64,000 nt of DNA from Sporomusa termitida (GTDB lineage Bacteria; Bacillota; Negativicutes; Sporomusales; Sporomusaceae). Shown one piece after another: positions 1-64,000 of the stretch. The translations under genes and the position numbers were made by a program. Numbering within the stretch: position 1 is the first letter of the stretch; every line of letters begins with the position of its first letter. The stretch spans positions 1,860,001 to 1,924,000 of the forward strand of contig NZ_CP036259.1 of NCBI RefSeq assembly GCF_007641255.1, in the 5' to 3' direction. The notes beneath the pieces are model-generated. The model saw only the letters and a list, made by a program, of their open reading frames with translations, was not told the DNA's origin and made no database searches.

Positions 1-24
1 GAGCAAAGGGCGGTAATTTTTTAA
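1..24 (+). CDS. C-terminal end of an upstream gene (partial)
   Basis: The first 24 bases read in frame 1 as EQRAVIF followed by TAA. They end 19 bases before the spoVD start. In dcw clusters the gene before spoVD is usually a small FtsL-like or septum-initiator protein, so this may be its tail, but seven residues cannot identify it. Confidence 0.35.
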   Translation, partial: EQRAVIF

Positions 25-43
25 CGATGGGGGAGATAAATAA

Positions 44-2134
44 GTGGCATCTGTTTCGCATGTTACCATCAGGAAGAGGGTCGCTTGCCTGTTCTTGATC
101 ATATCGGTAATTATGATGGGGTTGATTGGTCGCTTACTGTATCTCCAGTTTTATAAGAGCGCCTGGTTATCGGAGAATGCTGTAGATCAGCGAATCCGCG
201 AGATTCCGGTTGAGGCAAAGCGGGGCATTATTTTTGACCGACATGGCCGGGAACTTGCGGTTAGTGTCAGTACGGAGTCTGTATATGCTATACCTGCCGA
301 AATACGGAATCAAGATGAAACAGCAGCCAGACTGGCTGCTATTTTGGCATTAGATGAAAACAACCTTAGGAACAAACTGAAAAAGCGGCAGGCATTCACC
401 TGGATCAAACGAAAGATTGACCCGGAAACGGCCCGGCAGGTTCAAATGCTTAATTTGCCCGGTATTGGCCTGACGCAAGAGGGTCAGCGTTATTATCCCC
501 ATGATAATCTGGCGGCACATGTGCTTGGCTTTAATGGAATTGACAGCCAGGGACTGGATGGCGTGGAAATGACCTTTGACAGTTATCTCAAAGGCCGCTC
601 AGGCAGCATCGTGATTGAATACGATGCCAGAGGGCAGGAGATACCTCAGGCCTCCCACCGGTTTGTGCCCCCGACGGAAGGGAATAATGTCTATCTTACT
701 ATTGATTTGATTATTCAACAGATTATTGAACGGGAATTGGACCGGGTAATGAAAGAAACCCAGGCGAAAGCCGCTACCATTATTGCCATTGATCCGCGTG
801 ATGGCGGCATTCTGGCGCTGGCTAACAGGCCTGACTATAATCCTAATAAATTTAGTGAGGTTTCGCCGAAACTTTGGCGGAATATAGCTGTTTCTAATGT
901 TTATGAGCCGGGGTCAACTTTCAAAATCATTACGACCTCAGCCGTCATGTCCGAACATATTGTTAAAGCTGATGAAAGATTCTATGATCCCGGTGAGGTT
1001 GAGGTCCAGGGACGGCACATTCATTGCTGGAAGCATGGCGGCCATGGCAGTCAGACTTTTGCCGAGGTGGTTCAGAACTCCTGTAATGTGGGGTTTGTTA
1101 ATGTCGGACTGCGTCTGGGCCGTGATCCATTTTACCGGTATATTGATGCGTTTGGCTTCGGACACGTTACCAATATTGATTTGCCGGGTGAAGCAAAGGG
1201 CATTATGATTGACCGGGCCAAAGCAACGCCGATCAATATTGCCACAATGTCAATTGGTCAGAGTATTGCCGTTTCCCCTGTGCAATTAGTGACTGCCGCT
1301 GCTGCTGTGGCCAACGATGGTCAGCTTCTCCGGCCCCAGATTGTCCGCGAGGTTAAGGATAAATCAGGGCAAATTGTCAGAGGCTATCAACCTGATGTAA
1401 TCAGGCAGGTACTTGATCCGACAACCACGAAACAAGTTAAAGAGATCCTGGAATCGGTCGTAACCCAGGGATCAGGCCGGAATGCGTATATTGAAGGCTA
1501 TAAGATTGCCGGTAAAACAGGTACTGCCCAGAAAGTTGGCGCCGGCGGCTATTTGCCGGATAAATATGTCGCCTCGTTTGTCGGCTTTGCTCCGGCTGAT
1601 AATCCCCAGGTCGCGATGCTGGTTATTATTGACGAACCTGTTGGTCTCTATTATGGCGGGCAGATTGCAGCACCCGTATTTGGGGCGGTTATGAAAGATG
1701 TCCTGCAGTATCTCAAAGTCACCCCCCAGACTACCGTCAATCTGACTAAGCCCGCTGCGCCGGATACGCATATACTGATTCCGAGCGTAATAAACCTCAG
1801 TGTGCCTGAGGCTGTCAAAGAACTGGAAAAGGCAGGGCTGAAACCGCGTATAGAGGAGTCTGGTGACCGGATCGCCGATCAGATTCCCAAACCGGGGAGC
1901 CGCATTCCGACTGGCAGCGGGGTATTGCTGTATACAATGACACCACGTTATCAGGCCGGTGAGGTGACGGTGCCGGATTTAACCGGCCGGACACCACGCG
2001 AGGCATCAGATATGCTGGCTGAGCTGGGGTTTGTGATAAATCCCGTGGGCACGGACGGAACCGTGATCAAACAAGATCCATTGCCTGGCAGCAAAGTGTT
2101 ATCAGGAACAAGTATTACTACCTATTTTGAGTAA
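44..2134 (+). CDS. spoVD: SpoVD-type class B penicillin-binding protein with two PASTA domains
   Basis: This is a membrane-anchored transpeptidase that cross-links peptidoglycan. One N-terminal membrane segment (about residues 14-36) is followed by the PBP dimerization region and a transpeptidase domain with STFK (291-294, nucleophile S291), SCN (346-348) and KTGT (491-494). Two PASTA repeats follow at about 577-632 and 640-696. SpoVD of Bacillus makes spore cortex and has one PASTA domain, so a housekeeping FtsI role cannot be excluded; no other PBP gene lies in the visible part of the cluster. The start is GTG with a GGGGGAG ribosome site about ten bases upstream. It heads the dcw run of mur genes. 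Confidence 0.85.
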   Translation: MASVSHVTIRKRVACLFLIISVIMMGLIGRLLYLQFYKSAWLSENAVDQRIREIPVEAKRGIIFDRHGRELAVSVSTESVYAIPAEIRNQDETAARLAAILALDENNLRNKLKKRQAFTWIKRKIDPETARQVQMLNLPGIGLTQEGQRYYPHDNLAAHVLGFNGIDSQGLDGVEMTFDSYLKGRSGSIVIEYDARGQEIPQASHRFVPPTEGNNVYLTIDLIIQQIIERELDRVMKETQAKAATIIAIDPRDGGILALANRPDYNPNKFSEVSPKLWRNIAVSNVYEPGSTFKIITTSAVMSEHIVKADERFYDPGEVEVQGRHIHCWKHGGHGSQTFAEVVQNSCNVGFVNVGLRLGRDPFYRYIDAFGFGHVTNIDLPGEAKGIMIDRAKATPINIATMSIGQSIAVSPVQLVTAAAAVANDGQLLRPQIVREVKDKSGQIVRGYQPDVIRQVLDPTTTKQVKEILESVVTQGSGRNAYIEGYKIAGKTGTAQKVGAGGYLPDKYVASFVGFAPADNPQVAMLVIIDEPVGLYYGGQIAAPVFGAVMKDVLQYLKVTPQTTVNLTKPAAPDTHILIPSVINLSVPEAVKELEKAGLKPRIEESGDRIADQIPKPGSRIPTGSGVLLYTMTPRYQAGEVTVPDLTGRTPREASDMLAELGFVINPVGTDGTVIKQDPLPGSKVLSGTSITTYFE

Positions 2135-2216
2135 ATGGCGTTAAAATAAAAGATATTGGTAAAAATAGATAATAAGGGTATAACGTAATTATTGTAATTG
2201 GGGCAGGAGGATAATT

Positions 2217-3731
2217 ATGATCAAAGGTTTAAAACAGCTGACCGACTTATTGCCAGCTGCAGCAATACAGGGGCGGCTTGAACGGGAAATCAGGGCCGTG
2301 GCCCATGATTCGCGGCAGGTTGTTCCCGGCACACTGTTTGTTTGTCTGTCCGGGGTTCATGCTGACGGACACGATTTTATCACTGCCGCTGTGCAGCAGG
2401 GGGCCGCGGCTGTACTGGTGGAGAAGGACGTACCGGCAGCGGGCTGTGAAGATATTACGATTATCAAAGTTGCTGATACCCGTAAGGCGATGCAGGTTAT
2501 TGTCCCGTATTTTTTTGATTATCCGGGCCATAAACTGCGTATGATCGGTGTTACCGGCACCAACGGGAAGACAACGACAACCTATCTGATTAGAAGCATT
2601 TTGCGGCAGGCCGGCCATAAAGCGGGCTTGATCGGTACGATTCAGACCATGATTGGCGATCAGATACTCCCGGTAAAAAATACAACACCTGACGTTATTG
2701 AACTGCAAAGTATTCTCGCAGAAATGGTCGCCAATGGCATGGAATATGCAATTATGGAGGTTTCTTCCCACGCTTTGGCGTTAGGGCGGATAGCCGGTTG
2801 TGAATTTGACGTCGCCGTATTTACCAATATGACCCAGGACCATCTGGATTTCCATCAAACATTTGCAAATTATATAGAAACCAAAGCCGAATTGTTCCGG
2901 AGTTTAAATAGACCTGACAGTAAGAAACAGGGTAAAACGGCAATTATTAATTTTGATGATCCGGTCGGAAAAGCGATGGCAGCCCATGCCGGTTGTCCGG
3001 TGATCAGCTATGGGATCAACAGCACAGCCGTACTCACTGCCGACAGTCTGGCCGTGGCCGCGGCAGGCTCCAGTTTTAGTATCAAGGGGCCGTTTGGTGC
3101 TATGCCGCTTACCCTCAATATTACCGGCATGTTTAATGTCTATAACGTATTGGCGGCAGCCGGGGCCGCCTTAGCGGAAAAAATCGATCCGGCCATAATC
3201 AGGCAGGCGCTCGAAGGCTTTAGCAGTGTACCGGGCCGGTTTGAGCTTGTGCAGGCCGGACAACCGTTTACTGTCATCGTTGACTATGCCCACACGCCGG
3301 ATGGACTGGAGAATGTCCTAAAAACAGCAAAACAGTTTGCCACCGCCAAAATTATTGTCGTGTTTGGCTGCGGCGGCGACCGTGACCGTACTAAGCGTCC
3401 CCTTATGGGTAAACTGGCCGCAGTCTATGGCGACATTGTGCTGGCTACTTCGGATAACCCCCGCAGTGAAGAGCCGGGAAAAATACTGGAAGATATTGAA
3501 GTGGGGCTTAAAGACGCTTTGGCAGCCGGCCATAGCGCCAAAAGCTATCAAATAATTATTGACCGCCGGCAGGCGATTACGCAGGCCATTCAACTGGCCG
3601 GGCCGCAGGATGTGGTGCTGATCGCCGGTAAGGGCCATGAGACCTATCAGATATTAAAAGACAGGACCATTGATTTTGATGATCGCCAGGTAGCGCGTGA
3701 GGTTATCAGGGAGATGAAAATAAATGCCTGA
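2217..3731 (+). CDS. murE: UDP-MurNAc-tripeptide synthetase, meso-DAP adding (MurE)
   Basis: This cytoplasmic Mur ligase adds the third stem-peptide residue to UDP-MurNAc-L-Ala-D-Glu using ATP. The P-loop GVTGTNGKTT is at 111-120 and the substrate motif DNPR is at 413-416. DNPR is the family signature for meso-diaminopimelate rather than lysine, so the wall is inferred to be DAP-type. At 504 residues it is of normal length. A strong ribosome site (AGGAGG) precedes the ATG. The 3' end overlaps murF by 8 bases, which points to translational coupling. Confidence 0.95.
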   Translation: MIKGLKQLTDLLPAAAIQGRLEREIRAVAHDSRQVVPGTLFVCLSGVHADGHDFITAAVQQGAAAVLVEKDVPAAGCEDITIIKVADTRKAMQVIVPYFFDYPGHKLRMIGVTGTNGKTTTTYLIRSILRQAGHKAGLIGTIQTMIGDQILPVKNTTPDVIELQSILAEMVANGMEYAIMEVSSHALALGRIAGCEFDVAVFTNMTQDHLDFHQTFANYIETKAELFRSLNRPDSKKQGKTAIINFDDPVGKAMAAHAGCPVISYGINSTAVLTADSLAVAAAGSSFSIKGPFGAMPLTLNITGMFNVYNVLAAAGAALAEKIDPAIIRQALEGFSSVPGRFELVQAGQPFTVIVDYAHTPDGLENVLKTAKQFATAKIIVVFGCGGDRDRTKRPLMGKLAAVYGDIVLATSDNPRSEEPGKILEDIEVGLKDALAAGHSAKSYQIIIDRRQAITQAIQLAGPQDVVLIAGKGHETYQILKDRTIDFDDRQVAREVIREMKINA

Positions 3732-5103
3732 TTTTAGCTTAAGTGAAGTATTAAAAGCTACTGGTGGCCGCTGGACTGGCAGCGGCGGCAAATTTTTTCG
3801 CGGCATTTCCACCGATACCCGGACCGTGCAGCCGGGCAATTTATTTATCGCTTTAGCGGGGGAACGCTTTGACGGTCATGAATTTGCTGCCCAGGCGGCC
3901 GCCAAGGGCGCTGCCGGGGTCGTTGTCTGCCGGCCGGTGGCTGTGGCCAATCCTGTAGCTGTGATTGAGGTACAGGATACTTTGAGTGCCTTTCAGGCCT
4001 TAGCCAGGCTGCACCGCAGCCGCTATCAGATTCCTGTAATCGGTGTGACCGGCTCTAATGGCAAGACGACGACCAAGGATATGCTGGCGGCTGTTTTAGC
4101 CAGCCGGTTTCATGTACTTAAAACCGAAGCCAACTTTAATAATGAGATTGGCCTGCCCTTAACCCTGCTGAAACTGGACGCAGACCATGAAGCCGCCGTT
4201 GTTGAAATGGGAATGCGGGCTTGTGGACAGATTCGGGAACTTGCTGAGATTGCCTTGCCCACCGTAGGGGTAGTAACCAATGTGGGCGAAACGCATATGG
4301 AAATCCTGGGTTCAATTGAAAATATTGCGGCCGCCAAGGCCGAATTAGTGGAAGCAATCGGGCCGGATGATGTAGTTGTGCTGAATGCAGATGATCCGCA
4401 TGTCCGGGCTATGCAGCACAAAGCGCAAGGGCGGGTTGTCCTGTATGGCTTGGGTCCGGCAGCTACGGTGCGGGCTGAGAACATAGTGACAGGGAAAAAC
4501 GGCGATTTAATTACTACCTTTGACTGCGCAGGCCCCCGTGGTTCTTTTCCTGTCATTTTGCATACTGTAGGCAGCCATAATGTGTATAATGCCCTGGCGG
4601 CTATTGCCGCCGGGTGGGAATTGGGGCTGTTGCCCGGTGATCTGGCTGCCGGGATCAGTAGTTTTGTTCCCGGGGCCATGCGGCTTGAGATCAGAAATTA
4701 TGGCGAATATACGGTTATTAATGATGTGTATAATGCCAGCCCCTTATCAATGGCAGCTGCCCTTGACACCCTGGCCGCTATTGGCAAAGGCCGCAGGATC
4801 GCCGTGTTAGGGGATATGCTGGAGCTTGGCGATACCGCTGCCGGATCTCATCGGCGGATTGGCCAATTGGCTGCTGAACAAGGTCTGGACATTGTTCTTA
4901 CAATAGGGCCTTTAGCCGAATACATTGCTGCTGCTGCTGCTGAACATGGTGTTAAAATTGTCCATGCTTTTACCTGCCACCAACAGGCGATTGAGATGCT
5001 GCAGTGTCTGCTGCAACCGGGGGACTATATTTTGCTAAAAGGCTCCCGCGGTATGAAAATGGAAACGATGCTGAAAGCATTTGATCATTTATCGCTGCGT
5101 TAG
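3724..5103 (+). CDS. murF: UDP-MurNAc-tripeptide:D-Ala-D-Ala ligase (MurF)
   Basis: MurF adds D-Ala-D-Ala to UDP-MurNAc-tripeptide, the last cytoplasmic step of the pentapeptide precursor. The ATP-binding loop GVTGSNGKTTTKD lies at 107-119; TTKD after the lysine is typical of MurF. The N-terminal UDP-binding domain carries the STDTRTVQPGNLF-type segment shared with MurE. At 459 residues it has family length. The start overlaps the end of murE, and the D-Ala-D-Ala it uses comes from ddl further along the same cluster. Confidence 0.95.
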   Translation: MPDFSLSEVLKATGGRWTGSGGKFFRGISTDTRTVQPGNLFIALAGERFDGHEFAAQAAAKGAAGVVVCRPVAVANPVAVIEVQDTLSAFQALARLHRSRYQIPVIGVTGSNGKTTTKDMLAAVLASRFHVLKTEANFNNEIGLPLTLLKLDADHEAAVVEMGMRACGQIRELAEIALPTVGVVTNVGETHMEILGSIENIAAAKAELVEAIGPDDVVVLNADDPHVRAMQHKAQGRVVLYGLGPAATVRAENIVTGKNGDLITTFDCAGPRGSFPVILHTVGSHNVYNALAAIAAGWELGLLPGDLAAGISSFVPGAMRLEIRNYGEYTVINDVYNASPLSMAAALDTLAAIGKGRRIAVLGDMLELGDTAAGSHRRIGQLAAEQGLDIVLTIGPLAEYIAAAAAEHGVKIVHAFTCHQQAIEMLQCLLQPGDYILLKGSRGMKMETMLKAFDHLSLR

Positions 5104-5125
5104 CGAGTCGATTCAGGAGGTTACG

Positions 5126-6100
5126 ATGCAGGAATTGTTGTATGCTGCCGCGATGGCGTTTGCCATCGCTATCCTGGCAGGACCGCTGGTTATTCCTATG
5201 CTAAAGCGGCTAAAATTCGGGCAAAGCATTAGAGAAGAAGGACCTGAGCGGCATTATGCCAAAGCCGGCACACCGACTATGGGCGGGGTTTTGCTGTTAG
5301 TGGCGCTTACCATTCCCAGCCTGCTGTTTGCCGGTAATAATCAGGAAGTCCTGTTAGCTCTATTTGTTACATTAGGACATGGTTTAATCGGCTTTCTGGA
5401 TGACTTTATTAAAGTTGTGTTAAAACGTTCGCTGGGGCTTAAAGCCCGGCAAAAGCTGCTGGGGCAAATCGTTATGGCGTTGGCACTCTCTTATATTGCC
5501 AGTATTTATTTTGGCCGCGGCACCGACATCTGGATACCTGTTTGGGGAGTTACTATTGATTTTGGGGCTTTATATTATCTGTTAATCTTCGTTGTCCTTG
5601 TGGGGACCACGAATGCGGTTAATCTTACTGACGGTCTTGATGGTTTAGCCGCCGGCACAACCACCGTTGCGGCCCTGGCTTATGCTGTCGTGGCCCTGTC
5701 TTTTGGCAAGCCTGATTTGGCCATTTTTTGTGTAGCTTTAGCCGGGGCCTGTCTGGGGTTTTTGCGGTATAATGCTCATCCGGCCAAAGTTTTTATGGGT
5801 GACACCGGTTCACTGGCGTTGGGCGGTGCGCTGGCGGCAGTGGCAGTAATGACCAAAACTGAATTCTTACTGGTTATTGTGGGCGGCGTATTTGTTGTTG
5901 AAGCGCTTTCCGTCATTATTCAGGTAATTTCTTTTAAGTCAACAGGTAAGCGGGTTTTTAAAATGAGTCCTATTCATCATCATTTTGAATTATCCGGTTG
6001 GTCTGAGACCAAAGTGGTGACCGTATTCTGGCTGGCTGGCGCAGTATTTGCCGCCGTTGCGTTGAGCTTACTGGCAGTTAGCCGGTCTGGGGGTATGTAA
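5126..6100 (+). CDS. mraY: Phospho-MurNAc-pentapeptide translocase (MraY)
   Basis: MraY moves phospho-MurNAc-pentapeptide from UDP to undecaprenyl phosphate, giving lipid I. It is a polytopic membrane protein of 324 residues. The Asp-rich catalytic motifs are present: LDDFIK, NLTDGLDGL and FMGDTGSLALGG, and the C-terminal half has the SPIHHHFEL motif. An upstream in-frame ATG at 5081 exists, but the ATG at 5126 has a CAGGAGG site at the right distance and gives the usual N-terminus. The stop overlaps the murD start by one base (TAATG). Confidence 0.95.
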   Translation: MQELLYAAAMAFAIAILAGPLVIPMLKRLKFGQSIREEGPERHYAKAGTPTMGGVLLLVALTIPSLLFAGNNQEVLLALFVTLGHGLIGFLDDFIKVVLKRSLGLKARQKLLGQIVMALALSYIASIYFGRGTDIWIPVWGVTIDFGALYYLLIFVVLVGTTNAVNLTDGLDGLAAGTTTVAALAYAVVALSFGKPDLAIFCVALAGACLGFLRYNAHPAKVFMGDTGSLALGGALAAVAVMTKTEFLLVIVGGVFVVEALSVIIQVISFKSTGKRVFKMSPIHHHFELSGWSETKVVTVFWLAGAVFAAVALSLLAVSRSGGM

Positions 6101-7467
6101 TGATTAAGCAGACAGAGTTTTTTACTAAGAAAATTTTAGTACTCGGTGCCGGTGTTAGCGGTATTTCAGTTGCTGATATTTTGCAGCAGCTGGGGGCGCA
6201 GGTTACCTTAAGTGATGCGAAACCGGCCGCTAAAATTGATAAAGATCTTTCCCGGCTAAAAACAAACGGTGTCAGGCTGGCGCTGGGTAATCAGACAGAA
6301 ACATTATTGGACGGTATCGATTATATAGTGCTGTCGCCAGGCATATCTATCTATATACCGCTGGTTGCTGCCGCGCAAATACGCGGTATTCCGGTAATGA
6401 GTGAAGTCGAGGTTGCCTATCGCCTGAGCAGCGCACCGATTATAGCAATTACCGGCACTAACGGTAAAACAACAACAACAACCCTGCTTGGGGAGATTCT
6501 AAAGACTACAGGCCGCCAGGTAGCTGTAGGCGGCAATATCGGCGCTGCTTTGTCTGAGCAGGCGCTTACGGTCGGGCCCGACAGTTTTGTTGTTGCCGAG
6601 ATATCAAGCTTCCAGCTGGAGGGAGCAATAAACTTTAAACCTCACATTGCGGCGGTTTTAAATCTGACACCTGATCATCTTGACAGGCATCACACTATGG
6701 CTGCCTATCAGGAGATGAAGGAACGGATTTTTATCCGGCAGGATAAAAATGACTACATAATTCTTAATTATGATGATGTGACTGTACGGGGGATGGCGGC
6801 CCGGGCGCCCGGGAATATTATTTATTTCAGCCGCCGCCAGTGCCTTGCGCAGGGTTTTTATGTAGATAGCGGCAACATCACTCTGAACTGGGCGGGAAAA
6901 ACCGGTGTTATCTGTGCAGTCAGTGATATGCAAATAAAAGGCGGCCATAATGTAGAAAATGCTCTGGCTGCCTGCGCAGTTGGTTATTTTGCCGGCGCCA
7001 GCCTGGAAAACATGGCTGCCGTTCTTAAAGCATTTCCGGGTGTGGAGCACCGGATTGAGCCTGTAAGGGAAATTGCCGGTGTAAGTTATTACAATGATTC
7101 TAAAGCTACTAACCCTGAATCGACGATAAAAGCGCTTGAGGCTTTTGCCGGTCATATTATTCTTATTGCCGGCGGCCGGGATAAGAATACAGATCTGACT
7201 GAATTTATGCAGTTGGCCAAAGAGCGGGTTGATCATTTGATTGTAATGGGTGAAGCCGGGCCGCGTTTTGCTGAAGCGGCAGCGCAACAGGGCGTAAGGA
7301 ATATTCATTCTGTGCCTTCTTTCCCCGCGGCAGTTACCCTTGCCCATAAACTGGCACAGCCGCCGCAGGTGGTACTTTTGTCTCCAGCCTGTGCCAGCTA
7401 TGATATGTTTAATAACTATGAGGAACGGGGGAAAATATTTAAAGATTTGGTATGCCGGTTAGGTTAA
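6100..7467 (+). CDS. murD: UDP-MurNAc-L-Ala:D-Glu ligase (MurD)
   Basis: MurD adds D-glutamate to UDP-MurNAc-L-alanine. An N-terminal nucleotide-sugar domain with a GAGVSGIS loop is followed by the ATP loop ITGTNGKTTTT and by the Mur-ligase NLTPDHLDRH segment. The C-terminal domain has NDSKATNPEST and AGGRDK, as in the family. The 455-residue length is normal. It is coupled to mraY through the TAATG junction and is followed 13 bases later by ftsW. Confidence 0.95.
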   Translation: MIKQTEFFTKKILVLGAGVSGISVADILQQLGAQVTLSDAKPAAKIDKDLSRLKTNGVRLALGNQTETLLDGIDYIVLSPGISIYIPLVAAAQIRGIPVMSEVEVAYRLSSAPIIAITGTNGKTTTTTLLGEILKTTGRQVAVGGNIGAALSEQALTVGPDSFVVAEISSFQLEGAINFKPHIAAVLNLTPDHLDRHHTMAAYQEMKERIFIRQDKNDYIILNYDDVTVRGMAARAPGNIIYFSRRQCLAQGFYVDSGNITLNWAGKTGVICAVSDMQIKGGHNVENALAACAVGYFAGASLENMAAVLKAFPGVEHRIEPVREIAGVSYYNDSKATNPESTIKALEAFAGHIILIAGGRDKNTDLTEFMQLAKERVDHLIVMGEAGPRFAEAAAQQGVRNIHSVPSFPAAVTLAHKLAQPPQVVLLSPACASYDMFNNYEERGKIFKDLVCRLG

Positions 7468-7480
7468 GGAGGGAGCGAGA

Positions 7481-8584
7481 TTGGCGGTCAGACCTAAGTC
7501 GCCCGACTATGTCATCTTTTTTGCCATTATTGGTTTGTTGGGTTTTGGGATAGTAATGGTTTATAGTTCCAGTGCCGTTTCCGCCTATGTCAACTATAAT
7601 GACAGCTACTACTTTCTAAAACGCCAGATGATTTGGGCCACCCTGGGATTGCTGGCCATGCTGTTCACAATGAATGTTGATTATCATGCATGGCGTACGC
7701 TGGCGAAGCCCGCAATGCTCGTTACACTTGTTTTATTAGTACTTGTCCTTATACCTGGTTTAGGTAAGGTTGTTAATGGTGCCAGACGCTGGTTAGGCTT
7801 CGGGTCCCTTTATTTGCAGCCATCAGAAATCGCCAAATTGGCGATGGTCCTGTTTACTGCCAACAGCCTGGCAAAATCTCAGGACAAAATCAGTAGCTTT
7901 ACTAAGGGGGTTGTCCCCCAGCTGACGATGCTTTTAGTTGTGTTCGGGCTGATCTTAAAAGAGCCTGATCTGGGAACCGCGCTTGTTATTGGCGGTACAG
8001 TGTTTATCCTGCTATTTGCTGCCGGCGCTAAATTATCCCATTTAGGATCGCTGGGGGCACTGGGGGTTGCCGGCATTATTGGTGCTATCCTGGTGGAGCC
8101 CTATCGCCTTAAACGCCTGCTGGCATTCAGTGATCCCTGGGCAGATCCCTTAAACAGCGGTTACCACATCATTCAGTCGCTGTATGCCATTGGTTCCGGT
8201 GGTCTGTTTGGTGTTGGCCTGGGGCGCAGCCGGGAAAAGTTTTTGTATTTACCTGAACCGCATACGGATTTTATATTTGCTATTTTGGGGGAGGAACTGG
8301 GTTTTATCGGTACCGTTACTGTAATTATTTTGTTTTTTCTCCTGGCCTGGCGAGGTTATAAAATAGCAATTTCAGCTCCTGATATTTTTGGGAGTTTATT
8401 GGCAGGGGGAATAACAAGCATCATCGTTTTGCAGGCCCTGATGAATATTGCGGTGGTTACCGCATCCATGCCGGTAACGGGAATACCATTGCCTTTCATT
8501 AGCTTTGGCGGGTCGGCATTAATTTTTACCCTGGCAGGAGTCGGCATTCTCCTCAACATATCACGATATATTAATTTGAAATGA
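7481..8584 (+). CDS. ftsW: SEDS-family peptidoglycan polymerase (FtsW/SpoVE)
   Basis: This is a polytopic SEDS glycosyltransferase that polymerizes lipid II and works with a class B PBP, here most likely the SpoVD-type protein in the same cluster. About ten hydrophobic segments are visible. Conserved SEDS patches include GARRWLGFG, LQPSEIAKL, KEPDLGTALV, GLGRSREKFLYLPEPHTDFIFA and the C-terminal GIPLPFISFGGSAL. It is the only SEDS gene in the window, so FtsW and SpoVE roles cannot be separated. The start is TTG behind AAGGAGGG. Confidence 0.92.
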   Translation: MAVRPKSPDYVIFFAIIGLLGFGIVMVYSSSAVSAYVNYNDSYYFLKRQMIWATLGLLAMLFTMNVDYHAWRTLAKPAMLVTLVLLVLVLIPGLGKVVNGARRWLGFGSLYLQPSEIAKLAMVLFTANSLAKSQDKISSFTKGVVPQLTMLLVVFGLILKEPDLGTALVIGGTVFILLFAAGAKLSHLGSLGALGVAGIIGAILVEPYRLKRLLAFSDPWADPLNSGYHIIQSLYAIGSGGLFGVGLGRSREKFLYLPEPHTDFIFAILGEELGFIGTVTVIILFFLLAWRGYKIAISAPDIFGSLLAGGITSIIVLQALMNIAVVTASMPVTGIPLPFISFGGSALIFTLAGVGILLNISRYINLK

Positions 8585-8602
8585 ATTTAGGGGGCAAGCA
8601 AT

Positions 8603-9739
8603 ATGCGCCTGATTATATCTGGCGGGGGAACAGGCGGCCACATCTACCCCGCCGTTACTATCGCAAGAGAAGTTGCCAGATTAAGCGGCAATTGTGAAAT
8701 CCTGTTTGTAGGCACTAAACATGGTCTGGAGTCCGACATTGTACCTAAAGAAGGCTTTGCTTTTGCAACAATCGAAGTACGGGGCCTGGAGCGCCGCCTT
8801 TCCTGGCAGAATATCCGGACTTTGTGCAATACAGCCGGCAGTGTTTGGAATTCCATAAAAATTATTAAGCGTTTTAAGCCTGATGTTGTTATCGGTACCG
8901 GCGGCTATGTGTGCGGTCCGGTACTTTTGGCTGCCAGCCTGCTGAAAGTTCCAACCATGATTCAGGAACAAAATGTCATACCAGGTATCACCAATAAAAT
9001 ATTGGCCCGGTTTGTTGATAAAATTGCCGTAGGGTACAAAGAAGCTGAGCAATATTTTACAAGGTACAAGCCTGACCAGCTTATATTTACCGGTAACCCC
9101 ATCAGGCCTGAGGTTATGTCGGCAGGACGGGACGAGGGCCAAAGGGCTTTAGGGTTAGATCCTAATAAGCTTACCTTGCTGGTAGTTGGCGGCAGCCGTG
9201 GGGCGCGCAGCATAAATAACGCTATGTTTGAGGTGTACAAACATTTTAGCGGCAGTCCCCATATTCAAATATTGCATGTAACAGGACAAAACGAGTATAA
9301 TAGCATAGTTAGCAATATTAAACAAGCTGGTATAGACATTTCCAGTGGTGGAAATATTATCATTGAACCTTATTTGTATAATATGCCGCTGGCATTGGCT
9401 GCTGCTGATTTAGGAATTTTCCGGGCCGGGGCTGTTGGCTTGGCAGAATTGACAGCCCGCGGTATTCCCTCAATCCTGATACCATATCCTTATGCCGCCG
9501 AAAACCATCAGGAATTCAATGCCAGGGCTCTGGAGAGACATGGTGCGGCAACAGTGATTGCAGATAAGGAGTTAACAGGCAGTAAGCTGATAGCTACAAT
9601 TGAGAGCTTAGTGGAGAATCCAGCCATATTATCAACCATGGCTGAAAAAAGCAGAGAGTCGGGCCGGCCTCAGGCAGCAGAAGTAATTGCCCGGTTGGCC
9701 CTTTGCCTAATAAAGCTGCAAAGTAATAATAAAAGGTAA
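8603..9739 (+). CDS. murG: UDP-GlcNAc:lipid I GlcNAc transferase (MurG)
   Basis: MurG is a peripheral membrane GT28 glycosyltransferase that turns lipid I into lipid II. The N-terminal glycine loop SGGGTGGHIYPA is present, as is the donor-binding region with GGSRGARSIN and the LFRAGAVGLAE motif. At 378 residues it is slightly longer than the E. coli protein. ATG follows a GGGGGC ribosome site. A 124-base gap separates it from murC, wider than other gaps in this run, and contains a small perfect hairpin (GCATAC/GTATGC, 9757-9774). Confidence 0.95.
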   Translation: MRLIISGGGTGGHIYPAVTIAREVARLSGNCEILFVGTKHGLESDIVPKEGFAFATIEVRGLERRLSWQNIRTLCNTAGSVWNSIKIIKRFKPDVVIGTGGYVCGPVLLAASLLKVPTMIQEQNVIPGITNKILARFVDKIAVGYKEAEQYFTRYKPDQLIFTGNPIRPEVMSAGRDEGQRALGLDPNKLTLLVVGGSRGARSINNAMFEVYKHFSGSPHIQILHVTGQNEYNSIVSNIKQAGIDISSGGNIIIEPYLYNMPLALAAADLGIFRAGAVGLAELTARGIPSILIPYPYAAENHQEFNARALERHGAATVIADKELTGSKLIATIESLVENPAILSTMAEKSRESGRPQAAEVIARLALCLIKLQSNNKR

Positions 9740-9863
9740 CACCGGGTGTGGGCAGCGCATACTATGTGGTATGCCAGAGCGGCAGCCGGGTAGTTTCAGA
9801 GCAGCTCTTTCTGCCGGATGCGGGCGCCGGAGACGGGGTGCGCAAGAAAGGGGAGAAATACTG

Positions 9864-11243
9864 TTGTTAGATGATGTACAAAGAATTCATTTTATTGGTA
9901 TCGGTGGCTCTGGTATGAGTGCCATTGCCAAAGTATTGCTTGAAATGGGGTATGCTGTTTCCGGTTCTGATGCCCAGAAATCGGCTGTTACCTCCAGACT
10001 TGAGCAGGCGGGGGCAAAGGTGCATATTGGTCACAATTATGAGAATATTAGCGGCACACAGGCTGTAGTTGTTTCAACGGCTATCCCCGAAACCAACCCG
10101 GAGATTAAAGCTGCCCGTGATAAGGAAATTGCAGTATATCACCGGGCTGATGTACTGGCATTCCTGATGCGCAAACGGCAGGGAATTGCTGTAGCCGGCG
10201 CTCATGGCAAGACCACAACTACCTCGATGATTGCCCTGATGCTTGAGAAGTCCGGGACGGACCCTACCATCATTATTGGCGGTGAACTGGAATCAATAGG
10301 CGGTAGTGCAAAGTTTGGGCATGGTCCTTATTTAGTGGCAGAGGCTGATGAAAGTGACGGCTCTTTTTTAAAACTTGCCCCGCATATTGCAGTTGTGACC
10401 AATATTGAGAACGATCACATGGACTACTACAAAACCATGGATAATATATTACGCACTTTTGATGAATTTTTACATAAGCTTCAGCCTGGGAGTGGATTAG
10501 CCGTTTTATGTTTCGACAATATTCATGTCAGGAATATTGCGACCAAACTTGAAACGCGTTATGTATCATATGCACTTGAACAGGCTGCTGATTATACGGC
10601 GCGTAATATTAAATCCGATGGTCCGGTGACAATTTTTGATGTGTATTATCGGGAAGAACTTTTAGGCACGGCCAGAATTTGTGTTCCAGGCGTGCATAAT
10701 GTGGCAAATGCGCTGGCTGCTGTGGCCGTGGGGGTTGAAGCCGGGCTGAGTTTTTCGCAAATTGTCGAAGGCCTGAGCCAGTTTCAGGGGGCTAAACGCC
10801 GTTTTCAGTCCAAAGGGAGGGTAAACGGCGTTTGGGTAGTGGATGACTACGCTCATCACCCTACAGAAATTACCACAACGTTGCTAGGTGCGCGCCAAAC
10901 AGATCCTAAACGGCTAATCTGCATTTTTCAGCCGCATAGGTATACCCGTACTCAGTTTTTGAGTAAGGAGTTCGGCCGTGCTTTTACTGCGGCTGATATA
11001 TTGATTCTTACTGATATTTATTCAGCCGGAGAACAGCCTATTCCGGGAATAACCGGCGAGACACTTAAAATTGAGGTTGAACGGCAAACTAATCAGCGAG
11101 TTACTTATATACCGGAAAGAGATAAAATTGCCCGGTATCTGGCTGAGATTGTAGAGCCCGGAGATTTGGTGATGACCATGGGTGCCGGCAATATCTACCA
11201 AACGGGGGAAGAACTGGTAGAAAAGCTTACGCATCAGCAGTAA
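9864..11243 (+). CDS. murC: UDP-MurNAc:L-Ala ligase (MurC)
   Basis: MurC performs the first Mur-ligase step, joining L-alanine to UDP-MurNAc. HFIGIGGSGMSAIA forms the N-terminal nucleotide loop and AGAHGKTTTTSM the ATP loop. EADESDGSF and the DDYAHHPTEI motif near the C-terminus are MurC signatures. The open frame extends upstream to an ATG at 9771, but that leader is arginine- and glycine-rich and unlike MurC. The TTG at 9864, eight bases after AAAGGGGAG, gives 459 residues, the usual length. No murB follows, although murC-murB is common. Confidence 0.93.
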   Translation: MLDDVQRIHFIGIGGSGMSAIAKVLLEMGYAVSGSDAQKSAVTSRLEQAGAKVHIGHNYENISGTQAVVVSTAIPETNPEIKAARDKEIAVYHRADVLAFLMRKRQGIAVAGAHGKTTTTSMIALMLEKSGTDPTIIIGGELESIGGSAKFGHGPYLVAEADESDGSFLKLAPHIAVVTNIENDHMDYYKTMDNILRTFDEFLHKLQPGSGLAVLCFDNIHVRNIATKLETRYVSYALEQAADYTARNIKSDGPVTIFDVYYREELLGTARICVPGVHNVANALAAVAVGVEAGLSFSQIVEGLSQFQGAKRRFQSKGRVNGVWVVDDYAHHPTEITTTLLGARQTDPKRLICIFQPHRYTRTQFLSKEFGRAFTAADILILTDIYSAGEQPIPGITGETLKIEVERQTNQRVTYIPERDKIARYLAEIVEPGDLVMTMGAGNIYQTGEELVEKLTHQQ

Positions 11244-11312
11244 TAGCCAGAAATTTTAGAGATTAGATATAAGAAATTAAAGGGTGATTGTACTTGTCTG
11301 GGAGGGAAGACG

Positions 11313-12578
11313 ATGGAGAAATTTATCGTCAGAGGCGAAGTACAACTATGTGGTAATGTCCGGGTGAGCGGGGCTAAAAATGCTACATTGCCGATTATGG
11401 CGGCAACGCTTCTGTGTTCCGGCGTTAGTATTATCCATGATGTTCCCTATTTGCGCGATATTCAGGCCATGCAGGATATTTTAACACTCATAGGGGCTAA
11501 AATAATCAGGCAGGGCCATACCATGCTGATTGACACGACTAATGTCAGTAAGGCTGAAATTCCCGAGCATTTAATGCGGGAAATGCGGGCTTCGGTGTTC
11601 CTGATGGGGCCGCTGTTAGGGAGATTCCGCAAAGTCAGAATCTCCTATCCCGGTGGTTGTGCTATCGGGCCAAGGCCAATTAATCTACATATCAAAGCAC
11701 TCGAAAGAATTGGCGCAAAAGTTGATGAAAGTTTTGGATTTATTGAGGCTGAGGCTGAAGAATTAACAGGCGGCGAGGTTAATTTTGACTTTCCCAGCGT
11801 GGGGGCGACTGAGAATGCAATGATGGCTGCCGCACTGGCCAAGGGTACAACAATTATCCGCAATGCGGCGCGTGAACCTGAAATCACGGACTTGCAAACC
11901 ATCTTGAATAAAATGGGAGCAAGGATTAGTGGGGCGGGAACAGATACCATCAGAATTGACGGTGTGGCCAAACTTACCCCGACCGAGCACACGGTAATGT
12001 GTGACCGGATTGAAGCAGGCACCTTTCTAATGGCAAGCGCTATGACGCGTGGTGATGTTGTTGTTGAAAACATTATTCCGGAGCATTTATTCTCGGTTAC
12101 TGATAAATTGCAGGATATTGGCGCCCAGATCGTAACCGGCAAGGATTATGTCCGGATAAAAGCCGGGGAGCTCAGGGGGGTTGATATTAAAACCCTGCCT
12201 TACCCGGGATTTCCCACCGACCTGCAGGCACCGATGCTGTCATTGGTTTCGATTGCCAAAGGTACCAGCATTATCACGGAAACTATTTTTGAGAACCGCT
12301 TTAAACATGTAGACGAACTTACCCGGATGGGGGCTAAAATAAAAGTGGAAGGCCGGACTGCTATTATTCGCGGTGTTGCAAGTTTGACCGGAGCCAATGT
12401 GGCGGCACCTGATTTACGGGCTGGCAGTGCCTTGGTGCTGGCGGCCCTTGCCGCTAAGGGAACCTCAGAGGTTGAGCAGGTTTATCATATTGACCGGGGT
12501 TATGAAAATATTGAGAAAAAATTGCAGGCTTTAGGTGCACAGATTGTACGGGTCCAGGTAGCTGAAGGAGGACATTAG
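11313..12578 (+). CDS. murA: UDP-GlcNAc enolpyruvyl transferase (MurA)
   Basis: MurA transfers enolpyruvate from PEP to UDP-GlcNAc, the committed step of peptidoglycan synthesis. K22 and N23 of the substrate-binding GAKNATLP motif are present. C116 in the GGCAIGPRP loop is the residue attacked by fosfomycin, so the sequence predicts fosfomycin sensitivity at the target level. The 421-residue length is normal. A GGGAGGG ribosome site precedes the ATG. It is followed immediately by ddl. Confidence 0.95.
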   Translation: MEKFIVRGEVQLCGNVRVSGAKNATLPIMAATLLCSGVSIIHDVPYLRDIQAMQDILTLIGAKIIRQGHTMLIDTTNVSKAEIPEHLMREMRASVFLMGPLLGRFRKVRISYPGGCAIGPRPINLHIKALERIGAKVDESFGFIEAEAEELTGGEVNFDFPSVGATENAMMAAALAKGTTIIRNAAREPEITDLQTILNKMGARISGAGTDTIRIDGVAKLTPTEHTVMCDRIEAGTFLMASAMTRGDVVVENIIPEHLFSVTDKLQDIGAQIVTGKDYVRIKAGELRGVDIKTLPYPGFPTDLQAPMLSLVSIAKGTSIITETIFENRFKHVDELTRMGAKIKVEGRTAIIRGVASLTGANVAAPDLRAGSALVLAALAAKGTSEVEQVYHIDRGYENIEKKLQALGAQIVRVQVAEGGH

Positions 12579-12579
12579 C

Positions 12580-13509
12580 TTGAAGAATAAGAAAATTGCC
12601 GTTGTCATGGGCGGCCCTTCTGCTGAGCGTGAGGTATCATTAAACACCGGGGGCGCTATTTTAGGAGCACTGCAGGAAAAAGGGTATCAGGCCATCGGGA
12701 TTGACCTAAACCCCCGTAATTTTGTCGAACAATTAAAAAACAATAAAATTGATGTGGTGTTTAATGCTGTCCATGGCCTCTATGGTGAAGACGGACTCCT
12801 GCAAGGAACACTGGACATGTTAGGGATACCCTATACCGGTTCGGGGGTGCTGGCCAGCGCTGCTGCCATGGATAAAGCAGTAACAAAACGATTGTTTGTG
12901 GCCGCCGGGATCCCCACGCCCCGCTCACGGCTTTACAGCAAGCAGGAGACCGGGGGGGATTTGCTTAGTGAGATTCAAGGCGAATTTGGCGTGCCGGTAG
13001 TTATTAAGTCAGCTGCGCAAGGTTCGAGTATTGGGGTTACCATTGTGGAAGACCCTGCCGATATTGATGATGCGATAACAGAAGCTTTTAAGTTTAGCGA
13101 CCATATTGTTGTTGAGGAATTCATCAACGGCAAAGAATTGACTGTCGCAATCTTAGGAACCGACCGGCCGGAGGCACTCCCGGTCATAGAAATTGTACCA
13201 GAATCAGGCCGTTATGATTACAGGGCAAAATATACCAAAGGCGCTACCCAGTATATTGTTCCCGCCCGTCTGGCAGTGGAGACTACCGGCCGCGTTCAGC
13301 AAGTAGCGCTTGCAGCCTATAAGCTGTTAAACTGCCGCGGGATTGGTCGTGTTGATGTTATGCTTGATCAGTCTAACCATCCTTACGTACTGGAAATTAA
13401 TACGATACCGGGCATGACAGCTACCAGCCTGGTACCTAAGGCTGCTGCGGCCGTTGGTATTCATTTTGCTGATTTATGTGAGCGGATTCTCCTGACAACC
13501 GTTGATTAG
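12580..13509 (+). CDS. ddl: D-alanine--D-alanine ligase
   Basis: Ddl makes the D-Ala-D-Ala dipeptide used by MurF, with an ATP-grasp fold. It opens with the GGPSAEREVSLNTG motif and has the ATP-grasp core (VIKSAAQGSSIGV, VEEFINGKELT) and a C-terminal EINTIPGMT metal and substrate segment. At 309 residues it is a short-form Ddl. The TTG start lies one base after the murA stop, with GGAGG just upstream inside murA. A strong terminator follows directly, so this is probably the end of the first dcw transcript. Confidence 0.93.
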   Translation: MKNKKIAVVMGGPSAEREVSLNTGGAILGALQEKGYQAIGIDLNPRNFVEQLKNNKIDVVFNAVHGLYGEDGLLQGTLDMLGIPYTGSGVLASAAAMDKAVTKRLFVAAGIPTPRSRLYSKQETGGDLLSEIQGEFGVPVVIKSAAQGSSIGVTIVEDPADIDDAITEAFKFSDHIVVEEFINGKELTVAILGTDRPEALPVIEIVPESGRYDYRAKYTKGATQYIVPARLAVETTGRVQQVALAAYKLLNCRGIGRVDVMLDQSNHPYVLEINTIPGMTATSLVPKAAAAVGIHFADLCERILLTTVD

Positions 13510-13516
13510 CAGTCTT

Positions 13517-13549
13517 GCGGGCAGTGTCGACAGATACTGCCCGCTTTTT
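13517..13549 (+). terminator. Rho-independent terminator after ddl
   Basis: The 9-bp arms GCGGGCAGT and ACTGCCCGC pair perfectly around a 10-base loop and are followed by TTTTT. It closes the murE-ddl part of the cluster. Confidence 0.85.
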
Positions 13550-13572
13550 ACTAGAGCCCGGTTAGACAAGTT

Positions 13573-13963
13573 CCTTCCCGGCAAGTTTCGCTTTAGCCGA
13601 TAGCTAAGCGCCACTAATGCCCCTGCTCCGGCAGCGGCATAAGTGTTGCTAAGCTCCTGGATTGGCTCAACTAAGCCTGGAAGTTCATTCCAATCCTTCC
13701 CGGCAAGTTTCGCTTTATCCGATAGCTAAGCGCCACTAATGCCCCTGCTCTGGCAGCGGCATAAGTGTTGCTAAGCTCCTGGATTGGCTCAACTAAGCCT
13801 GGAAGTTCATTCCAATCCTTCCCGGCAAGTTTCGCTTTATCCGATAGCTAAGCGCCACTAATGCCCCTGCTCTGGCAGCGGCATAAGTGTTGCTAAGCTC
13901 CTGGATTGGCTCAACTAAGCCTGGAAGTTCATTCTAATCCTTCCCGGCAAGTTTCGCTTTATC
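13573..13963. repeat. Three tandem 122-bp repeats plus a 25-base partial copy
   Basis: Full copies start at 13573, 13695 and 13817; a partial copy covers 13939-13963. Copies differ at one or two positions: copy 1 has G for T in the CTTTATCC segment and C for T near the middle, and copy 3 has one C-to-T change at its end. The period is not a multiple of three, so the array is not coding. Each unit can fold: in copy 1, arms 13603-13621 and 13636-13654 pair imperfectly around an inner CTGC/GCAG hairpin, and GGATTGG (13659-13665) pairs with CCAATCC (13690-13696) across the unit boundary. It fills most of the 508-base gap between ddl and ftsQ. Confidence 0.95.
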
Positions 13964-13986
13964 TAACGGCCGATCCGGTGTATAAT
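13958..13986 (+). promoter_or_regulatory. Possible promoter for the ftsQ-ftsZ part of the cluster
   Basis: A perfect TATAAT (13981-13986) lies 31 bases before the ftsQ start. The hexamer 17 bases upstream, TTTATC, is only a weak -35 and lies in the partial fourth repeat copy. The terminator after ddl makes a promoter in this gap necessary or at least likely. Confidence 0.4.
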
Positions 13987-14017
13987 TACTGCAGAAGATG
14001 TCTACAGGGGTGATAGC

Positions 14018-14764
14018 ATGCAGACGGCAGAACGCTTAAAGGCAGCCAGGCAGCGGCGTAATTCGACATTTGCAGCCTTGTTGGCGGCTTTGGCATCGCT
14101 GATAGCATTTTTTTTATTTGTTAATTCGCCTTATTTTATTGTAGGGACAGTACTTGTTGAAGGTAATAAGTATATTACGGTTGAAGATGTTTTACAGGTT
14201 GCCGGTGTCCCTGAACAAGTAAATATTTTTAGATTAAAAACGGCAGATATAAAAGACCGTTTGCTGAGTGACCTGCGGGTAGCTGAGGTTAAGGTGGACA
14301 GACGTTTTCCGGCTACTATATCCATCCAGGTCACAGAACGCCAGCCGCTGGCTTTTGTGGCCAGCCAGTATGGTTTTGTCGAAATTGACCGGCAAGGCAT
14401 GGTACTGGCTGCTTTTAAAAACCTTAAAGAGGTAAAAGTCCCTGTTATTACCGGGGTTCGTTTAGGCAATGTATATGTGGGCGACCAGGTAAACAATCCC
14501 GGTCTTGCCAGTGTCCTGACCTATCTTGCGGCCTTGGATGAATTAACTCTCAATCAACTGTCAGAGGTAAATATTAAGTCGCCGGACGAGCTTGTTGCCT
14601 ATACAACACATTCCATAGGCATACGGGTTGGTGACAACCAGCGCCTGGCGGAAAAAGCTATGCTTACCGGTGAGATTTTACAGGAGATTGCAACCAAGAA
14701 ACTGGCTGTCGAATATATAGATCTTAACTATAAATCACCGATTATTAAGCTGCGTGACAGATGA
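14018..14764 (+). CDS. ftsQ: Cell division protein FtsQ/DivIB
   Basis: FtsQ/DivIB is a bitopic membrane protein of the divisome that binds FtsL and FtsB. A short charged N-terminus is followed by one membrane helix (about residues 19-37), a POTRA domain (about 38-108, with FIVGTVLVEGNKY-like start) and the FtsQ beta domain. The length of 248 residues fits Firmicute DivIB/FtsQ proteins. It is preceded by a long repeat-filled gap and a candidate promoter, and is followed by the DUF881 gene with a 24-base spacer. Confidence 0.85.
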   Translation: MQTAERLKAARQRRNSTFAALLAALASLIAFFLFVNSPYFIVGTVLVEGNKYITVEDVLQVAGVPEQVNIFRLKTADIKDRLLSDLRVAEVKVDRRFPATISIQVTERQPLAFVASQYGFVEIDRQGMVLAAFKNLKEVKVPVITGVRLGNVYVGDQVNNPGLASVLTYLAALDELTLNQLSEVNIKSPDELVAYTTHSIGIRVGDNQRLAEKAMLTGEILQEIATKKLAVEYIDLNYKSPIIKLRDR

Positions 14765-14788
14765 GGGAATTCGAAAGGAGACGATATT

Positions 14789-15481
14789 TTGCTACCTATC
14801 AAACAAGGGCAGTTTGCAATTGCCCTGGTCTGTGTTGTGCTGGGTGTTATGCTGGCGGTACAATTCCGTACTACCCAGGATATTAGATCAAGCATCCCCT
14901 ATCAGCGGGTAGAGGATTTATCCCAGCGTTTAAGCCAGACCGAAAAAGAACGGGACGCGTTAATCAATCAGGTCCAGGAGCTTAAGCGCACTTCCGGGGC
15001 TGAGGCCGCGTCCAAGGAATTGGAAAGGGTGAGGATGGGAGCTGGCGTAATAGCTGTTGAAGGACCTGGTATTATTGTAACTATTGATGACAGCAAGCGT
15101 CCTTCCAAACCCGGTGAAAATCCTAATTTATACCTGATTCATGATGACGATATATTAAAGGTAATTAATGAATTGTGGGCTGCAGGGGCGGAGGCCATCT
15201 CTATTAATGAGCAGCGGCTTATCGCCAGCTCAGAGGTCCGGTGTGCCGGTCCGACCCTGTCGGTTAACAATTCACGCTATTCACCGCCGTATGAGGTCAG
15301 GGTTATCGGCGAGCCGACGACACTGGAAAATGCGCTTAAAATGCGCGGTGGTGTCATTGAGACCCTGCAGTTTTGGGGTATTCAGGTAACGATAAAAAAA
15401 CAGGATGATGTAAAAGTCCCGGCGTATAAGGGCGCTTTCCGGTTTGAGTTTGCTAAGCCGCTTAAGGAAGGTGGTAACTAA
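14789..15481 (+). CDS. DUF881 family membrane-anchored protein (YlxW/YlxX type)
   Basis: DUF881 proteins sit next to sbp and ftsA in many Firmicute and actinobacterial dcw clusters; their biochemical role is not established. A membrane anchor at about residues 8-24 is followed by a coiled-coil stretch (about 43-75, rich in Gln, Glu and Arg) and the DUF881 fold, with GPGIIVTIDDS and a GAEAISINEQRL segment. TTG is the start, behind AAAGGAGACG. Location suggests a role in division or septal wall synthesis, by inference only. Confidence 0.85.
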   Translation: MLPIKQGQFAIALVCVVLGVMLAVQFRTTQDIRSSIPYQRVEDLSQRLSQTEKERDALINQVQELKRTSGAEAASKELERVRMGAGVIAVEGPGIIVTIDDSKRPSKPGENPNLYLIHDDDILKVINELWAAGAEAISINEQRLIASSEVRCAGPTLSVNNSRYSPPYEVRVIGEPTTLENALKMRGGVIETLQFWGIQVTIKKQDDVKVPAYKGAFRFEFAKPLKEGGN

Positions 15482-15482
15482 T

Positions 15483-15812
15483 ATGGTTTTACCTATTACC
15501 GGTTTGATTATAGGTATAGTTATAGGTGTCGTTTTTCCTATTACGGTGCCGCTGGAATATGCAAAATTTATGTCGGTGGCGCTATTGGCATCATTAGACT
15601 CGGTTTTTGGCGGCCTGAGGGCCGGCATTGAGGAAAAATTCGATAATACAGTGTTTATAACCGGTTTTTTCACAAATGCATTATTAGCTGCCGGCTTAGT
15701 TTATATAGGCGACCGGCTGGGCATTGACTTATATTATGTTTCACTTTTAGCATTTGGCTTGAGAATATTCCAGAATCTAGCAATTATTCGTCGGTATTTT
15801 TTGAAAAAATAG
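15483..15812 (+). CDS. sbp: Small basic protein, DUF1290 family
   Basis: This 109-residue integral membrane protein has about three hydrophobic segments and the GLRAGIEEKFDN patch of DUF1290. In Bacillus the homologue sbp lies just before ftsA; its function is unknown. The frame extends upstream into the DUF881 gene, but the ATG at 15483 has an AAGGTGG site and begins MVLPITGLIIG, as in the family. It ends at a clear terminator, so ftsA-ftsZ probably have their own transcript as well. Confidence 0.85.
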   Translation: MVLPITGLIIGIVIGVVFPITVPLEYAKFMSVALLASLDSVFGGLRAGIEEKFDNTVFITGFFTNALLAAGLVYIGDRLGIDLYYVSLLAFGLRIFQNLAIIRRYFLKK

Positions 15813-15816
15813 TCGA

Positions 15817-15864
15817 AAAGCTTCAAAGCCTGTCGGAATATGCTAGGGCTTTGGAGCTTTTTTT
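15817..15864 (+). terminator. Terminator after sbp
   Basis: Arms AAAGCTTCAAAGCC (15817-15830) and GGCTTTGGAGCTTT (15847-15860) pair over 14 positions with one G-U pair and run into seven T residues. Confidence 0.85.
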
Positions 15865-15910
15865 ATGAAGGGGTTTCAAAAAAAAAGAACGAATTTTCTC
15901 GTCTGAAAAA

Positions 15911-15939
15911 AAAGGGAAAATGCTACTTTTGTTGAAACT
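15911..15939 (+). promoter_or_regulatory. Possible sigma-H promoter before ftsA-ftsZ
   Basis: AAAGGGAAA matches the sigma-H -35 consensus RNAGGAWWW at 8 of 9 positions and GTTGAAACT, 11 bases later, matches RNNGAATWW at 7 of 9. In Bacillus subtilis ftsAZ has a sigma-H promoter used at the onset of sporulation. The match here is imperfect. Confidence 0.35.
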
Positions 15940-15976
15940 ATTGGGAAGAAACATAATACTGTGCTGCGAGGGAGTT

Positions 15977-17179
15977 ATGGATAAAAAAAATATATTAGCT
16001 ATTGATGTTGGCACAGGTATGGTCAAAGTTTTGGCCGGCAGGCAAGAAGCAAATGGCCGGATACAACTTTTCGGCAGCGGTGCTGCTCCCACGGCGGGGT
16101 TTGCCAAAGGTGTGATCACTGACATCGATGCTTTGGCCCATTCTATCAGACAAGCGGTAGAATGTGTTGTTTTGGCAACTGACAGCCGGGCTGCCGGTTC
16201 TGTTTATTTAGGTCTTAGCGGCTCGGTGCTTGTTACGCAAACTAGTATAGGTACTGTGGCGGCGGCCACAGCCGGGGTTGTTACCGGCGCTGATGTGGAG
16301 CGGGCTTGCCAAGCCGCTGTGTTTTCGGTGGCTGATCATGAATATGAGGTGCTGCATGTTTTTCCGGCCAGGGAGGATGTCACCCAGGCGGGGGCAGCGC
16401 TGGCCGTGGAAACTCATATTATATCGGCTCCCAAAGCTACCTTGGCGGAGCTTAGCCGCGTTCTGAGCAGGAGCGGCATTCAACTGAATGGAATTGTTGC
16501 CAGCGGCATTATAGCGGCCGAGGGTATGAATACTGAATTACCAGGACAGCCTACTAACTTTATATTTATCGATATTGGGGCAGGAGTTGCCGATATTTCG
16601 CTGTATGTGAAAGGACGCCTGCGTTCATCAGCCGCATTACCGCTGGGTGGTGACTATATAACCAGTGATTTAATGCAGGGGTTGAGCGTGAACCGGGCCC
16701 ATGCCGAGGAAATTAAACGCTATTACTCGCGACTTTCTCCTGATTTACGAAATCAGGGGGTGGTTTTGGATTGCAACGACTACGGGACGGTTGATAAACA
16801 TATTCCTTTTGATTTTTTATATGATATTATTGAAAGCAGGGTAGAAGAAATTGTTACTTTAGTGTATGGTTATCTTAAACCACTGCAGGCCGAATATTTA
16901 ACAAAACCGGGACAAACTTTCGAAACTGTTTACTTAACTGGTGGTTGCGGAGCGATGCCTAGTATGGGGGCTTGTGTGGCCAAGTTTTTTCAATTACCTA
17001 CCACTACGGTAACACCGGAAGGTTTGTCTGCTGAATACGTGCACCCTGCTAATACCGTATGTTATGGAATTCTAAAGCACGGTGCCAGAATTACGGAAAA
17101 TGAGCCGGTTGGCGGGCATAGTGCCTGGAACACATTGGTTCATAAAGCTAAAAAATTATTGAAATTTGATCGATATTAA
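15977..17179 (+). CDS. ftsA: Cell division protein FtsA
   Basis: FtsA is an actin-like ATPase that anchors FtsZ to the membrane. It starts [17 protein letters not shown] (phosphate-1 loop), has the inserted 1C/SHS2 region at about 85-165, the [13 protein letters not shown] phosphate-2 motif and YLTGGCGAM adenosine motif, and ends in a basic amphipathic helix (about 383-400) that would bind the membrane. The frame opens earlier at 15920, but the ATG at 15977 with GAGGGAG upstream gives 400 residues and the canonical start. ftsZ follows after 17 bases. Confidence 0.93.
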
Positions 17180-17196
17180 GGGAGGAAAACTTACTA

Positions 17197-18246
17197 ATGC
17201 TGGAATTTGATATGGATTTAGATCAATTTGCTTCGATAAAAGTCATTGGCGTAGGCGGTGGCGGCAATAATGCGGTAAACCGTATGATTGGGGCCGGCCT
17301 GCAGGGCGTTGAATTTATTACTATTAATACCGATGCCCAGGCCTTACTTGGCTCCGAGGCTGCCTATCGTATTCAAATTGGTGAAAAGCTGACCAAAGGT
17401 CTCGGGGCTGGGGCTAATCCCGAGATTGGTGAGAAAGCGGCGCAGGAGAGCAGGGAAGATATCATAAAAGTGCTTAAGGGTGCCGACATGGTATTTATCA
17501 CAGCCGGTATGGGCGGCGGTACCGGTACAGGTGCTGCGCCGGTGGTGGCTGAATGTGCCAGGGAAGTAGGCGCACTTACGGTTGGCGTTGTCACCAAGCC
17601 GTTTACTTTTGAAGGGCGTAAGCGTCAGTTGCAGGCAGAACGCGGGACTGCCAAGCTTAAGGAAAAGGTAGATACGCTGATTACTATTCCTAATGACCGC
17701 TTGTTGCAGGTAGTTGATAAACGGACTTCGATTTTGGATGCATTCAAAATCGTTGACGATGTATTGCGCCAGGGTGTGCAGGGTATATCTGATCTTATTG
17801 CTGTGCCGGCGCTGATAAATCTTGATTTTGCTGACGTAAAGACCATTATGAGCGACGCCGGTTCAGCCCTGATGGGCATCGGTTTTGGCACCGGTGATAA
17901 TCGTTCGATTGCAGCCGTTGAAGCCGCTATCAGAAGCCCGCTGCTGGAAATGTCAATTGATGGTGCCAAGGGGGTATTACTGAACTTTACCGGCGGCCCC
18001 AATACTACGTTATTTGAGGTTAATGAAGCAGCCGATATTATTGCCAAGGCTGCTGATCCGGAAGCAACCATTATTTTTGGGGCAACTATTGATGAGCGTT
18101 TTGAGGATCAGGTGCGGGTAACCGTTATTGCTACTGGTTTTGATCCTAAACCGTTAATAAAAACAAACGAGGGCCGGCATGAAAGTCCGGTGATCGAGCC
18201 TTTTAAAGGTCGTGATTTAGATATCCCGGCTTGGATGCGCCGTTAA
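17197..18246 (+). CDS. ftsZ: Cell division GTPase FtsZ
   Basis: FtsZ is the tubulin-like GTPase that forms the Z ring. The tubulin signature GGGTGTG is at 106-112, and the T7 loop segment [11 protein letters not shown] is present. The short C-terminal tail ends [10 protein letters not shown], the conserved peptide bound by FtsA and other partners. At 349 residues it has an unusually short linker but is complete. GGGAGGAAAAC precedes the ATG and a strong terminator follows. Confidence 0.97.
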
Positions 18247-18265
18247 TAATCTGTTTTTAATAATC

Positions 18266-18305
18266 AACCCCGGCTCCGCTGAGCCGGGGTTTCTGTCTGT
18301 TTTTA
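18266..18305 (+). terminator. Terminator after ftsZ
   Basis: AACCCCGGCTC and GAGCCGGGGTT form an 11-bp perfect stem with a CGCT loop, followed by a T-rich tract (TTCTGTCTGTTTTT). Confidence 0.9.
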
Positions 18306-18444
18306 GTCATATTCTCTGGCAAAAAATTACATTATTTTAAAATAAACCTTGATATAATTGGCATAGTGATTTTAGCAGTGGCATATATTGCTATGTATCG
18401 GTTCTTATTATGGTATAAAATCCCACGCCAGGAAAGGAAGACCA

Positions 18445-19377
18445 GTGTACATCTATGCTGATATGGTATTATTAATAAATTTTACGATGAATAGTGTTAT
18501 TTTAGTGTTAACAGCTTATGCGGCAGGTATTTCATTCAGTTGGAAACGAATATTACCGGCAGCTTTCCTGGGCGGAATATATTCCCTGGTCGGGATTTTT
18601 CCGCAGATGTTTATGTTGTATACAATCCCGGGAAAGTTGTTGGCTTCAGTGCTCATTATCCTACTGGCTTTTGGTCGCAGGTCCTTAAAGCTAACACTAA
18701 CACTTATCGGCATTTTTTTTGTCATCTCTTTTATTTTAGGCGGCGCGGTATTGGGCTGGCTTTACTTTGCCCAAACCGGAGCGACGCCCGGGGCCGGTCA
18801 GCTGATTACATTGTCCTGGCGTCATTTGCTAATAGGCACTGTCATCGCTGTAACCCTGATTGGGCTTATCGTTAAGCAAATGCTTGGCAGAATGTATCGC
18901 CGGCAGACTTTTTATCAGGCAAAAATCGAGTATGACGGGCGTTCGGCTGAAATCACCGGGATGCTGGATACCGGTAATGGGCTTTTTTCGTTGCTGGGGC
19001 ATAAACCTGTTGTTCTGTTAAACCGGCAGGCGTCACTTTCCCTGCTTAGCTTGCAGGCAGCGGCATATTTAAACAATAATACTCCGGAGACGTGGCTGAC
19101 TAATCTTGATCAATGCTTGGATACCGCCTGGCTGTCCCGGGTGGAGGTTATTCCTTATCAGTCTGTCGGCAGCCGGAGTGTATTACTGGGATTCAGACCG
19201 GACCATATCACCGTAATGACCGAGTGTGGCCCGGCTCGGACCGCTAATGTGCTTATCGGCGTTTATGGCGGTGTTTTTGCCGGCGGCAGCGACTGTCAGG
19301 CGCTTTTACACCCTGCGCTAATAACCGGGGTAAATACGACAAAGGAGGCAGGGATATGCGCATTACCTGGCCAATAG
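18445..19377 (+). CDS. spoIIGA: Sporulation sigma-E factor processing peptidase SpoIIGA
   Basis: SpoIIGA is the membrane aspartic protease of the mother cell that cleaves pro-sigma-E after the forespore protein SpoIIR signals. Five N-terminal membrane segments (about residues 1-150) precede a soluble domain with the catalytic LDTGN motif near residue 175. The frame opens at 18388, but the GTG at 18445 with AAGGAAG upstream gives the usual start ([11 protein letters not shown]) and 310 residues. Its last 22 bases overlap the start of sigE, its substrate. A TATAAT lies at 18353-18358, without a convincing -35. Confidence 0.9.
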
Positions 19378-20093
19378 TCAGATTATACCTTAAGCTTAAG
19401 GTAATTTCATTTCTTCAACGTATAGGCTGGCTTAAGCCAGACGAGGTATTTTATGTAGGCAGTGCAGAGATTTTACCGCCGCCGTTATCCGGTGACGAAG
19501 AAATATTTTTGCTTAGCCGCTTGCAAAAAGGCGATAAGTCTGTCAAAAGTGTCTTTATTGAGCGTAACCTCCGGCTGGTTGTTTATATAGCACGTAAGTT
19601 TGAGAATACGGGGGTAAGTGTCGAAGATTTGGTCAGTATTGGTACAATCGGACTCATAAAAGCGGTAAATACCTTTGATCCTATTAAAAAGATTAAACTC
19701 GCTACCTATGCATCGCGTTGTATTGAGAATGAAATTTTAATGTATCTGCGCCGCAATAGTAAGACCCGGGCTGAGGTATCCTTTGATGAGCCGCTCAATA
19801 TTGATTGGGATGGTAATGAGTTATTACTGTCTGATGTATTAGGAACAGAGAATGATATTATTTATAAGTCAGTCGAGGAAGAGGTTGATAAAACCTTATT
19901 ATACACCGCCATGAGTAAGCTGTCAGGACGGGAACGGCGTATTATGGAGCTTAGGTTTGGTCTTAATGATGACGGCAACGAACGTACACAAAAAGAGGTT
20001 GCAGATTTGCTGGGGATATCCCAGTCGTACATCTCTCGCCTGGAAAAGAGAATAATTAAGCGTTTGCGCAAAGAAATCAGCCGTATGGAATAA
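19356..20093 (+). CDS. sigE: RNA polymerase sporulation sigma factor SigE (pro-form)
   Basis: Sigma-E directs early mother-cell transcription. The first roughly 27-30 residues are a hydrophobic and basic pro-sequence, followed by the conserved [17 protein letters not shown] segment where SpoIIGA cuts in Bacillus. Region 2 ([31 protein letters not shown]) and region 4 ([26 protein letters not shown]) are very similar to B. subtilis SigE. At 245 residues it is full length. The ribosome site AAGGAGGCAGG lies inside spoIIGA, so the two are translationally linked. Confidence 0.97.
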
Positions 20094-20157
20094 GTCCTGC
20101 GGTTGTTTTTTTTTGCCTGTTTTTGGATTGTACAGGTTTATCGTGCCGGCAGCCGGA

Positions 20158-20187
20158 GTATAAAACGTCCAAGCCATGGCAATAATG
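20158..20187 (+). promoter_or_regulatory. Forespore (sigma-F/G type) promoter before sigG
   Basis: GTATA (20158-20162), a 15-base spacer, then GGCAATAATG (20178-20187). This fits the sigma-F pattern GYWTA, 15-16 bases, GGNNANAATR at every fixed position. The expected transcript start is about 48 bases before the sigG ATG. In B. subtilis sigG is transcribed by sigma-F in the forespore. Confidence 0.65.
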
Positions 20188-20240
20188 CTTGTGTAGGGAT
20201 AAGTGGTTTTAGTAGCCTGGAAAAACTGGGGAGGAATAAC

Positions 20241-21014
20241 ATGATAATCAATAAGGTAGAGATATGTGGTGTAAATACAGCAAAGCTCCCGGTGCTTTCT
20301 GCCACTAAAATGCGTGAGCTGTTTGAGGTAATGCAAGCCGGTGAGAGAGCGGCACGGGAACAGTTGATTTATAGCAACCTGCGTTTAGTTCTTAGTGTCA
20401 TTCAGCGGTTTAACAACCGGGGCGAATATGTAGACGACTTATTTCAGGTTGGTTGTATTGGCCTAATGAAAGCAATAGACAATTTTGATTTATCCCAGAA
20501 TGTTAAGTTCTCTACTTATGCAGTCCCCATGATTATCGGCGAAATCCGGCGTTACCTGCGAGATAACAATCCTATCAGGGTAAGCCGGTCAATGCGGGAT
20601 ATTGCTTATAAGGCCTTGCAGGTCCGGGATTCATTAGTAAGCCGGTTTTCACGGGAGCCATCGATCAATGAGATTGCCGACGAGCTCAAAGTCCCGCGGG
20701 AGGAAATCATCTTTGCCCTGGATGCGATTCAGGAGCCCATCTCGCTGTTTGAGCCGATTTATCATGATGGCGGGGATCCGATCTTTGTTATGGATCAGAT
20801 TAGCGATGATAAACATCTTGACTTAAGCTGGCTTGAAGGAGTGGCGATTAAAGAAGCCCTGCGCAAGCTAAGCGAGCGGGAGAAGCATATCCTTACCCTC
20901 AGATTTTTTGAAGGCAAAACACAGATGGAGGTTGCCGAAGAGATCGGTATATCTCAGGCGCAGGTGTCCCGGCTGGAGAAAGCTGCTTTAGGACATATGC
21001 GCAAATATATATAA
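20241..21014 (+). CDS. sigG: RNA polymerase sporulation sigma factor SigG
   Basis: Sigma-G drives late forespore transcription. The N-terminus MIINKVEICGVNTAKLPVL contains the conserved stretch that opens SigG proteins; region 2 (NLRLVLSVIQRFNNRGEYVDDLFQVG, KFSTYAVPMIIGEIRRYLRD) and region 4 (LTLRFFEGKTQMEVAEEIGISQAQVSRLEK) are intact. The frame opens upstream at 20103, but ATG 20241 with GGGGAGG upstream gives the standard 257 residues. A sigma-F-like promoter lies in the 147-base gap after sigE, so it can be expressed separately from sigE. Confidence 0.96.
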   Translation: MIINKVEICGVNTAKLPVLSATKMRELFEVMQAGERAAREQLIYSNLRLVLSVIQRFNNRGEYVDDLFQVGCIGLMKAIDNFDLSQNVKFSTYAVPMIIGEIRRYLRDNNPIRVSRSMRDIAYKALQVRDSLVSRFSREPSINEIADELKVPREEIIFALDAIQEPISLFEPIYHDGGDPIFVMDQISDDKHLDLSWLEGVAIKEALRKLSEREKHILTLRFFEGKTQMEVAEEIGISQAQVSRLEKAALGHMRKYI

Positions 21015-21048
21015 GCATTTACCGGCAACCCTTGGGAGGTTATTTAAA

Positions 21049-21645
21049 ATGAGGAAAAATTTACCAGTTAAGCTGACGCTGCTGTTATTGATATTCTGTT
21101 TTGTCGCCGGTGGCTGGAGTTTGCTGCAGCAGCAGGAGGAACGTGGTACGGCTGTAATGTCCAGCCGCGGGGATTATGTTAGATTGCATATCCTGGCCAA
21201 CAGTGACAGTATTAAGGATCAACGGCTTAAATTAAAAGTCCGCGATGCGGTTATCACCTATTTAACGCCATATGTTAAAGACGTAAGCGATGTCCGCGAG
21301 GCCAACACGATTATAGCAAACCATCAGGCTAATATAATTATGGTAGCTAAAAAAGTAGTGGGAGAAAACGGTGCCAATTATCCGGTTGCCGTGCAAATGG
21401 GCACTTTTGCGTTCCCTGTCCGTTCCTACGGAAGTTTAGTCCTGCCGGCCGGGGAATATCAGGCTGTCCGTATCCTGTTAGGGCAGGCAGCCGGGCAAAA
21501 CTGGTGGTGTGTATTATTCCCACCGTTATGTTTTATTGATGGTGCTAACACGGCTTTGGCGCCGGTGAGTGAGGCAAAGGCAGCTGAACAGAAAGGTAAT
21601 CCGGTTCCGCAAATTCGATGGAAACTAGCCGAATTATTTCAGTAA
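21049..21645 (+). CDS. spoIIR: Stage II sporulation protein R (SpoIIR)
   Basis: SpoIIR is exported from the forespore and triggers SpoIIGA to process pro-sigma-E. An N-terminal signal or anchor helix (about residues 9-26) is followed by the YVRLHILANSDS motif typical of the family, and by YGSLVLPAGEYQAVRILLG and NWWCVLFPPLCF near the C-terminus. It has 198 residues. It lies 34 bases after sigG with a GGGAGG site, so it probably shares the forespore promoter before sigG. In B. subtilis spoIIR is elsewhere in the chromosome and is sigma-F dependent. Confidence 0.92.
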   Translation: MRKNLPVKLTLLLLIFCFVAGGWSLLQQQEERGTAVMSSRGDYVRLHILANSDSIKDQRLKLKVRDAVITYLTPYVKDVSDVREANTIIANHQANIIMVAKKVVGENGANYPVAVQMGTFAFPVRSYGSLVLPAGEYQAVRILLGQAAGQNWWCVLFPPLCFIDGANTALAPVSEAKAAEQKGNPVPQIRWKLAELFQ

Positions 21646-21693
21646 TGATTTTAGGCTGCCAGTAATAATGTACAATTATGAATAGGAAGTCCG

Positions 21694-21734
21694 GAGAGTT
21701 GTCTCAATCATTTAGGGGGGCAATTCTCTTTTTT
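21694..21734 (+). terminator. Terminator after spoIIR
   Basis: GAGAGTTG (21694-21701) pairs with CAATTCTC (21721-21728), one G-U pair, and is followed by six T residues. Confidence 0.75.
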
Positions 21735-21763
21735 ATTTCTAAAAATGGTAATAGTAGAAAAAA

Positions 21764-21953
21764 ATTACTAACAGCGAAAGGGGTTTGAATTTATTTGCAG
21801 AATATGGTATTTATTACCAGAGATATGCGGTTATTATATAGGCATTATCGTTCATATTTAATATCGTAAAGATTCATACCCCAAAGGTTTATAAAGTAAT
21901 AATCTGGCGAATGGGGTCGGCACAGCAAATCAAGGGTGTGCCGACTTGTTTTT
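21764..21953 (+). ncRNA. Candidate structured non-coding RNA
   Basis: This stretch lies between the spoIIR terminator and another perfect terminator and has no credible reading frame. Nested pairings are visible: ATTACT (21764-21769) with AGTAAT (21895-21900); GGGGTTTGAAT (21780-21790) with ATTCATACCCC (21872-21882), 10 of 11 paired; and an inner hairpin TGGTA-TTTAT-TACCA (21805-21819) extended by GCA/TGC. The size, about 190 bases, and the final terminator suit an independent small RNA, but no clear promoter is seen and I do not recognise a family. Confidence 0.35.
21916..21953 (+). terminator. Strong terminator
   Basis: GTCGGCACA and TGTGCCGAC pair perfectly over 9 bp around a 12-base loop and are followed by TTGTTTTT. 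It ends the possible RNA before the convergent minus-strand gene. Confidence 0.8.
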
Positions 21954-21983
21954 GGCATTCACCGGCTAACCCTGCCGGGGTAA

Positions 21984-22011
21984 ATAAAAAGATGATCCCA
22001 GGGATCATCTT
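21984..22011 (-). terminator. Terminator of the minus-strand ylmC/ymxH-like gene
   Basis: AAGATGATCC and GGATCATCTT form a perfect 10-bp stem with a 3-base loop; on the minus strand it is followed by a TTTTTATTTA tract. Confidence 0.8.
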
Positions 22012-22034
22012 CGCGGGCTGAATTCGATCCTTGA

Positions 22035-22298
22035 TTACAGGTGATCCCGCTTAATTTCGCTAAAACTGCCAGCTTCCACTAAAATTACATCCATGCCGAT
22101 TTTATTAATTTTATCCCAGGGAATTACTACATCTTCGTTGCGGCCAAAGAGTCCTAAAAATTTACCTATGCCCGGAACGACGATTGCGGTAAGCCGGCCA
22201 CTCTCGACGTCAATTTCGATATCTGTGATATTACCCATACGTTTGCCATCAACCACATTAATTACTTCTTTTAATTTCAAATCGCTGGTTTTTAACAT
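22035..22298 (-). CDS. YlmC/YmxH family PRC-barrel protein, sporulation-associated
   Basis: This 87-residue protein fits the YlmC/YmxH family: a single small beta-barrel of PRC type with LKEVINVVDGKRMGNI near the start and the GRLTAIVVPG and IPWDKINKIGMDVILV segments. Such genes occur in endospore formers and are often near sigE and sigG; the molecular function is unknown. The ATG follows GGAGGGGGATAA on the minus strand. It is convergent with spoIIR and divergent from nrdR. Confidence 0.85.
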   Translation of the reverse strand: MLKTSDLKLKEVINVVDGKRMGNITDIEIDVESGRLTAIVVPGIGKFLGLFGRNEDVVIPWDKINKIGMDVILVEAGSFSEIKRDHL

Positions 22299-22548
22299 TT
22301 ATCCCCCTCCTCTGCCCAGACTGCTTCCGATAAATATGTAGTATTTTGATTCTACAATAATTATATGAAGGACAAGGGCTAAATGTGTGTAAAATCATTT
22401 ATTTATTAATGATCAGTCAGAATCCTTTTTTAAGGGCAAGCAACAGCCTGGATCAATGCTTACAGCATATAAAGGATAAATATAATTCACAGGCGCCTGG
22501 CAGGCAGCCTCAGTAATGCAAGTCAGGAGCGTAATTTTTTTGAATAAA
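22299..22548. other. Non-coding gap between ylmC/ymxH and nrdR
   Basis: The 380 bases between the two divergent genes contain no credible coding frame. The part nearest ylmC/ymxH is AT-rich and should hold its promoter, but no hexamer pair on the minus strand is convincing. A GC-rich stretch (about 22490-22530) has short repeats of CAGGCxGCC type. The part near nrdR holds the operators described separately. Confidence 0.5.
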
Positions 22549-22568
22549 TTTTCCTGCAAGCAGGAAAA
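22549..22568. repeat. Perfect 20-base palindrome beside the NrdR boxes
   Basis: TTTTCCTGC and GCAGGAAAA flank an AA centre, giving 9-bp perfect arms that abut the first NrdR box. It could be a hairpin or a binding site for a second regulator. Confidence 0.6.
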
Positions 22569-22615
22569 ACACAAGATATGGCGTATATTAGTTATTTGGA
22601 TACAAGATATAGTAT
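22569..22615 (+). promoter_or_regulatory. Tandem NrdR boxes
   Basis: ACACAAGATATGGCGT (22569-22584) and ATACAAGATATAGTAT (22600-22615) share ACAAGATAT and are 31 bases apart, three helical turns. NrdR boxes of about 16 bp spaced by 15-16 bp are the known operator of ribonucleotide reductase genes. Their place before nrdR-nrdD-nrdG predicts autoregulation. Confidence 0.75.
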
Positions 22616-22678
22616 GGATTCCTGCTGAGCTATAAACATTATAACATACTTGGCAGAGTAATCAAGGGAGTGGATAAT

Positions 22679-23143
22679 TTGCGCTGTCCATTTTGCGGAG
22701 TTGCCGACAGCAAAGTGGTTGATTCCAGATCAGCCGACGAAGGAAATTCCATTAGGCGTCGCCGGGAATGCTTGTCCTGCGCCCGCCGCTTTACTACCTA
22801 CGAGGTAGTGGAAGCGATACCGTTAATGGTTATTAAAAAAGATGGACGCCGGGAAATGTTTGACAAAGGCAAGCTGCTTGGCGGGATAGTCCGGGCCTGC
22901 GAAAAGCGGCCAGTGCCTGCTGAGATTATTGAAATTGCCGTGAGCAAGATTGAAAAAGAGATTCGTGATAAAATTGAGCGGGAGGTCTCAACCCGGCAAA
23001 TTGGTGAAGCTGTAATGCAGCATTTAAAAGAAATTGATCAGGTGGCATATGTCCGGTTTGCTTCCGTTTACCGACAATTTGCCGATATAAATAACTTTAT
23101 GCAGGAACTTGAGAGCCTGATGAAGGCCCAGCATAAAGAGTAA
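22679..23143 (+). CDS. nrdR: Transcriptional repressor NrdR
   Basis: NrdR represses ribonucleotide reductase genes when dATP is high. It has an N-terminal zinc ribbon (CPFC near residue 3 and CLSCARRF near 30) followed by an ATP-cone domain (about 48-138, with [16 protein letters not shown]). The frame also offers GTG at 22670, but that codon overlaps the AAGGGAG ribosome site; TTG at 22679 gives the usual MRCPFC start and 154 residues. Two NrdR boxes lie 60-110 bases upstream and the target genes nrdD and nrdG follow. Confidence 0.93.
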
Positions 23144-23167
23144 GCTGAATAGATGGGGGAAATTTTG

Positions 23168-25180
23168 ATGTTTGTTAGGATAAAAAAACGTGATGGCCGG
23201 GAACTGGCGTTTGATGAGAGTAAGATAACCGAGGCGATTTACAAAGCGGCCAAAGCAGTCGGCGGGGCTGACCGGCAGCTGGCACTGGAACTTACGCTGG
23301 AAGTATTAAAGTTTTTAAAACAAAAATATAATGGCGGCCTGTTTAGTGTCGAAGATGTCCAGGATGCTGTCGAAAAGATTCTCATCGAAACAGGGCATGC
23401 TAAAACAGCCAAGGCTTATATTTTACACCGGGACAAGCGTACCCGTCTGCGGGAGGCTAAATCCGATCTTATGGATGCGGTCGGCGAAATATTGGTTGAA
23501 ACCAGCCGTGAAAATGCAAATGTTTCCAATTCTCCTTCCGCCAAAATGCTGCAAATTGCCAGTGCTGCCAGCAAGTCCTTTTATTTAAACCGCCTTATTC
23601 CCGAGAAGTTTGCCCAAGCTCATGTAAAAGGTGACTATCATATCCATGACCTGGATTTTTACGGCAAGACCCTGACTTGTGTGCAGATCCCGCTGGGCAA
23701 ATTATTACAAAGCGGTTTTAATAACGGGCATGGCTACATTCGGTCACCCAAACGGCCGGCCTCGGCGACTGCTCTGGCTGCTATTATTTTACAAAGCTCG
23801 CAAAATGATATGCACGGCGGCCAGTCCTTTGCTTTTTTTGACCGCGACATGGCAAATTTTATGGAGAATGCCAGTAATGAAGAAGTATATCAGGCTATGG
23901 AAGCGTTGATTTATAATTTAAACAGTATGCACTCACGCGCTGGCGCGCAGGTGCCTTTTTCCAGCCTTAATATCGGGACAGACACGTCCCCGGCCGGCCG
24001 GACTGTAATCAAGAACGTGCTACTGGCTTACGAAAAAGGGTTAGGACGGGGCGAAAACCCGATATTCCCCAATATAATTTTTCGACTTCAGGAAGATGTT
24101 AATTTCAATCCCGGTGATCCGAACTATGATCTGTTTAAGCTGGCAATCCGGGTGGCGGCGCAACGCCTTAATCCTACCTTTAGCTTTATGGATTCGTCAT
24201 TTAATAAGGAATACGGGGATCAGGTCGGTTACATGGGGTGCCGCACCAGGGTGATGGCTAACCGCTGCGGTCCGGAAGTCACTGACGGGCGGGGAAACCT
24301 GAGTTTTACCACGATAAATTTACCGCGGCTGGCAATTAAGGCGGAACGTAACTTTATGAAGTTTTACCAGAGTTTGGCAGAATTTATTGATTTAACGTGT
24401 GAACAGCTTTTTCATCGCTACCAGGTTCAGGCTAAACTTAGAGTTCGCGACATGCCTTTTTTAATGGGACAGGGACTTTACTTAGATTCAGATAACCTGA
24501 AACCTAATGATTATATTGAGGATGTTATTAGACACGGCACACTTTCCGTTGGCTTTATTGGTTTGGCGGAGACCTTGACGGCGTTAACTGGTTATCACCA
24601 TGGTGAAAATGAAGAGGCGCAGATCATGGGGGAAGAGATTATAGCTTTTATGCGGGATAAGCTCGACCGGGCAGCCGAACATTATGATCTGAATTATACA
24701 CTGCTCGCTACCCCGGCCGAAGGCCTGTCAGGGCGATTTGTGAAAATGGATCGCCGTGAATACGGTATTATTCCTGGCGTTACCGATAAAGATTACTATA
24801 CCAATTCATTTCATATTCCGGTTAATTATCCTGTAAGCGTTTATGATAAAATCCGTATTGAAGGTGTGTATCATAAGTATGCCAATGCCGGACATATCAG
24901 CTATGTTGAGTTTTCCGCCCCGCCTGTTAATAATCTGGGGGCTTTAGAAGAGATTATCCGTTATATGCGAAAATGCGATCTGGGGTATGCCGGTTTTAAC
25001 TATCCTGTTGATTTTTGTGAAGGCTGCGGTCATCTGGGGGTAATTGACACTGAGGAATGCCCGTCGTGCGGGACTACCAGTGTGCGCCGTGTGCGGCGTA
25101 TTACCGGTTACCTGAGTACTGTTGACCGGTTTAATGATGCAAAGTTAAATGAGTTAAATCAACGCGTAAGACATATTTAG
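23168..25180 (+). CDS. nrdD: Anaerobic ribonucleoside-triphosphate reductase (NrdD)
   Basis: NrdD is the oxygen-sensitive glycyl-radical enzyme that makes dNTPs from NTPs. An ATP-cone (about residues 3-92) senses ATP and dATP; the catalytic domain follows. Near the C-terminus are a zinc site of four cysteines (617, 620, 631, 634) and the radical glycine G647 in RITGYLS. I chose the ATG at 23168 after GGGGGA; another in-frame ATG is at 23153. It has 670 residues. It sits between its repressor nrdR and its activase nrdG. Confidence 0.94.
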   Translation: MFVRIKKRDGRELAFDESKITEAIYKAAKAVGGADRQLALELTLEVLKFLKQKYNGGLFSVEDVQDAVEKILIETGHAKTAKAYILHRDKRTRLREAKSDLMDAVGEILVETSRENANVSNSPSAKMLQIASAASKSFYLNRLIPEKFAQAHVKGDYHIHDLDFYGKTLTCVQIPLGKLLQSGFNNGHGYIRSPKRPASATALAAIILQSSQNDMHGGQSFAFFDRDMANFMENASNEEVYQAMEALIYNLNSMHSRAGAQVPFSSLNIGTDTSPAGRTVIKNVLLAYEKGLGRGENPIFPNIIFRLQEDVNFNPGDPNYDLFKLAIRVAAQRLNPTFSFMDSSFNKEYGDQVGYMGCRTRVMANRCGPEVTDGRGNLSFTTINLPRLAIKAERNFMKFYQSLAEFIDLTCEQLFHRYQVQAKLRVRDMPFLMGQGLYLDSDNLKPNDYIEDVIRHGTLSVGFIGLAETLTALTGYHHGENEEAQIMGEEIIAFMRDKLDRAAEHYDLNYTLLATPAEGLSGRFVKMDRREYGIIPGVTDKDYYTNSFHIPVNYPVSVYDKIRIEGVYHKYANAGHISYVEFSAPPVNNLGALEEIIRYMRKCDLGYAGFNYPVDFCEGCGHLGVIDTEECPSCGTTSVRRVRRITGYLSTVDRFNDAKLNELNQRVRHI

Positions 25181-25193
25181 GCAGGGAATTACT

Positions 25194-25730
25194 ATGGAGA
25201 TCAGGTTAGCTGGAATAACGGAAGAAAGTATTGTTGACGGACCAGGTTTAAGGCTGGTTGTGTTTGCGCAGGGATGCCCTCATCATTGTCAGGGTTGTCA
25301 TAATCCTGACACCCATGATGTGAATAGTGGCTATACTATTACGTTGACAGATCTTTTTGGCTATATAGAACAACGTTTTGCCGGTAATAAAATATTGCGG
25401 GGAGTCACCTTTTCCGGTGGTGAGCCATTTCTTCAGGCCGAACCCTTGGGCTGTCTGGCCGAGCGTTTAAAAGCTCTGGGTCTTGATATTGTTTGTTATA
25501 GCGGCTTTACCTTTGAACAACTGGGGGCTATGGCGATCACCAATACCGGCGTTGGTCAATTGCTCAGGCAGACTGATATTTTAATAGACGGCTTATATCG
25601 GGCCAATGAACGTGACTTGGGTTTGGCATTTCGGGGTTCGCGGAATCAGCGGCTGATTGATATTGCCGCCACCCTGGCCACCGGGCAGATTACACTATGG
25701 GAAGATGCTTCGCAGAAGCGGTGGGCTTAG
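25194..25730 (+). CDS. nrdG: Anaerobic ribonucleotide reductase activating protein (NrdG)
   Basis: NrdG is a radical SAM enzyme that puts the glycyl radical on NrdD. The cluster-binding CX3CX2C is C28, C32, C35 (CPHHCQGC), preceded by IVDGPGLR, and the GGEP motif appears as FSGGEPFLQ. At 178 residues it has family length. It follows nrdD after 13 bases with an AGGGAA site, so the two are made together. Confidence 0.93.
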   Translation: MEIRLAGITEESIVDGPGLRLVVFAQGCPHHCQGCHNPDTHDVNSGYTITLTDLFGYIEQRFAGNKILRGVTFSGGEPFLQAEPLGCLAERLKALGLDIVCYSGFTFEQLGAMAITNTGVGQLLRQTDILIDGLYRANERDLGLAFRGSRNQRLIDIAATLATGQITLWEDASQKRWA

Positions 25731-25754
25731 TACCGTACCAACCCTAATCCTGTG

Positions 25755-25836
25755 GATACTGACGGGATATTTTCTCGCCACTAGCCTGCAGTTTTAAGGC
25801 TGTCACAGAGGATCAGCTGCATTTTAAGTCAGTATC
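25755..25836. repeat. Inverted repeat between nrdG and the radical SAM gene
   Basis: GATACTGAC (25755-25763) and GTCAGTATC (25828-25836) are perfect 9-bp arms around a 64-base loop, which itself holds two near copies of CTGCAnTTTTAAG. It may be an RNA structure or operator; there is no T-run for a terminator. A TATACT at 25841-25846 just after it could be a -10 for the next gene. Confidence 0.5.
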
Positions 25837-25904
25837 TGTATATACTATTGTAATGTTGCCAGTAACTGCGATTAACGGCAGACATTACAGGTGGATGTGA
25901 TAAC

Positions 25905-27638
25905 ATGTCGTGGCAGCTGAAACAACAGTTGAAAAAAATTGTAGCTGCAGAACAAGGAACAGTAGTCTTTGCACCAGGCTCCCGCCAGCCGATGGCTCTT
26001 ATTTACCCAAATACCTATCATGTAGGGATGTCGAATCTGGGCTTTCACATCATATATGAGCAAATAAACAACCGGGGAGATACTGCCTGCGAGCGCCTGT
26101 TTTTGCCGGATAAAAAAACATTAGCAGAGTATATCCGGACAAATACCCCGCTAATGAGTCTGGAGAATCAAACGCCATTATATGAGTTTCCTTTGATTGC
26201 CTTTGCAGTTTCCTTTGAGATGGATTATTTTAACCTTCTGGCCATATTAAAGACAGGCAAAGTCCCGGTATTAGCAACCGACCGGGCAGCAGGCGATCCC
26301 CTGGTGATTATTGGCGGCCCGTGCGCGACCTTTAATCCGGAGCCATTGGCTGATTTTGTTGATGTCTGTATAGTGGGTGAAGGCGAGGAAGTAATCCAGG
26401 ATTTTTTAAACAGTTATTATGACAGTCGGCGGCGTGGTTTGTCAAGAGAAGAGCTTCTGCTCGGCCTGGCCCGGATTGAAGGCTTGTATGTCCCGCGGTT
26501 CTATCAGCCTGTATATGACAGTGCCGGTATTATTGCCGGTTATAAACGGCATGTAAAAGTGCCGGCCCAGGTAAAACGGCGCTTTGTCAAAGATCTGGGG
26601 CAATTTCCCGGACAAACTGTTATCGTTACGTCAGACACTGAATTTAAAGACATGTATCTAATAGAAGTAGCCAGAGGCTGTGGCCGCCATTGCCGGTTTT
26701 GTATGGCTGGCTACTGTTTCCGCAATCCCCGGGTACGGTCATTAGCACAAATCGCCGAGGGTGTGAAAAAAGCTAAGCTGCTGCAGGCTAAAGTCGGCCT
26801 GATGGGAGCAGCAATATCTGATTATCCGGAGATTGATAAGCTGTGCCAAATGATTTTAGAGCAGGGCGTTACCATGTCAGTCGCTTCGCTCAGGGCTGAC
26901 TCGCTAACTCCCGCCCTGGTGGAAGCTTTGGCTGCCAGTGGTCATAAGACCGTCACCTTAGCGCCAGAAGCCGGCAGTGAGCGGATGCGAAGGGTAATCA
27001 ATAAGCAGATCAGTGATGAGCATTTGTACCAGGCAGTAGCGGCAGCGGCTAAAGCCGGAATTCCCCATGTTAGATTATATATTATGATCGGCCTGCCGGG
27101 AGAAACAGAGCAGGATATTGAAGCCATTGTGGAAATGGCTCATAATTTAAAAAAATACATGGGCGCTCTGGGCAGCCGGGGGCTGTTGACGCTTAGTATT
27201 AATCCCTTTATTCCTAAACCCTTTACACCTTTTCAATGGCTGCCGATGGCCCCGGTGGCAGCAGTGACCGGCAAGCTGAAATATATTCAGCGGGCACTGA
27301 AATCACTAAAAGGAGTCGAAGTGCTGATTGAACAGCCCAGGGAGGCATATATTCAAAGTGTATTGGCAAGGGGTGACCGGCGGCTTGGGCCGGTACTGGA
27401 CTCAGCTGTGGCTGCCGGTGGTGTAAAAGGCTGGAAGCAGGCGCTCAGAATGCATGCCGTTGATGAAGATTTTTATTTGTACCGATATCGAGACCCCGGC
27501 GAAGTCTTACCCTGGCATAATTTAAATATGGGGTTCAATTCCGACTATCTTTTGGCTGAATATCAGCAATCGCAGGCAGAAAAAAATACCCCGCCCTGTA
27601 CTGCGGGGTGTAAGCGTTGCGGTATATGCCGATCATAG
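25905..27638 (+). CDS. B12-binding-type radical SAM protein of the TIGR03960 kind
   Basis: This 577-residue protein has an N-terminal Rossmann-like domain similar to B12-binding folds (about 20-190, with IIGGPC and IVGEGEE), then a radical SAM domain with CX3CX2C at C259, C263 and C266 and a MIGLPGET segment. The C-terminal tail carries four cysteines (565, 569, 572, 575) that could bind a second cluster or zinc. Relatives in Firmicutes often stand next to a DUF2344 gene and rng or rplU; none of those is here. The substrate is unknown. ATG follows a GGTGGATG site. Confidence 0.8.
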   Translation: MSWQLKQQLKKIVAAEQGTVVFAPGSRQPMALIYPNTYHVGMSNLGFHIIYEQINNRGDTACERLFLPDKKTLAEYIRTNTPLMSLENQTPLYEFPLIAFAVSFEMDYFNLLAILKTGKVPVLATDRAAGDPLVIIGGPCATFNPEPLADFVDVCIVGEGEEVIQDFLNSYYDSRRRGLSREELLLGLARIEGLYVPRFYQPVYDSAGIIAGYKRHVKVPAQVKRRFVKDLGQFPGQTVIVTSDTEFKDMYLIEVARGCGRHCRFCMAGYCFRNPRVRSLAQIAEGVKKAKLLQAKVGLMGAAISDYPEIDKLCQMILEQGVTMSVASLRADSLTPALVEALAASGHKTVTLAPEAGSERMRRVINKQISDEHLYQAVAAAAKAGIPHVRLYIMIGLPGETEQDIEAIVEMAHNLKKYMGALGSRGLLTLSINPFIPKPFTPFQWLPMAPVAAVTGKLKYIQRALKSLKGVEVLIEQPREAYIQSVLARGDRRLGPVLDSAVAAGGVKGWKQALRMHAVDEDFYLYRYRDPGEVLPWHNLNMGFNSDYLLAEYQQSQAEKNTPPCTAGCKRCGICRS

Positions 27639-27673
27639 CAATCACGGTTTAAATGACAGTTATGATTTATAAG

Positions 27674-27925
27674 CTATCTTTTACTAGTAAGCGCTTTTAT
27701 AGGTTTTTCCAGGACAAATAAATCTTCGATTTTTTGGCTCATCAGGAAATGTGTGTCTTTTATGGCTTGATTATAGATATGAGGGCCGATCATTTCCCAA
27801 ATAAAATCCAACAGCAGGGTTGCGGACAAATCGGTTATAAGCTCATCCTTTTCAGTAAGAAAGTAGTGTTTAATAGCCTCAATACAGGCGGTCTGCTGTT
27901 CTTTGGTGAGTTTATTGTCTTTCAT
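27674..27925 (-). CDS. DUF2164 family protein
   Basis: This is an 83-residue acidic helical protein beginning MKDNKLTKEQQTACIEAIK, with the DxLITDLSATLLLDFIWEMIGP pattern that I recognise as DUF2164. No function is known. The frame runs further upstream, but ATG 27925 has a GGAGGT site six bases before it. It is convergent with the radical SAM gene, which ends only 35 bases away. Confidence 0.75.
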   Translation of the reverse strand: MKDNKLTKEQQTACIEAIKHYFLTEKDELITDLSATLLLDFIWEMIGPHIYNQAIKDTHFLMSQKIEDLFVLEKPIKALTSKR

Positions 27926-27940
27926 TTTACCTCCAATTAC

Positions 27941-27976
27941 AAAAGCCAGAGCTCTGTTCGCTACAGTCACTCTGGC
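27941..27976 (-). terminator. Possible terminator on the minus strand
   Basis: GCCAGAG (27945-27951) and CTCTGGC (27970-27976) form a perfect 7-bp stem with an 18-base loop, followed on the minus strand by TTTTG. It may end the gene at 28139-28594. Confidence 0.4.
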
Positions 27977-28138
27977 GGGAGTTGCGCACTCCGTTATTAG
28001 TATACCCGGCTTTGGCGTTTTGTATACAAACAAGGCGGGAATGACGGTCTGGACTCCTGCCTCTACAGGCGGTGTTGATCCAGGCGGAGTAGCCTTGCCA
28101 TCTGAATCAACGCTGTTTCAGTTATGCGGAATACAAGT

Positions 28139-28594
28139 TTACTCTGCGGTCGCCGGCTGCGTCCCGGTGCCTGCGTCTGAAGCAGGAAGGGCAGCATCGC
28201 CGGTCAAAGGCGGATTCAAGCAAAAACCAATAGGACACCGGGGCTCTGCTGAAGGCTGGCGTTTGATTTTAATCAGCATAAAGCTTATTTGGCTAATATG
28301 CTGAATTAGTTCCACCGCGGACTTGTCGGCTAAATTACCCTGAAACCAAATCAAGTTTGGGTCGAGATAGCCGATCCGGGATACGCTGAATTCTGTTGAT
28401 TTACCGAAACTTACGAGACGCACCCCGACCTCGTGTTCTTGATCCAGTTCAGCCTCAAAGGCCTGTACACGCTTAATCAGTTGGTTAAAGATGTGCTGGG
28501 CTGTATAGGGTTGGTTGAATTCCGCCAATTGCTGGCCAAATGATTTGAGCATGGGAATATCAGGTAAAGACCAGTTTTTAGGGTTTAAAGTCAT
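28139..28594 (-). CDS. DUF6173-like protein of unknown function
   Basis: This is a soluble protein of 151 residues. The central part (about 15-105) contains the stretch QPYTAQHIFNQLIKRV and the later RLVSFGKSTEFSVSRIGY, which I associate with the DUF6173 family. The last 30 residues are low-complexity (Pro, Ala, Gly, Thr) and probably disordered. The upstream GTG at 28603 overlaps the AAGGAGTG ribosome site, so I take the ATG at 28594. The role is unknown; the 213 bases between it and the DUF2164 gene hold no credible gene. Confidence 0.65.
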   Translation of the reverse strand: MTLNPKNWSLPDIPMLKSFGQQLAEFNQPYTAQHIFNQLIKRVQAFEAELDQEHEVGVRLVSFGKSTEFSVSRIGYLDPNLIWFQGNLADKSAVELIQHISQISFMLIKIKRQPSAEPRCPIGFCLNPPLTGDAALPASDAGTGTQPATAE

Positions 28595-28729
28595 GCTTGT
28601 CACTCCTTAGCAAGTTATATTCATAACAGGATTCGCTAGAAGTGACAAATTTCCTGTAATTTGGTTAAAGATTAAGGGCTGACGCACAAAATCTGGCCGG
28701 GTTATCGGGGGCAGCGCTATGGTTAGCGT

Positions 28730-29332
28730 CTAATGGGCTAATTTATGTTGGTTAATAATATGTAAACTTCTTTTCAGGGGTGGGAGGTTATGTCCTCTAA
28801 GTTCACTCTCAAGGAAGGTGTACAGTTGTTCCAGTGTGGAAATAGCCATATCAAGGCGGGAATTGTAATTTAATAAATTACGTGTGTCCTGTAGTTCCGG
28901 CAACATTTCAGCATATAAATAATATAAGCTTTGGTATTCAGAAGCAGGCATATATTTAGCCAGTTCATACTGTAAGGTTGTCCAGTTGTCAGTTTTAAAA
29001 TTTACCTGGTAATTAACAAGTGCAGATCTGGCAATATGTAATTCGAGATAGTTGCGGCTGAGCTCTAAAGCGATAACTATTGCCATATTCCGGTAATGGC
29101 GGGCATTTTTTTGCCAGTCCCGGCCAGTAATTACCGATAGCACGATGATTGCGGTACATAGGCTTTGGAAGATGGGGTCGGATATAATGCCTACAACTTG
29201 TAGCTGCTGGAGAATGAAAAGAAAAAAGATAACGATAATGAGCAGACGGAGTAGCCGGTAGTGGAAAATCGCTGACAAATCTGCTTTCCATACCTGGACG
29301 CGGCTTGTGATAAACGGATGATAATTCGACAT
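28730..29332 (-). CDS. Membrane protein of unknown function with two membrane segments
   Basis: The 200-residue product has a basic N-terminus, two adjacent membrane helices (about 28-50 and 56-75) and a helical cytoplasmic C-terminal part. The topology recalls SLATT or DUF4231-type proteins, but I cannot assign a family. ATG at 29332 follows GGAGGGATTTT; an upstream in-frame start at 29371 has no such site. The stop overlaps nothing and a 135-base gap separates it from the next minus-strand gene. Confidence 0.6.
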   Translation of the reverse strand: MSNYHPFITSRVQVWKADLSAIFHYRLLRLLIIVIFFLFILQQLQVVGIISDPIFQSLCTAIIVLSVITGRDWQKNARHYRNMAIVIALELSRNYLELHIARSALVNYQVNFKTDNWTTLQYELAKYMPASEYQSLYYLYAEMLPELQDTRNLLNYNSRLDMAISTLEQLYTFLESELRGHNLPPLKRSLHIINQHKLAH

Positions 29333-29407
29333 AAAATCCCTCCGATATTTTATTATTCCACAAAATACCATAAAATCCTTTATTTTCTTTGTCGGTTTAT
29401 TTAAACG

Positions 29408-29433
29408 ATGGATGAAGTTTTTCTTTCATCCAT
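29408..29433. repeat. Hairpin between divergent genes
   Basis: ATGGATGAA and TTCATCCAT are perfect 9-bp arms around GTTTTTCT. It lies in the divergent gap and may be an operator shared by both sides. Confidence 0.5.
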
Positions 29434-29445
29434 AATTAATTAAAT

Positions 29446-29474
29446 GAAGGAATATTCTCCGGTTTACCGAAATT
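29446..29474 (+). promoter_or_regulatory. Possible sigma-H promoter for the small-gene run
   Basis: GAAGGAATA matches RNAGGAWWW fully; 11 bases later ACCGAAATT matches RNNGAATWW at 8 of 9 positions. The transcript would begin about 20 bases before the ATG at 29498. Confidence 0.45.
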
Positions 29475-29497
29475 AGAAAAAAAGGAGGCGGATAGTT

Positions 29498-29683
29498 ATG
29501 GCTGGAGCTTCGACTATTTGGGTAAATGGCGATATGAGTGAACAAATATCTGATTTTAACGGTGAATATGTATTAATAACAACTAGTAATATGCAAAGAA
29601 TACCGCTTGGGCAAACGCTGGAAAGCGCAATCGAGAAACTAAAAGAGCTTGGCAGGTATGATATTGCCGCCCAGTTAAGATGA
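29498..29683 (+). CDS. Small protein of unknown function (61 aa)
   Basis: A perfect AAAGGAGG site precedes the ATG. The short product seems soluble: a beta-rich first half with YVLITTSNMQRIPLG and a C-terminal helix (about 43-61, LESAIEKLKELGRYDIAAQL). It has no cysteine, signal peptide or membrane segment. A sigma-H-like promoter lies just upstream. I do not recognise the family. Confidence 0.6.
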   Translation: MAGASTIWVNGDMSEQISDFNGEYVLITTSNMQRIPLGQTLESAIEKLKELGRYDIAAQLR

Positions 29684-29693
29684 ATGCAGCTGG

Positions 29694-29726
29694 CCAGCCC
29701 CGCAGGTATCCTCTCTGTGGGGCTGG
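29694..29726 (+). terminator. GC-rich hairpin after the 61-aa gene
   Basis: CCAGCCCC (29694-29701) and GGGGCTGG (29719-29726) pair perfectly. There is no T-run directly after it (six T residues occur 12 bases later), so it may only attenuate or stabilise the message. Confidence 0.4.
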
Positions 29727-29763
29727 AGCCCGGTCATGATTTTTTACAAGAAGGGGAATTAAT

Positions 29764-30162
29764 ATGAGTGTCAGTTTGCAACTGATTCAGCTAGCAGGAG
29801 AAAATATTGTAGAGGTTTCGGGTTTTAGCGAAATAAACGGCATCTATCTTGAAAACACTGATCTGGATATTTCCGTAGCCCCTGCAAGGAATAGCGAAGC
29901 TAAGGCAATACAATTATCAATTAAACCCGGCTGCAGGGGCGATGTGATGCCTCTTGCTTTTGAGATTGAAATGCTGGCCCAAAGAATAACATTATCTCAG
30001 CTTGTCAATGGCAGCAGCCTGTTTATTGTACCGCAGGCTATTGATATGAATTTAAGGGACGGCAAGGCTATAAAGGCATTTTTACAAAAAAGCGGGGGAA
30101 TATGGCTGGACAGGCTTCCTCAAGAATGTATCAGGGAAATAGTAAACCATTGTTCATTTTGA
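29764..30162 (+). CDS. Protein of unknown function (132 aa)
   Basis: A soluble protein, predicted alpha/beta, with no signal peptide, no membrane helix and no motif I recognise. Two cysteines occur in the central and last parts (GCRGD and QECIREIVNHCSF). AAGGGG precedes the ATG. It follows the 61-aa gene in the same direction across an 80-base gap with a hairpin, so the two may be one transcript. Confidence 0.55.
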   Translation: MSVSLQLIQLAGENIVEVSGFSEINGIYLENTDLDISVAPARNSEAKAIQLSIKPGCRGDVMPLAFEIEMLAQRITLSQLVNGSSLFIVPQAIDMNLRDGKAIKAFLQKSGGIWLDRLPQECIREIVNHCSF

Positions 30163-30269
30163 GAAGAGCCGGGGCGCTGAATATTGTCAGCTGCCGGCGG
30201 GGTGCGGGGAACGCAGTTTTGCATAAAATTATAATATCCAGGCACCCTAAAATCAGGGGGTGATGACAT

Positions 30270-30419
30270 ATGCTAGATTATGGCGGTGGCTTTTTCCCAT
30301 GGGGAATGCTATTTATGATTTTATATGTTATTGTTGTTGTGTATTTCCTTATGCAGCTTGCAGGCATCAATAAGGCCCTGCAGCGGATTGCGGGCATTTT
30401 AGAAAAAAATAAGGAATAG
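30270..30419 (+). CDS. Small single-pass membrane protein (49 aa)
   Basis: The reading frame begins MLDYGGGFFPWGMLFMIL, has one membrane helix (about residues 12-30) and a short basic amphipathic tail ending EKNKE. AGGGGG lies seven bases before the ATG and a terminator follows 14 bases after the stop, which makes a real gene likely. Function unknown. Confidence 0.6.
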   Translation: MLDYGGGFFPWGMLFMILYVIVVVYFLMQLAGINKALQRIAGILEKNKE

Positions 30420-30433
30420 GCTGGCTATATTAA

Positions 30434-30455
30434 CCCTCGGGCAACCGGGGTTTTT
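30434..30455 (+). terminator. Terminator after the 49-aa gene
   Basis: CCTCGG and CCGGGG (one G-U pair) form a short stem with a GCAA loop and run into TTTTT. Confidence 0.7.
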
Positions 30456-30539
30456 ACTTTTACAGAGCTGATAAGCCGGCAGCGTTTACCTGTGGTTTTT
30501 TGCCACCGGCATGTTAAGCAGGCAACGGCAAGTAATGGC

Positions 30540-30568
30540 TTGACAATGAGGGCAGGATCATTTATAAT
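30540..30568 (+). promoter_or_regulatory. Consensus sigma-A promoter of the metal ATPase gene
   Basis: TTGACA (30540-30545), 17 bases, TATAAT (30563-30568): a perfect match. Such a strong promoter normally needs a repressor, and a palindrome lies over the expected start site. Confidence 0.85.
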
Positions 30569-30570
30569 TA

Positions 30571-30585
30571 GTTTGAACTTCAAAC
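30571..30585. promoter_or_regulatory. Palindromic operator candidate
   Basis: GTTTGAACTTCAAAC is a perfect 15-base palindrome at the predicted transcription start. TGAA/TTCA half-sites occur in ArsR/SmtB-type operators, which would fit a metal efflux gene. The left flank with the -10 also gives a 12 of 15 match to the PerR box, an alternative. No regulator gene is adjacent. Confidence 0.55.
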
Positions 30586-30648
30586 AGTTAGTTAATATTA
30601 CTATTTGAAATATGAAATATAAGAATTACATACTAAAATTGCGGATGA

Positions 30649-30711
30649 ACTGCCGCGGTTACGGCACAGATGCCGGCAGGACTGCCGGCGGCGGCAAGTG
30701 TGCAGCCCAGT
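30649..30711 (+). promoter_or_regulatory. Structured leader of the metal ATPase mRNA
   Basis: The roughly 200-base leader contains a compact fold that looks like a four-way junction: ACTG/CAGT (30649-30652, 30708-30711) closes GCCG/CGGC (30652-30655, 30662-30665), GCCGGCA/TGCCGGC (30672-30678, 30683-30689) and GGC-GCA/TGC-GCC (30690-30696, 30701-30707). Metal riboswitches of the NiCo type are four-way junctions before metal exporters, but I cannot match the conserved bases. Confidence 0.35.
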
Positions 30712-30773
30712 GGGATTGAAAATAATGCTGAGGCGTTTATATAAAATAGGAGATAAGGGAGAGTGGCGTTTTA

Positions 30774-32681
30774 ATGAATGGTGAGGCTGTGACAGCAATA
30801 CGGGTTGACAAGCCGGTTAATGAGCTGTGGGAACGGCATGGTGCGGCGATGACAACTGCTGTTAGTGCGGTACTGACTTTTTTGGCATGGTCCGCAGGTG
30901 TGAATGGCTGGAGCGCACTAGAAATTGCTCTGTATGTGTTTGCTTATATCATTGGCGGTTACCGGAAAGCTTGGGAAGGCCTGCAAACTCTCATTAAGGA
31001 GCGCGATTTGGATGTTGACCTGCTCATGATTGTGGCCGCTGTTGGCGCGGCCAGTATTGGTTATTGGCAGGATGGCGCAATTTTAATTTTAATTTTTTCG
31101 CTAAGCGGTGCATTGGAAGGTTATACAATGGAGAAAACCAATCAGGACATCCGCTCTATTATGAAGCTGCGCCCGGAAACGGCCCTGGTATTACGAGGCA
31201 GTACCGAGTCGCGGATCAGAGTCGAGGAACTGCAGCCGGGTGACCTGGTGCTGGTTAAACCGGGAGAACGAATTCCGGCAGACGGGCTGGTCAGGCAAGG
31301 CTATTCTGCCGTTGACCAGGCCTCAATTACGGGAGAATCTATTCCTGTGGATAAAATTTGTGGGGCCGAGGTGTATGCCGGCACCATCAATGGGCAGGGT
31401 GCTTTGACAATTGAAGTGACCAAGCCGGCGGCGGCTACGCTGCTGGCCCGAATTATCCGCCTGGTTCAGGAAGCTCAGAGTGAAATGCCGCCGAGTCAGC
31501 TGTTTGTGGAAAAATTTGAGCGGATTTATGCCAGAATTGTTGTTGGGGCCGCACTGCTGCTATTGGTTATACCTCCCTATGCATTTGGCTGGAGCTGGGA
31601 TAAGACGGTGTACCGGGCAATGATCTTTCTGGTGGTGGCGTCGCCGTGTGCGTTGGTTTCGTCTATTATGCCGGCTATTTTATCCGGAATTTCCAATGGT
31701 GCCCGCAAGGGAATTTTATTTAAGGGTGGAGTCCATCTGGAAAACATAGGAAATATAAAGCTGGTTGCTTTTGATAAGACGGGGACGTTGACGGAAGGTA
31801 AACCAAGAGTGACCGATATTATTTCGCTGTCTGCGCAAAGCCCGGATGAACTATTGCGGCTTACAGCGGCTTTGGAAATGTTATCGGAACATCCGATTGC
31901 CAAAGCCGTCGTCCAGGCCGCTCAGGAGAAACAGCTGGCATTGCCCAAGGCAGCTGAGTTGCAGGCCATACCCGGAGTGGGGGTTCATGGCCTGGTGCAT
32001 CAGGACGAGTTTCGCATTGGCAATCTGGACTGCCTGCAAGCTGGTATTTTGTCGGCTGAACACAAGCAAATAGCGCAGCAGCTTGAGCAGGAAGGCAAAA
32101 CGGTTATTTATGTACAGTCCCGCAACCAACTGCTGGGGCTGCTGGCCATCCAGGATACGCTGCGGCCGCAAGCACGCAATGCTGTACGGGCGTTACGCCG
32201 CATGGGAATTCAGGTGGCTATGCTGACCGGTGATAATGCTGCGACGGCCCAGGCTATCGGCAGGCAAGCCGATGTTGACTGGATTTATGACGGGCTGCTG
32301 CCTGAACAGAAAGTAGAGATTGTTAAAAAACTTACCACTAAGTTTGGCCAGGTCGCGATGGTAGGTGATGGGGTTAATGATGCGCCGGCTTTAGCCACCG
32401 CTGCGGTGGGGATTGCCATGGGGGCGGCCGGTACGGATGTAGCCTTGGAAACTGCCAATGTGGTTCTTATGGCTGATGATATTGAAAAAGTGGCTTATGC
32501 CATTGCCTTGGGGCGACGCACCAAAAAGGTGGTAAAACAAAATATTGTTTTTGCCCTGGGTGTTGTTTTGGTGCTGGTGGCGGGCACCTTTTTCGATCAG
32601 GTTAACCTGCCGGTTGGGGTGATTGGGCATGAAGGCAGCACGTTGCTGGTCATTGCCAGTGGGCTGCGCTTGTTACGGTAA
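30774..32681 (+). CDS. P1B-4-type heavy-metal transporting ATPase
   Basis: This P-type ATPase pumps transition-metal ions out of the cell; P1B-4 members act on Co2+, Fe2+ or Zn2+. The actuator TGES is at 186-189, the membrane metal site is SPC (290-292) and not CPC, the phosphorylated aspartate is D334 in DKTGT, and HEGST (619-623) in the last helix is a P1B-4 mark. There is no N-terminal metal-binding domain, also typical of the group, and the protein has 635 residues. B. subtilis PfeT/ZosA is a known relative. It stands alone behind a strong promoter with a likely operator. Confidence 0.88.
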   Translation: MNGEAVTAIRVDKPVNELWERHGAAMTTAVSAVLTFLAWSAGVNGWSALEIALYVFAYIIGGYRKAWEGLQTLIKERDLDVDLLMIVAAVGAASIGYWQDGAILILIFSLSGALEGYTMEKTNQDIRSIMKLRPETALVLRGSTESRIRVEELQPGDLVLVKPGERIPADGLVRQGYSAVDQASITGESIPVDKICGAEVYAGTINGQGALTIEVTKPAAATLLARIIRLVQEAQSEMPPSQLFVEKFERIYARIVVGAALLLLVIPPYAFGWSWDKTVYRAMIFLVVASPCALVSSIMPAILSGISNGARKGILFKGGVHLENIGNIKLVAFDKTGTLTEGKPRVTDIISLSAQSPDELLRLTAALEMLSEHPIAKAVVQAAQEKQLALPKAAELQAIPGVGVHGLVHQDEFRIGNLDCLQAGILSAEHKQIAQQLEQEGKTVIYVQSRNQLLGLLAIQDTLRPQARNAVRALRRMGIQVAMLTGDNAATAQAIGRQADVDWIYDGLLPEQKVEIVKKLTTKFGQVAMVGDGVNDAPALATAAVGIAMGAAGTDVALETANVVLMADDIEKVAYAIALGRRTKKVVKQNIVFALGVVLVLVAGTFFDQVNLPVGVIGHEGSTLLVIASGLRLLR

Positions 32682-32698
32682 GAATCGGCCTGCTGCCG

Positions 32699-32733
32699 GG
32701 CAAGTTTTTCTTGCCTTGGTTTGGCTGCCAAGG
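32699..32733 (+). terminator. Two overlapping hairpins after the ATPase gene
   Basis: GGCAAG-TTTTT-CTTGCC (32699-32715) is followed by CCTTGG/CCAAGG (32714-32719, 32728-32733). The second has no T-run, so termination here is only likely. Confidence 0.4.
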
Positions 32734-33095
32734 AGATAGACAGGCTTTGGCCATAAATGCAACAGATTATGTAACATATAGCGATGGACAGAATATAATA
32801 AACTAGGGCGGTAGTTATGGGTGTGGTTATATAGAGAGGCGGCGCTTGCTCCCGCCTCTACATAAAGAAAACACGGCTGGCGCCGAGCCTTTGGCGAAAG
32901 CGTAAGCCGATGTTGCCCCTAGCCAGGGAAAGATATACTCTCTGAGCACGTAAAAAATGGCGCCGCAGGGTAGCGGCGTCAAGGGAAACAAAAAATATGT
33001 ATAAAAAGCTTGCAATAAGGTCGACAATTCTTGCCTTGCATCGAGTTATTCCTGCACATATATATAGGAAAGAACATAAAATATAAAAAACAGGC
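32734..33095. other. Non-coding stretch rich in hairpins
   Basis: Between the ATPase gene and tRNA-Pro there is no convincing gene. Besides the interspersed repeat at 32873-32930, two hairpins stand out: AGAGGCGG/CCGCCTCT (32835-32842, 32852-32859) and CGCCGC/GCGGCG (32961-32966, 32973-32978). The short frames on either strand lack ribosome sites and consist of these repeats. Confidence 0.55.
32873..32930 (+). repeat. Interspersed short repeat, copy A
   Basis: About 58 bases starting ACGGCTGGCGCCG and ending CTAGCCAGGG. It aligns with copy B at about 80 percent by eye, including the shared GGCGAAAGCG core. CTGGC near the start pairs with GCCAG at the end. Confidence 0.65.
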
Positions 33096-33126
33096 AACCC
33101 TCTTATTTATCAAAAATAAGAGGGTT
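33096..33126 (-). terminator. Strong terminator, probably for tRNA-Pro
   Basis: AACCCTCTTATTT and AAATAAGAGGGTT form a perfect 13-bp stem with a 5-base loop. On the minus strand a GCCTGTTTTTT tract follows. It lies about 120 bases downstream of the tRNA. Confidence 0.8.
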
Positions 33127-33244
33127 ACTTTTAAATGATTTATCCTATATGCTGTTGGTTTGTTTGCAAGCAGCCCTTAGAAGCTTACACGTAATATCTG
33201 GATGTTGTTAAGGCTTCGGGATGCCCTGAATTACAGACATAAAC

Positions 33245-33321
33245 TGGTCGGGGCGACAGGATTCGAACCTGCGGCCTCTTGGTCCCGAACCAAGCGCGCT
33301 ACCAAACTGCGCTACGCCCCG
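33245..33321 (-). tRNA. tRNA-Pro, anticodon CGG
   Basis: A complete 77-base cloverleaf on the minus strand. The acceptor stem CGGGGCG/CGCCCCG, discriminator A and an encoded CCA end are visible, together with the GGTTCGAATCC T-arm. The anticodon arm is CTTGG-TTCGGGA-CCAAG, giving anticodon CGG, which reads the proline codon CCG. A consensus promoter lies just upstream. Confidence 0.95.
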
Positions 33322-33335
33322 GCTCACATTTATAA

Positions 33336-33364
33336 AGTATACACATCCATAAACGCATTGTCAA
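33336..33364 (-). promoter_or_regulatory. Promoter of tRNA-Pro
   Basis: On the minus strand TTGACA (complement of 33359-33364), 17 bases, TATACT (complement of 33336-33341); the tRNA 5' end is 15 bases further on. Confidence 0.85.
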
Positions 33365-33488
33365 CAATAAAAATAAAGAGTGCCAACAGACTGCAAAAAA
33401 TGCCGATATAGGTCAATGGCTTTGCAGGGAATTTACTGGGAATGTCGAAATGTCGAAATGGAGAAGAGCGCAAAATGGGGGAATGTGT

Positions 33489-34196
33489 TTGAAAATAATC
33501 CGCATAATTTTATTTACATTTATTTACATGTTTTTTTTGTTAAGCGCAAACAGCCAGGTGGTTTTTGCTGCCGAGCAAGATATGCCTCTACTCAGGCAGG
33601 GCGCGAAAAGTGCAGCTGTCCATGTTTTACAGGAGGAGCTAAAGCGACTTGGGTTTTATCAATATGAGGTGGACGGGAGCTTTGGTATTGGTACGAAAGC
33701 GTCTGTTATCAGGTTTCAGCAGACTGTCGGCCTTGTGGCTGACGGTATTGTTGGCGACGGAACCTGGCGGGCGCTTCGCACTTATACCGGTAATAGCGAA
33801 TTAAGCCGGGCCAAAACGGATAGAAGGACCGGGCAGCAAATTGCCAGTTTTGCTCAGCGATATCTGGGTGTGCCATATGCCTGGGGCGGTGCAGGTGAGG
33901 GCGGATTCGACTGCTCGGGTTTTATCTACTATGTCTATAGGCAGTACAATGTTGCTTTGCCACGGGTAGCTGATGAACAATATAATATTGGCCGCAATAT
34001 ACGACTGGCTGATATTGAACCGGGAGATTTGGTTTTTTATAGCACGTACGCTCCCGGACCTTCCCATGTCGGCATCTATGTAGGGAACGGATACTTTATT
34101 CATGCCAGCTCTGGTGCCGGTCAGGTAACTTTAACAGCAATGGCTAAGCCTTATTATCAAGCAAGATTTTTGGGAGCACACCGTGTTGTCCGGTAA
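33489..34196 (+). CDS. Secreted NlpC/P60 peptidoglycan hydrolase with PG-binding domain
   Basis: This is probably a cell-wall gamma-D-glutamyl-diamino-acid endopeptidase. A signal peptide covers about residues 1-27 (cut near FAAEQ). A PG_binding_1 domain follows (about 33-95, LRQGAKSAAVHVLQEELKRLGF), then NlpC/P60 with catalytic C142 in FDCSGF, H193 in SHVGIY and H205 in FIHAS. The frame opens at 33450, but TTG at 33489 lies six bases after GGGGGA and starts directly with the signal peptide. Relatives include spore-cortex and division hydrolases; which applies here is open. Confidence 0.85.
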   Translation: MKIIRIILFTFIYMFFLLSANSQVVFAAEQDMPLLRQGAKSAAVHVLQEELKRLGFYQYEVDGSFGIGTKASVIRFQQTVGLVADGIVGDGTWRALRTYTGNSELSRAKTDRRTGQQIASFAQRYLGVPYAWGGAGEGGFDCSGFIYYVYRQYNVALPRVADEQYNIGRNIRLADIEPGDLVFYSTYAPGPSHVGIYVGNGYFIHASSGAGQVTLTAMAKPYYQARFLGAHRVVR

Positions 34197-34205
34197 TAAA
34201 GAAAT

Positions 34206-34260
34206 GCGGCTGGCGCCGGGCCCTAGGCGAAAGCGGAAGCCGCTGTACCCTTAGCCGGCA
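34206..34260 (+). repeat. Interspersed short repeat, copy B
   Basis: It starts GCGGCTGGCGCCGG ten bases after the NlpC/P60 stop and ends TTAGCCGGCA. It contains the hairpin AGCGG-AAG-CCGCT (34232-34244), whose base pairs change together in copies C and D. A second small hairpin, CAGAAAG/CTTTCTG, abuts it at 34259-34277. Confidence 0.65.
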
Positions 34261-34286
34261 GAAAGGCAATCTTTCTGTCAGGATAA

Positions 34287-34313
34287 AAATAACCGGCAGG
34301 CCGGTTATTTTTT
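34287..34313 (+). terminator. Terminator after the NlpC/P60 gene
   Basis: AAATAACCGG and CCGGTTATTT pair perfectly around CAGG and run into TTTTTT. Confidence 0.88.
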
Positions 34314-34441
34314 GTTTGGGCAAGGATAAGACGGGAATAATAGAGCGAGAGATAATTTTTTTAAACAAAAAGTGCTACTGTTGTTCAAATGTGCTAAAAT
34401 ATTTATGTTAAACAGAATTTCGCCATCATTTGAGGTAGAGT

Positions 34442-35053
34442 ATGCGGATTATAACCGGAATTGCCAAGGGCATCAGGCTAAAAACGCCCAAGGGTCTTAA
34501 TGTGCGTCCCACTGCTGACCGGGTAAAAGAATCTATGTTCAGTATTCTGGCAAATTTAACATTACCGGCCGGCAGACAGGCACTAAGCGGGGCAAAAGTA
34601 TTAGACCTGTTTGCCGGTACCGGCAATTTGGGATTAGAGGCGCTCAGCCGGGGGGCGGCATTCGCGCTGTTTATTGACCATAGTCAGACAAGTCTTGCAG
34701 TCACAGAACAAAATATTAGCAATGCCAGGTTGGGAGATCTGGCGAGAGTCCAACGTGGAGATTCAGTTAATGCTCTTGACAAGTTGGCTCAGTCAGGGCA
34801 AACGTTTACGCTTATATTCGTGGATCCTCCTTATAATCAGGGGCTGGTACAAACTGTATTGTTAAAGCTTGATACCAGCAGTGTTGTTGCCGAGGGGGGA
34901 CTTGTTGTTGTTGAACACTCTAAACATGAGCTGTTAAACACGCAATGGCAAAATTTGCAGCTAATTCGAACCGAACGTTATGGAGAAACATTTGTGACTT
35001 TTTTTATGCGCTCCATCGGCGAGACTAATACTATGGCAACAGGAGGCAGTTAA
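34442..35053 (+). CDS. rsmD: 16S rRNA (guanine966-N2)-methyltransferase RsmD
   Basis: RsmD methylates G966 of 16S rRNA with S-adenosylmethionine. It opens MRIITGIAKGIRLKTPKG, as RsmD proteins do, has the SAM loop LDLFAGTGNLGLEALSRG and the catalytic DPPY at 128-131. At 203 residues it is a little longer than usual because of a short insert (LPAGRQALSG) around residues 41-50. It is followed one base later by coaD, the usual partner in Firmicutes. Confidence 0.92.
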   Translation: MRIITGIAKGIRLKTPKGLNVRPTADRVKESMFSILANLTLPAGRQALSGAKVLDLFAGTGNLGLEALSRGAAFALFIDHSQTSLAVTEQNISNARLGDLARVQRGDSVNALDKLAQSGQTFTLIFVDPPYNQGLVQTVLLKLDTSSVVAEGGLVVVEHSKHELLNTQWQNLQLIRTERYGETFVTFFMRSIGETNTMATGGS

Positions 35054-35054
35054 G

Positions 35055-35537
35055 ATGCGGATAGGGGTTTGCCCTGGCAGTTTTGATCCAGTTACCAATG
35101 GTCACCTGGATATATTTTCACGGGCCAGTAAGATGTTTGATGTGCTTATTGTGGCGGTGTTTCATAATCCTAACAAAAAGCCGTTGTTTACTATGGAAGA
35201 ACGGGTTGAAATGTTAAATCTGGCAACATATGATATACCCAATATTAAAGTTGACAGTTTTTCCGGTTTGCTAAATGACTATGTGCGCCGGCAGAACAGC
35301 AGTTTTATTGTGCGCGGTTTGCGAGCATTAAGTGATTTTGAATATGAGTTTCAGCGAGCATTGCTGATTAAAAAAATTGATCCGGCGATAGAAACGATTT
35401 TCATGATGACCAGCAGCGAATATTCCTTTATCAGTTCGAGCGGTATTAAAGAGCTGGCCAAGTTTGGCGGGCCGATAACCGGATTAGTGCCTGTATGTCT
35501 GGAGGATAAAATAATACAGAGAATTAGCGAAAGCTAA
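35055..35537 (+). CDS. coaD: Phosphopantetheine adenylyltransferase (CoaD)
   Basis: CoaD makes dephospho-CoA from 4'-phosphopantetheine and ATP, the fourth step of CoA synthesis. The nucleotidyltransferase motif PGSFDPVTNGHLDI is at 7-20 and the second signature is SSSGIKELAKFG. At 160 residues it is standard length. An AGGAGG site lies inside the end of rsmD. Confidence 0.95.
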   Translation: MRIGVCPGSFDPVTNGHLDIFSRASKMFDVLIVAVFHNPNKKPLFTMEERVEMLNLATYDIPNIKVDSFSGLLNDYVRRQNSSFIVRGLRALSDFEYEFQRALLIKKIDPAIETIFMMTSSEYSFISSSGIKELAKFGGPITGLVPVCLEDKIIQRISES

Positions 35538-35563
35538 ACTATGTTTATGGGAGGGAGAAGGTC

Positions 35564-36025
35564 ATGACTATTGAAAAATTATTAGATGATATGGAAACGA
35601 TGCTGGTTGAAGCAGCACGTGTCCCGTTTACCAACAAGCGGGTTATTGAGGAAGATGATCTGGCCAGATTTCTTGACGAATTTCGGGAACGTCTGCCGCA
35701 AGAACTTGACGAAGCTAAACGGATTCTTGCCGACCGTCAGCGAATATTGGAGGAAGCGCAAAGAGAAGCACAAAATATTGTTGACCAAGCGAAATTGTAT
35801 GTAGTGAAACTGACAGATGAGAATATTATTAATAAGCAGGCGCAGGAACAGGCGAATGAACTTATGGGCCAAGCCCGCAAAACAGCCAAAGAATTACAAA
35901 TAGATGCTGTGGTATATGCTGATGAAGTGTTTAAGCATGTTACGTCCCATTTAGAGAAAACTCTGGATGTTGTCCGGCAGGGGCACCGTGATTTGCAGCA
36001 AAACAAAAGCAATCAGGGAACATAA
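35564..36025 (+). CDS. Coiled-coil protein resembling ATPase subunit B/H or DivIVA
   Basis: The 153-residue protein is almost wholly helical, with a long charged coiled coil (about residues 40-145; repeats of EEAQREAQNIVDQAK type). It has no membrane segment. Similar proteins follow coaD in other endospore formers and are annotated only as ATPase-like; the likeness to V-type subunit H or to DivIVA is structural. GGGAGGGAG precedes the ATG. Confidence 0.7.
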   Translation: MTIEKLLDDMETMLVEAARVPFTNKRVIEEDDLARFLDEFRERLPQELDEAKRILADRQRILEEAQREAQNIVDQAKLYVVKLTDENIINKQAQEQANELMGQARKTAKELQIDAVVYADEVFKHVTSHLEKTLDVVRQGHRDLQQNKSNQGT

Positions 36026-36035
36026 GCAACGAATT

Positions 36036-36097
36036 TGGCTTGGGCCAAGTCCTGTAGGACGCCGGCGGAAGCCGCCTGTGCCCTTAGGAAATAGCCG
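36036..36097 (+). repeat. Interspersed short repeat, copy C
   Basis: The second half matches copy B (GCGGAAGCCGC, TGT, CCCTTAG). Its hairpin is GGCGG-AAG-CCGCC (36064-36076). It follows the coiled-coil gene directly. Confidence 0.55.
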
Positions 36098-36099
36098 TT

Positions 36100-36133
36100 C
36101 TTGACATTATCAAAAACTTGACATTATCAAAAA
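36100..36133. repeat. Perfect tandem duplication of 17 bases
   Basis: CTTGACATTATCAAAAA occurs twice without spacing. It contains TTGACA twice but no fitting -10 hexamer, so promoter function is doubtful. Confidence 0.9.
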
Positions 36134-36152
36134 GAGGATACTTTCTGCTAAT

Positions 36153-36185
36153 GTAAAAAAGGAGCTTAGCTCCTTATCTTTTTAC
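36153..36185. terminator. Bidirectional terminator between convergent genes
   Basis: AAGGAGC-TTA-GCTCCTT with an A-run before and TATCTTTTT after serves both the coiled-coil gene and ylbJ. Its right side lies in the last codons of ylbJ. Confidence 0.75.
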
Positions 36186-37424
36186 ATAGCTATAGATGCT
36201 TCTGCCCAAATGGACAGTGATTGACAGAGCGAACATAATACAGAGCAATAGCCCGATCTGGTAACTGACCTGTTCAATCCTGATCAGCCATAGTCCCCAG
36301 TTGTTAGTATGGGCTACGCTCATAGCTACCGGAACTACAAACAGTTGAGTAATTGCCTGACCGGGCCCCAGCAGGTGCACGGTAATGATGGCGGCAAGCA
36401 CGGCATGCAGCAGACGGCCGATCATATATGGTGCCATGCGAATACCTGACTCGATGACAATACTGGCTACCTGCCCATGGACGGAAAGGCCGCTCCAGGC
36501 AATAATTGCACTGGCGATGGCAACCTTTTGCACAAGCGGTGCCTCGGCCTGGCTGGCGGCCAGCGTGCCCAGGTCGAGTTCGAATAACCCGCTCACCAGC
36601 GACGGGGCCAGATTGGTGCTATAGCCGATGACGCTCAGCAGGGAGGCAAATAAGCCGGCTAGGATATCGGTAACACCAACAACGGTCATGATCCGGATAA
36701 AAACTGAAAACACTATGATAAAACCGCCTATCAGCATAATGGTATTCATGGAGGTTTTGACCGCATCGCCCAGCAACTGGCCCGGTGCGCGTTTATCCTC
36801 CTGCCTGGCATTATACAGGGCTCTAAAAGCCCGAATAATGATATTGCCGTTGGCTGGCGGGGCATCCTGTGTACAACTGTCCCGATTCCGGCCATGGAAC
36901 CGGAAAATGATTCCCACCAGGAAACTGGATAAGTAATGGGCTAAGGCAATCGTTGCCCCCAATTCAGGCATGCCGAACATACCTACAGCTACGGCTCCGA
37001 ACATAAATAGCGGATCGGCAGTATTCGTGAACGACAGGAGGCGTTCAGCCTCTACTGGGGTACACAGCTGGTTTTTGCGGAACCTGCAGGTGATTACCGC
37101 ATCCATCGGATAGCCGGAGGCAAGGCCCATCGACATGGCAAAGGCACCTACGCCGGGAACATTAAATATCGGCCGCATGAGTGGCTCCAGTAAAACGCCG
37201 ATGAAATGAACGACGCCGCTTCCCATAAGAATCTCCGATAAAATAAAAAAAGGCAGCAGGGAGGGAAAAACAACATTCCACCATAAATTTAAACCCATAA
37301 TGGCTGAATCAAAAGCTTCTTTGGGATATGTTACCATAGCAATAGTTATAAATACTGTACAAAACGCCATACAATATGCCAATAGCCGAGAACGATAGCG
37401 TCTGCCACTGCTCCAAATCCGCAT
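36174..37424 (-). CDS. ylbJ: Sporulation integral membrane protein YlbJ
   Basis: YlbJ is a polytopic protein with Gate (nucleoside-transporter-like) domains needed for spore cortex in Bacillus, where it is sigma-E dependent. The product has 416 residues and about eight to ten hydrophobic segments; VVFPSLLPFFILSEIL and GLASGYPMDAVITC are family patches. GGAGGAGGAG precedes the ATG on the minus strand. It is divergent from the patatin gene across a 115-base gap. No convincing sigma-E promoter was found by eye. Confidence 0.88.
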   Translation of the reverse strand: MRIWSSGRRYRSRLLAYCMAFCTVFITIAMVTYPKEAFDSAIMGLNLWWNVVFPSLLPFFILSEILMGSGVVHFIGVLLEPLMRPIFNVPGVGAFAMSMGLASGYPMDAVITCRFRKNQLCTPVEAERLLSFTNTADPLFMFGAVAVGMFGMPELGATIALAHYLSSFLVGIIFRFHGRNRDSCTQDAPPANGNIIIRAFRALYNARQEDKRAPGQLLGDAVKTSMNTIMLIGGFIIVFSVFIRIMTVVGVTDILAGLFASLLSVIGYSTNLAPSLVSGLFELDLGTLAASQAEAPLVQKVAIASAIIAWSGLSVHGQVASIVIESGIRMAPYMIGRLLHAVLAAIITVHLLGPGQAITQLFVVPVAMSVAHTNNWGLWLIRIEQVSYQIGLLLCIMFALSITVHLGRSIYSYVKR

Positions 37425-37539
37425 ATATTATCTCCTCCTCCAAGCCGTGCGGTTTGATAATATATATATTGGCAGGGCAGAGGTAATATAACTAAAATAC
37501 GGTTCGAATGTAACCAGTTTATATTGGGGGGATAGCAGT

Positions 37540-38364
37540 TTGCAGCCTAAAATAGGTTTAGCTCTGGGGTCGGGTGGTTTGCGGGGGATTGCTCACATAG
37601 GGGTTCTCAAAGTATTGGAAAAGCACAATATCCCGGTGGATTATATTGCCGGGTGCAGCATTGGCAGTCTGGTCGGTGCCCTTTATGCTGCCGGGCTTGA
37701 TGCTGAAACTATATTGAAATTGGCTAAAAATTTAAAAAAACGGCACTGGCTGGACTTTGTCATCCCCCAGATGGGCATTGTTTCCGGCGAGCGGGCCCTG
37801 GCAACCATTCGCCTGTTAACCAAACAAAAAATCTTTGAAGACCTTGTGCTGCCGCTGGCAGTGGTTGCTACAGAATTAAACAGCGGTCAGGAAGTCGTTT
37901 TTACCCAGGGTGATGTGGCTAAAGCCGTTCGGGCCAGTATTTCCGTGCCGGGCGTGTTTATTCCTTTTGCCATTGATGACAGGCTGTTTGTGGATGGTGC
38001 TGTTTTAAATCCCACACCGATTGACGTTGCCCGCAATATGGGGGCAGATATTGTTATTGCTGTTGATTTGGCGCATGCGAGTAGCGTAGGCAATATTAAT
38101 AATATGTTTGATGTCATTATTCAGTCAATTGACATTATGGAAAGAGAATTATGCAAGCATCGCCAGCAGCAGTGTGATATCCTGATTCAACCTGATGTCG
38201 GCAGCATGTCTCCCAGTTCATTTGAAACAATGGACGAATGCGCTTTAGCCGGTGAACTGGCTGCAGAGGCAGTCATACCGGCGATTAAAGCCCTGTTGGC
38301 TAATTGGCAAGGTAATGAGGCGAAGTCTGATAATCCTGACCGCCTGCTCTCCATTGGCAGTTAG
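37540..38364 (+). CDS. Patatin-like phospholipase (RssA/YlbK family)
   Basis: This is a serine acyl hydrolase with a Ser-Asp dyad. The oxyanion motif GSGGLRGIAHIG is at 10-21, the nucleophile elbow GCSIG at 38-42 (S40) and the DGA aspartate is D152. There is no signal peptide, so it is cytoplasmic. The start is TTG after a GGGGGG site. In Bacillus ylbK lies between ylbJ and ylbM; the same neighbours occur here. Its 3' end overlaps the convergent tmcAL gene by 65 bases. Confidence 0.88.
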   Translation: MQPKIGLALGSGGLRGIAHIGVLKVLEKHNIPVDYIAGCSIGSLVGALYAAGLDAETILKLAKNLKKRHWLDFVIPQMGIVSGERALATIRLLTKQKIFEDLVLPLAVVATELNSGQEVVFTQGDVAKAVRASISVPGVFIPFAIDDRLFVDGAVLNPTPIDVARNMGADIVIAVDLAHASSVGNINNMFDVIIQSIDIMERELCKHRQQQCDILIQPDVGSMSPSSFETMDECALAGELAAEAVIPAIKALLANWQGNEAKSDNPDRLLSIGS

Positions 38365-39556
38365 GCTGGCCTAATACATATATGTCTGTTGCTTTAATGT
38401 CATAGGCTAACATGTCCTGCAGCCGGGTCAGCTCATTATTTTGCTGCTGTTTACTGGTGAGAAACCGGGCTGTTTTGGTAATTACCGGTACGGTGCTATA
38501 CCTGTCAATCACCCGCAATAACCTGCGGCCGTTTTGGTTAAAGGCCAGGATGCGGGCATACAAGGGACCGGCCTGGTCGAAGCCTGCAAGCGTGGTTTTT
38601 GTTGTTCCCAAGAGAGCGTGAATCATCATTCGCTGTAAGCGGGTTAAGGGGTAACGCTTACTTTTAATAAAGGATAACAGCTCTTGCAAGGTCGATGCTT
38701 TACGGGCGGAATCGCTTATTTTGTTGTGTAAGCCTTCGGTTACATCAGGCAAGGCGGCTAATTCGTTCAACTGCATCGTCCTGAGTTTTGCCAGGACAAT
38801 ATTGCTAAAAGCATCGAAGGTGACCGGGGCACGGCCTGTGGCAATTAGCGCATTAATTTGGGCCGCGGTGGCTGCCGGGAGGGATTGCCAGGCGGAACTG
38901 TCCGGGAGCAGTAAGCTGTTCTGGGCAATTGCTGCCCTGATGGCAGTAGCACTGGCGATGGTTGAAGTAATAACAGTATCGTGATAATTTGCTGCACAGC
39001 GCTCTATGACCAGGGGAATCAACTGGGGGGCGCAGGTAAAAATTGCCCGCAGGTATTCAATGGCCAGGATATTGTTAGGGGAATGAATTACCCCCGGATC
39101 AATTCCTGTGGTTTCGGCTAGCGTCAGGGCTAAGCTGGCGGCATAGGTCCGGCCTGTCTTCATTTTCTGGCGGATGGTGCTACCGGTAGTGCTGGCCGAT
39201 AATGCCCTGGCTGCCGCTGTAAGTGCGGCTAAATCGGCAGATTCGGCACCAAAGCAAATATGGCTGACCATTCCCAGACGGCTGAGAAGCTGAATACCGC
39301 CGGTTGCAAAGTATTGGGCACTACGCACGGCAAAGACTGTAGGCAGCTCAATGACTAAATCAACGCCGGCTGTTACCGCCATAGCTGCCCGTGACCATTT
39401 GTCAACTATTGCCGGTTCGCCGCGCTGGAGAAAATTTCCACTCATTATGGCAATGGCAAATTCTGCACCGGCTATTCGTTTGGCCTCGGTCAGGTGCCAT
39501 AAGTGGCCGTTATGAAAAGGATTGTATTCAACGATCAAGCCTACTGCTGTATGCAT
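38300..39556 (-). CDS. tmcAL: tRNA(Met) cytidine acetate ligase TmcAL (YlbM)
   Basis: TmcAL acetylates the wobble cytidine of elongator tRNA-Met using acetate and ATP. The nucleotidyltransferase start GLIVEYNPFHNGHLWHL has the HxGH-like site, followed by MSGNFLQRGEPA and the DLVIELPTVFAVRSA stretch. With the ATG at 39556 it has 418 residues; a TTG six bases upstream is too close to the GGGGGTG site. Its C-terminal end shares 65 bases with the patatin gene on the other strand. Confidence 0.92.
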   Translation of the reverse strand: MHTAVGLIVEYNPFHNGHLWHLTEAKRIAGAEFAIAIMSGNFLQRGEPAIVDKWSRAAMAVTAGVDLVIELPTVFAVRSAQYFATGGIQLLSRLGMVSHICFGAESADLAALTAAARALSASTTGSTIRQKMKTGRTYAASLALTLAETTGIDPGVIHSPNNILAIEYLRAIFTCAPQLIPLVIERCAANYHDTVITSTIASATAIRAAIAQNSLLLPDSSAWQSLPAATAAQINALIATGRAPVTFDAFSNIVLAKLRTMQLNELAALPDVTEGLHNKISDSARKASTLQELLSFIKSKRYPLTRLQRMMIHALLGTTKTTLAGFDQAGPLYARILAFNQNGRRLLRVIDRYSTVPVITKTARFLTSKQQQNNELTRLQDMLAYDIKATDIYVLGQPNCQWRAGGQDYQTSPHYLAN

Positions 39557-39766
39557 TAACAATCACCCCCTGCTTATTTTACAATAATTTTTCTATTTGT
39601 GAAATTTTTTATTAAATAATTTTGGTAGATGAAGGGAAAATAAGTCAGGTGTCGAAAAGATAGAACTTGTTGGAGAATAAACGTTGACGCTATTGGAGCC
39701 AGTGGTCTGTCCACTCTGAAATCATAATTACTTTCTTTTACGCTTTCAAAGTAGACAGACAGACCG
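39557..39766. other. Non-coding gap before the inverted-repeat element
   Basis: No gene is visible. The first part must hold the tmcAL promoter. AGTGGTCTGTC (about 39701-39711) and GACAGACCGCT (about 39757-39767) are inverted repeats with one mismatch that lead into the element at 39767. Confidence 0.5.
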
Positions 39767-40001
39767 CTAGTACCTCATCTCCCTTAAACCCAAGGATAGT
39801 TTGCGCATCTTTTCCCGCCCTGCGTCGTTGTCGTCGCCTTACATATGTCCGATATGTGCGGCCCGTGCAAGTAATAAGAGACCTATTACCTACCGGTCTC
39901 ATTACAGCAGATCTTACTGAATCAGTTAGCGTCCTCCGCCTTGCATTGCGAAAAAATCTACGCAAACTATTCCATCGGTTTTAAGAAAGATGAGGTACTA
40001 G
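39767..40001. mobile_element. MITE-like element with long imperfect terminal inverted repeats
   Basis: The element is 235 bases long and both ends begin CTAGTACCTCATCT when read inwards. The similarity continues for about 60-70 bases with small gaps (CTTAAA, then ATAGTTTGCG on both arms). It contains no transposase; the only open frame is an arginine-rich minus-strand one without a ribosome site. No target duplication is evident. It lies 47 bases before ackA, so the ackA promoter may be inside or beyond it. Confidence 0.6.
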
Positions 40002-40048
40002 TGACCTGCCACACCAATACATATTAAAGAAACAGGGAGGATTTTGTT

Positions 40049-41251
40049 GTGAAAGTTTTAGTTGTTAACTGCGGAAGTTCCTCAATCAAGTACCAACTGG
40101 TCAATATGCTGGATGAGTCTGTGTTGGCAAAAGGTCTGGTTGAACGTATCGGCCTGGAGGGAGCCGTATTAACCCATCAGCCGGAAGGGAAGAATAAAGT
40201 AATTATTAATGCCGATATTACTAACCATAGTATTGGCATTAAGCTTGTTATTGAAGCTCTTACCGCTGCTGAACATGGCGTAATTGACAGCATGAAGGAG
40301 ATTGCTGCCGTTGGCCACCGGGTTGTGCATGGCGGTGAAAAATTCGCCGACTCGGTATTAATTACGCCGGCGGTTATGACGGTCCTGGAAGAGTGTATCG
40401 AGATGGCGCCGCTGCATAACCCGCCTAATATTATGGGTATAAATGCCTGTGCTGAAATTATGCCGGGAATTCCTCAGGTAGCTGTTTTTGATACGGCATT
40501 TCATCAAACAATGCCCAAATATGCCTTTTTGTATGCGCTGCCGTATGAAGCCTACGAAAAATATGGCATCAGAAGGTATGGCTTCCACGGCACTTCCCAC
40601 AAGTATGTTTCGCAGCAGGCGGCAGAGCTTATGGGCGAGCATGTGACCAACCTCCGCATCATTACCTGTCACCTGGGCAATGGCGCCAGCATTGCCGCCA
40701 TTAAGCACGGTAAATGCATTGATACCAGCATGGGCTTTACCCCGCTTGAAGGTCTTGTCATGGGTACCCGTTCCGGTGGCATTGACCCTGCAATTATTCC
40801 GTTTTTAATGAAGAAAGAAAATATGACGACAGATCAGGTTGATAATTATTTGAACAAAAAATCCGGTGTACTTGGTGTTTCCGGTGTATCAAGCGATTTC
40901 AGGGACATTGAGGATGCCGCCAATTCCGGTAATGAGCGTTCTGAACTGGCCCTGGAGATGTTTGCCTACCGGGTGCGCAAATTTATCGGCTCTTACGTCG
41001 CCGCTATGGGCGGGGTTGATGCCATTGTGTTTACTGCCGGTCTTGGCGAAAATTCTATCAGTATGCGGGATAAAATCTCCAACGGCCTTGAATATCTTGG
41101 TACCCGTATTGACCCTGATAAAAATAATGTCCGCGGCAAAGCACAGGAAATCAGCGTGGAAGGAGCTAAGGTTAAAATCTTTGTCATTCCCACCAATGAA
41201 GAACTGGTTATTGCCCGCGATACAAGAGCAATTTGCAGCAATCTTGCATAA
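40049..41251 (+). CDS. ackA: Acetate kinase
   Basis: AckA makes acetate and ATP from acetyl phosphate, the energy-yielding step of acetogenic metabolism. The N-terminal [11 protein letters not shown] motif, the [10 protein letters not shown] segment, CHLGNGAS phosphate loop, MGFTPLEGL and the C-terminal TAGLGENS signature are all present. It has 400 residues. GTG is the start after GGGAGG. The usual partner pta is absent here; in many Firmicutes ackA stands, as here, before yceD-rpmF. Confidence 0.95.
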
Positions 41252-41275
41252 CCCTTTTACGGTTTTCGCATGATA

Positions 41276-41365
41276 AGCAGGGACACTAGTACCTTGCGTC
41301 ACCTAACTATTTGGATTAGATCTCAAATTTTAGGTGACGCAAGGTACAGTTCCCTGCTTTTCTTA
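41276..41365 (+). terminator. Long hairpin terminator after ackA
   Basis: GTACCTTGCGTCACCTAA (41289-41306) pairs perfectly with the 18 bases at 41330-41347; an outer stem AGCAGGGA/TCCCTGCT (41276-41283, 41351-41358) extends it across an internal loop, then TTTTCTT follows. Such length is unusual for a plain terminator. Confidence 0.75.
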
Positions 41366-41370
41366 TTGCC

Positions 41371-41399
41371 TTGACAAACCTCCGGCGGGTAGCTATAAT
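41371..41399 (+). promoter_or_regulatory. Consensus promoter of yceD-rpmF
   Basis: TTGACA (41371-41376), 17 bases, TATAAT (41394-41399): a perfect match, directly after the hairpin. The start would leave a leader of only about 16 bases. Confidence 0.88.
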
Positions 41400-41421
41400 A
41401 GATGAAGGTTGGTGGAAAATG

Positions 41422-41931
41422 ATGAAAATTAATGTATCCCAGTTAAAAAAAAATCCAGGGACCACGCAAGCATTTTCCTGTAAAACATCAGCCGGAGAGC
41501 TAGGTCTTGATCAGCCGGAAGTATGGACTGAGAATATGATGGTTGATGGCTGTGTTGTAAATAAAGGAATGATTTATGCGGTGAGCGGAGAAATCCGGAC
41601 CACATTAAATCAATGCTGCAGTTGTTGTCTGGAAGACATGGTTACGTCACTTACGATTGCATTCAGTGAGGAATATAAAGAAGCTGGGCCGGCGTCAGGC
41701 GATGCTTTGGCGCTGGATATTAACTATTTTAACGGTGATGAAATTGATATCACAGATTTAGTCCGTGAGAATCTTTTGCTGGCTGAGCCGATTAAACCTG
41801 TCTGCAGTGCAAGCTGCCGGGGGTTATGCCCGGAGTGCGGAGTCAACTTAAACACCAATACCTGCGGCTGCAACCCGGTGAAAGTTGATCCACGTCTTGC
41901 CGTTTTAGAAAAACTCTTGGTTAAGGACTGA
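41422..41931 (+). CDS. YceD family protein (DUF177)
   Basis: YceD proteins are found before rpmF and are linked to 23S rRNA accumulation and ribosome assembly. This one has 169 residues and several cysteine pairs: CCSCC in the middle and CSASCRGLCPECG with NTCGC near the C-terminus, the last forming the family metal-site-like motif. Two ATG codons stand together; the second (41422) is better spaced from the GGTGG site. It sits 15-20 bases after a consensus promoter and 40 bases before rpmF. Confidence 0.85.
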   Translation: MKINVSQLKKNPGTTQAFSCKTSAGELGLDQPEVWTENMMVDGCVVNKGMIYAVSGEIRTTLNQCCSCCLEDMVTSLTIAFSEEYKEAGPASGDALALDINYFNGDEIDITDLVRENLLLAEPIKPVCSASCRGLCPECGVNLNTNTCGCNPVKVDPRLAVLEKLLVKD

Positions 41932-41971
41932 GAATGACAAGTGGTCAATGTTGTTAAGGAGGTGGAAATAG

Positions 41972-42148
41972 ATGGCAGTACCTAAGCGCAAAATGTCTAA
42001 AGCCCGTCGTGACAAGCGTCGTGCTAATTGGAAACTTACAATCCCGGGTTTGGTCGAATGCCCCCAGTGTCATGAAAAGAAAATGCCTCACCGTGTGTGT
42101 CCTGATTGTGGTCATTATAATGGTAAAGTTGTGGTTGCAGCAGAATAA
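41972..42148 (+). CDS. rpmF: 50S ribosomal protein L32
   Basis: This 58-residue protein is encoded after an ideal AAGGAGGTGG site. It begins [20 protein letters not shown], as L32 proteins do, and keeps the zinc ribbon CPQC...CPDC, so it is the zinc-binding form. A strong terminator follows. rpmF before the fatty-acid genes is a widely conserved arrangement. Confidence 0.95.
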
Positions 42149-42159
42149 AAAAATAATGA

Positions 42160-42206
42160 GTGAGCAAGATAAAAGGCAATTAAAATTTTATCTTGCTCAC
42201 TTTTTT
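42160..42206 (+). terminator. Terminator after rpmF
   Basis: GTGAGCAAGATAAAA and TTTTATCTTGCTCAC pair perfectly over 15 bp and are followed by TTTTTT. Confidence 0.92.
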
Positions 42207-42208
42207 AC

Positions 42209-42237
42209 TTGCAATCCCGATAGTAACTAGCTATAAT
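42209..42237 (+). promoter_or_regulatory. Promoter of the fapR-fab operon, with possible FapR site
   Basis: TTGCAA (42209-42214), 17 bases, TATAAT (42232-42237). The bases 42220-42236 match the Bacillus FapR box (TTAGTACCTnnTACTAA type) at about 12 of 17 positions and overlap the -10, which would suit autoregulation. Confidence 0.65.
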
Positions 42238-42286
42238 TAATGCTATCAATTGGTAATATAACTTACTGATAAAACTAGGTGATGTA

Positions 42287-42856
42287 ATGGCGCGAGTTCA
42301 AAAGAAAATAAGACAGGAACAGTTAAAAGAGAAGCTAGTGACCACCCCGTTTTTTACGGACGAGGAACTGGCAGCTTATTTGCGTGTTAGTGTGCAGACA
42401 ATTCGCCTTGACCGGCTGGAGCTTGGTATACCTGAACTCAGGGAGCGGACTAAGCAGATGGCCGAAGAGGCGCAAAATAAGCTGAAAACAATTGCCAGTA
42501 CAGATGTTGTCGGCGAATTAATAGATCTGGAATTAGGTAAAACCGGGATATCTCTAATGACTGTAACCCCTGACATGGTATTTGAGAAGAACAAAGTAGC
42601 ACGTGGACACTATATTTTTGCCCAGGCCAATTCTTTGGCGCTGGCAATTATTGATGCCCCGGTGGCTGTAACCGGGGTAGCCAATATAAAGTATAAGATT
42701 GCCGTCCATGAGGGGGATAAACTGGTCTCCAGGGCTGAGGTTGTTAAAAAACGAGGCAATAAATATTTTATTTGGGTAAAAACTAGGAATGATAGTCAGG
42801 AGGTTTTCCGGGCTAAGTTTATTATGGTGTCACTGGAGCCGGATTTGCATAAATAA
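42287..42856 (+). CDS. fapR: Fatty acid and phospholipid regulator FapR
   Basis: FapR represses fatty-acid genes and is released by malonyl-CoA. An N-terminal winged helix (about 10-60, [32 protein letters not shown]) is joined to a hot-dog ligand domain (about 85-185, with [17 protein letters not shown]). The length of 189 residues is normal. It leads the operon with plsX and fabH, as in Bacillus, and is preceded by its own promoter. Confidence 0.94.
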
Positions 42857-42925
42857 GAGAAGCTGTAATTTAGATATAATTTAGATATATTATTGTATTT
42901 ATGGTTTTGTGAAAGGAGATATTGA

Positions 42926-43951
42926 ATGAAGGTTGCCGTTGATGCTATGGGCGGAGATTATGCACCTGATGAAATTGTCCTGGGTGCGTTACAAGCTGCC
43001 AAAGAGTACACCGAAGAAAACATTGAGATTGTTTTAGTCGGCGACCAAGCTCAAATTACCCAATCACTTGACCGCCTTGGTGATTGGCAAAATTTCAATA
43101 TTAGGATACATCACGCCAGTGAAGTTATAGATACGCATGAGTCCCCCGGGGCTGCTGTCCGCAAGAAAAAGGATGCCTCCGTAGTTGTTGCCACCGGTTT
43201 GGTGAAACAGGGGCAGTGCGATGTGGCGATATGCGCCGGCAGTACCGGGGCGGCAGTAGCTGCCGCACTGCTTGGCCTGGGACGCATAAAGGGGATTGAA
43301 CGCCCGGCGATAGCCACGCCGATGCCAAATCTCACCGGCACGACGGTGCTCGTGGATTCCGGGGCCCAGGTTGACAGCAAGCCGAAACATCTGGTGCAAA
43401 ATGCGATTATGGGTGCCATTTATGCTGAGTATGTGCTGAATATTCCCAGGCCCAGGGTCGGCCTTTTAAATATCGGTGAAGAAGAAAGTAAAGGCAATGA
43501 GCAGGTACTTGCCACTTATCCGCTGTTGCAGCAACTAAGTACTGTGAACTTTATTGGCAATGTTGAAGGCCGGGATATCCCTAGAGGATCAGTGGATGTT
43601 GTTGTTTGCGATGGCTTTGTGGGGAATATTGTTTTAAAACTGGGTGAAGGAATGGCCGGGGCTATTTTGCAGTTAGTAAAAGACTCCATTAAGAGCAGCG
43701 GTTTTTGGACAAAAATGGCTTCTATGTTTGTATTGCCGGCTTTGCGGGGGCTGAAGAAAAAACTTGACTATGCTGAATATGGCGGAGCGCCGCTGTTAGG
43801 TGTAAATGGCGGTTTTATTATCTGCCATGGCAGTTCGCGGGCTAAGGCGATTAAAAATGCCATCAGGGTAGCTAAGGAGTTTACCGAACAGGATGTTGTT
43901 GCCCATATCCGTGAAAACATTGCTAAGGAGGGGGTTGTAACCAATGAATAA
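42926..43951 (+). CDS. plsX: Phosphate acyltransferase PlsX
   Basis: PlsX turns acyl-ACP into acyl phosphate for PlsY-dependent phospholipid synthesis. It starts MKVAVDAMGGDYAPDEIVLGA and has the GAQVDSKPKHLVQNA, VGLLNIGEEESKGNE and YGGAPLLGVNG blocks of the family. It has 341 residues. GAAAGGAGA precedes the ATG. The 3' end overlaps fabH by 8 bases. Confidence 0.95.
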   Translation: MKVAVDAMGGDYAPDEIVLGALQAAKEYTEENIEIVLVGDQAQITQSLDRLGDWQNFNIRIHHASEVIDTHESPGAAVRKKKDASVVVATGLVKQGQCDVAICAGSTGAAVAAALLGLGRIKGIERPAIATPMPNLTGTTVLVDSGAQVDSKPKHLVQNAIMGAIYAEYVLNIPRPRVGLLNIGEEESKGNEQVLATYPLLQQLSTVNFIGNVEGRDIPRGSVDVVVCDGFVGNIVLKLGEGMAGAILQLVKDSIKSSGFWTKMASMFVLPALRGLKKKLDYAEYGGAPLLGVNGGFIICHGSSRAKAIKNAIRVAKEFTEQDVVAHIRENIAKEGVVTNE

Positions 43952-44957
43952 TAAAGCAGTAGGCATTATTGGCATCGGCACATATGTTCCGGAAAAGATA
44001 ATGACGAATAAAGATCTAGAGAGCATAGTAGAAACCTCTGACGAATGGATTGCTGAGAGGACTGGCATTCGGGAACGGCGAATAGCGGGTCCGAGTGAGG
44101 CAACCTCTGATTTAGCCAGCAGGGCAGCACAACAAGCACTGGCTGATGCCGGGGTAGCCGCCGAAGAACTTGATCTTATCATTGTCGCCACGGCGACACC
44201 GGATATGCTGTTTCCTTCGGTTGCCTGCCTTGTACAGGCCAATATTAAAGCAGTCAATGCGGCCGCGTTTGATTTGGCGGCAGGTTGTTCGGGGTTTGTT
44301 TATGGGATGGTAGCCGGCAGTCAGTTTATCAAGGCCGGTTTGTATAAGAAAGTACTGGTGGTCGGCGCCGAGGCACTTTCAAAAATACTCGATTGGAGCG
44401 ATCGTAACACCTGCGTTTTATTTGGTGATGGTGCCGGGGCTGTGGTGCTGGCGGAAACAACGCCGGGCTGTGGTATTTTGGCAGCTCACCTGGGCGCCGA
44501 CGGCGCCGGCGGCGATCTCCTGAAACTACCTGCCGGCGGTTCACGCAATCCGGCAACACCTGATACGATTGCCCAAAAAATGCACTTTATCCATATGAAT
44601 GGTAATGAGGTATTTAAGTTTGCTGTTAAAGTTATGGGCGAGGCTGCCGCCAAGGCCTTGGCAGATGCCGGCCTGACTGCCGGTGACGTGGACTGCCTCA
44701 TTCCCCACCAGGCCAACATCCGGATTATTCAGTCAGCGGCTAAGCGCCTCAAATTACCTTTAGACAAGGTTATGGTTAATGTTGATAAATACGGCAATAC
44801 TTCGGCCGCGTCTATTCCCATTGCGCTTGATGAAGCTGTACACAGCGGTAAAATAAAACAGGGTGATGTTGTTGTCCTGGTGGGTTTTGGTGCTGGGTTA
44901 ACCTGGGCCTCGGCTGTTATAAAATGGTGCAAGGAGGCCGAAACTATTGTTAAATAG
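43944..44957 (+). CDS. fabH: 3-oxoacyl-ACP synthase III (FabH)
   Basis: FabH starts fatty-acid synthesis by joining an acyl-CoA primer to malonyl-ACP. The catalytic triad is C115 (AAGCSGF), H255 (PHQANIR) and N285 (GNTSAAS). It has 337 residues. It overlaps plsX at its start and fabK at its end (11 bases), so the three are translationally coupled. Confidence 0.95.
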   Translation: MNNKAVGIIGIGTYVPEKIMTNKDLESIVETSDEWIAERTGIRERRIAGPSEATSDLASRAAQQALADAGVAAEELDLIIVATATPDMLFPSVACLVQANIKAVNAAAFDLAAGCSGFVYGMVAGSQFIKAGLYKKVLVVGAEALSKILDWSDRNTCVLFGDGAGAVVLAETTPGCGILAAHLGADGAGGDLLKLPAGGSRNPATPDTIAQKMHFIHMNGNEVFKFAVKVMGEAAAKALADAGLTAGDVDCLIPHQANIRIIQSAAKRLKLPLDKVMVNVDKYGNTSAASIPIALDEAVHSGKIKQGDVVVLVGFGAGLTWASAVIKWCKEAETIVK

Positions 44958-45888
44958 CAAACTCTGCCAGCTTTTAAATATTAAATATCCTATTTTGCAG
45001 GGAGGTATGGCGTGGGTAGCTACGGCAGAATTAGCAGCCGCCGTCTCCAATGCAGGTGGTCTGGGCCTTATCGGTGCCGGCCATATGCCGCCTGCTGCAC
45101 TCAAAGCAGAAATTATCAAGGCTAAGAGTTTGACAGACAAACCTTTTGGTGTCAATATTATGCTGATGTCACCCTTTGTTAAAGAGGTTATGCAGGTCGT
45201 CATTGACGAACGGGTAGCGGTGGTTACTACCGGTGCCGGCAATCCGGGGGAATATATTCCGGCGTTAAAAGCGATTGGTACCAAAGTGATTCCGGTAGTG
45301 GCCTCGGTCGCTCTGGCCAGACGCTTAGAGCGTGTCGGCATTGATGCCATTATTGCCGAAGGCATGGAAAGCGGCGGCCATGTCGGAGAAGTGACAACGA
45401 TGACTTTGGTGCCCCTGGTGGCTGATGCTGTCCGGGTGCCGGTCATTGCCGCCGGTGGTATTGGCGATGCCCGTGGTGTGGTGGCGGCGCTGGCTTTAGG
45501 GGCTCAAGGGGTGCAAATCGGAACCCTGTTTGCCGCCTCGGTGGAGTGTACGGCGCATCCTAATTATAAGGCGGCCATTGTCAAAGCCAAAGAACGTTCT
45601 ACTATTGTTAACGGTATTTCCACAGGGCACCCGGTCCGGGTTATTGCCAATAAACTCACCCGTGATTTTGCTGAATTAGAAAAAAACGGCGCCACAATTG
45701 AAGAACTGGACCAGCTGGGAGTCGGTAAGCTAAAAGCAGCTGTCCGTGACGGTGATGTGAATTATGGTTCAGTTATGGTTGGACAGATAGCCGGCATGAT
45801 AACCGCCATTCGCCCGGTTGATGAAATCATGCAGGATATCGTACAAAATATTCCCCGGGTCTTTGGTGAACTTTCGCAGAAAATTTAA
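44947..45888 (+). CDS. fabK: Enoyl-ACP reductase II (FabK)
   Basis: FabK is an FMN-dependent enoyl-ACP reductase and closes the elongation cycle. The PILQGGMAWVA start, VVTTGAGNP, IAEGMESGGHVGE and AAGGIGDARG phosphate-binding segments define the FabK/NPD fold. It has 313 residues and starts with TTG inside the end of fabH, behind AAGGAGG. No fabI is seen, so this is probably the main reductase; FabK enzymes resist triclosan. Confidence 0.92.
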   Translation: MLNSKLCQLLNIKYPILQGGMAWVATAELAAAVSNAGGLGLIGAGHMPPAALKAEIIKAKSLTDKPFGVNIMLMSPFVKEVMQVVIDERVAVVTTGAGNPGEYIPALKAIGTKVIPVVASVALARRLERVGIDAIIAEGMESGGHVGEVTTMTLVPLVADAVRVPVIAAGGIGDARGVVAALALGAQGVQIGTLFAASVECTAHPNYKAAIVKAKERSTIVNGISTGHPVRVIANKLTRDFAELEKNGATIEELDQLGVGKLKAAVRDGDVNYGSVMVGQIAGMITAIRPVDEIMQDIVQNIPRVFGELSQKI

Positions 45889-45918
45889 TATTCAACAAAT
45901 ACATAAGGAGGGAAAGAA

Positions 45919-46863
45919 ATGGGAAAACTTGCTTTTGTTTTTCCTGGACAGGGCTCTCAGGCCGTAGGTATGGGAAAAGATCTGTATGAAAAATATGATG
46001 TAGTCCAGGCTATTTTCAAGTCGGCTGATGAAGCGCTTGGTTTTTCAATTACCGATTTGTGTTTTAATGGTCCGGAGGAAGAGCTTAAAAAGACCTATAA
46101 CACCCAGCCGGCTATCCTGACGGTTAGTGTGGCCTGTTATGAAGTTCTCAAACTTAATGGTATTAAGCCCGATATAGTTGCCGGTCATAGCCTGGGTGAG
46201 TATTCCGCGTTAGTTGCCGCCGGCTCGCTTGCTTTTAGCGATGCGGTTCAACTGGTAAGACAACGTGGCCAGTTTATGCAGGAGGCTGTGCCTTTGGGCG
46301 AGGGCAGTATGGCTGCCATTATCGGTCTTGAACGGGCTAAGGTTGTTGAAATCTGCCAACAGGTAGAAGCTGAGGTTGGGGCTGTACAGGCCGTAAATTT
46401 CAACTGCCCTGGTCAGATTGTTATTGCCGGTACTACTCAGGCTGTGGAACGGGCGAATGAACTGTTAAAGGCGGCAGGGGCAAAACGGGCAATTTTATTA
46501 CCTGTAAGCGCTCCGTTTCACAGCACGCTGATGCGGCCGGCCGCGCAAAAACTGAGCACTGAACTGGATAAGGTGGATATTAAAGAGGCTAGCATTCCGG
46601 TAGTAGCAAATGTTGATGGGAAACCAGCGACTCAAGGTGGAGCTATCAAAGAATTACTGGTAAAGCAGGCTGCCAGTCCGGTACTATGGGAAGATTGCGT
46701 GGCCCAGATTACAGGGCAGGGCGTAACTACGTTTATCGAGGTCGGCCCGGGCAAGGTTCTCACCGGCTTTACCAAGAAAATAGCCAAAGAGATAACAACA
46801 TTAAATATTGAAGATGCGGCTTCTTTAGAAAAAATCCTTGATTATTTTAAGGAGGTTCGCTAA
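45919..46863 (+). CDS. fabD: Malonyl-CoA:ACP transacylase (FabD)
   Basis: FabD loads malonyl groups on ACP. FVFPGQGSQAVGMG opens the protein; the nucleophile is S91 in GHSLGE and the partner histidine is H201 in PFHSTLM. It has 314 residues. AAGGAGGG precedes the ATG and the fabG start follows its stop by one base. Confidence 0.95.
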   Translation: MGKLAFVFPGQGSQAVGMGKDLYEKYDVVQAIFKSADEALGFSITDLCFNGPEEELKKTYNTQPAILTVSVACYEVLKLNGIKPDIVAGHSLGEYSALVAAGSLAFSDAVQLVRQRGQFMQEAVPLGEGSMAAIIGLERAKVVEICQQVEAEVGAVQAVNFNCPGQIVIAGTTQAVERANELLKAAGAKRAILLPVSAPFHSTLMRPAAQKLSTELDKVDIKEASIPVVANVDGKPATQGGAIKELLVKQAASPVLWEDCVAQITGQGVTTFIEVGPGKVLTGFTKKIAKEITTLNIEDAASLEKILDYFKEVR

Positions 46864-46864
46864 A

Positions 46865-47608
46865 ATGCATTTAGATGGACATGTGGCAATTGTTACCGGC
46901 GCATCCAGAGGCATTGGCCGGGCAATCGCCATTGCGCTGGCCAATGTTGGGGCCAAAGTGGTCATTAATTATGCCGGCAATGCGGCCGCGGCGGAAGAGG
47001 TGCGTAAAACCATCACTGATAAGGGCGGTGCTGCAATTACTGTCCAGGCGGACGTAGCCAATGCGGCAGCCGTGGATAGCCTGGTAAAGAAAACCGTCGA
47101 GGCTTATGGCAAGATTGATATCCTGGTCAACAATGCCGGCATAACCCGTGACACACTGTTGCTGCGTATGAAAGACGAAGATTGGGATGCTGTGATAAAT
47201 ACCAATCTAAAAGGGGTATTCTATTGTACTAAGGCAGTGTCTAAAATTATGATGAAGCAAAGAAGCGGTAAAATCATCAATATGACTTCAGTTGTCGGGC
47301 TGATGGGCAATGCGGGGCAGGCAAATTATGCGGCTGCCAAGGCCGGGGTCATTGGCTTTACTAAGTCTATGGCCAAAGAATTGGCCTCACGCGGTATAAC
47401 AGTCAATGCTATTGCGCCAGGTTTTATTGCCACTGATATGACGCATAGTCTGTCTGAGCAGGTAAAAAGCGAATTGGCCACCAAAATTCCCCTTAGCCGT
47501 CTGGGGACGGCTGAAGACGTGGCCGCTGCCGCCGTATTTCTGGCAACAGAATCTGCAAATTATATTACCGGGCAGACTTTAAATGTTGACGGTGGTATGG
47601 TAATGTAA
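46865..47608 (+). CDS. fabG: 3-oxoacyl-ACP reductase (FabG)
   Basis: FabG is the NADPH-dependent short-chain dehydrogenase of fatty-acid elongation. TGASRGIG (11-18) binds the cofactor and S142, Y155 and K159 form the catalytic set. The ATG at 46865 has AAGGAGG eight bases upstream; a longer frame begins inside fabD but is unlikely. At 247 residues it is typical. Confidence 0.95.
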   Translation: MHLDGHVAIVTGASRGIGRAIAIALANVGAKVVINYAGNAAAAEEVRKTITDKGGAAITVQADVANAAAVDSLVKKTVEAYGKIDILVNNAGITRDTLLLRMKDEDWDAVINTNLKGVFYCTKAVSKIMMKQRSGKIINMTSVVGLMGNAGQANYAAAKAGVIGFTKSMAKELASRGITVNAIAPGFIATDMTHSLSEQVKSELATKIPLSRLGTAEDVAAAAVFLATESANYITGQTLNVDGGMVM

Positions 47609-47649
47609 TAGATGGTTGAAACTGCCTTGGAAGGAGGTGAACACCCATC

Positions 47650-47886
47650 ATGACAACTTTTGACAAGGTTAAAGAAATCGTTGTTGAACAGCTCGGCGTT
47701 GATGAAGCAGACGTAGCTATGAATTCTACTTTCATTGACGATCTCGGCGCTGATTCGCTGGATATTGTTGAATTGATTATGGCCTTTGAAGAGGAATTCA
47801 GCATCGAAATTCCGGACGAAATAGCTGAAAAAATTAAAACAGTAAAAGACGCTGTGGAGTACATAGACAAGGAAAAACAGGCGTAA
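47650..47886 (+). CDS. acpP: Acyl carrier protein
   Basis: This 78-residue acidic helical protein carries acyl chains on a phosphopantetheine arm at S36 in [22 protein letters not shown] precedes the ATG. It is followed by a terminator, which probably lowers expression of the next genes relative to acpP. Confidence 0.96.
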
Positions 47887-47934
47887 TTTAACGTTTTACC
47901 GTCATCGGAGTGAGACATTGCCTTTGGTAGATGA

Positions 47935-47974
47935 AAGAAAGTCCCGTGGAAGCTTTTTCGCGGGACTTTCTTAA
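47935..47974 (+). terminator. Terminator after acpP
   Basis: GAAAGTCCCG (47937-47946) and CGGGACTTTC (47961-47970) pair perfectly, with an A-rich left flank and TT on the right; the T-run is short. Confidence 0.7.
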
Positions 47975-48029
47975 AGGTAATGATTTGTAGTAAGCTTATG
48001 GTAGGGTTATTGATTGGAGGAGTTGTTAC

Positions 48030-48977
48030 TTGAAACTTCCGGAGCTTAAAATTGGCCAACTTGTTGCTAAGATTCCTATTATCCAGGGGGGCATGGCGAT
48101 AAGACTCTCCACTGCCCGTTTGGCAGCAGCAGTGGCTGAAGCTGGCGGTATCGGACTTATTGCAGCATCGGGCATGGGTTTTGAGGAATTGCGTTACGAA
48201 ATTCGCCTGGCCCGTAGCTTAACAAAGGGGATAGTTGGTATAAACATTATGGTGGCGGCCAGAGAGTTTGCCCGTTATGTTGACACTGCCATTGATGAAG
48301 GCATTGATTTGGTAGTGGCAGGAGCCGGGTTTTCTCGTGATGTATTTCCGATGGGAAAAAAGTCTGGTACTCCAATCGTGCCTATTGTGTCATCGGTTAA
48401 AGCCGCCAAAATTTCGCAAAAGCTGGGGGCCGCAGCCATCGTTGTCGAAGGTAAGGAAGCCGGGGGGCATTTAGGAACCGACCAGCCTTTGCGGGCCGTC
48501 TTACCAGATATTAAAAATGCTGTAAGCATTCCGGTGATTGGCGCCGGCGGGATTATGTTCGGCCGGGATATTGTTGAAGTTATGAAGCTTGGGGCCGATG
48601 GCGTACAAATGGGGACAAGATTTGCCGCCAGTGAGGAGTCTAATGCGGCTCCGGCTCTGAAAGAATTTTATCTTAAGGCTAAACATGAAGATGTGGTCTT
48701 AATTAAAAGTCCCGTAGGCTTACCGGGACAGGCCATAAAAAATCCTTTTGCTAAGAAAATTCTTGAGTGTACCACGGAAGGTCCTAAAAGCTGTGTTGCC
48801 TGCTTAAAACATTGTCAACAGAACTTTTGTATTATCAATGCGCTTATTCGGGCTCAGCAGGGGGATGTTGATACAGGGCTGATATTTACCGGTGAGTATA
48901 TTCATAAAATAGATGAAATTTTACCTGTCAAAGAAATTTTTGCACGGCTTCTAAAAGAAGTTGAAGAAATAAACTAG
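48030..48977 (+). CDS. FabK-like/nitronate monooxygenase-like flavoprotein with cysteine-rich tail
   Basis: This is a second FMN barrel of the FabK/NPD family (PIIQGGMAIRLS, VEGKEAGGHLG, GAGGIMFGRD), 315 residues, distinct from FabK. Unlike FabK it has a C-terminal cysteine group: C247, C255, C258, C262 and C267, which could hold an iron-sulfur cluster or zinc. It lies between acpP and fabF, so a role with acyl-ACP or a lipid-related substrate is possible but not shown. TTG is the start behind GGAGGAG. Confidence 0.8.
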   Translation: MKLPELKIGQLVAKIPIIQGGMAIRLSTARLAAAVAEAGGIGLIAASGMGFEELRYEIRLARSLTKGIVGINIMVAAREFARYVDTAIDEGIDLVVAGAGFSRDVFPMGKKSGTPIVPIVSSVKAAKISQKLGAAAIVVEGKEAGGHLGTDQPLRAVLPDIKNAVSIPVIGAGGIMFGRDIVEVMKLGADGVQMGTRFAASEESNAAPALKEFYLKAKHEDVVLIKSPVGLPGQAIKNPFAKKILECTTEGPKSCVACLKHCQQNFCIINALIRAQQGDVDTGLIFTGEYIHKIDEILPVKEIFARLLKEVEEIN

Positions 48978-48991
48978 TGAGGTGACCTTTT

Positions 48992-50233
48992 TTGAAAAAA
49001 CGCGTTGTAATTACAGGGCTAGGGGCGATTACACCTGTCGGTATCGGCACAGAAAATTTTTGGCAGGCGTTGATTGCCGGTAAATCAGGCATTGACCGCA
49101 TAAGCCGGTTTGATCCCAGTGAATATACGACCCAGATTGCCGGGGAAGTAAAAAACTTTGAACCGGCCCAATATATCGATAAAAAAGAAGCCAAGCGTAT
49201 GGACCGCTGCACGCAGTTTGCCATTGCCGCCGCTAAAATGGCGTTCGAAGATTCCGGTATTGTATTAGAGCAGGAAGACCGCAGCCGGATCGGAACTGTA
49301 GTCGGCACCGGCATTGGTGGTATAGATACGCTGCATGACCAGTATAAAACTTTGTTTGACAAAGGGCCGGGCCGCATCAGTCCATTTTTTGTACCGATGA
49401 TGATTGCTAATATGCCTGCCGGTCAAACCTCAATTACTTTTGGCCTGCAGGGACCCTGCAGCTGTGTGGTTACCGCCTGTGCCACCGGGACCAATGCGAT
49501 TGGTGATGCCTTTAAGATCATCCAGCGCGGCGATGCCGAGGTTATGGTTGCCGGGGGGACGGAAGCAGCAATTTCGCCGGCGGCTGTAGCCGGATTCTGC
49601 GCAATGAAGGCAATGTCTACCCGTAATGACGAACCGCAAAAAGCTTCACGTCCTTTCGATAAGGACCGCAGTGGCTTTATTATGGGTGAAGGTGCCGGGG
49701 TTATTATTATGGAATCGCTGGAGCATGCCTTAGCCCGGGGGGCCAAAATTTATGCGGAGATTGTCGGCTATGGTTTTAATGCTGATGCCTATCATATTAC
49801 AGCCCCGGCGCCAGAAGGTGCCCAGGCTGCAAAATGCATGGCGATGGCTCTTAACGATGGCGGCATTGAGCCGGCAGAAGTAGATTATATTAATGCTCAT
49901 GGCACTTCAACGCCGTTAAACGACAAAAATGAGACCCTGGCAATCAAATCTTTGTTTGGTGAGCACGCTAAAAAACTTAAAATCAGTTCGATAAAATCGA
50001 TGACCGGACACCTGTTAGGTGCGGCTGGCGGGATTGAAACCATTGCCACCGTACTTACGATAACCAATGGTATCATTCCGCCGACAATTAATCTGGAAAG
50101 CCAAGATCCTGAACTCGACCTGGATTACGTACCTAATAAAGCACAGGAGCATGTTGTGAATGTGGCCCTTTCGAACTCATTTGGCTTCGGCGGTCACAAT
50201 GCAACCATCCTGGTGAAAAAGTACCAGGCGTAA
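48992..50233 (+). CDS. fabF: 3-oxoacyl-ACP synthase II (FabF)
   Basis: FabF elongates acyl-ACP with malonyl-ACP. The catalytic residues are C163 (VTACATGTN), H303 (NAHGTSTP) and H340 ([10 protein letters not shown]). It has 413 residues. The start is TTG following GAGGTGA. rnc follows after ten bases, as in many Firmicutes. Confidence 0.95.
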
Positions 50234-50243
50234 ACTGTTCGCT

Positions 50244-50978
50244 ATGAAAGAAACTAAAGGGCTTCCGGATAGCACTCGCCTACAGGCATTAGCCGAGTTA
50301 TGCCGCAGGTTGGGAGTGACATTTCATGATTATAAGCTGTTGCACCAGGCTCTTACCCATACTTCCTATGCTAATGAAACCAAAGGCGCTAATGTCCGGC
50401 ACAACGAGCGCCTGGAGTTTTTAGGCGATGCAGTTCTAGATTTAATTATCAGTTCCTATTTATTCAGTCAGTGTCCCCATTTACCGGAAGGTGAGCTTAC
50501 CAAAGCCCGGGCGCAGGTCGTGTGCGAACAAACCCTGGCTAAACGGGCGCTGGCCTTGGGTATTGGCGAATATCTGCTGCTGGGTAAAGGGGAGGCGCTG
50601 TCTGGCGGGCGGGAGCGCATATCCATTCTCGCCGATGCGTTTGAGTCAATTATTGGTGCCGTATATCTTGACGGAGGCTTTAAAAGTGCTGCCCGCTATG
50701 TGTTAAACCAATTGAAATCAGAACTGATTCTGGTTGAAGGCGGTGACTACTTTAAAGACTATAAAACCTGGCTGCAGGAAATTGTGCAAAAAAATAACGA
50801 GAGTAAAATTGCTTATGAAGTGATTAACGAACGCGGCCCTGATCATGACAAGTCTTTTGAAGTTGCAGTTATTATTAACAGTGAACGCATGGGAACCGGT
50901 TGGGGTAAAAGCAAGAAAGAAGCTGAACAGCAGGCGGCCAGACAGGCGCTGGTGAAGTTTGGCACAATAACCGAATAA
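50244..50978 (+). CDS. rnc: Ribonuclease III
   Basis: RNase III cuts double-stranded RNA in rRNA and mRNA processing. The endonuclease domain has the NERLEFLGDAVLDL signature (about residues 54-67) and the ILADAFESIIGA second metal site; a double-stranded RNA-binding domain forms the C-terminus (about 172-242, with GTGWGKSKKEAEQQAARQAL). The length of 244 residues is normal. Confidence 0.95.
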   Translation: MKETKGLPDSTRLQALAELCRRLGVTFHDYKLLHQALTHTSYANETKGANVRHNERLEFLGDAVLDLIISSYLFSQCPHLPEGELTKARAQVVCEQTLAKRALALGIGEYLLLGKGEALSGGRERISILADAFESIIGAVYLDGGFKSAARYVLNQLKSELILVEGGDYFKDYKTWLQEIVQKNNESKIAYEVINERGPDHDKSFEVAVIINSERMGTGWGKSKKEAEQQAARQALVKFGTITE

Positions 50979-51023
50979 GCTGAACAGGGCGGCCAGAGGG
51001 GCCGTCCTTTCTATACAAGGAGC

Positions 51024-52085
51024 ATGATGAAACATTACATTATACCGATATTTATTCCCCATCTGGGGTGCCGGCATCAATGTATCTTTTGCAATCAGCA
51101 AAGTATAACCGGACGGCCAACACCTGTTACTGCCAGGCAGGTGAGGACAATGATTGCTGACCGGCTGGCGGCCTTCAAACAAAAACGGCAGGTTGAGGTA
51201 GCTTTTTACGGCGGCAGCTTTACTGCTCTGCCTGAGGCTATGCAAAATGAACTGCTGGCCCCGGCTACCGAAGCCCGTTTACAGGGTCATATTCAGGGGA
51301 TTCGTCTGTCCACCAGACCTGATTGTATCAATGAACCTATTGTCAATAATTTGCTTGAGCGAGGAGTAACTGTCGTTGAGTTAGGTGTTCAATCGCTGGA
51401 TGACACTGTGCTGGCTGCTGCGGCCCGGGGACATGACTGCAAGTCTGTCGCTCAGGCTGTTACCCTGTTAAAAAAGACTTCTTTACGCTGTGGGCTGCAG
51501 TTTATGCCCGGCCTGCCGGGTGAGGACTGGCTGAGTTTGCTTAAGACCGTGCAGCGTGCCCTTGCTCTTTCTCCTGATTTTGTCCGCATTTATCCGGCGG
51601 TGGTTATTCAGGGCACCCCCCTGGCCGGACTTTATCAACGGGGCGCTTACCAGCCTCTTTCCCTGCCGCAGGCGACGGTGCGTTCTGCCTATATGAAACT
51701 TGCTTTTGAGCGCCGGGGCATTGCTGTTATCCGGGTTGGTTTGCAGGCTTCAGCAGAGCTTGACCGCGAGGGTACTGTACTGGCCGGGCCTTACCATCCT
51801 GCCTTTGGCGAGCTTGTGGATGCCCATATATTTTACCTAATGCTGGCCGGTTTTGTTGAACAGGGTATTGCCGGCTGTCAGGAGCATTTGCTTATACGCC
51901 ATCATCCGCAGGACTGTTCTAAAGTTAGAGGACACTATAATAACAATATCGCTGGATTGCAGCAGGCCTATAATATTGCGAAAATTACCCTGCAGGCAGA
52001 GGCGCTCGTCCCCCGGGCCACCCTTTTGTTTACCTGTGGTGGACAAGACTATCTGCTTAACAAAAATATGATAAATTCGATTTAA
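51024..52085 (+). CDS. Elp3-like radical SAM protein
   Basis: A radical SAM enzyme with CX3CX2C in GCRHQCIFCNQ (about residues 16-23) and the YGGSFTALP and GLQFMPGLPGE segments of the Elp3-like group. The 353-residue protein lacks the acetyltransferase domain of real Elp3. Such genes occur between rnc and smc in Clostridia and Negativicutes; the substrate is unknown. AAGGAG precedes the ATG. Confidence 0.82.
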   Translation: MMKHYIIPIFIPHLGCRHQCIFCNQQSITGRPTPVTARQVRTMIADRLAAFKQKRQVEVAFYGGSFTALPEAMQNELLAPATEARLQGHIQGIRLSTRPDCINEPIVNNLLERGVTVVELGVQSLDDTVLAAAARGHDCKSVAQAVTLLKKTSLRCGLQFMPGLPGEDWLSLLKTVQRALALSPDFVRIYPAVVIQGTPLAGLYQRGAYQPLSLPQATVRSAYMKLAFERRGIAVIRVGLQASAELDREGTVLAGPYHPAFGELVDAHIFYLMLAGFVEQGIAGCQEHLLIRHHPQDCSKVRGHYNNNIAGLQQAYNIAKITLQAEALVPRATLLFTCGGQDYLLNKNMINSI

Positions 52086-52098
52086 AAATCATGTAAAA

Positions 52099-52128
52099 GA
52101 AGGAATTTTTAGGAAATAAGCAGAATAC
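52099..52128 (+). promoter_or_regulatory. Sigma-H promoter of spoVS
   Basis: GAAGGAATT (52099-52107) matches RNAGGAWWW fully; after 12 bases GCAGAATAC (52120-52128) matches RNNGAATWW at 8 of 9. In B. subtilis spoVS is a sigma-H gene, which supports the call. Confidence 0.7.
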
Positions 52129-52170
52129 CTTTATAGCATAGGCCCTGAATTCAAAGGAGGAGAGCGAAAA

Positions 52171-52431
52171 ATGGAAGTGCTGAAAGTATCTGCACAATCA
52201 AATCCTAAATCCGTAGCAGGCGCTCTGGCGGCAGTTTTGCGCGAACGAGGCAGCGCAGAGGTGCAGGCAGTAGGTGCAGGGGCGGTTAATCAGGCTATCA
52301 AGGCGATTGCGATTTCACGTGGTTTTGTCGCTCCCAATGGCATTGATTTGATTACCATACCGGCATTTGCGGAGATTACTATTGACGGGGAAGAACGTAC
52401 CGCCATTAGATTCATTGTTGAACCCCGTTAA
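52171..52431 (+). CDS. spoVS: Stage V sporulation protein S
   Basis: SpoVS is an 86-residue Alba-like protein needed for coat and cortex progress in Bacillus. The sequence MEVLKVSAQSNPKSVAGALA and the GAGAVNQAIKAIAISRGF stretch are nearly identical to the family pattern. AAAGGAGGAG precedes the ATG. It has its own sigma-H-type promoter and terminator, so it is a single-gene unit set between the radical SAM gene and smc. Confidence 0.96.
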   Translation: MEVLKVSAQSNPKSVAGALAAVLRERGSAEVQAVGAGAVNQAIKAIAISRGFVAPNGIDLITIPAFAEITIDGEERTAIRFIVEPR

Positions 52432-52450
52432 TGATCTGACCTGATGTGAA

Positions 52451-52482
52451 GAAGCCTGTTGGCAGATGCGGCAGGCTTTTTT
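52451..52482 (+). terminator. Terminator after spoVS
   Basis: AAGCCTG (52452-52458) and CAGGCTT (52472-52478) form the stem, with TTTTTT at the end. Confidence 0.78.
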
Positions 52483-52490
52483 ATATTTAC

Positions 52491-52519
52491 TTGAATACTG
52501 TACCAGCCCGTGGTAAAAT
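52491..52519 (+). promoter_or_regulatory. Promoter of smc-ftsY
   Basis: TTGAAT (52491-52496), 17 bases, TAAAAT (52514-52519), 38 bases before the smc start. Confidence 0.7.
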
Positions 52520-52556
52520 TTTGATTGACCTAATTATACAGGTAAGGGTGATGCTT

Positions 52557-55500
52557 GTGTTGCTGCGCAGACTAGAGGCCTATGGCTTCAAATCATTTGC
52601 CGAAAGAACAGAATTAGAGTTTGGCCGGGGAATAACAGCGATTGTCGGTCCAAACGGCAGCGGTAAAAGCAATATTTCCGATGCCATTCGCTGGGCGCTT
52701 GGCGAGCAGAGCCTGCGGACCCTGCGGGGCACCAGGCTGGAAGATGTCATTTTTGTAGGCAGTGCTAACCGCAGGCCGCTGGGGGTAGCAGAGGTGTCAT
52801 TGATCTTTGACAACACCGACGGGCGGCTGCCGTTAGACTTCAGTGAGGTGACCATTACCAGACGTGTATTTAGATCAGGCGACAGCGAATATTATATTAA
52901 CAAAACGCCCTGCCGCCTTAAGGATATCCATGATATTCTGGCCGACACCGGGCTGGGCCGTGAGTCAATGACGGTGATCGGGCAGAACAAAGTTGATGAA
53001 ATTTTGAGCAGCAAGCCGGAGGAACGGCGGCTCTTATTTGAAGAGGCAGCCGGTATAACTAAGTATAAACAACGTAAGCGGGAAGCCTTGCGTAAGCTGG
53101 ATGATACCGAACAAAATCTCATCCGGGTCAGTGATATTACCTCAGAGCTGGAAAGCCAGCTGGAGCCGTTAAAGGAAAGCGCAGCCAGGACCGGCACTTT
53201 TAATAAGCTGAATGCTGAACTGATCGCCTGTCAGGCTACAGTACTGCTGGAACGCTTGAGCAAGGCAGAACGGCTGGTAGCAAGCGCCAACCTGGAGCAG
53301 ACCCACTTAACCGACAGCAGCATTGCCGCCCAAACCCGGTTAACATCAACGGAAACCGCAAAGGAATCGCTGGTGCTGCAGGCGGCTCAAACCGATGCGC
53401 AAATTGCCCATACTGATAAAGAGATCAGTGAGGTCGCAACGGAAATAGAACGGCTTGATAGCCGGAGTGGAATATTGAGTGAACGAATTGAGCAGGGCTG
53501 TAAGGCTAAATTGCGTCTTAACGAGGCTGCCATACGGCTTGGGGCTGAACAGGAAGCGGCAGGGGAAAAGCTGGCTGAACTGCAGAACAGCCTGGCGATT
53601 AAACAGCAGCAGCAGCTTGCTGTTCAACAAGAGATAGCCGCTCAAAACACCCGTAATGATCAGCTTATTGCCAGTATCAGACAGATCGAGCAGCAATTAG
53701 CCGCCGGTCAGGAAGTGACATTTGACCATTTGCAGCAGTCTGTTAATGAACGTAACAACCTGCATGTACAGGAGCGTGACTTGGCGGCCTTATCCGTCCG
53801 GGGCAATAAGCTCCAGGAAGAATACGCCGGGTACCGGCAGCAACAGTGTGAGGTTAATACCAGGAAAACGGAGCTTCAGCAAGAATTGCATTGTCTTGTT
53901 ACCGCCCAGCAGGCATTAAAAAGACAGGCGGCGGCCTTAAGGCAGGAGATAATTCCTCTGGAGAATCGTTTTAAAGTAGAGGCCGCAAAAGAACAGCAGT
54001 TGCTCGGAACAGTGCAGGAAACCTCTTCCCGGCTCAGCGTCCTGACAAGCATGCAATATGAATTAGAAGGATTCGGCCGGGCAATAAAAGGGATACTAAA
54101 AAGCCGCCATTCCTGGCGGGATGGCATTTGTGGCGCGGTTGCCCAGCTAATAACCGTTCCCGATAAATATGTCAATGCCATTGAGGTGGCACTCGGCGGG
54201 GCTCAGCAGCACCTTGTCGCTGATACGGAGCAAACCGCCAAGCAGGCTATTGCTTTTTTAAAAATGCAGAATCTGGGCCGGGCAACGTTTTTACCTTTAA
54301 ATACAATCAGATTAACCAGACCCAGAGAGGCTGAGCTGCTGGCAGCCGGTCAGTCAGGCGCCCTTGGTTTTGCTGCTGATGTGGTTGCGGTTGATGAGCG
54401 GTTCCGGCCTGTAATCAATTATCTTTTAGGGCGGATCATTATTGCCGGCACCATTGATGATGCGCTTGGCATTGCCCGGAACGGCGGTTTTTCGTTCCGG
54501 ATTGTTACGCTTGATGGGGAAATAGTTAATCCCGGGGGATCGCTGACAGGCGGCAGTGTGGCCAGAAAAGAAGCCAGCTTTATGGCCAGAACTAATGAAA
54601 TTGGTGTACTTAAGCAGAAACTGGCGGTTTTGCAGAATAAAAGGCTGAGTTGTGAACAGGAAAAAGCAGCTTTAGAGAGTGCGATTACGGGGATTAATTC
54701 CCAAATTACCGGGCTTGAGTCCCAAGCCGGTGAGGCCGAGCTTCGCCAGGCCGAGTTGACTATTTATATAGATAAGGCTGGTTCTGATGCCGGCAGATAT
54801 GAGCTGGCCCTCAAAACACTAAGTGCTGAAATTGCTGAGTGCCAGCAGGAAAGCAGCCAGTGCCGGCAAAAAATTGAAGATAGTAAGGCGGCGATTGCCT
54901 TACTGGCAAACCGGGACAGCAGTCATAAAACCCAGGTTGCTGACTGGCAAAGCGAGCTAAGGGCAGTTAAAGCTGAGCAGCAGTCTGTAGCCGAAGAGCT
55001 AACAGATGCCAAGATTAGAGTGAGCGTTACTACCCAGGACATAGCCGTTACCGGTTCAGCCTGTGAACAATATAAGCAGACCCTTGCTGCCCTGGCGGCT
55101 GACCTTGCCCGCCTGCGGGCAGAAGAAAACCAGCTTCAGGCTGAGATCGGACAAGCCCAGGCCGAACTTGTTGCCTTGGCGGGCCGCAAAGAAAATATGC
55201 AGGCGGCCAAAGGCCGGTTGGCGGAAGTACGCCAGGTGCATTATGCCGCAAAACTGGAATTGCTGGTAAATAGCCAGCGATTAGATAAAGAGATAAAAGA
55301 GCTGCGCCGGCAAAGCAACGATTTACAGGCCCGCCTGCATGAAACAGAGCTGCTCATCACTAAATACAGCTATGAAGCAGCCACGTGTAATGAGCAGATC
55401 ACCGGGCAAATGGCCTTAACGGTTGAAGCAGCCAGGGCCTTGAAAAAATCAGAGTCTATTGAACAATTATTGCAAATGATAACTCATCTTGAACGTCAAA

Positions 55501-56114
55501 TTGCTGCCCTTGGACCGATTAATCCGGCAGCTATTGATGAACATAAACGGGTTCAGGAACGGTATAATTTCTTGCAGGAGCAGTCGAATGATTTGCTGCA
55601 GGCCAAGGAATATTTGACATCAGTCCTTAAAGATATTGACTCCACTATGTCGCGCCAGTTTAACACCGCGTTTACATTGATAAGCCAATATTTCGGTGAG
55701 GTGTTTGTTCGCTTGTTTGGTGGCGGCCGGGCCGAGCTTGTCTTGCTTGAGCCAGGCAATATCCTGGAGACCGGAATCGATATTATTGTGCAGCCGCCGG
55801 GCAAGAAATTGCAGAACCTGGCCCTGTTATCAGGCGGCGAGAGGGCACTTACCGTAATTGCCCTCTTATTTGCCATATTAACATACCGGCCGGCCCCGTT
55901 TTGTGTAGTGGATGAAATCGACGCAGCGCTTGATGAAGCCAATGTCCAGCGCTTTAGTGAATTTTTACGGGACTACGCGCAAAGTACCCAGTTTATTGTC
56001 GTGACTCACCGTAAGGGGACTATGGAAGCTGCCGGTGTCCTCCATGGTGTCACCATGGAGGAGTCGGGAATATCCCGGCTGATTTCAGTAAAGTTTATGG
56101 ATAAAGTCGGGTAA
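52557..56114 (+). CDS. smc: Chromosome segregation ATPase SMC
   Basis: SMC organises and segregates chromosomes with ScpA and ScpB. Walker A GPNGSGKS lies at 31-38, two long coiled coils surround the hinge (about 505-650, with GGSLTGGS near its end) and the C-terminal head has LLSGGERAL and the Walker B CVVDEIDAALDEAN. The frame opens at 52446, but GTG 52557, eight bases after AAGGG, gives MLLRRLEAYGFKSF and 1185 residues, matching the family. A promoter precedes it and ftsY follows. Confidence 0.95.
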   Translation: MLLRRLEAYGFKSFAERTELEFGRGITAIVGPNGSGKSNISDAIRWALGEQSLRTLRGTRLEDVIFVGSANRRPLGVAEVSLIFDNTDGRLPLDFSEVTITRRVFRSGDSEYYINKTPCRLKDIHDILADTGLGRESMTVIGQNKVDEILSSKPEERRLLFEEAAGITKYKQRKREALRKLDDTEQNLIRVSDITSELESQLEPLKESAARTGTFNKLNAELIACQATVLLERLSKAERLVASANLEQTHLTDSSIAAQTRLTSTETAKESLVLQAAQTDAQIAHTDKEISEVATEIERLDSRSGILSERIEQGCKAKLRLNEAAIRLGAEQEAAGEKLAELQNSLAIKQQQQLAVQQEIAAQNTRNDQLIASIRQIEQQLAAGQEVTFDHLQQSVNERNNLHVQERDLAALSVRGNKLQEEYAGYRQQQCEVNTRKTELQQELHCLVTAQQALKRQAAALRQEIIPLENRFKVEAAKEQQLLGTVQETSSRLSVLTSMQYELEGFGRAIKGILKSRHSWRDGICGAVAQLITVPDKYVNAIEVALGGAQQHLVADTEQTAKQAIAFLKMQNLGRATFLPLNTIRLTRPREAELLAAGQSGALGFAADVVAVDERFRPVINYLLGRIIIAGTIDDALGIARNGGFSFRIVTLDGEIVNPGGSLTGGSVARKEASFMARTNEIGVLKQKLAVLQNKRLSCEQEKAALESAITGINSQITGLESQAGEAELRQAELTIYIDKAGSDAGRYELALKTLSAEIAECQQESSQCRQKIEDSKAAIALLANRDSSHKTQVADWQSELRAVKAEQQSVAEELTDAKIRVSVTTQDIAVTGSACEQYKQTLAALAADLARLRAEENQLQAEIGQAQAELVALAGRKENMQAAKGRLAEVRQVHYAAKLELLVNSQRLDKEIKELRRQSNDLQARLHETELLITKYSYEAATCNEQITGQMALTVEAARALKKSESIEQLLQMITHLERQIAALGPINPAAIDEHKRVQERYNFLQEQSNDLLQAKEYLTSVLKDIDSTMSRQFNTAFTLISQYFGEVFVRLFGGGRAELVLLEPGNILETGIDIIVQPPGKKLQNLALLSGGERALTVIALLFAILTYRPAPFCVVDEIDAALDEANVQRFSEFLRDYAQSTQFIVVTHRKGTMEAAGVLHGVTMEESGISRLISVKFMDKVG

Positions 56115-56145
56115 TAAGAATCGGAAATGGTTGGAGGACTGAAGG

Positions 56146-57063
56146 ATGGGTTTCTTTAATAAATTAAAGGCAGGCCTGGAAAAAACCAGAAAGAGTTTTA
56201 CTGAGAAAATCGAGCAGTTGGTGATTGGTTATGCCACCATCGATGATGAATTTCTTGATGATGTTGAGGCCGTATTGCTGTCGGCTGATGTGGGCGTACC
56301 TACTACTGCCACCTTGATGGCAGAAATCCGCAATGGTATTAAGAGTAAAGAGATTAATTCGCCTGATGACCTAAAACCCTTTTTACAAACAAAAATCAGT
56401 GCCATGCTGCTGGACAAAGCCGTAGCTGAACCGATTTCCCATAAACCGCCGGTGGTAATGCTGATTGTTGGTGTAAATGGTGTGGGCAAAACCACTACCA
56501 TTGGTAAACTAGCCAGTTATTATCAGGAAGAGGGAAAAAAAGTTCTTATTGCCGCTGCCGATACCTTCCGGGCGGCGGCTATCGACCAGCTTGAGGTCTG
56601 GGGGCAGCGTACCGGTACAGAAGTGATTAAGCATGCCGAAGGCTCTGATCCTGCGGCTGTGGCTTTTGATGCCGTCCAGGCCGCAAAAGCCCGAAAAGTG
56701 GATATCATTATTATTGATACCGCCGGCCGCCTGCATACTAAATCAAACCTGATGGAAGAACTAAAAAAGATAAACAGGGTAATTGCCAAAGAAATTCCGG
56801 AGGCACCGCATGAAACCTTATTGGTACTTGACGCTACTACCGGGCAAAATGCGATAAACCAGGCCAAGCTGTTTGGCGATGCGGTGACATTATCAGGGGT
56901 AGTACTTACGAAATTAGACGGGACGGCCAAAGGCGGGGTTGTCATTGCTATTAATAATGAACTTAGTTTGCCTGTTAAATGGATAGGGGTGGGGGAAGGC
57001 GTAAATGATCTCCGGCCCTTTGCTGCTGCCGAGTTTGCCGGTGCCCTATTTGCCGACAAGTAA
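56146..57063 (+). CDS. ftsY: Signal recognition particle receptor FtsY
   Basis: FtsY is the SRP receptor GTPase at the membrane. A short N-terminal helical region precedes the NG domain: GVNGVGKTTT at 109-118, DTAGR and TKLDGTAKGG are the GTPase motifs. At 305 residues it lacks the long acidic A domain of E. coli FtsY, as usual in Firmicutes. GGAGGACTGAAGG precedes the ATG. Confidence 0.95.
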   Translation: MGFFNKLKAGLEKTRKSFTEKIEQLVIGYATIDDEFLDDVEAVLLSADVGVPTTATLMAEIRNGIKSKEINSPDDLKPFLQTKISAMLLDKAVAEPISHKPPVVMLIVGVNGVGKTTTIGKLASYYQEEGKKVLIAAADTFRAAAIDQLEVWGQRTGTEVIKHAEGSDPAAVAFDAVQAAKARKVDIIIIDTAGRLHTKSNLMEELKKINRVIAKEIPEAPHETLLVLDATTGQNAINQAKLFGDAVTLSGVVLTKLDGTAKGGVVIAINNELSLPVKWIGVGEGVNDLRPFAAAEFAGALFADK

Positions 57064-57069
57064 TTTTAC

Positions 57070-57098
57070 TTGACATGCCATTTTGTTTTCGCTATAAT
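57070..57098 (+). promoter_or_regulatory. Consensus promoter of ylxM-ffh
   Basis: TTGACA (57070-57075), 17 bases, TATAAT (57093-57098): a perfect match in the gap after ftsY. It would drive ylxM, ffh and the ribosomal genes after them. Confidence 0.88.
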
Positions 57099-57143
57099 CA
57101 ATGGTGTAAAGGAATTTACCTTGTCACTTAAGCAGGTGAATGT

Positions 57144-57512
57144 ATGGATCGCATGTTGAATAAAGTGCTACGGGTGGGGCAGCTTTACGATTTTTATAAC
57201 GCACTGTTAACTGATAAACAGCGGGAATGCCTAAATATGCATTATCTGCAGGACCTATCACTGGCTGAAATAGCGGATGAGTTCGGTGTATCCCGTCAGG
57301 CTGTTCATGACATCTTGCGACGGGCTGAACGCACCTTAGAGGAATACGAAAAAAAACTTGGTCTGGCTGCCCGTTACAGCGAGGAACGCAGGCTAATTGC
57401 TGCCGTTGTCAGCAGCTTGGGACAGCTACCGCCTACAATACGGAATCTGCCTGAATTGAGTCAGGCCCTGAGGCAGTTACATTCATTGCTGGAAGACACC
57501 CGGGAGGTGTGA
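57144..57512 (+). CDS. ylxM: YlxM family helix-turn-helix protein
   Basis: YlxM is a small helical protein, co-encoded with ffh, that binds SRP components in some Firmicutes. The YDFYNALLTDKQRECLNMHYL start and a sigma-70 region-4-like helix-turn-helix (SLAEIADEFGVSRQAVHDILRRAE, about residues 35-58) identify it. It has 122 residues, a little longer than usual. It stops eight bases before ffh. Confidence 0.9.
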   Translation: MDRMLNKVLRVGQLYDFYNALLTDKQRECLNMHYLQDLSLAEIADEFGVSRQAVHDILRRAERTLEEYEKKLGLAARYSEERRLIAAVVSSLGQLPPTIRNLPELSQALRQLHSLLEDTREV

Positions 57513-57519
57513 CATAATC

Positions 57520-58860
57520 ATGGTTTTTGAGAGCTTGGCCGATAAACTTCAGCAAACTTTTAAAAAGCTGCGGGGCAGAGGTAAATTGTCGGAAACTGAT
57601 GTTACCGATGCCCTCAAAGAGGTGCGGATGGCCCTCTTGGAGGCTGATGTCAACTTTAAAGTAGTAAAAGATTTAGTGGCTAAAATTAAAGAACGGGCCA
57701 TTGGGCAAGAGGTGCTTGACAGCCTGACGCCTGCCCAACACGTCATAAAAATTGTCAACGAGGAACTTACCAACCTGATGGGGGGGACGCAAAGCCGTAT
57801 TGCCATTGCCTCGCGGCCGCCAACGGTTATTATGCTGGTCGGTTTGCAGGGGGCAGGCAAGACCACAACAGCCGGTAAGCTGGCCCATCTGTTAAAGCGC
57901 CAGGGCAAACGGCCGCTCATGGTAGCAGCCGATATCTATCGCCCGGCGGCGATAAAGCAGCTGGAGGTTTTAGGCGAGAAGCTTGAAGTTCCAGTATTTA
58001 CGCTCGGGCAGGAGAATCCGGTTAACATTGCTAAAAAAGCAGTTGACCAGGCGCTGATGATGGCCCGTGATATCGTGATTATTGATACTGCCGGCCGGCT
58101 GCATATTAATGAAGAGCTGATGAATGAGCTCAAGTCGATCAAGCAGACGGTTAAGCCCCATGAAATCCTGCTGGTGGTTGACGCTATGACCGGTCAGGAT
58201 GCAGTGAATGTTGCCGAGTCTTTTAATAATGAGCTTGGGCTGGATGGTATTATTCTGACTAAGCTTGACGGTGATGCCCGTGGTGGTGCTGCCTTGTCAA
58301 TCAAGGCCGTTACCGGTCAGCCGATCAAGTTTGCCGGTATGGGCGAAAAACTTGATGCTCTGGAACCATTTCATCCGGACCGTATGGCTTCGCGCATTTT
58401 GGGAATGGGTGATGTTCTCAGTTTTATTGAAAAGGCTGAGTCGGCCATAAATCTGGAAAAAGCCCAGGAAATGCAGAAGAAACTGAGGAAAGAAGCGTTT
58501 ACTCTGGATGATTTCCTGGAACAGATTGAACAGGTCCGAAACTTGGGACCCCTTGATCAGATTCTCGGCATGATTCCCGGTATGGGTAAGCTGAAACAGC
58601 TGCAGGGGATGGATATGGATGATAAAGAAATAAAGCATATTATTGCGATTATCCGTTCAATGACGGCGAAGGAGCGGCGGGACCCGGCGATTATTAACGG
58701 CAGCCGGCGCAAGCGTATCGCGCTGGGCAGCGGTACCCGCGTTCAGGATGTTAACAGACTGCTTAAGCAGTTTGGTGAAGCCAAAAAGATGATGAAACGC
58801 ATCCAGGAAATGCAGAAAAGCGGCAAAAAGCCAAGCTTTAAACTTCCGTTTATGCGTTAA
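57520..58860 (+). CDS. ffh: Signal recognition particle protein Ffh
   Basis: Ffh is the GTPase of the SRP that brings membrane and secreted proteins to FtsY. The NG domain has [10 protein letters not shown] at 108-117, DTAGR and [10 protein letters not shown]; the methionine-rich M domain (about 300-446) binds the RNA and the signal peptide. It has 446 residues. rpsP follows after 47 bases. Confidence 0.96.
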
Positions 58861-58907
58861 TACATTTTACACATAATTGGGGATATTTTGAGAAGGAGGT
58901 GACTATA

Positions 58908-59189
58908 ATGGCAGTTAAAATCCGTTTAAAACGCATGGGCGCTAAGAAACGTCCTTTCTATCGCATAGTAGTGGCTGATTCCCGTTCGCCGCGGGACGGA
59001 CGCTTTATTGAGAATCTGGGACATTACGACTCTACAACCGAACCGGGTGTAATCAAGATTGATGAAGACAAAGCCCTGGAATGGTTGCAAAAAGGTGCTC
59101 AACCTACTGATACTGTGAAAAACCTGCTCAGCAAAGCAGGTGTCCTGAAAAAATGGGATGAAGTAAAACGTACTAAGAAAGAAGCGTAG
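58908..59189 (+). CDS. rpsP: 30S ribosomal protein S16
   Basis: The 93-residue protein begins [20 protein letters not shown], the standard S16 N-terminus. An upstream GTG at 58899 overlaps the AAGGAGGTG ribosome site, so ATG 58908 is chosen. rpsP-khpA-ylqD-rimM-trmD-rplS is the conserved ribosome block of Firmicutes. Confidence 0.97.
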
Positions 59190-59211
59190 AGAAACGAGGC
59201 GTGATAACTAC

Positions 59212-59439
59212 ATGAAGGAACTAGTCGAAGTTATCGCCAAAGCATTAGTGAAAAACCCGGAACAAGTCAATGTGAATGAGACAACCGATAATTCGGGTAC
59301 AGTCTATGAACTGCATGTGGCCCCGGAAGATATGGGGAAAATAATTGGCAAACAAGGCCGTATCGCCAAAGCCATTCGCACTGTAGTTAAAGCTGCCGCC
59401 ACCCGGGAAAACAAACGAGTAATGGTGGAAATATTATAA
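59212..59439 (+). CDS. khpA: KH-domain RNA-binding protein KhpA
   Basis: This single KH-domain protein of 75 residues, with IIGKQGRIAKAIRTVVKA carrying the GxxG loop (GKQG), binds RNA and works with KhpB in Gram-positive division and gene control. GAGGCG precedes the ATG. Its place between rpsP and ylqD is conserved. Confidence 0.92.
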   Translation: MKELVEVIAKALVKNPEQVNVNETTDNSGTVYELHVAPEDMGKIIGKQGRIAKAIRTVVKAAATRENKRVMVEIL

Positions 59440-59474
59440 ATAAGCTATTAATCTGAACCAAAGGGGTGGAATAA

Positions 59475-59891
59475 ATGGCTGGCATTGAGAGCTTGACAAT
59501 TAAGTGTCCGGTGACCATTAAAGCTAAAGTAACAGAAGACCTCAAGGCGCATCTGGCGGCTGAAATTCAGGAAGCCATAAAAAAAGCCGACATAGAACTC
59601 CAGCAAATTGAGTTTCATGCCAAGCGGATGATGACTGAGCAGGCGAAACAAGACGCGCAGGGGCTTGTTGGCTTGCGGCAGCAGATTGATGCTGAACGTC
59701 AAAAACGCTTTGAATTTAAAAATCATATGTTGGAAAAACTAAAAGAGACAGCACAACTGGAAATTGGTGCGGAAATCGTTCAGGGTACTATGGATCGTGT
59801 CGTTGCCATAAGTCTTGGTGATGACCTGCATAAACTGATGGCGACCGAAATTTTGCTGGAAGACGGCAAAATCATTGCTTTCCGTAGTTAG
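59475..59891 (+). CDS. ylqD: YlqD family protein
   Basis: The 138-residue protein is of unknown function: a beta-type N-terminus (SLTIKCPVTIKAKVTE), a long charged coiled coil (about residues 27-85) and a small C-terminal barrel-like part (LGDDLHKLMATEILLEDGKIIAFRS). YlqD is regularly found between khpA and rimM. AAGGGGTGG precedes the ATG. rimM begins one base after its stop. Confidence 0.85.
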   Translation: MAGIESLTIKCPVTIKAKVTEDLKAHLAAEIQEAIKKADIELQQIEFHAKRMMTEQAKQDAQGLVGLRQQIDAERQKRFEFKNHMLEKLKETAQLEIGAEIVQGTMDRVVAISLGDDLHKLMATEILLEDGKIIAFRS

Positions 59892-59892
59892 T

Positions 59893-60396
59893 ATGCCTGA
59901 AACTGATCTGATAACCATCGGTAAGATTGTTGCCCCGCACGGTGTGCGGGGTGATGTTCGTATATTCCCGCTTACTGATTTCCCTGACCGTTTCCATGCG
60001 CTGAAGACAGTATATGTCGAAAATGTGGGGCAAATGCAACTGGAGTCGGCCCGGCCGCATAAAAAGTTTATTTTACTTAAGTTTGCCGGTATCAACACGA
60101 TGAATGAGGCCGGGAATTTAAGCGGTAAGCTGTTAAAAATCGGGCGGGAGGATCTGGTTCAACTGCCGGCAGGCCAGTATTATATTTTTGATATTATTGG
60201 TCTCAATGTGTTCAATGAAGAAGGCGAACTACTGGGGATCATAACCGATGTCCTGCAGCCTGGCAGCAATGACGTCTATGTCATTGAGACACAAGACAAG
60301 CAGGAGCTGCTGGTGCCTGCAATTAAAGAGGTAGTCAAACAGATTGATATTGCCGGTAAAAAAATGCTGGTAAAACTTCAGGAAGAAATGGATTAA
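59893..60396 (+). CDS. rimM: 16S rRNA processing protein RimM
   Basis: RimM helps mature the 3' domain of the 30S subunit and binds S19. The ITIGKIVAPHGVRGDVRIFPLTDFPDRF start is the family mark, and the second half is a PRC-barrel (about residues 95-167). ATG 59893 gives 167 residues. There is no clear ribosome site, so translation may depend on ribosomes finishing ylqD. Confidence 0.93.
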   Translation: MPETDLITIGKIVAPHGVRGDVRIFPLTDFPDRFHALKTVYVENVGQMQLESARPHKKFILLKFAGINTMNEAGNLSGKLLKIGREDLVQLPAGQYYIFDIIGLNVFNEEGELLGIITDVLQPGSNDVYVIETQDKQELLVPAIKEVVKQIDIAGKKMLVKLQEEMD

Positions 60397-60405
60397 CGAG
60401 GCGTT

Positions 60406-61140
60406 ATGCGTATTGATTTTATTTCGTTATTTCCCGAGATGTTTACCGGACCGCTCGGTCATAGTATTTTAAAGCGGGCTCAGGCCGGCGGGCTTATCTC
60501 TGTACAGGTGACCAACCCCCGGGATTTTACTTACGATAAACATCGTATTGTTGATGATTATCCCTTTGGGGGGGGATCAGGTATGGTTATGAAGCCTGAA
60601 CCAATATTTCGTGCTGTGGAAAGTGTAGTTAATGCCAATAATACTCTAAATAAACGGGTAATATTAATGTGTCCGGGCGGTCAGGTTTTTGATCAGGCTA
60701 AAGCCCGGGAGCTGGCCGGCTATGAGCAGCTTGTCTTTGTTTGCGGCCATTATGAAGGCATTGATGCCCGGATTCGCCGGCATGTAGTTGATGAAGCCAT
60801 TTCCATTGGTGATTATGTGCTGACAGGCGGTGAACTCCCGGCCATGGTGATTGCTGATGCTGTAGCCCGGATGATACCGGGTGTGCTTGGGGCCAATGAT
60901 GGTGCTCAGCATGATTCGTTTTATAATGGTCTGCTGGAATATCCTCAATATACACGCCCGCGCGAGTTTAACGGCTGGGCGGTTCCCGATATTCTGCTTT
61001 CAGGCGACCATGCCAAAATTGAGACCTGGCGGCGTAAGGAATCGTTGCGGGCAACGCTGGAACGGCGGCCGGATTTGTTGGTTAACGCCGAGTTAAGTCC
61101 GCTTGACCGTAAGCTTTTGCAGGAAATAAGATCTGAATAG
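60406..61140 (+). CDS. trmD: tRNA (guanine37-N1)-methyltransferase TrmD
   Basis: TrmD methylates G37 next to the anticodon and prevents frameshifts. It starts [13 protein letters not shown], has the [13 protein letters not shown] loop and the SAM knot segments [12 protein letters not shown] and [16 protein letters not shown]. It has 244 residues. Its stop codon lies in the first copy of a 16-base duplication that also carries ribosome-site-like GGAGG. Confidence 0.96.
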
Positions 61141-61165
61141 ATCGGAGGCTGAATAGATCGGAGGC
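61134..61165. repeat. Tandem 16-base duplication at the trmD stop
   Basis: TGAATAGATCGGAGGC occurs at 61134-61149 and 61150-61165, with TGAAT of a third copy before the next ATG. Each copy has TAGATCGGAGG, so the ribosome-binding site was duplicated; only the second is well spaced for the ATG at 61171. Confidence 0.92.
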
Positions 61166-61170
61166 TGAAT

Positions 61171-61749
61171 ATGGCGGCGCCTGTATATTTAGGCTTAGTG
61201 CATTATCCCATTTATAATAAAAATAATGAGATAATTACAACTGCGATTACTAATTTTGATATTCATGATATCGCCCGTACTGCGCGGACGTATGATCTGC
61301 TGAAATATTTCATTATCCATCCGCTTGACAGTCAGAAAGCTTTAGCTGAGGAAATTATCAACTATTGGCAGGACGGTTATGGTGGACAGTATAATCCTGA
61401 CCGTAAAGAGGCATTAAGCATAGTGGAAGTGATTCCGGACATTGCGGCGGCAGTCGAGTATATCACGGCCAGAGATGGTGCAAAGCCACTGATTGTGACT
61501 ACCGATGCCCGTAAGTATGCCAATACGGTTTCCTACGGCCGGCTTCGCCGGGAAATAACTGATACCGGCAGGCCATGCCTGCTCTTATTTGGTACTGGCT
61601 GGGGCATGGAGAATTCAGTAATGGAGCAGTTTGATTATATACTGGAACCTATTTATGGACCGGGAAGCTACAATCATTTGCCTGTACGCGCAGCGGCAGC
61701 CATCATTCTTGACCGCTTGCTTGGTGAAACCTGGTGGGAAAATGATTAA
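61171..61749 (+). CDS. SPOUT-type RNA methyltransferase (TM1570-like)
   Basis: The 192-residue protein resembles the Thermotoga TM1570 group of knotted SAM-dependent RNA methyltransferases that often follows trmD. The C-terminal knot is suggested by LLLFGTGWGMENSVME and IYGPGSYNHLPVRAAAAIILDRL, with the PVRAAAAI pattern of SPOUT enzymes. The target base is unknown. GGAGG precedes the ATG. It lies between trmD and rplS. Confidence 0.8.
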   Translation: MAAPVYLGLVHYPIYNKNNEIITTAITNFDIHDIARTARTYDLLKYFIIHPLDSQKALAEEIINYWQDGYGGQYNPDRKEALSIVEVIPDIAAAVEYITARDGAKPLIVTTDARKYANTVSYGRLRREITDTGRPCLLLFGTGWGMENSVMEQFDYILEPIYGPGSYNHLPVRAAAAIILDRLLGETWWEND

Positions 61750-61766
61750 ATTACAAGCATTTTAGT

Positions 61767-61795
61767 TTGAGTTACCGGGTAATATGTGGTATACT
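61767..61795 (+). promoter_or_regulatory. Promoter of rplS
   Basis: TTGAGT (61767-61772), 17 bases, TATACT (61790-61795), just before the L19-type leader. Confidence 0.72.
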
Positions 61796-61810
61796 ATTTT
61801 TTGTGTAATA

Positions 61811-61844
61811 CAGGCGGTCCTCTGCCCAGGGGTATGAACGTCTG
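61811..61844 (+). promoter_or_regulatory. L19-type ribosomal protein leader
   Basis: CAGGCG (61811-61816) pairs with CGTCTG (61839-61844) and CCTC (61819-61822) with GGGG (61829-61832). The short two-part stem before rplS is like the L19 leader of low-GC Firmicutes, where L19 controls its own message. Confidence 0.55.
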
Positions 61845-61862
61845 ATATAAGGAGGACATAAA

Positions 61863-62204
61863 GTGAATATTATTCAGATTTTGGAACAGGAACAACTCCG
61901 GCAGGATATTCCGTCTTTTAAGGCCGGCGACACCGTGCGCGTGCATGTAAAGGTTGTTGAGGGAACCCGTGAACGTATTCAGGTTTTCGAAGGTGTGGTA
62001 ATCAAGCGCCAGGGTACCGGTGTACGCGAAACCTTTACGGTAAGACGTGTTTCCTACAACGTTGGCGTAGAGCGTACCTTTCCGGTACATTCGCCGCGTA
62101 TTGACAAGATTGAAGTTATGCGTCGCGGCATTGTTCGCAGAGCCAAGCTTTATTATCTGCGCAACCTTACCGGTAAAGCCGCCCGTATCCGGGAAAAACG
62201 CTAA
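61863..62204 (+). CDS. rplS: 50S ribosomal protein L19
   Basis: L19 lies at the 30S-50S interface. The 113-residue protein has [22 protein letters not shown] and the [17 protein letters not shown] stretch typical of L19. GTG is the start, after AAGGAGG. It has its own promoter and leader, and a terminator follows. Confidence 0.97.
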
Positions 62205-62218
62205 ATGCAAGAGCGTTC

Positions 62219-62242
62219 AGGGACTGATTTCAGTCCCTTTTC
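62219..62242 (+). terminator. Terminator after rplS
   Basis: AGGGACTG-ATTT-CAGTCCCT is a perfect 8-bp stem followed by TTTTCTT. Confidence 0.85.
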
Positions 62243-62295
62243 TTCATATCTATTAGATAAATTAAAGGCATGCCAATACCGAAAGGAGGCGGGCT

Positions 62296-62823
62296 GTGAG
62301 CAGTACCAACTTGGGTGAAGAAATAAAAGACTGGATCATCTCTATTCTCATCGCCATAGTTCTGGCTTTTTTTATCCGGTATTTTATTGTGGAGCTGTAT
62401 ATGGTCGAAGGACCGTCCATGCGGCCGACACTGGTAAATGGCGAACGGCTTATTGTTAATAAATTTATTTACCGGTTTAAAACCCCCGAACGGGGCGAAG
62501 TGCTGGTATTCCGTTATCCCCGTGACCCCAGCCGCGATTTTATTAAACGTGTAATCGCCGTAGCCGGGGATACTGTCGAGATAAAAGATGGCAGGGTGTT
62601 TGTTAACGGACAGCTTTTAAATGAGTCTTATATCTTGGAACGCACCCGTGGTTCCTACCCGGCGGCCACAGTGCCCGAAGGGCACGTCTATGTAATGGGC
62701 GATAACCGTAATAACTCTGAGGACAGCCGCTTTAAAGATGTCGGCTTTGTGTCCCTCGAATTAATTAAAGGCAAAGCAGTTATGGTTTTTTGGCCGATTG
62801 ACCACATAAAAACATTACCGTAG
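62296..62823 (+). CDS. lepB: Signal peptidase I
   Basis: This membrane protease removes signal peptides from exported proteins. One N-terminal membrane helix (about residues 13-34) precedes the catalytic dyad S41 (EGPSMRPTL) and K84 (DFIKRVIAVAGD); GDNRNNSEDSR is the C-terminal signature. At 175 residues it is the short Gram-positive form. The start is GTG after AAAGGAGG. Confidence 0.94.
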   Translation: MSSTNLGEEIKDWIISILIAIVLAFFIRYFIVELYMVEGPSMRPTLVNGERLIVNKFIYRFKTPERGEVLVFRYPRDPSRDFIKRVIAVAGDTVEIKDGRVFVNGQLLNESYILERTRGSYPAATVPEGHVYVMGDNRNNSEDSRFKDVGFVSLELIKGKAVMVFWPIDHIKTLP

Positions 62824-62867
62824 CTGTACACTATAGTATCCGGTTGCTTAGGTAAGGAGTTGACTTA

Positions 62868-63734
62868 ATGCACATTCACTGGTTTCCCGGTCATATGGCC
62901 AAAGCGCAGCGGATGATCCGTGAACAGTTAAGTCTTATTGATGTTGTCATTGAGCTGTTAGACGCACGTATTCCAGTAAGCAGTGCGAATCCGGTTATAA
63001 CCGAGCTTGTTGGCACAAAACCCAGGGTGGTGGCGCTCAATAAGTCAGACCTGGCGGAGCCGGCGCGTACGGCTGAGTGGCTGCAGCATTTCCGCGGCCG
63101 GGGATTTACCACCGCCCTGTTAGATGCTGCCAGTGGCAAGGGGTCTAAGGAATTGGTAAACAGGGTTGAGGCCGAAGCCGGTGAGAAGCTGGCCAGGCTG
63201 ATGGCCAAAGGGATTAAGGGCCGGGCTGTCCGGGCTATGATTCTGGGTATCCCGAATGTGGGAAAATCTTCGCTCATTAACCGGCTGCTTGGTACCGCAA
63301 CGGCGAAAACCGGTGACAAACCCGGCGTAACACGGGGACAGCAATGGCTTAAGGTGGGTAAGAATCTTGAGTTATTAGATACTCCCGGCGTTTTATGGCC
63401 CAGAATGGATGATCAGGAGGTCGCCTTTAAATTAGCCGTTACAGGTGCGATTAAAGATGATATCTATGATATGGAAAAGGTTATCCTGAAACTTTTATGC
63501 ATTCTCAGAGAACAGTATGCTAACCGTCTATGTGAGCGGTATAAACTGAGTGAAGCCGGATTGCCGGCGGAAGCCGGTGAACTCCTGACTTTGATAGGGA
63601 CTAAACGGGGTTGTCTGAAGGTCGGCGGGATTGTTGATCACGACAAAGTCAGAAGAATCATTCTGACTGACTTTCGTGCAGGCAAGCTTGGCCAGTTTAC
63701 ACTTGATCATCCTGATCAGCTGACTGCAGATTAA
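62868..63734 (+). CDS. rbgA: Ribosome biogenesis GTPase RbgA (YlqF)
   Basis: RbgA is a circularly permuted GTPase for late 50S assembly. The order is G4 (LNKSDL, about residue 56), then G1 (GIPNVGKSSLINRL, about 127), then G3 (LDTPGVLWP), which proves the permutation. The HWFPGHMAKAQR start and a C-terminal RNA-binding part are typical. It has 288 residues. AAGGAG precedes the ATG. Confidence 0.95.
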   Translation: MHIHWFPGHMAKAQRMIREQLSLIDVVIELLDARIPVSSANPVITELVGTKPRVVALNKSDLAEPARTAEWLQHFRGRGFTTALLDAASGKGSKELVNRVEAEAGEKLARLMAKGIKGRAVRAMILGIPNVGKSSLINRLLGTATAKTGDKPGVTRGQQWLKVGKNLELLDTPGVLWPRMDDQEVAFKLAVTGAIKDDIYDMEKVILKLLCILREQYANRLCERYKLSEAGLPAEAGELLTLIGTKRGCLKVGGIVDHDKVRRIILTDFRAGKLGQFTLDHPDQLTAD

Positions 63735-63782
63735 TTTGATAAGACCGGTAACTGAACGGCATTTGTGCCCCGGTTATCCAAT

Positions 63783-63820
63783 GAACGGCTAGTGATTTGC
63801 GGCCGTTCTATTATTTTTTC
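63783..63820 (+). terminator. Terminator after rbgA
   Basis: GAACGGC (63783-63789) and GCCGTTC (63802-63808) form a perfect 7-bp stem, followed by TATTATTTTTTC. Confidence 0.8.
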
Positions 63821-63830
63821 ACTTGCACTG

Positions 63831-63870
63831 AGGCCCGGCGAACGCCGTGTTTGCTTGCCCTAAGCCAAGT
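63831..63870 (+). repeat. Interspersed short repeat, copy D (divergent)
   Basis: Contains the hairpin CGGCG-AA-CGCCG (63836-63847) followed by TGTTTGC and CCCTAAGCC, like the end of copies A-C. The similarity is lower than among the others. Confidence 0.4.
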
Positions 63871-63944
63871 TTTCTAAACTGGCAGGCAGGATTAGTTGAA
63901 TCTATAGAGAATAAGTAAAGCAGCTTTAGCGGGGAGGGCGTAGC

Positions 63945-64000
63945 GTGGATACAAGACAGATGACCGTGGCCCAGATTACGACATTATTGTCGCAGCCTGA
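63945..64000 (+). CDS. rnhB: Start of probable ribonuclease HII gene (partial)
   Basis: GTG at 63945, seven bases after GGGGAGGG, opens a frame to the window end: MDTRQMTVAQITTLLSQP. A TVxxIxxLL start is common in Firmicute RNase HII, and rnhB follows rbgA in Bacillus. With only 18 residues visible the call rests mainly on context. An ATG at 63960 is an alternative start. Confidence 0.5.
   Translation, partial: MDTRQMTVAQITTLLSQP

Follow-up and report, generated by a model that had tools for sequence, protein, structure and literature searches.

A tandem array between ddl and ftsQ of Sporomusa termitida as a probable expansion of a bcr1-like interspersed repeat

Sequence comparisons suggest that the tandem array located between ddl and ftsQ of Sporomusa termitida has very likely arisen by recent tandem expansion from a short mobile element that is non-autonomous and resembles the interspersed repeat bcr1. 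The array lies in a stretch of 64,000 nucleotides (contig NZ_CP036259.1, positions 1,860,001 to 1,924,000), hereafter termed the window, and its units belong to a dispersed family of two-hairpin elements that are bounded by TTTAT.

The array between ddl and ftsQ

Tandem Repeats Finder delimits the array to positions 13572-13963 with a period of 122, 3.2 copies and 98% matches (score 763), which makes it the strongest tandem array of the window by a wide margin. The ORF listing shows no gene-sized ORF across the array, in line with a preliminary description of this DNA, which had reported a non-coding array of near-identical units differing by one or two bases. Correspondingly, two substitutions separate unit 1 from unit 2, and a single one separates unit 2 from unit 3. 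The same description counted three units and a partial fourth; the counts stand, whereas the phase does not. The unit in its biological phase extends from TTTAT to TTTAT (13592-13718, 13714-13840 and 13836-13962), and the partial unit is a 3′ remnant at the upstream side (13573-13591), which matches the ends of the three units (13695-13713, 13817-13835 and 13939-13957) base for base. The units of the window are approximately 126 bp long, compared with a family standard of approximately 131 bp. The locus comprises the following features.

12580..13509, + strand: ddl (D-alanine-D-alanine ligase), the upstream gene; 309-aa ORF, named in the preliminary description, with a conserved tail in orthologues
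13517..13549, + strand: terminator-like hairpin of ddl; 12-pair stem with 8 GC, then TTTTT; position matched in sister species
13573..13591, + strand: 3′ end of a truncated fourth unit, covering the last part of module B; then TTTAG
13592..13718, + strand: repeat unit 1, TTTAG to TTTAT, module A followed by the module B hairpin
13714..13840, + strand: repeat unit 2, TTTAT to TTTAT
13836..13962, + strand: repeat unit 3, TTTAT to TTTAT
13958..13962, + strand: right-hand TTTAT; aligns with the TTTAT of several sister species, 18 bp from TATAAT
13981..13986, + strand: TATAAT, the -10 of the presumed ftsQ promoter; conserved in Sporomusa ddl-ftsQ gaps
14018..14764, + strand: ftsQ, the downstream gene; 248-aa ORF, orthologues in the genus 74-82% identical

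The terminator that had been placed before the array was recovered as the 12-bp stem with its T-run at 13517-13549, and the -10 element directly 3′ of the array as TATAAT at 13981-13986; the latter is missed by a plain sigma-70 scan because of its weak -35. When folded as RNA, a unit forms a long hairpin of -51.6 kcal/mol as compared to -33.4 kcal/mol in dinucleotide shuffles (z -5.5), and the alternative register across the unit junction likewise exceeds its shuffles (z -3.8 to -4.9). The excess holds in both registers with DNA parameters too. Thus, both the long imperfect hairpin and the junction hairpin proposed before are supported. An assembly artefact, which had been considered as an objection, is unlikely: the 5.3-Mb genome assembles into 2 contigs, and the short array consists of units that can be told apart by SNPs. 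Elsewhere in the window, at 61133-61171, we observed a short perfect tandem repeat of CTGAATAGATCGGAGG in 2.4 copies.

A dispersed family of two-module elements

Searching the genome and its relatives for the unit, as the preliminary description had proposed, revealed a dispersed repeat family and hence more than that description could see. Weak relatives of the array were found by blastn at unrelated places in sister genomes, and the covariance model R1 was built from an alignment of 11 units sharing the two-hairpin anatomy. R1 scores units 1, 2 and 3 of the array at 118.6 bits (13593-13718), 123.6 bits (13715-13840) and 124.2 bits (13837-13962), respectively. With up to 150 candidates scored per genome, four Sporomusa genomes yielded 128, 95, 86 and 52 matches at E up to 0.5. 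At E up to 0.001, S. malonica retains 60 of its 95 matches and S. silvacetica 39 of its 52; at the same threshold we obtained 139 matches in Clostridium ragsdalei, 28 in Pelosinus fermentans JBW45, 25 in Pectinatus haikarae and 10 in Syntrophomonas wolfei subsp. methylbutyratica, each species being represented by one genome. All these counts are somewhat high, as some matches represent the antisense strand of one and the same near-palindromic copy. Within the class Negativicutes, 44 of 150 genomes contain matches at E 0.001, and within the phylum 25 of 199 do so at E 1e-6; the remaining 174 phylum genomes, without a match at 1e-6, serve as a negative control. Collections of plasmids and phages contained no copies of the element, the only hits being three phage matches of 25 bases at chance level.

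The genomic placement of the copies was followed in an 800-kb sample from a sister genome, 89% of which consists of called coding sequence. Fifteen of 16 copies lie outside called ORFs, to within a few bases of the ORF ends, while the sixteenth is located inside an apparently spurious ORF of 119 aa. The copies occur in both orientations, with neither a strand bias relative to genes nor a consistent downstream gene. One element copy, located upstream of a response-regulator-like gene, lies approximately 1.3 kb from a cobalamin riboswitch (L016:1-152, 66.6 bits).

Every full copy consists of two adjacent hairpin modules, A followed by B. Module A reads TTATCCGAT-GACTAA ... CTAAGTC-CCTGGATAA, and module B reads CGACTAA ... 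CAAGTCT. Accordingly, the standard copy of 131 nt can be written as TTTATCCGATGACTAA - stem - CTAAGTCCCTGGATAA for module A, then CGACTAA - stem - (C)AAGTCTNNNTTTAT for module B. The palindromes are internal, and the element ends, TTTATCCGA and AAGTCTNNNTTTAT, represent a direct repeat of TTTAT. In the 800 kb of the sister genome the copies fall into size classes of approximately 60, 131 and 148 nt. The 60-nt class contains only module B between a TTTATCCGA start and a TTTAT end, and the 148-nt class carries an extra ATACCCCTACGGGCACAGGC segment. The short variant was noted at L273:15182-15259 and L306:6411-6521 and is perhaps a minimal mobile form; in the long variant, present at L283:7288-7436, L290:18780-18926 and L276:10788-10934, the inserted ATACCCCTACGGGCACAGGCGAGC is nearly invariant between copies.

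The proposed structure is strongly supported by covariation. In an alignment of 79 copies fitted to the structure, 94.4% of the proposed-pair cells contain standard pairs, compared with 78.9% in shuffles, and 27 of 34 pairs show compensatory changes on both sides. Double-change cells number 385 as opposed to 104 in shuffles, the covariation score amounts to 0.413 as opposed to 0.146, and every one of the slid controls gave far lower values than the proposed structure. One pair was seen as CG, GC, AU and UA in 31, 19, 11 and 10 copies, respectively. Moreover, the same paired changes can be discerned by eye in the sequence-only alignment A5, and RNAalifold applied to 11 sequences yielded a structure that agrees. 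The unpaired motifs of the internal loops are nearly invariant among the copies.

Such covariation together with the near-invariant loop motifs, as well as the very stable RNA folds of the units, would also be compatible with a functional structured RNA family, either cis-regulatory or trans-acting, which occurs in many copies by chance and whose array constitutes a multi-unit RNA upstream of ftsQ. In B. cereus, about one in two bcr repeats is expressed, in many cases as a portion of a UTR (PMC3446304). A functional RNA is expected to show more GU pairs than AC mismatches on its sense strand, and in the 30 best-scoring copies we indeed counted 23 GU pairs and 9 AC mismatches; however, R1 itself favours GU when ranking. 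All 79 copies show no excess (GU 67, AC 62), and the sequence-only alignment, with two GU-dominant positions left out, gave GU 46 and AC 60. The strand test therefore reveals no clear RNA signature and leans weakly towards a function at the DNA level, the decay of dead copies being expected to yield both mismatches equally. Furthermore, no Rfam family matched the element, a relaxed threshold producing only chance matches, the orientation and downstream genes of the copies in the 800 kb do not follow a regulatory pattern, and the occupied and unoccupied sites described below indicate insertion at TTTAT. We therefore regard a structured RNA as decidedly unlikely. A riboswitch or leader was dropped owing to the missing orientation bias, and a 'skipping-rope' RNA was neither reported by cmscan nor did the literature search return anything on it.

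Insertion at TTTAT and the ftsQ promoter region

The view of the family as a mobile element draws on its boundaries. Among 70 copies, TTTAT is present at the right end in 60 and at the left end in 63, the latter value being biased upward since a pattern containing the left TTTAT had been used to select some of these copies; the bases outside are variable. In a Sporomusa genome each strand carries TTTAT approximately once every 538 bases, so that these frequencies lie well beyond chance expectation. The complement of TTTAT, ATAAA, includes a TAA, and several copies on the minus strand accordingly start at the stop codon TAA of the gene upstream.

Occupied and unoccupied sites could be compared directly in Pelosinus, where the copy L097 interrupts another repeat, AACCACAAAGG. 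The occupied site reads GGGGGTTA-TTTAT-element-TTTAT-ATTTTTCGTG, whereas uninterrupted copies of AACCACAAAGG, one in the same genome (L264, GGGATTATTTATATTTTTTGTG) and one in a relative (L271), contain one TTTAT each. In agreement with this, a second unoccupied site (locus 109) contains a single TTAT. At loci 112 and 115, which represent diverged intergenic regions, the element is absent and the exact boundary is blurred. The Pelosinus loci L097, L109, L264 and L271 also revealed a second, more abundant interspersed repeat, AACCACAAAGGCACAAAGG...CCTTTGTGGTTCAA, which is palindromic, approximately 100 bp long and present in dozens of copies per Pelosinus genome, and which sometimes hosts the inserted element.

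At the ddl-ftsQ locus, the gap in eight other Sporomusa species is 94-103 bp long and contains neither the array nor any element. Several of these gaps read TTTAT-TTAGTGGACAATACGTTG-TATAAT, the window TTTAT-CTAACGGCCGATCCGGTG-TATAAT, with the same distance of 18 bp, while the left side of the empty site is blurred by sequence divergence. The TTTAT that precedes the ftsQ -10 was thus probably the point of entry of the element. Since the array entered at, or is bounded by, a TTTAT with the 18-bp spacing, the promoter geometry appears unchanged; the right-hand TTTAT retains the original -10 spacing, so that the insertion was probably near-neutral for ftsQ.

This arrangement bears on the proposal that the array is a plain local tandem duplication acting as a contingency locus, the copy number of which would tune ftsQ expression. 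The near identity of the units and their position directly upstream of the ftsQ -10 would fit such a role. However, the unit belongs to a dispersed family, which is incompatible with a purely local origin, and none of the sister species sampled has the array. Moreover, the spacing of the core promoter is fixed by the last TTTAT to the -10 regardless of copy number, and judging from the sequence the core promoter geometry of ftsQ should be independent of the number of units. A contingency locus is therefore highly improbable, and a copy-number effect on ftsQ is not favoured.

In contrast, the recent expansion or homogenisation suggested in the preliminary description fits the data: the units are 98-99% alike, their nearest relatives elsewhere reach approximately 80%, and no other sampled Sporomusa contains the array. 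The other copies in the window's own genome are eroded, scoring at most 54.5 bits with R1 compared with 118-124 bits for the array, and the nearest relative outside this genome, found in another genus, is approximately 81% identical over 86 bases. The array thus represents the most recent, or the most completely homogenised, member of the family in the window's own genome. Two of the eroded relatives, one chromosomal (L081, G000:C1:3982997) and one on the second contig (L082, G000:C2:17996), also share their left flank (aacaagtctgtaaagac...), as if copied together. Tandem pairs of two units each are present in S. silvacetica and P. fermentans JBW45, in the same register as in the window and with one shared TTTAT.

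Possible mobilisation and relation to known repeats

For the preferred reading, that of a non-autonomous mobile element, we envisage an enzyme supplied in trans that would recognise the folded hairpins, probably in single-stranded DNA or as a cruciform, and would attach the element at a TTTAT, so that this motif flanks it at either end. If another copy inserted at one of the flanking TTTATs, or if slippage occurred between the two, a head-to-tail array in the same register with one shared TTTAT could result, and unequal exchange may homogenise the units. No mobilising gene emerged from the searches: in 800 kb of one sister genome we found no larger element with matching ends and a gene inside.

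As a special case of this reading that names the enzyme, the units could be palindromes of the REP type that RAYT (Y1) transposases mobilise, or else relics of IS200/IS605 elements. Y1 enzymes recognise hairpins with conserved mismatches, and Y1_Tnp genes are present in all 10 genomes tested. Moreover, the family shares with REP/BIME sequences the imperfect intergenic palindromes with conserved mismatches, some of them in tandem. On the other hand, the sequence up to 1.5 kb from each of 30 Y1-transposase genes, including the sole Y1 gene of a copy-rich Pelosinus genome, is free of element copies, no autonomous element with matching ends emerged in the 800 kb, and the copy number does not track the number of Y1 genes, the genome with 128 matches having 2 of them. 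In addition, REPs are 20-40 bp long and carry a GTAG or CGTC tag, the mark of REP superfamilies (PMC3733652), whereas the consensus of the family lacks such a tag at the foot of the palindrome. Hence, we consider this assignment unlikely.

Two other classes of repeats were compared. MITEs are defined as non-coding, interspersed sequences of 70-300 bp next to genes (PMC3733652); the family resembles bacterial MITEs such as RUP, NEMIS, ERIC and Nezha in size range, lack of coding capacity, interspersion and gene adjacency, but it is devoid of terminal inverted repeats of 15-30 bp, its ends being the TTTAT direct repeat. The imperfect palindromes with conserved unpaired bases are also reminiscent of integron attC sites, which have the same properties and work as folded single strands. 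However, no cassettes or integrase context were seen, and the RYYYAAC/GTTRRRY boxes do not frame the units. An attC-like reading of the array itself was rejected, as GTTAGAC just left of it and ATCTAAC just right of it are in the wrong order for attC.

The closest parallel is provided by bcr1. This repeat is not known to have coding capacity, nor is an enzyme known that mobilises it. Together with bcr2 and bcr3, bcr1 forms group A of the repeats of the B. cereus group; it is 147-167 bp long and intergenic, with tens of copies and up to 130 per genome, a TTTAT motif is tied to mobility, a common fold is predicted, and copies are found in UTRs (PMC6542083, PMC2267715, PMC3446304). The family likewise has TTTAT at both ends and a single TTTAT at the unoccupied site, is short, non-coding, intergenic and present in many copies per genome, and possesses a conserved secondary structure. 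In contrast, the bcr repeats are described as restricted to the B. cereus group (PMC6542083), whereas the family occurs in Negativicutes and Clostridia and combines A and B modules into elements of 60, 131 or 148 nt. By these descriptions, rather than by sequences, the family appears to work like bcr1, and it is not filed here as a member. If the TTATCCGA...AAGTCT ends and the GACTAA/CTAAGTC loops were common to the family and bcr1-bcr3, they would form one superfamily. Tentatively, one might go further and imagine a previously undescribed, phylum-wide superfamily of two-module hairpins, moved to TTTAT sites by an enzyme in trans that reads the folded strand, with bcr1 as its aerobic branch and arrays formed by re-insertion into the element's own TTTAT; we deem this broader scenario possible but rather doubtful.

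Neither literal-sequence searches, which returned short chance hits in unrelated papers, nor topic searches retrieved a description of the family from the literature covered, which excludes most subscription papers. The repeat, absent from Rfam and the searched literature, reaches more than 100 copies in some genomes, and its hosts are acetogens, sulfate reducers and syntrophs, including Sporomusa, Pelosinus, Clostridium ragsdalei, Desulfosporosinus and Syntrophomonas. As the TTTAT signature is common to bcr1, these organisms offer an independent host set for seeking the enzyme that moves such repeats. For annotation and assembly it is relevant that copies are located at stop codons and near promoters, where they can be mistaken for regulatory RNAs or for locus-specific contingency repeats.
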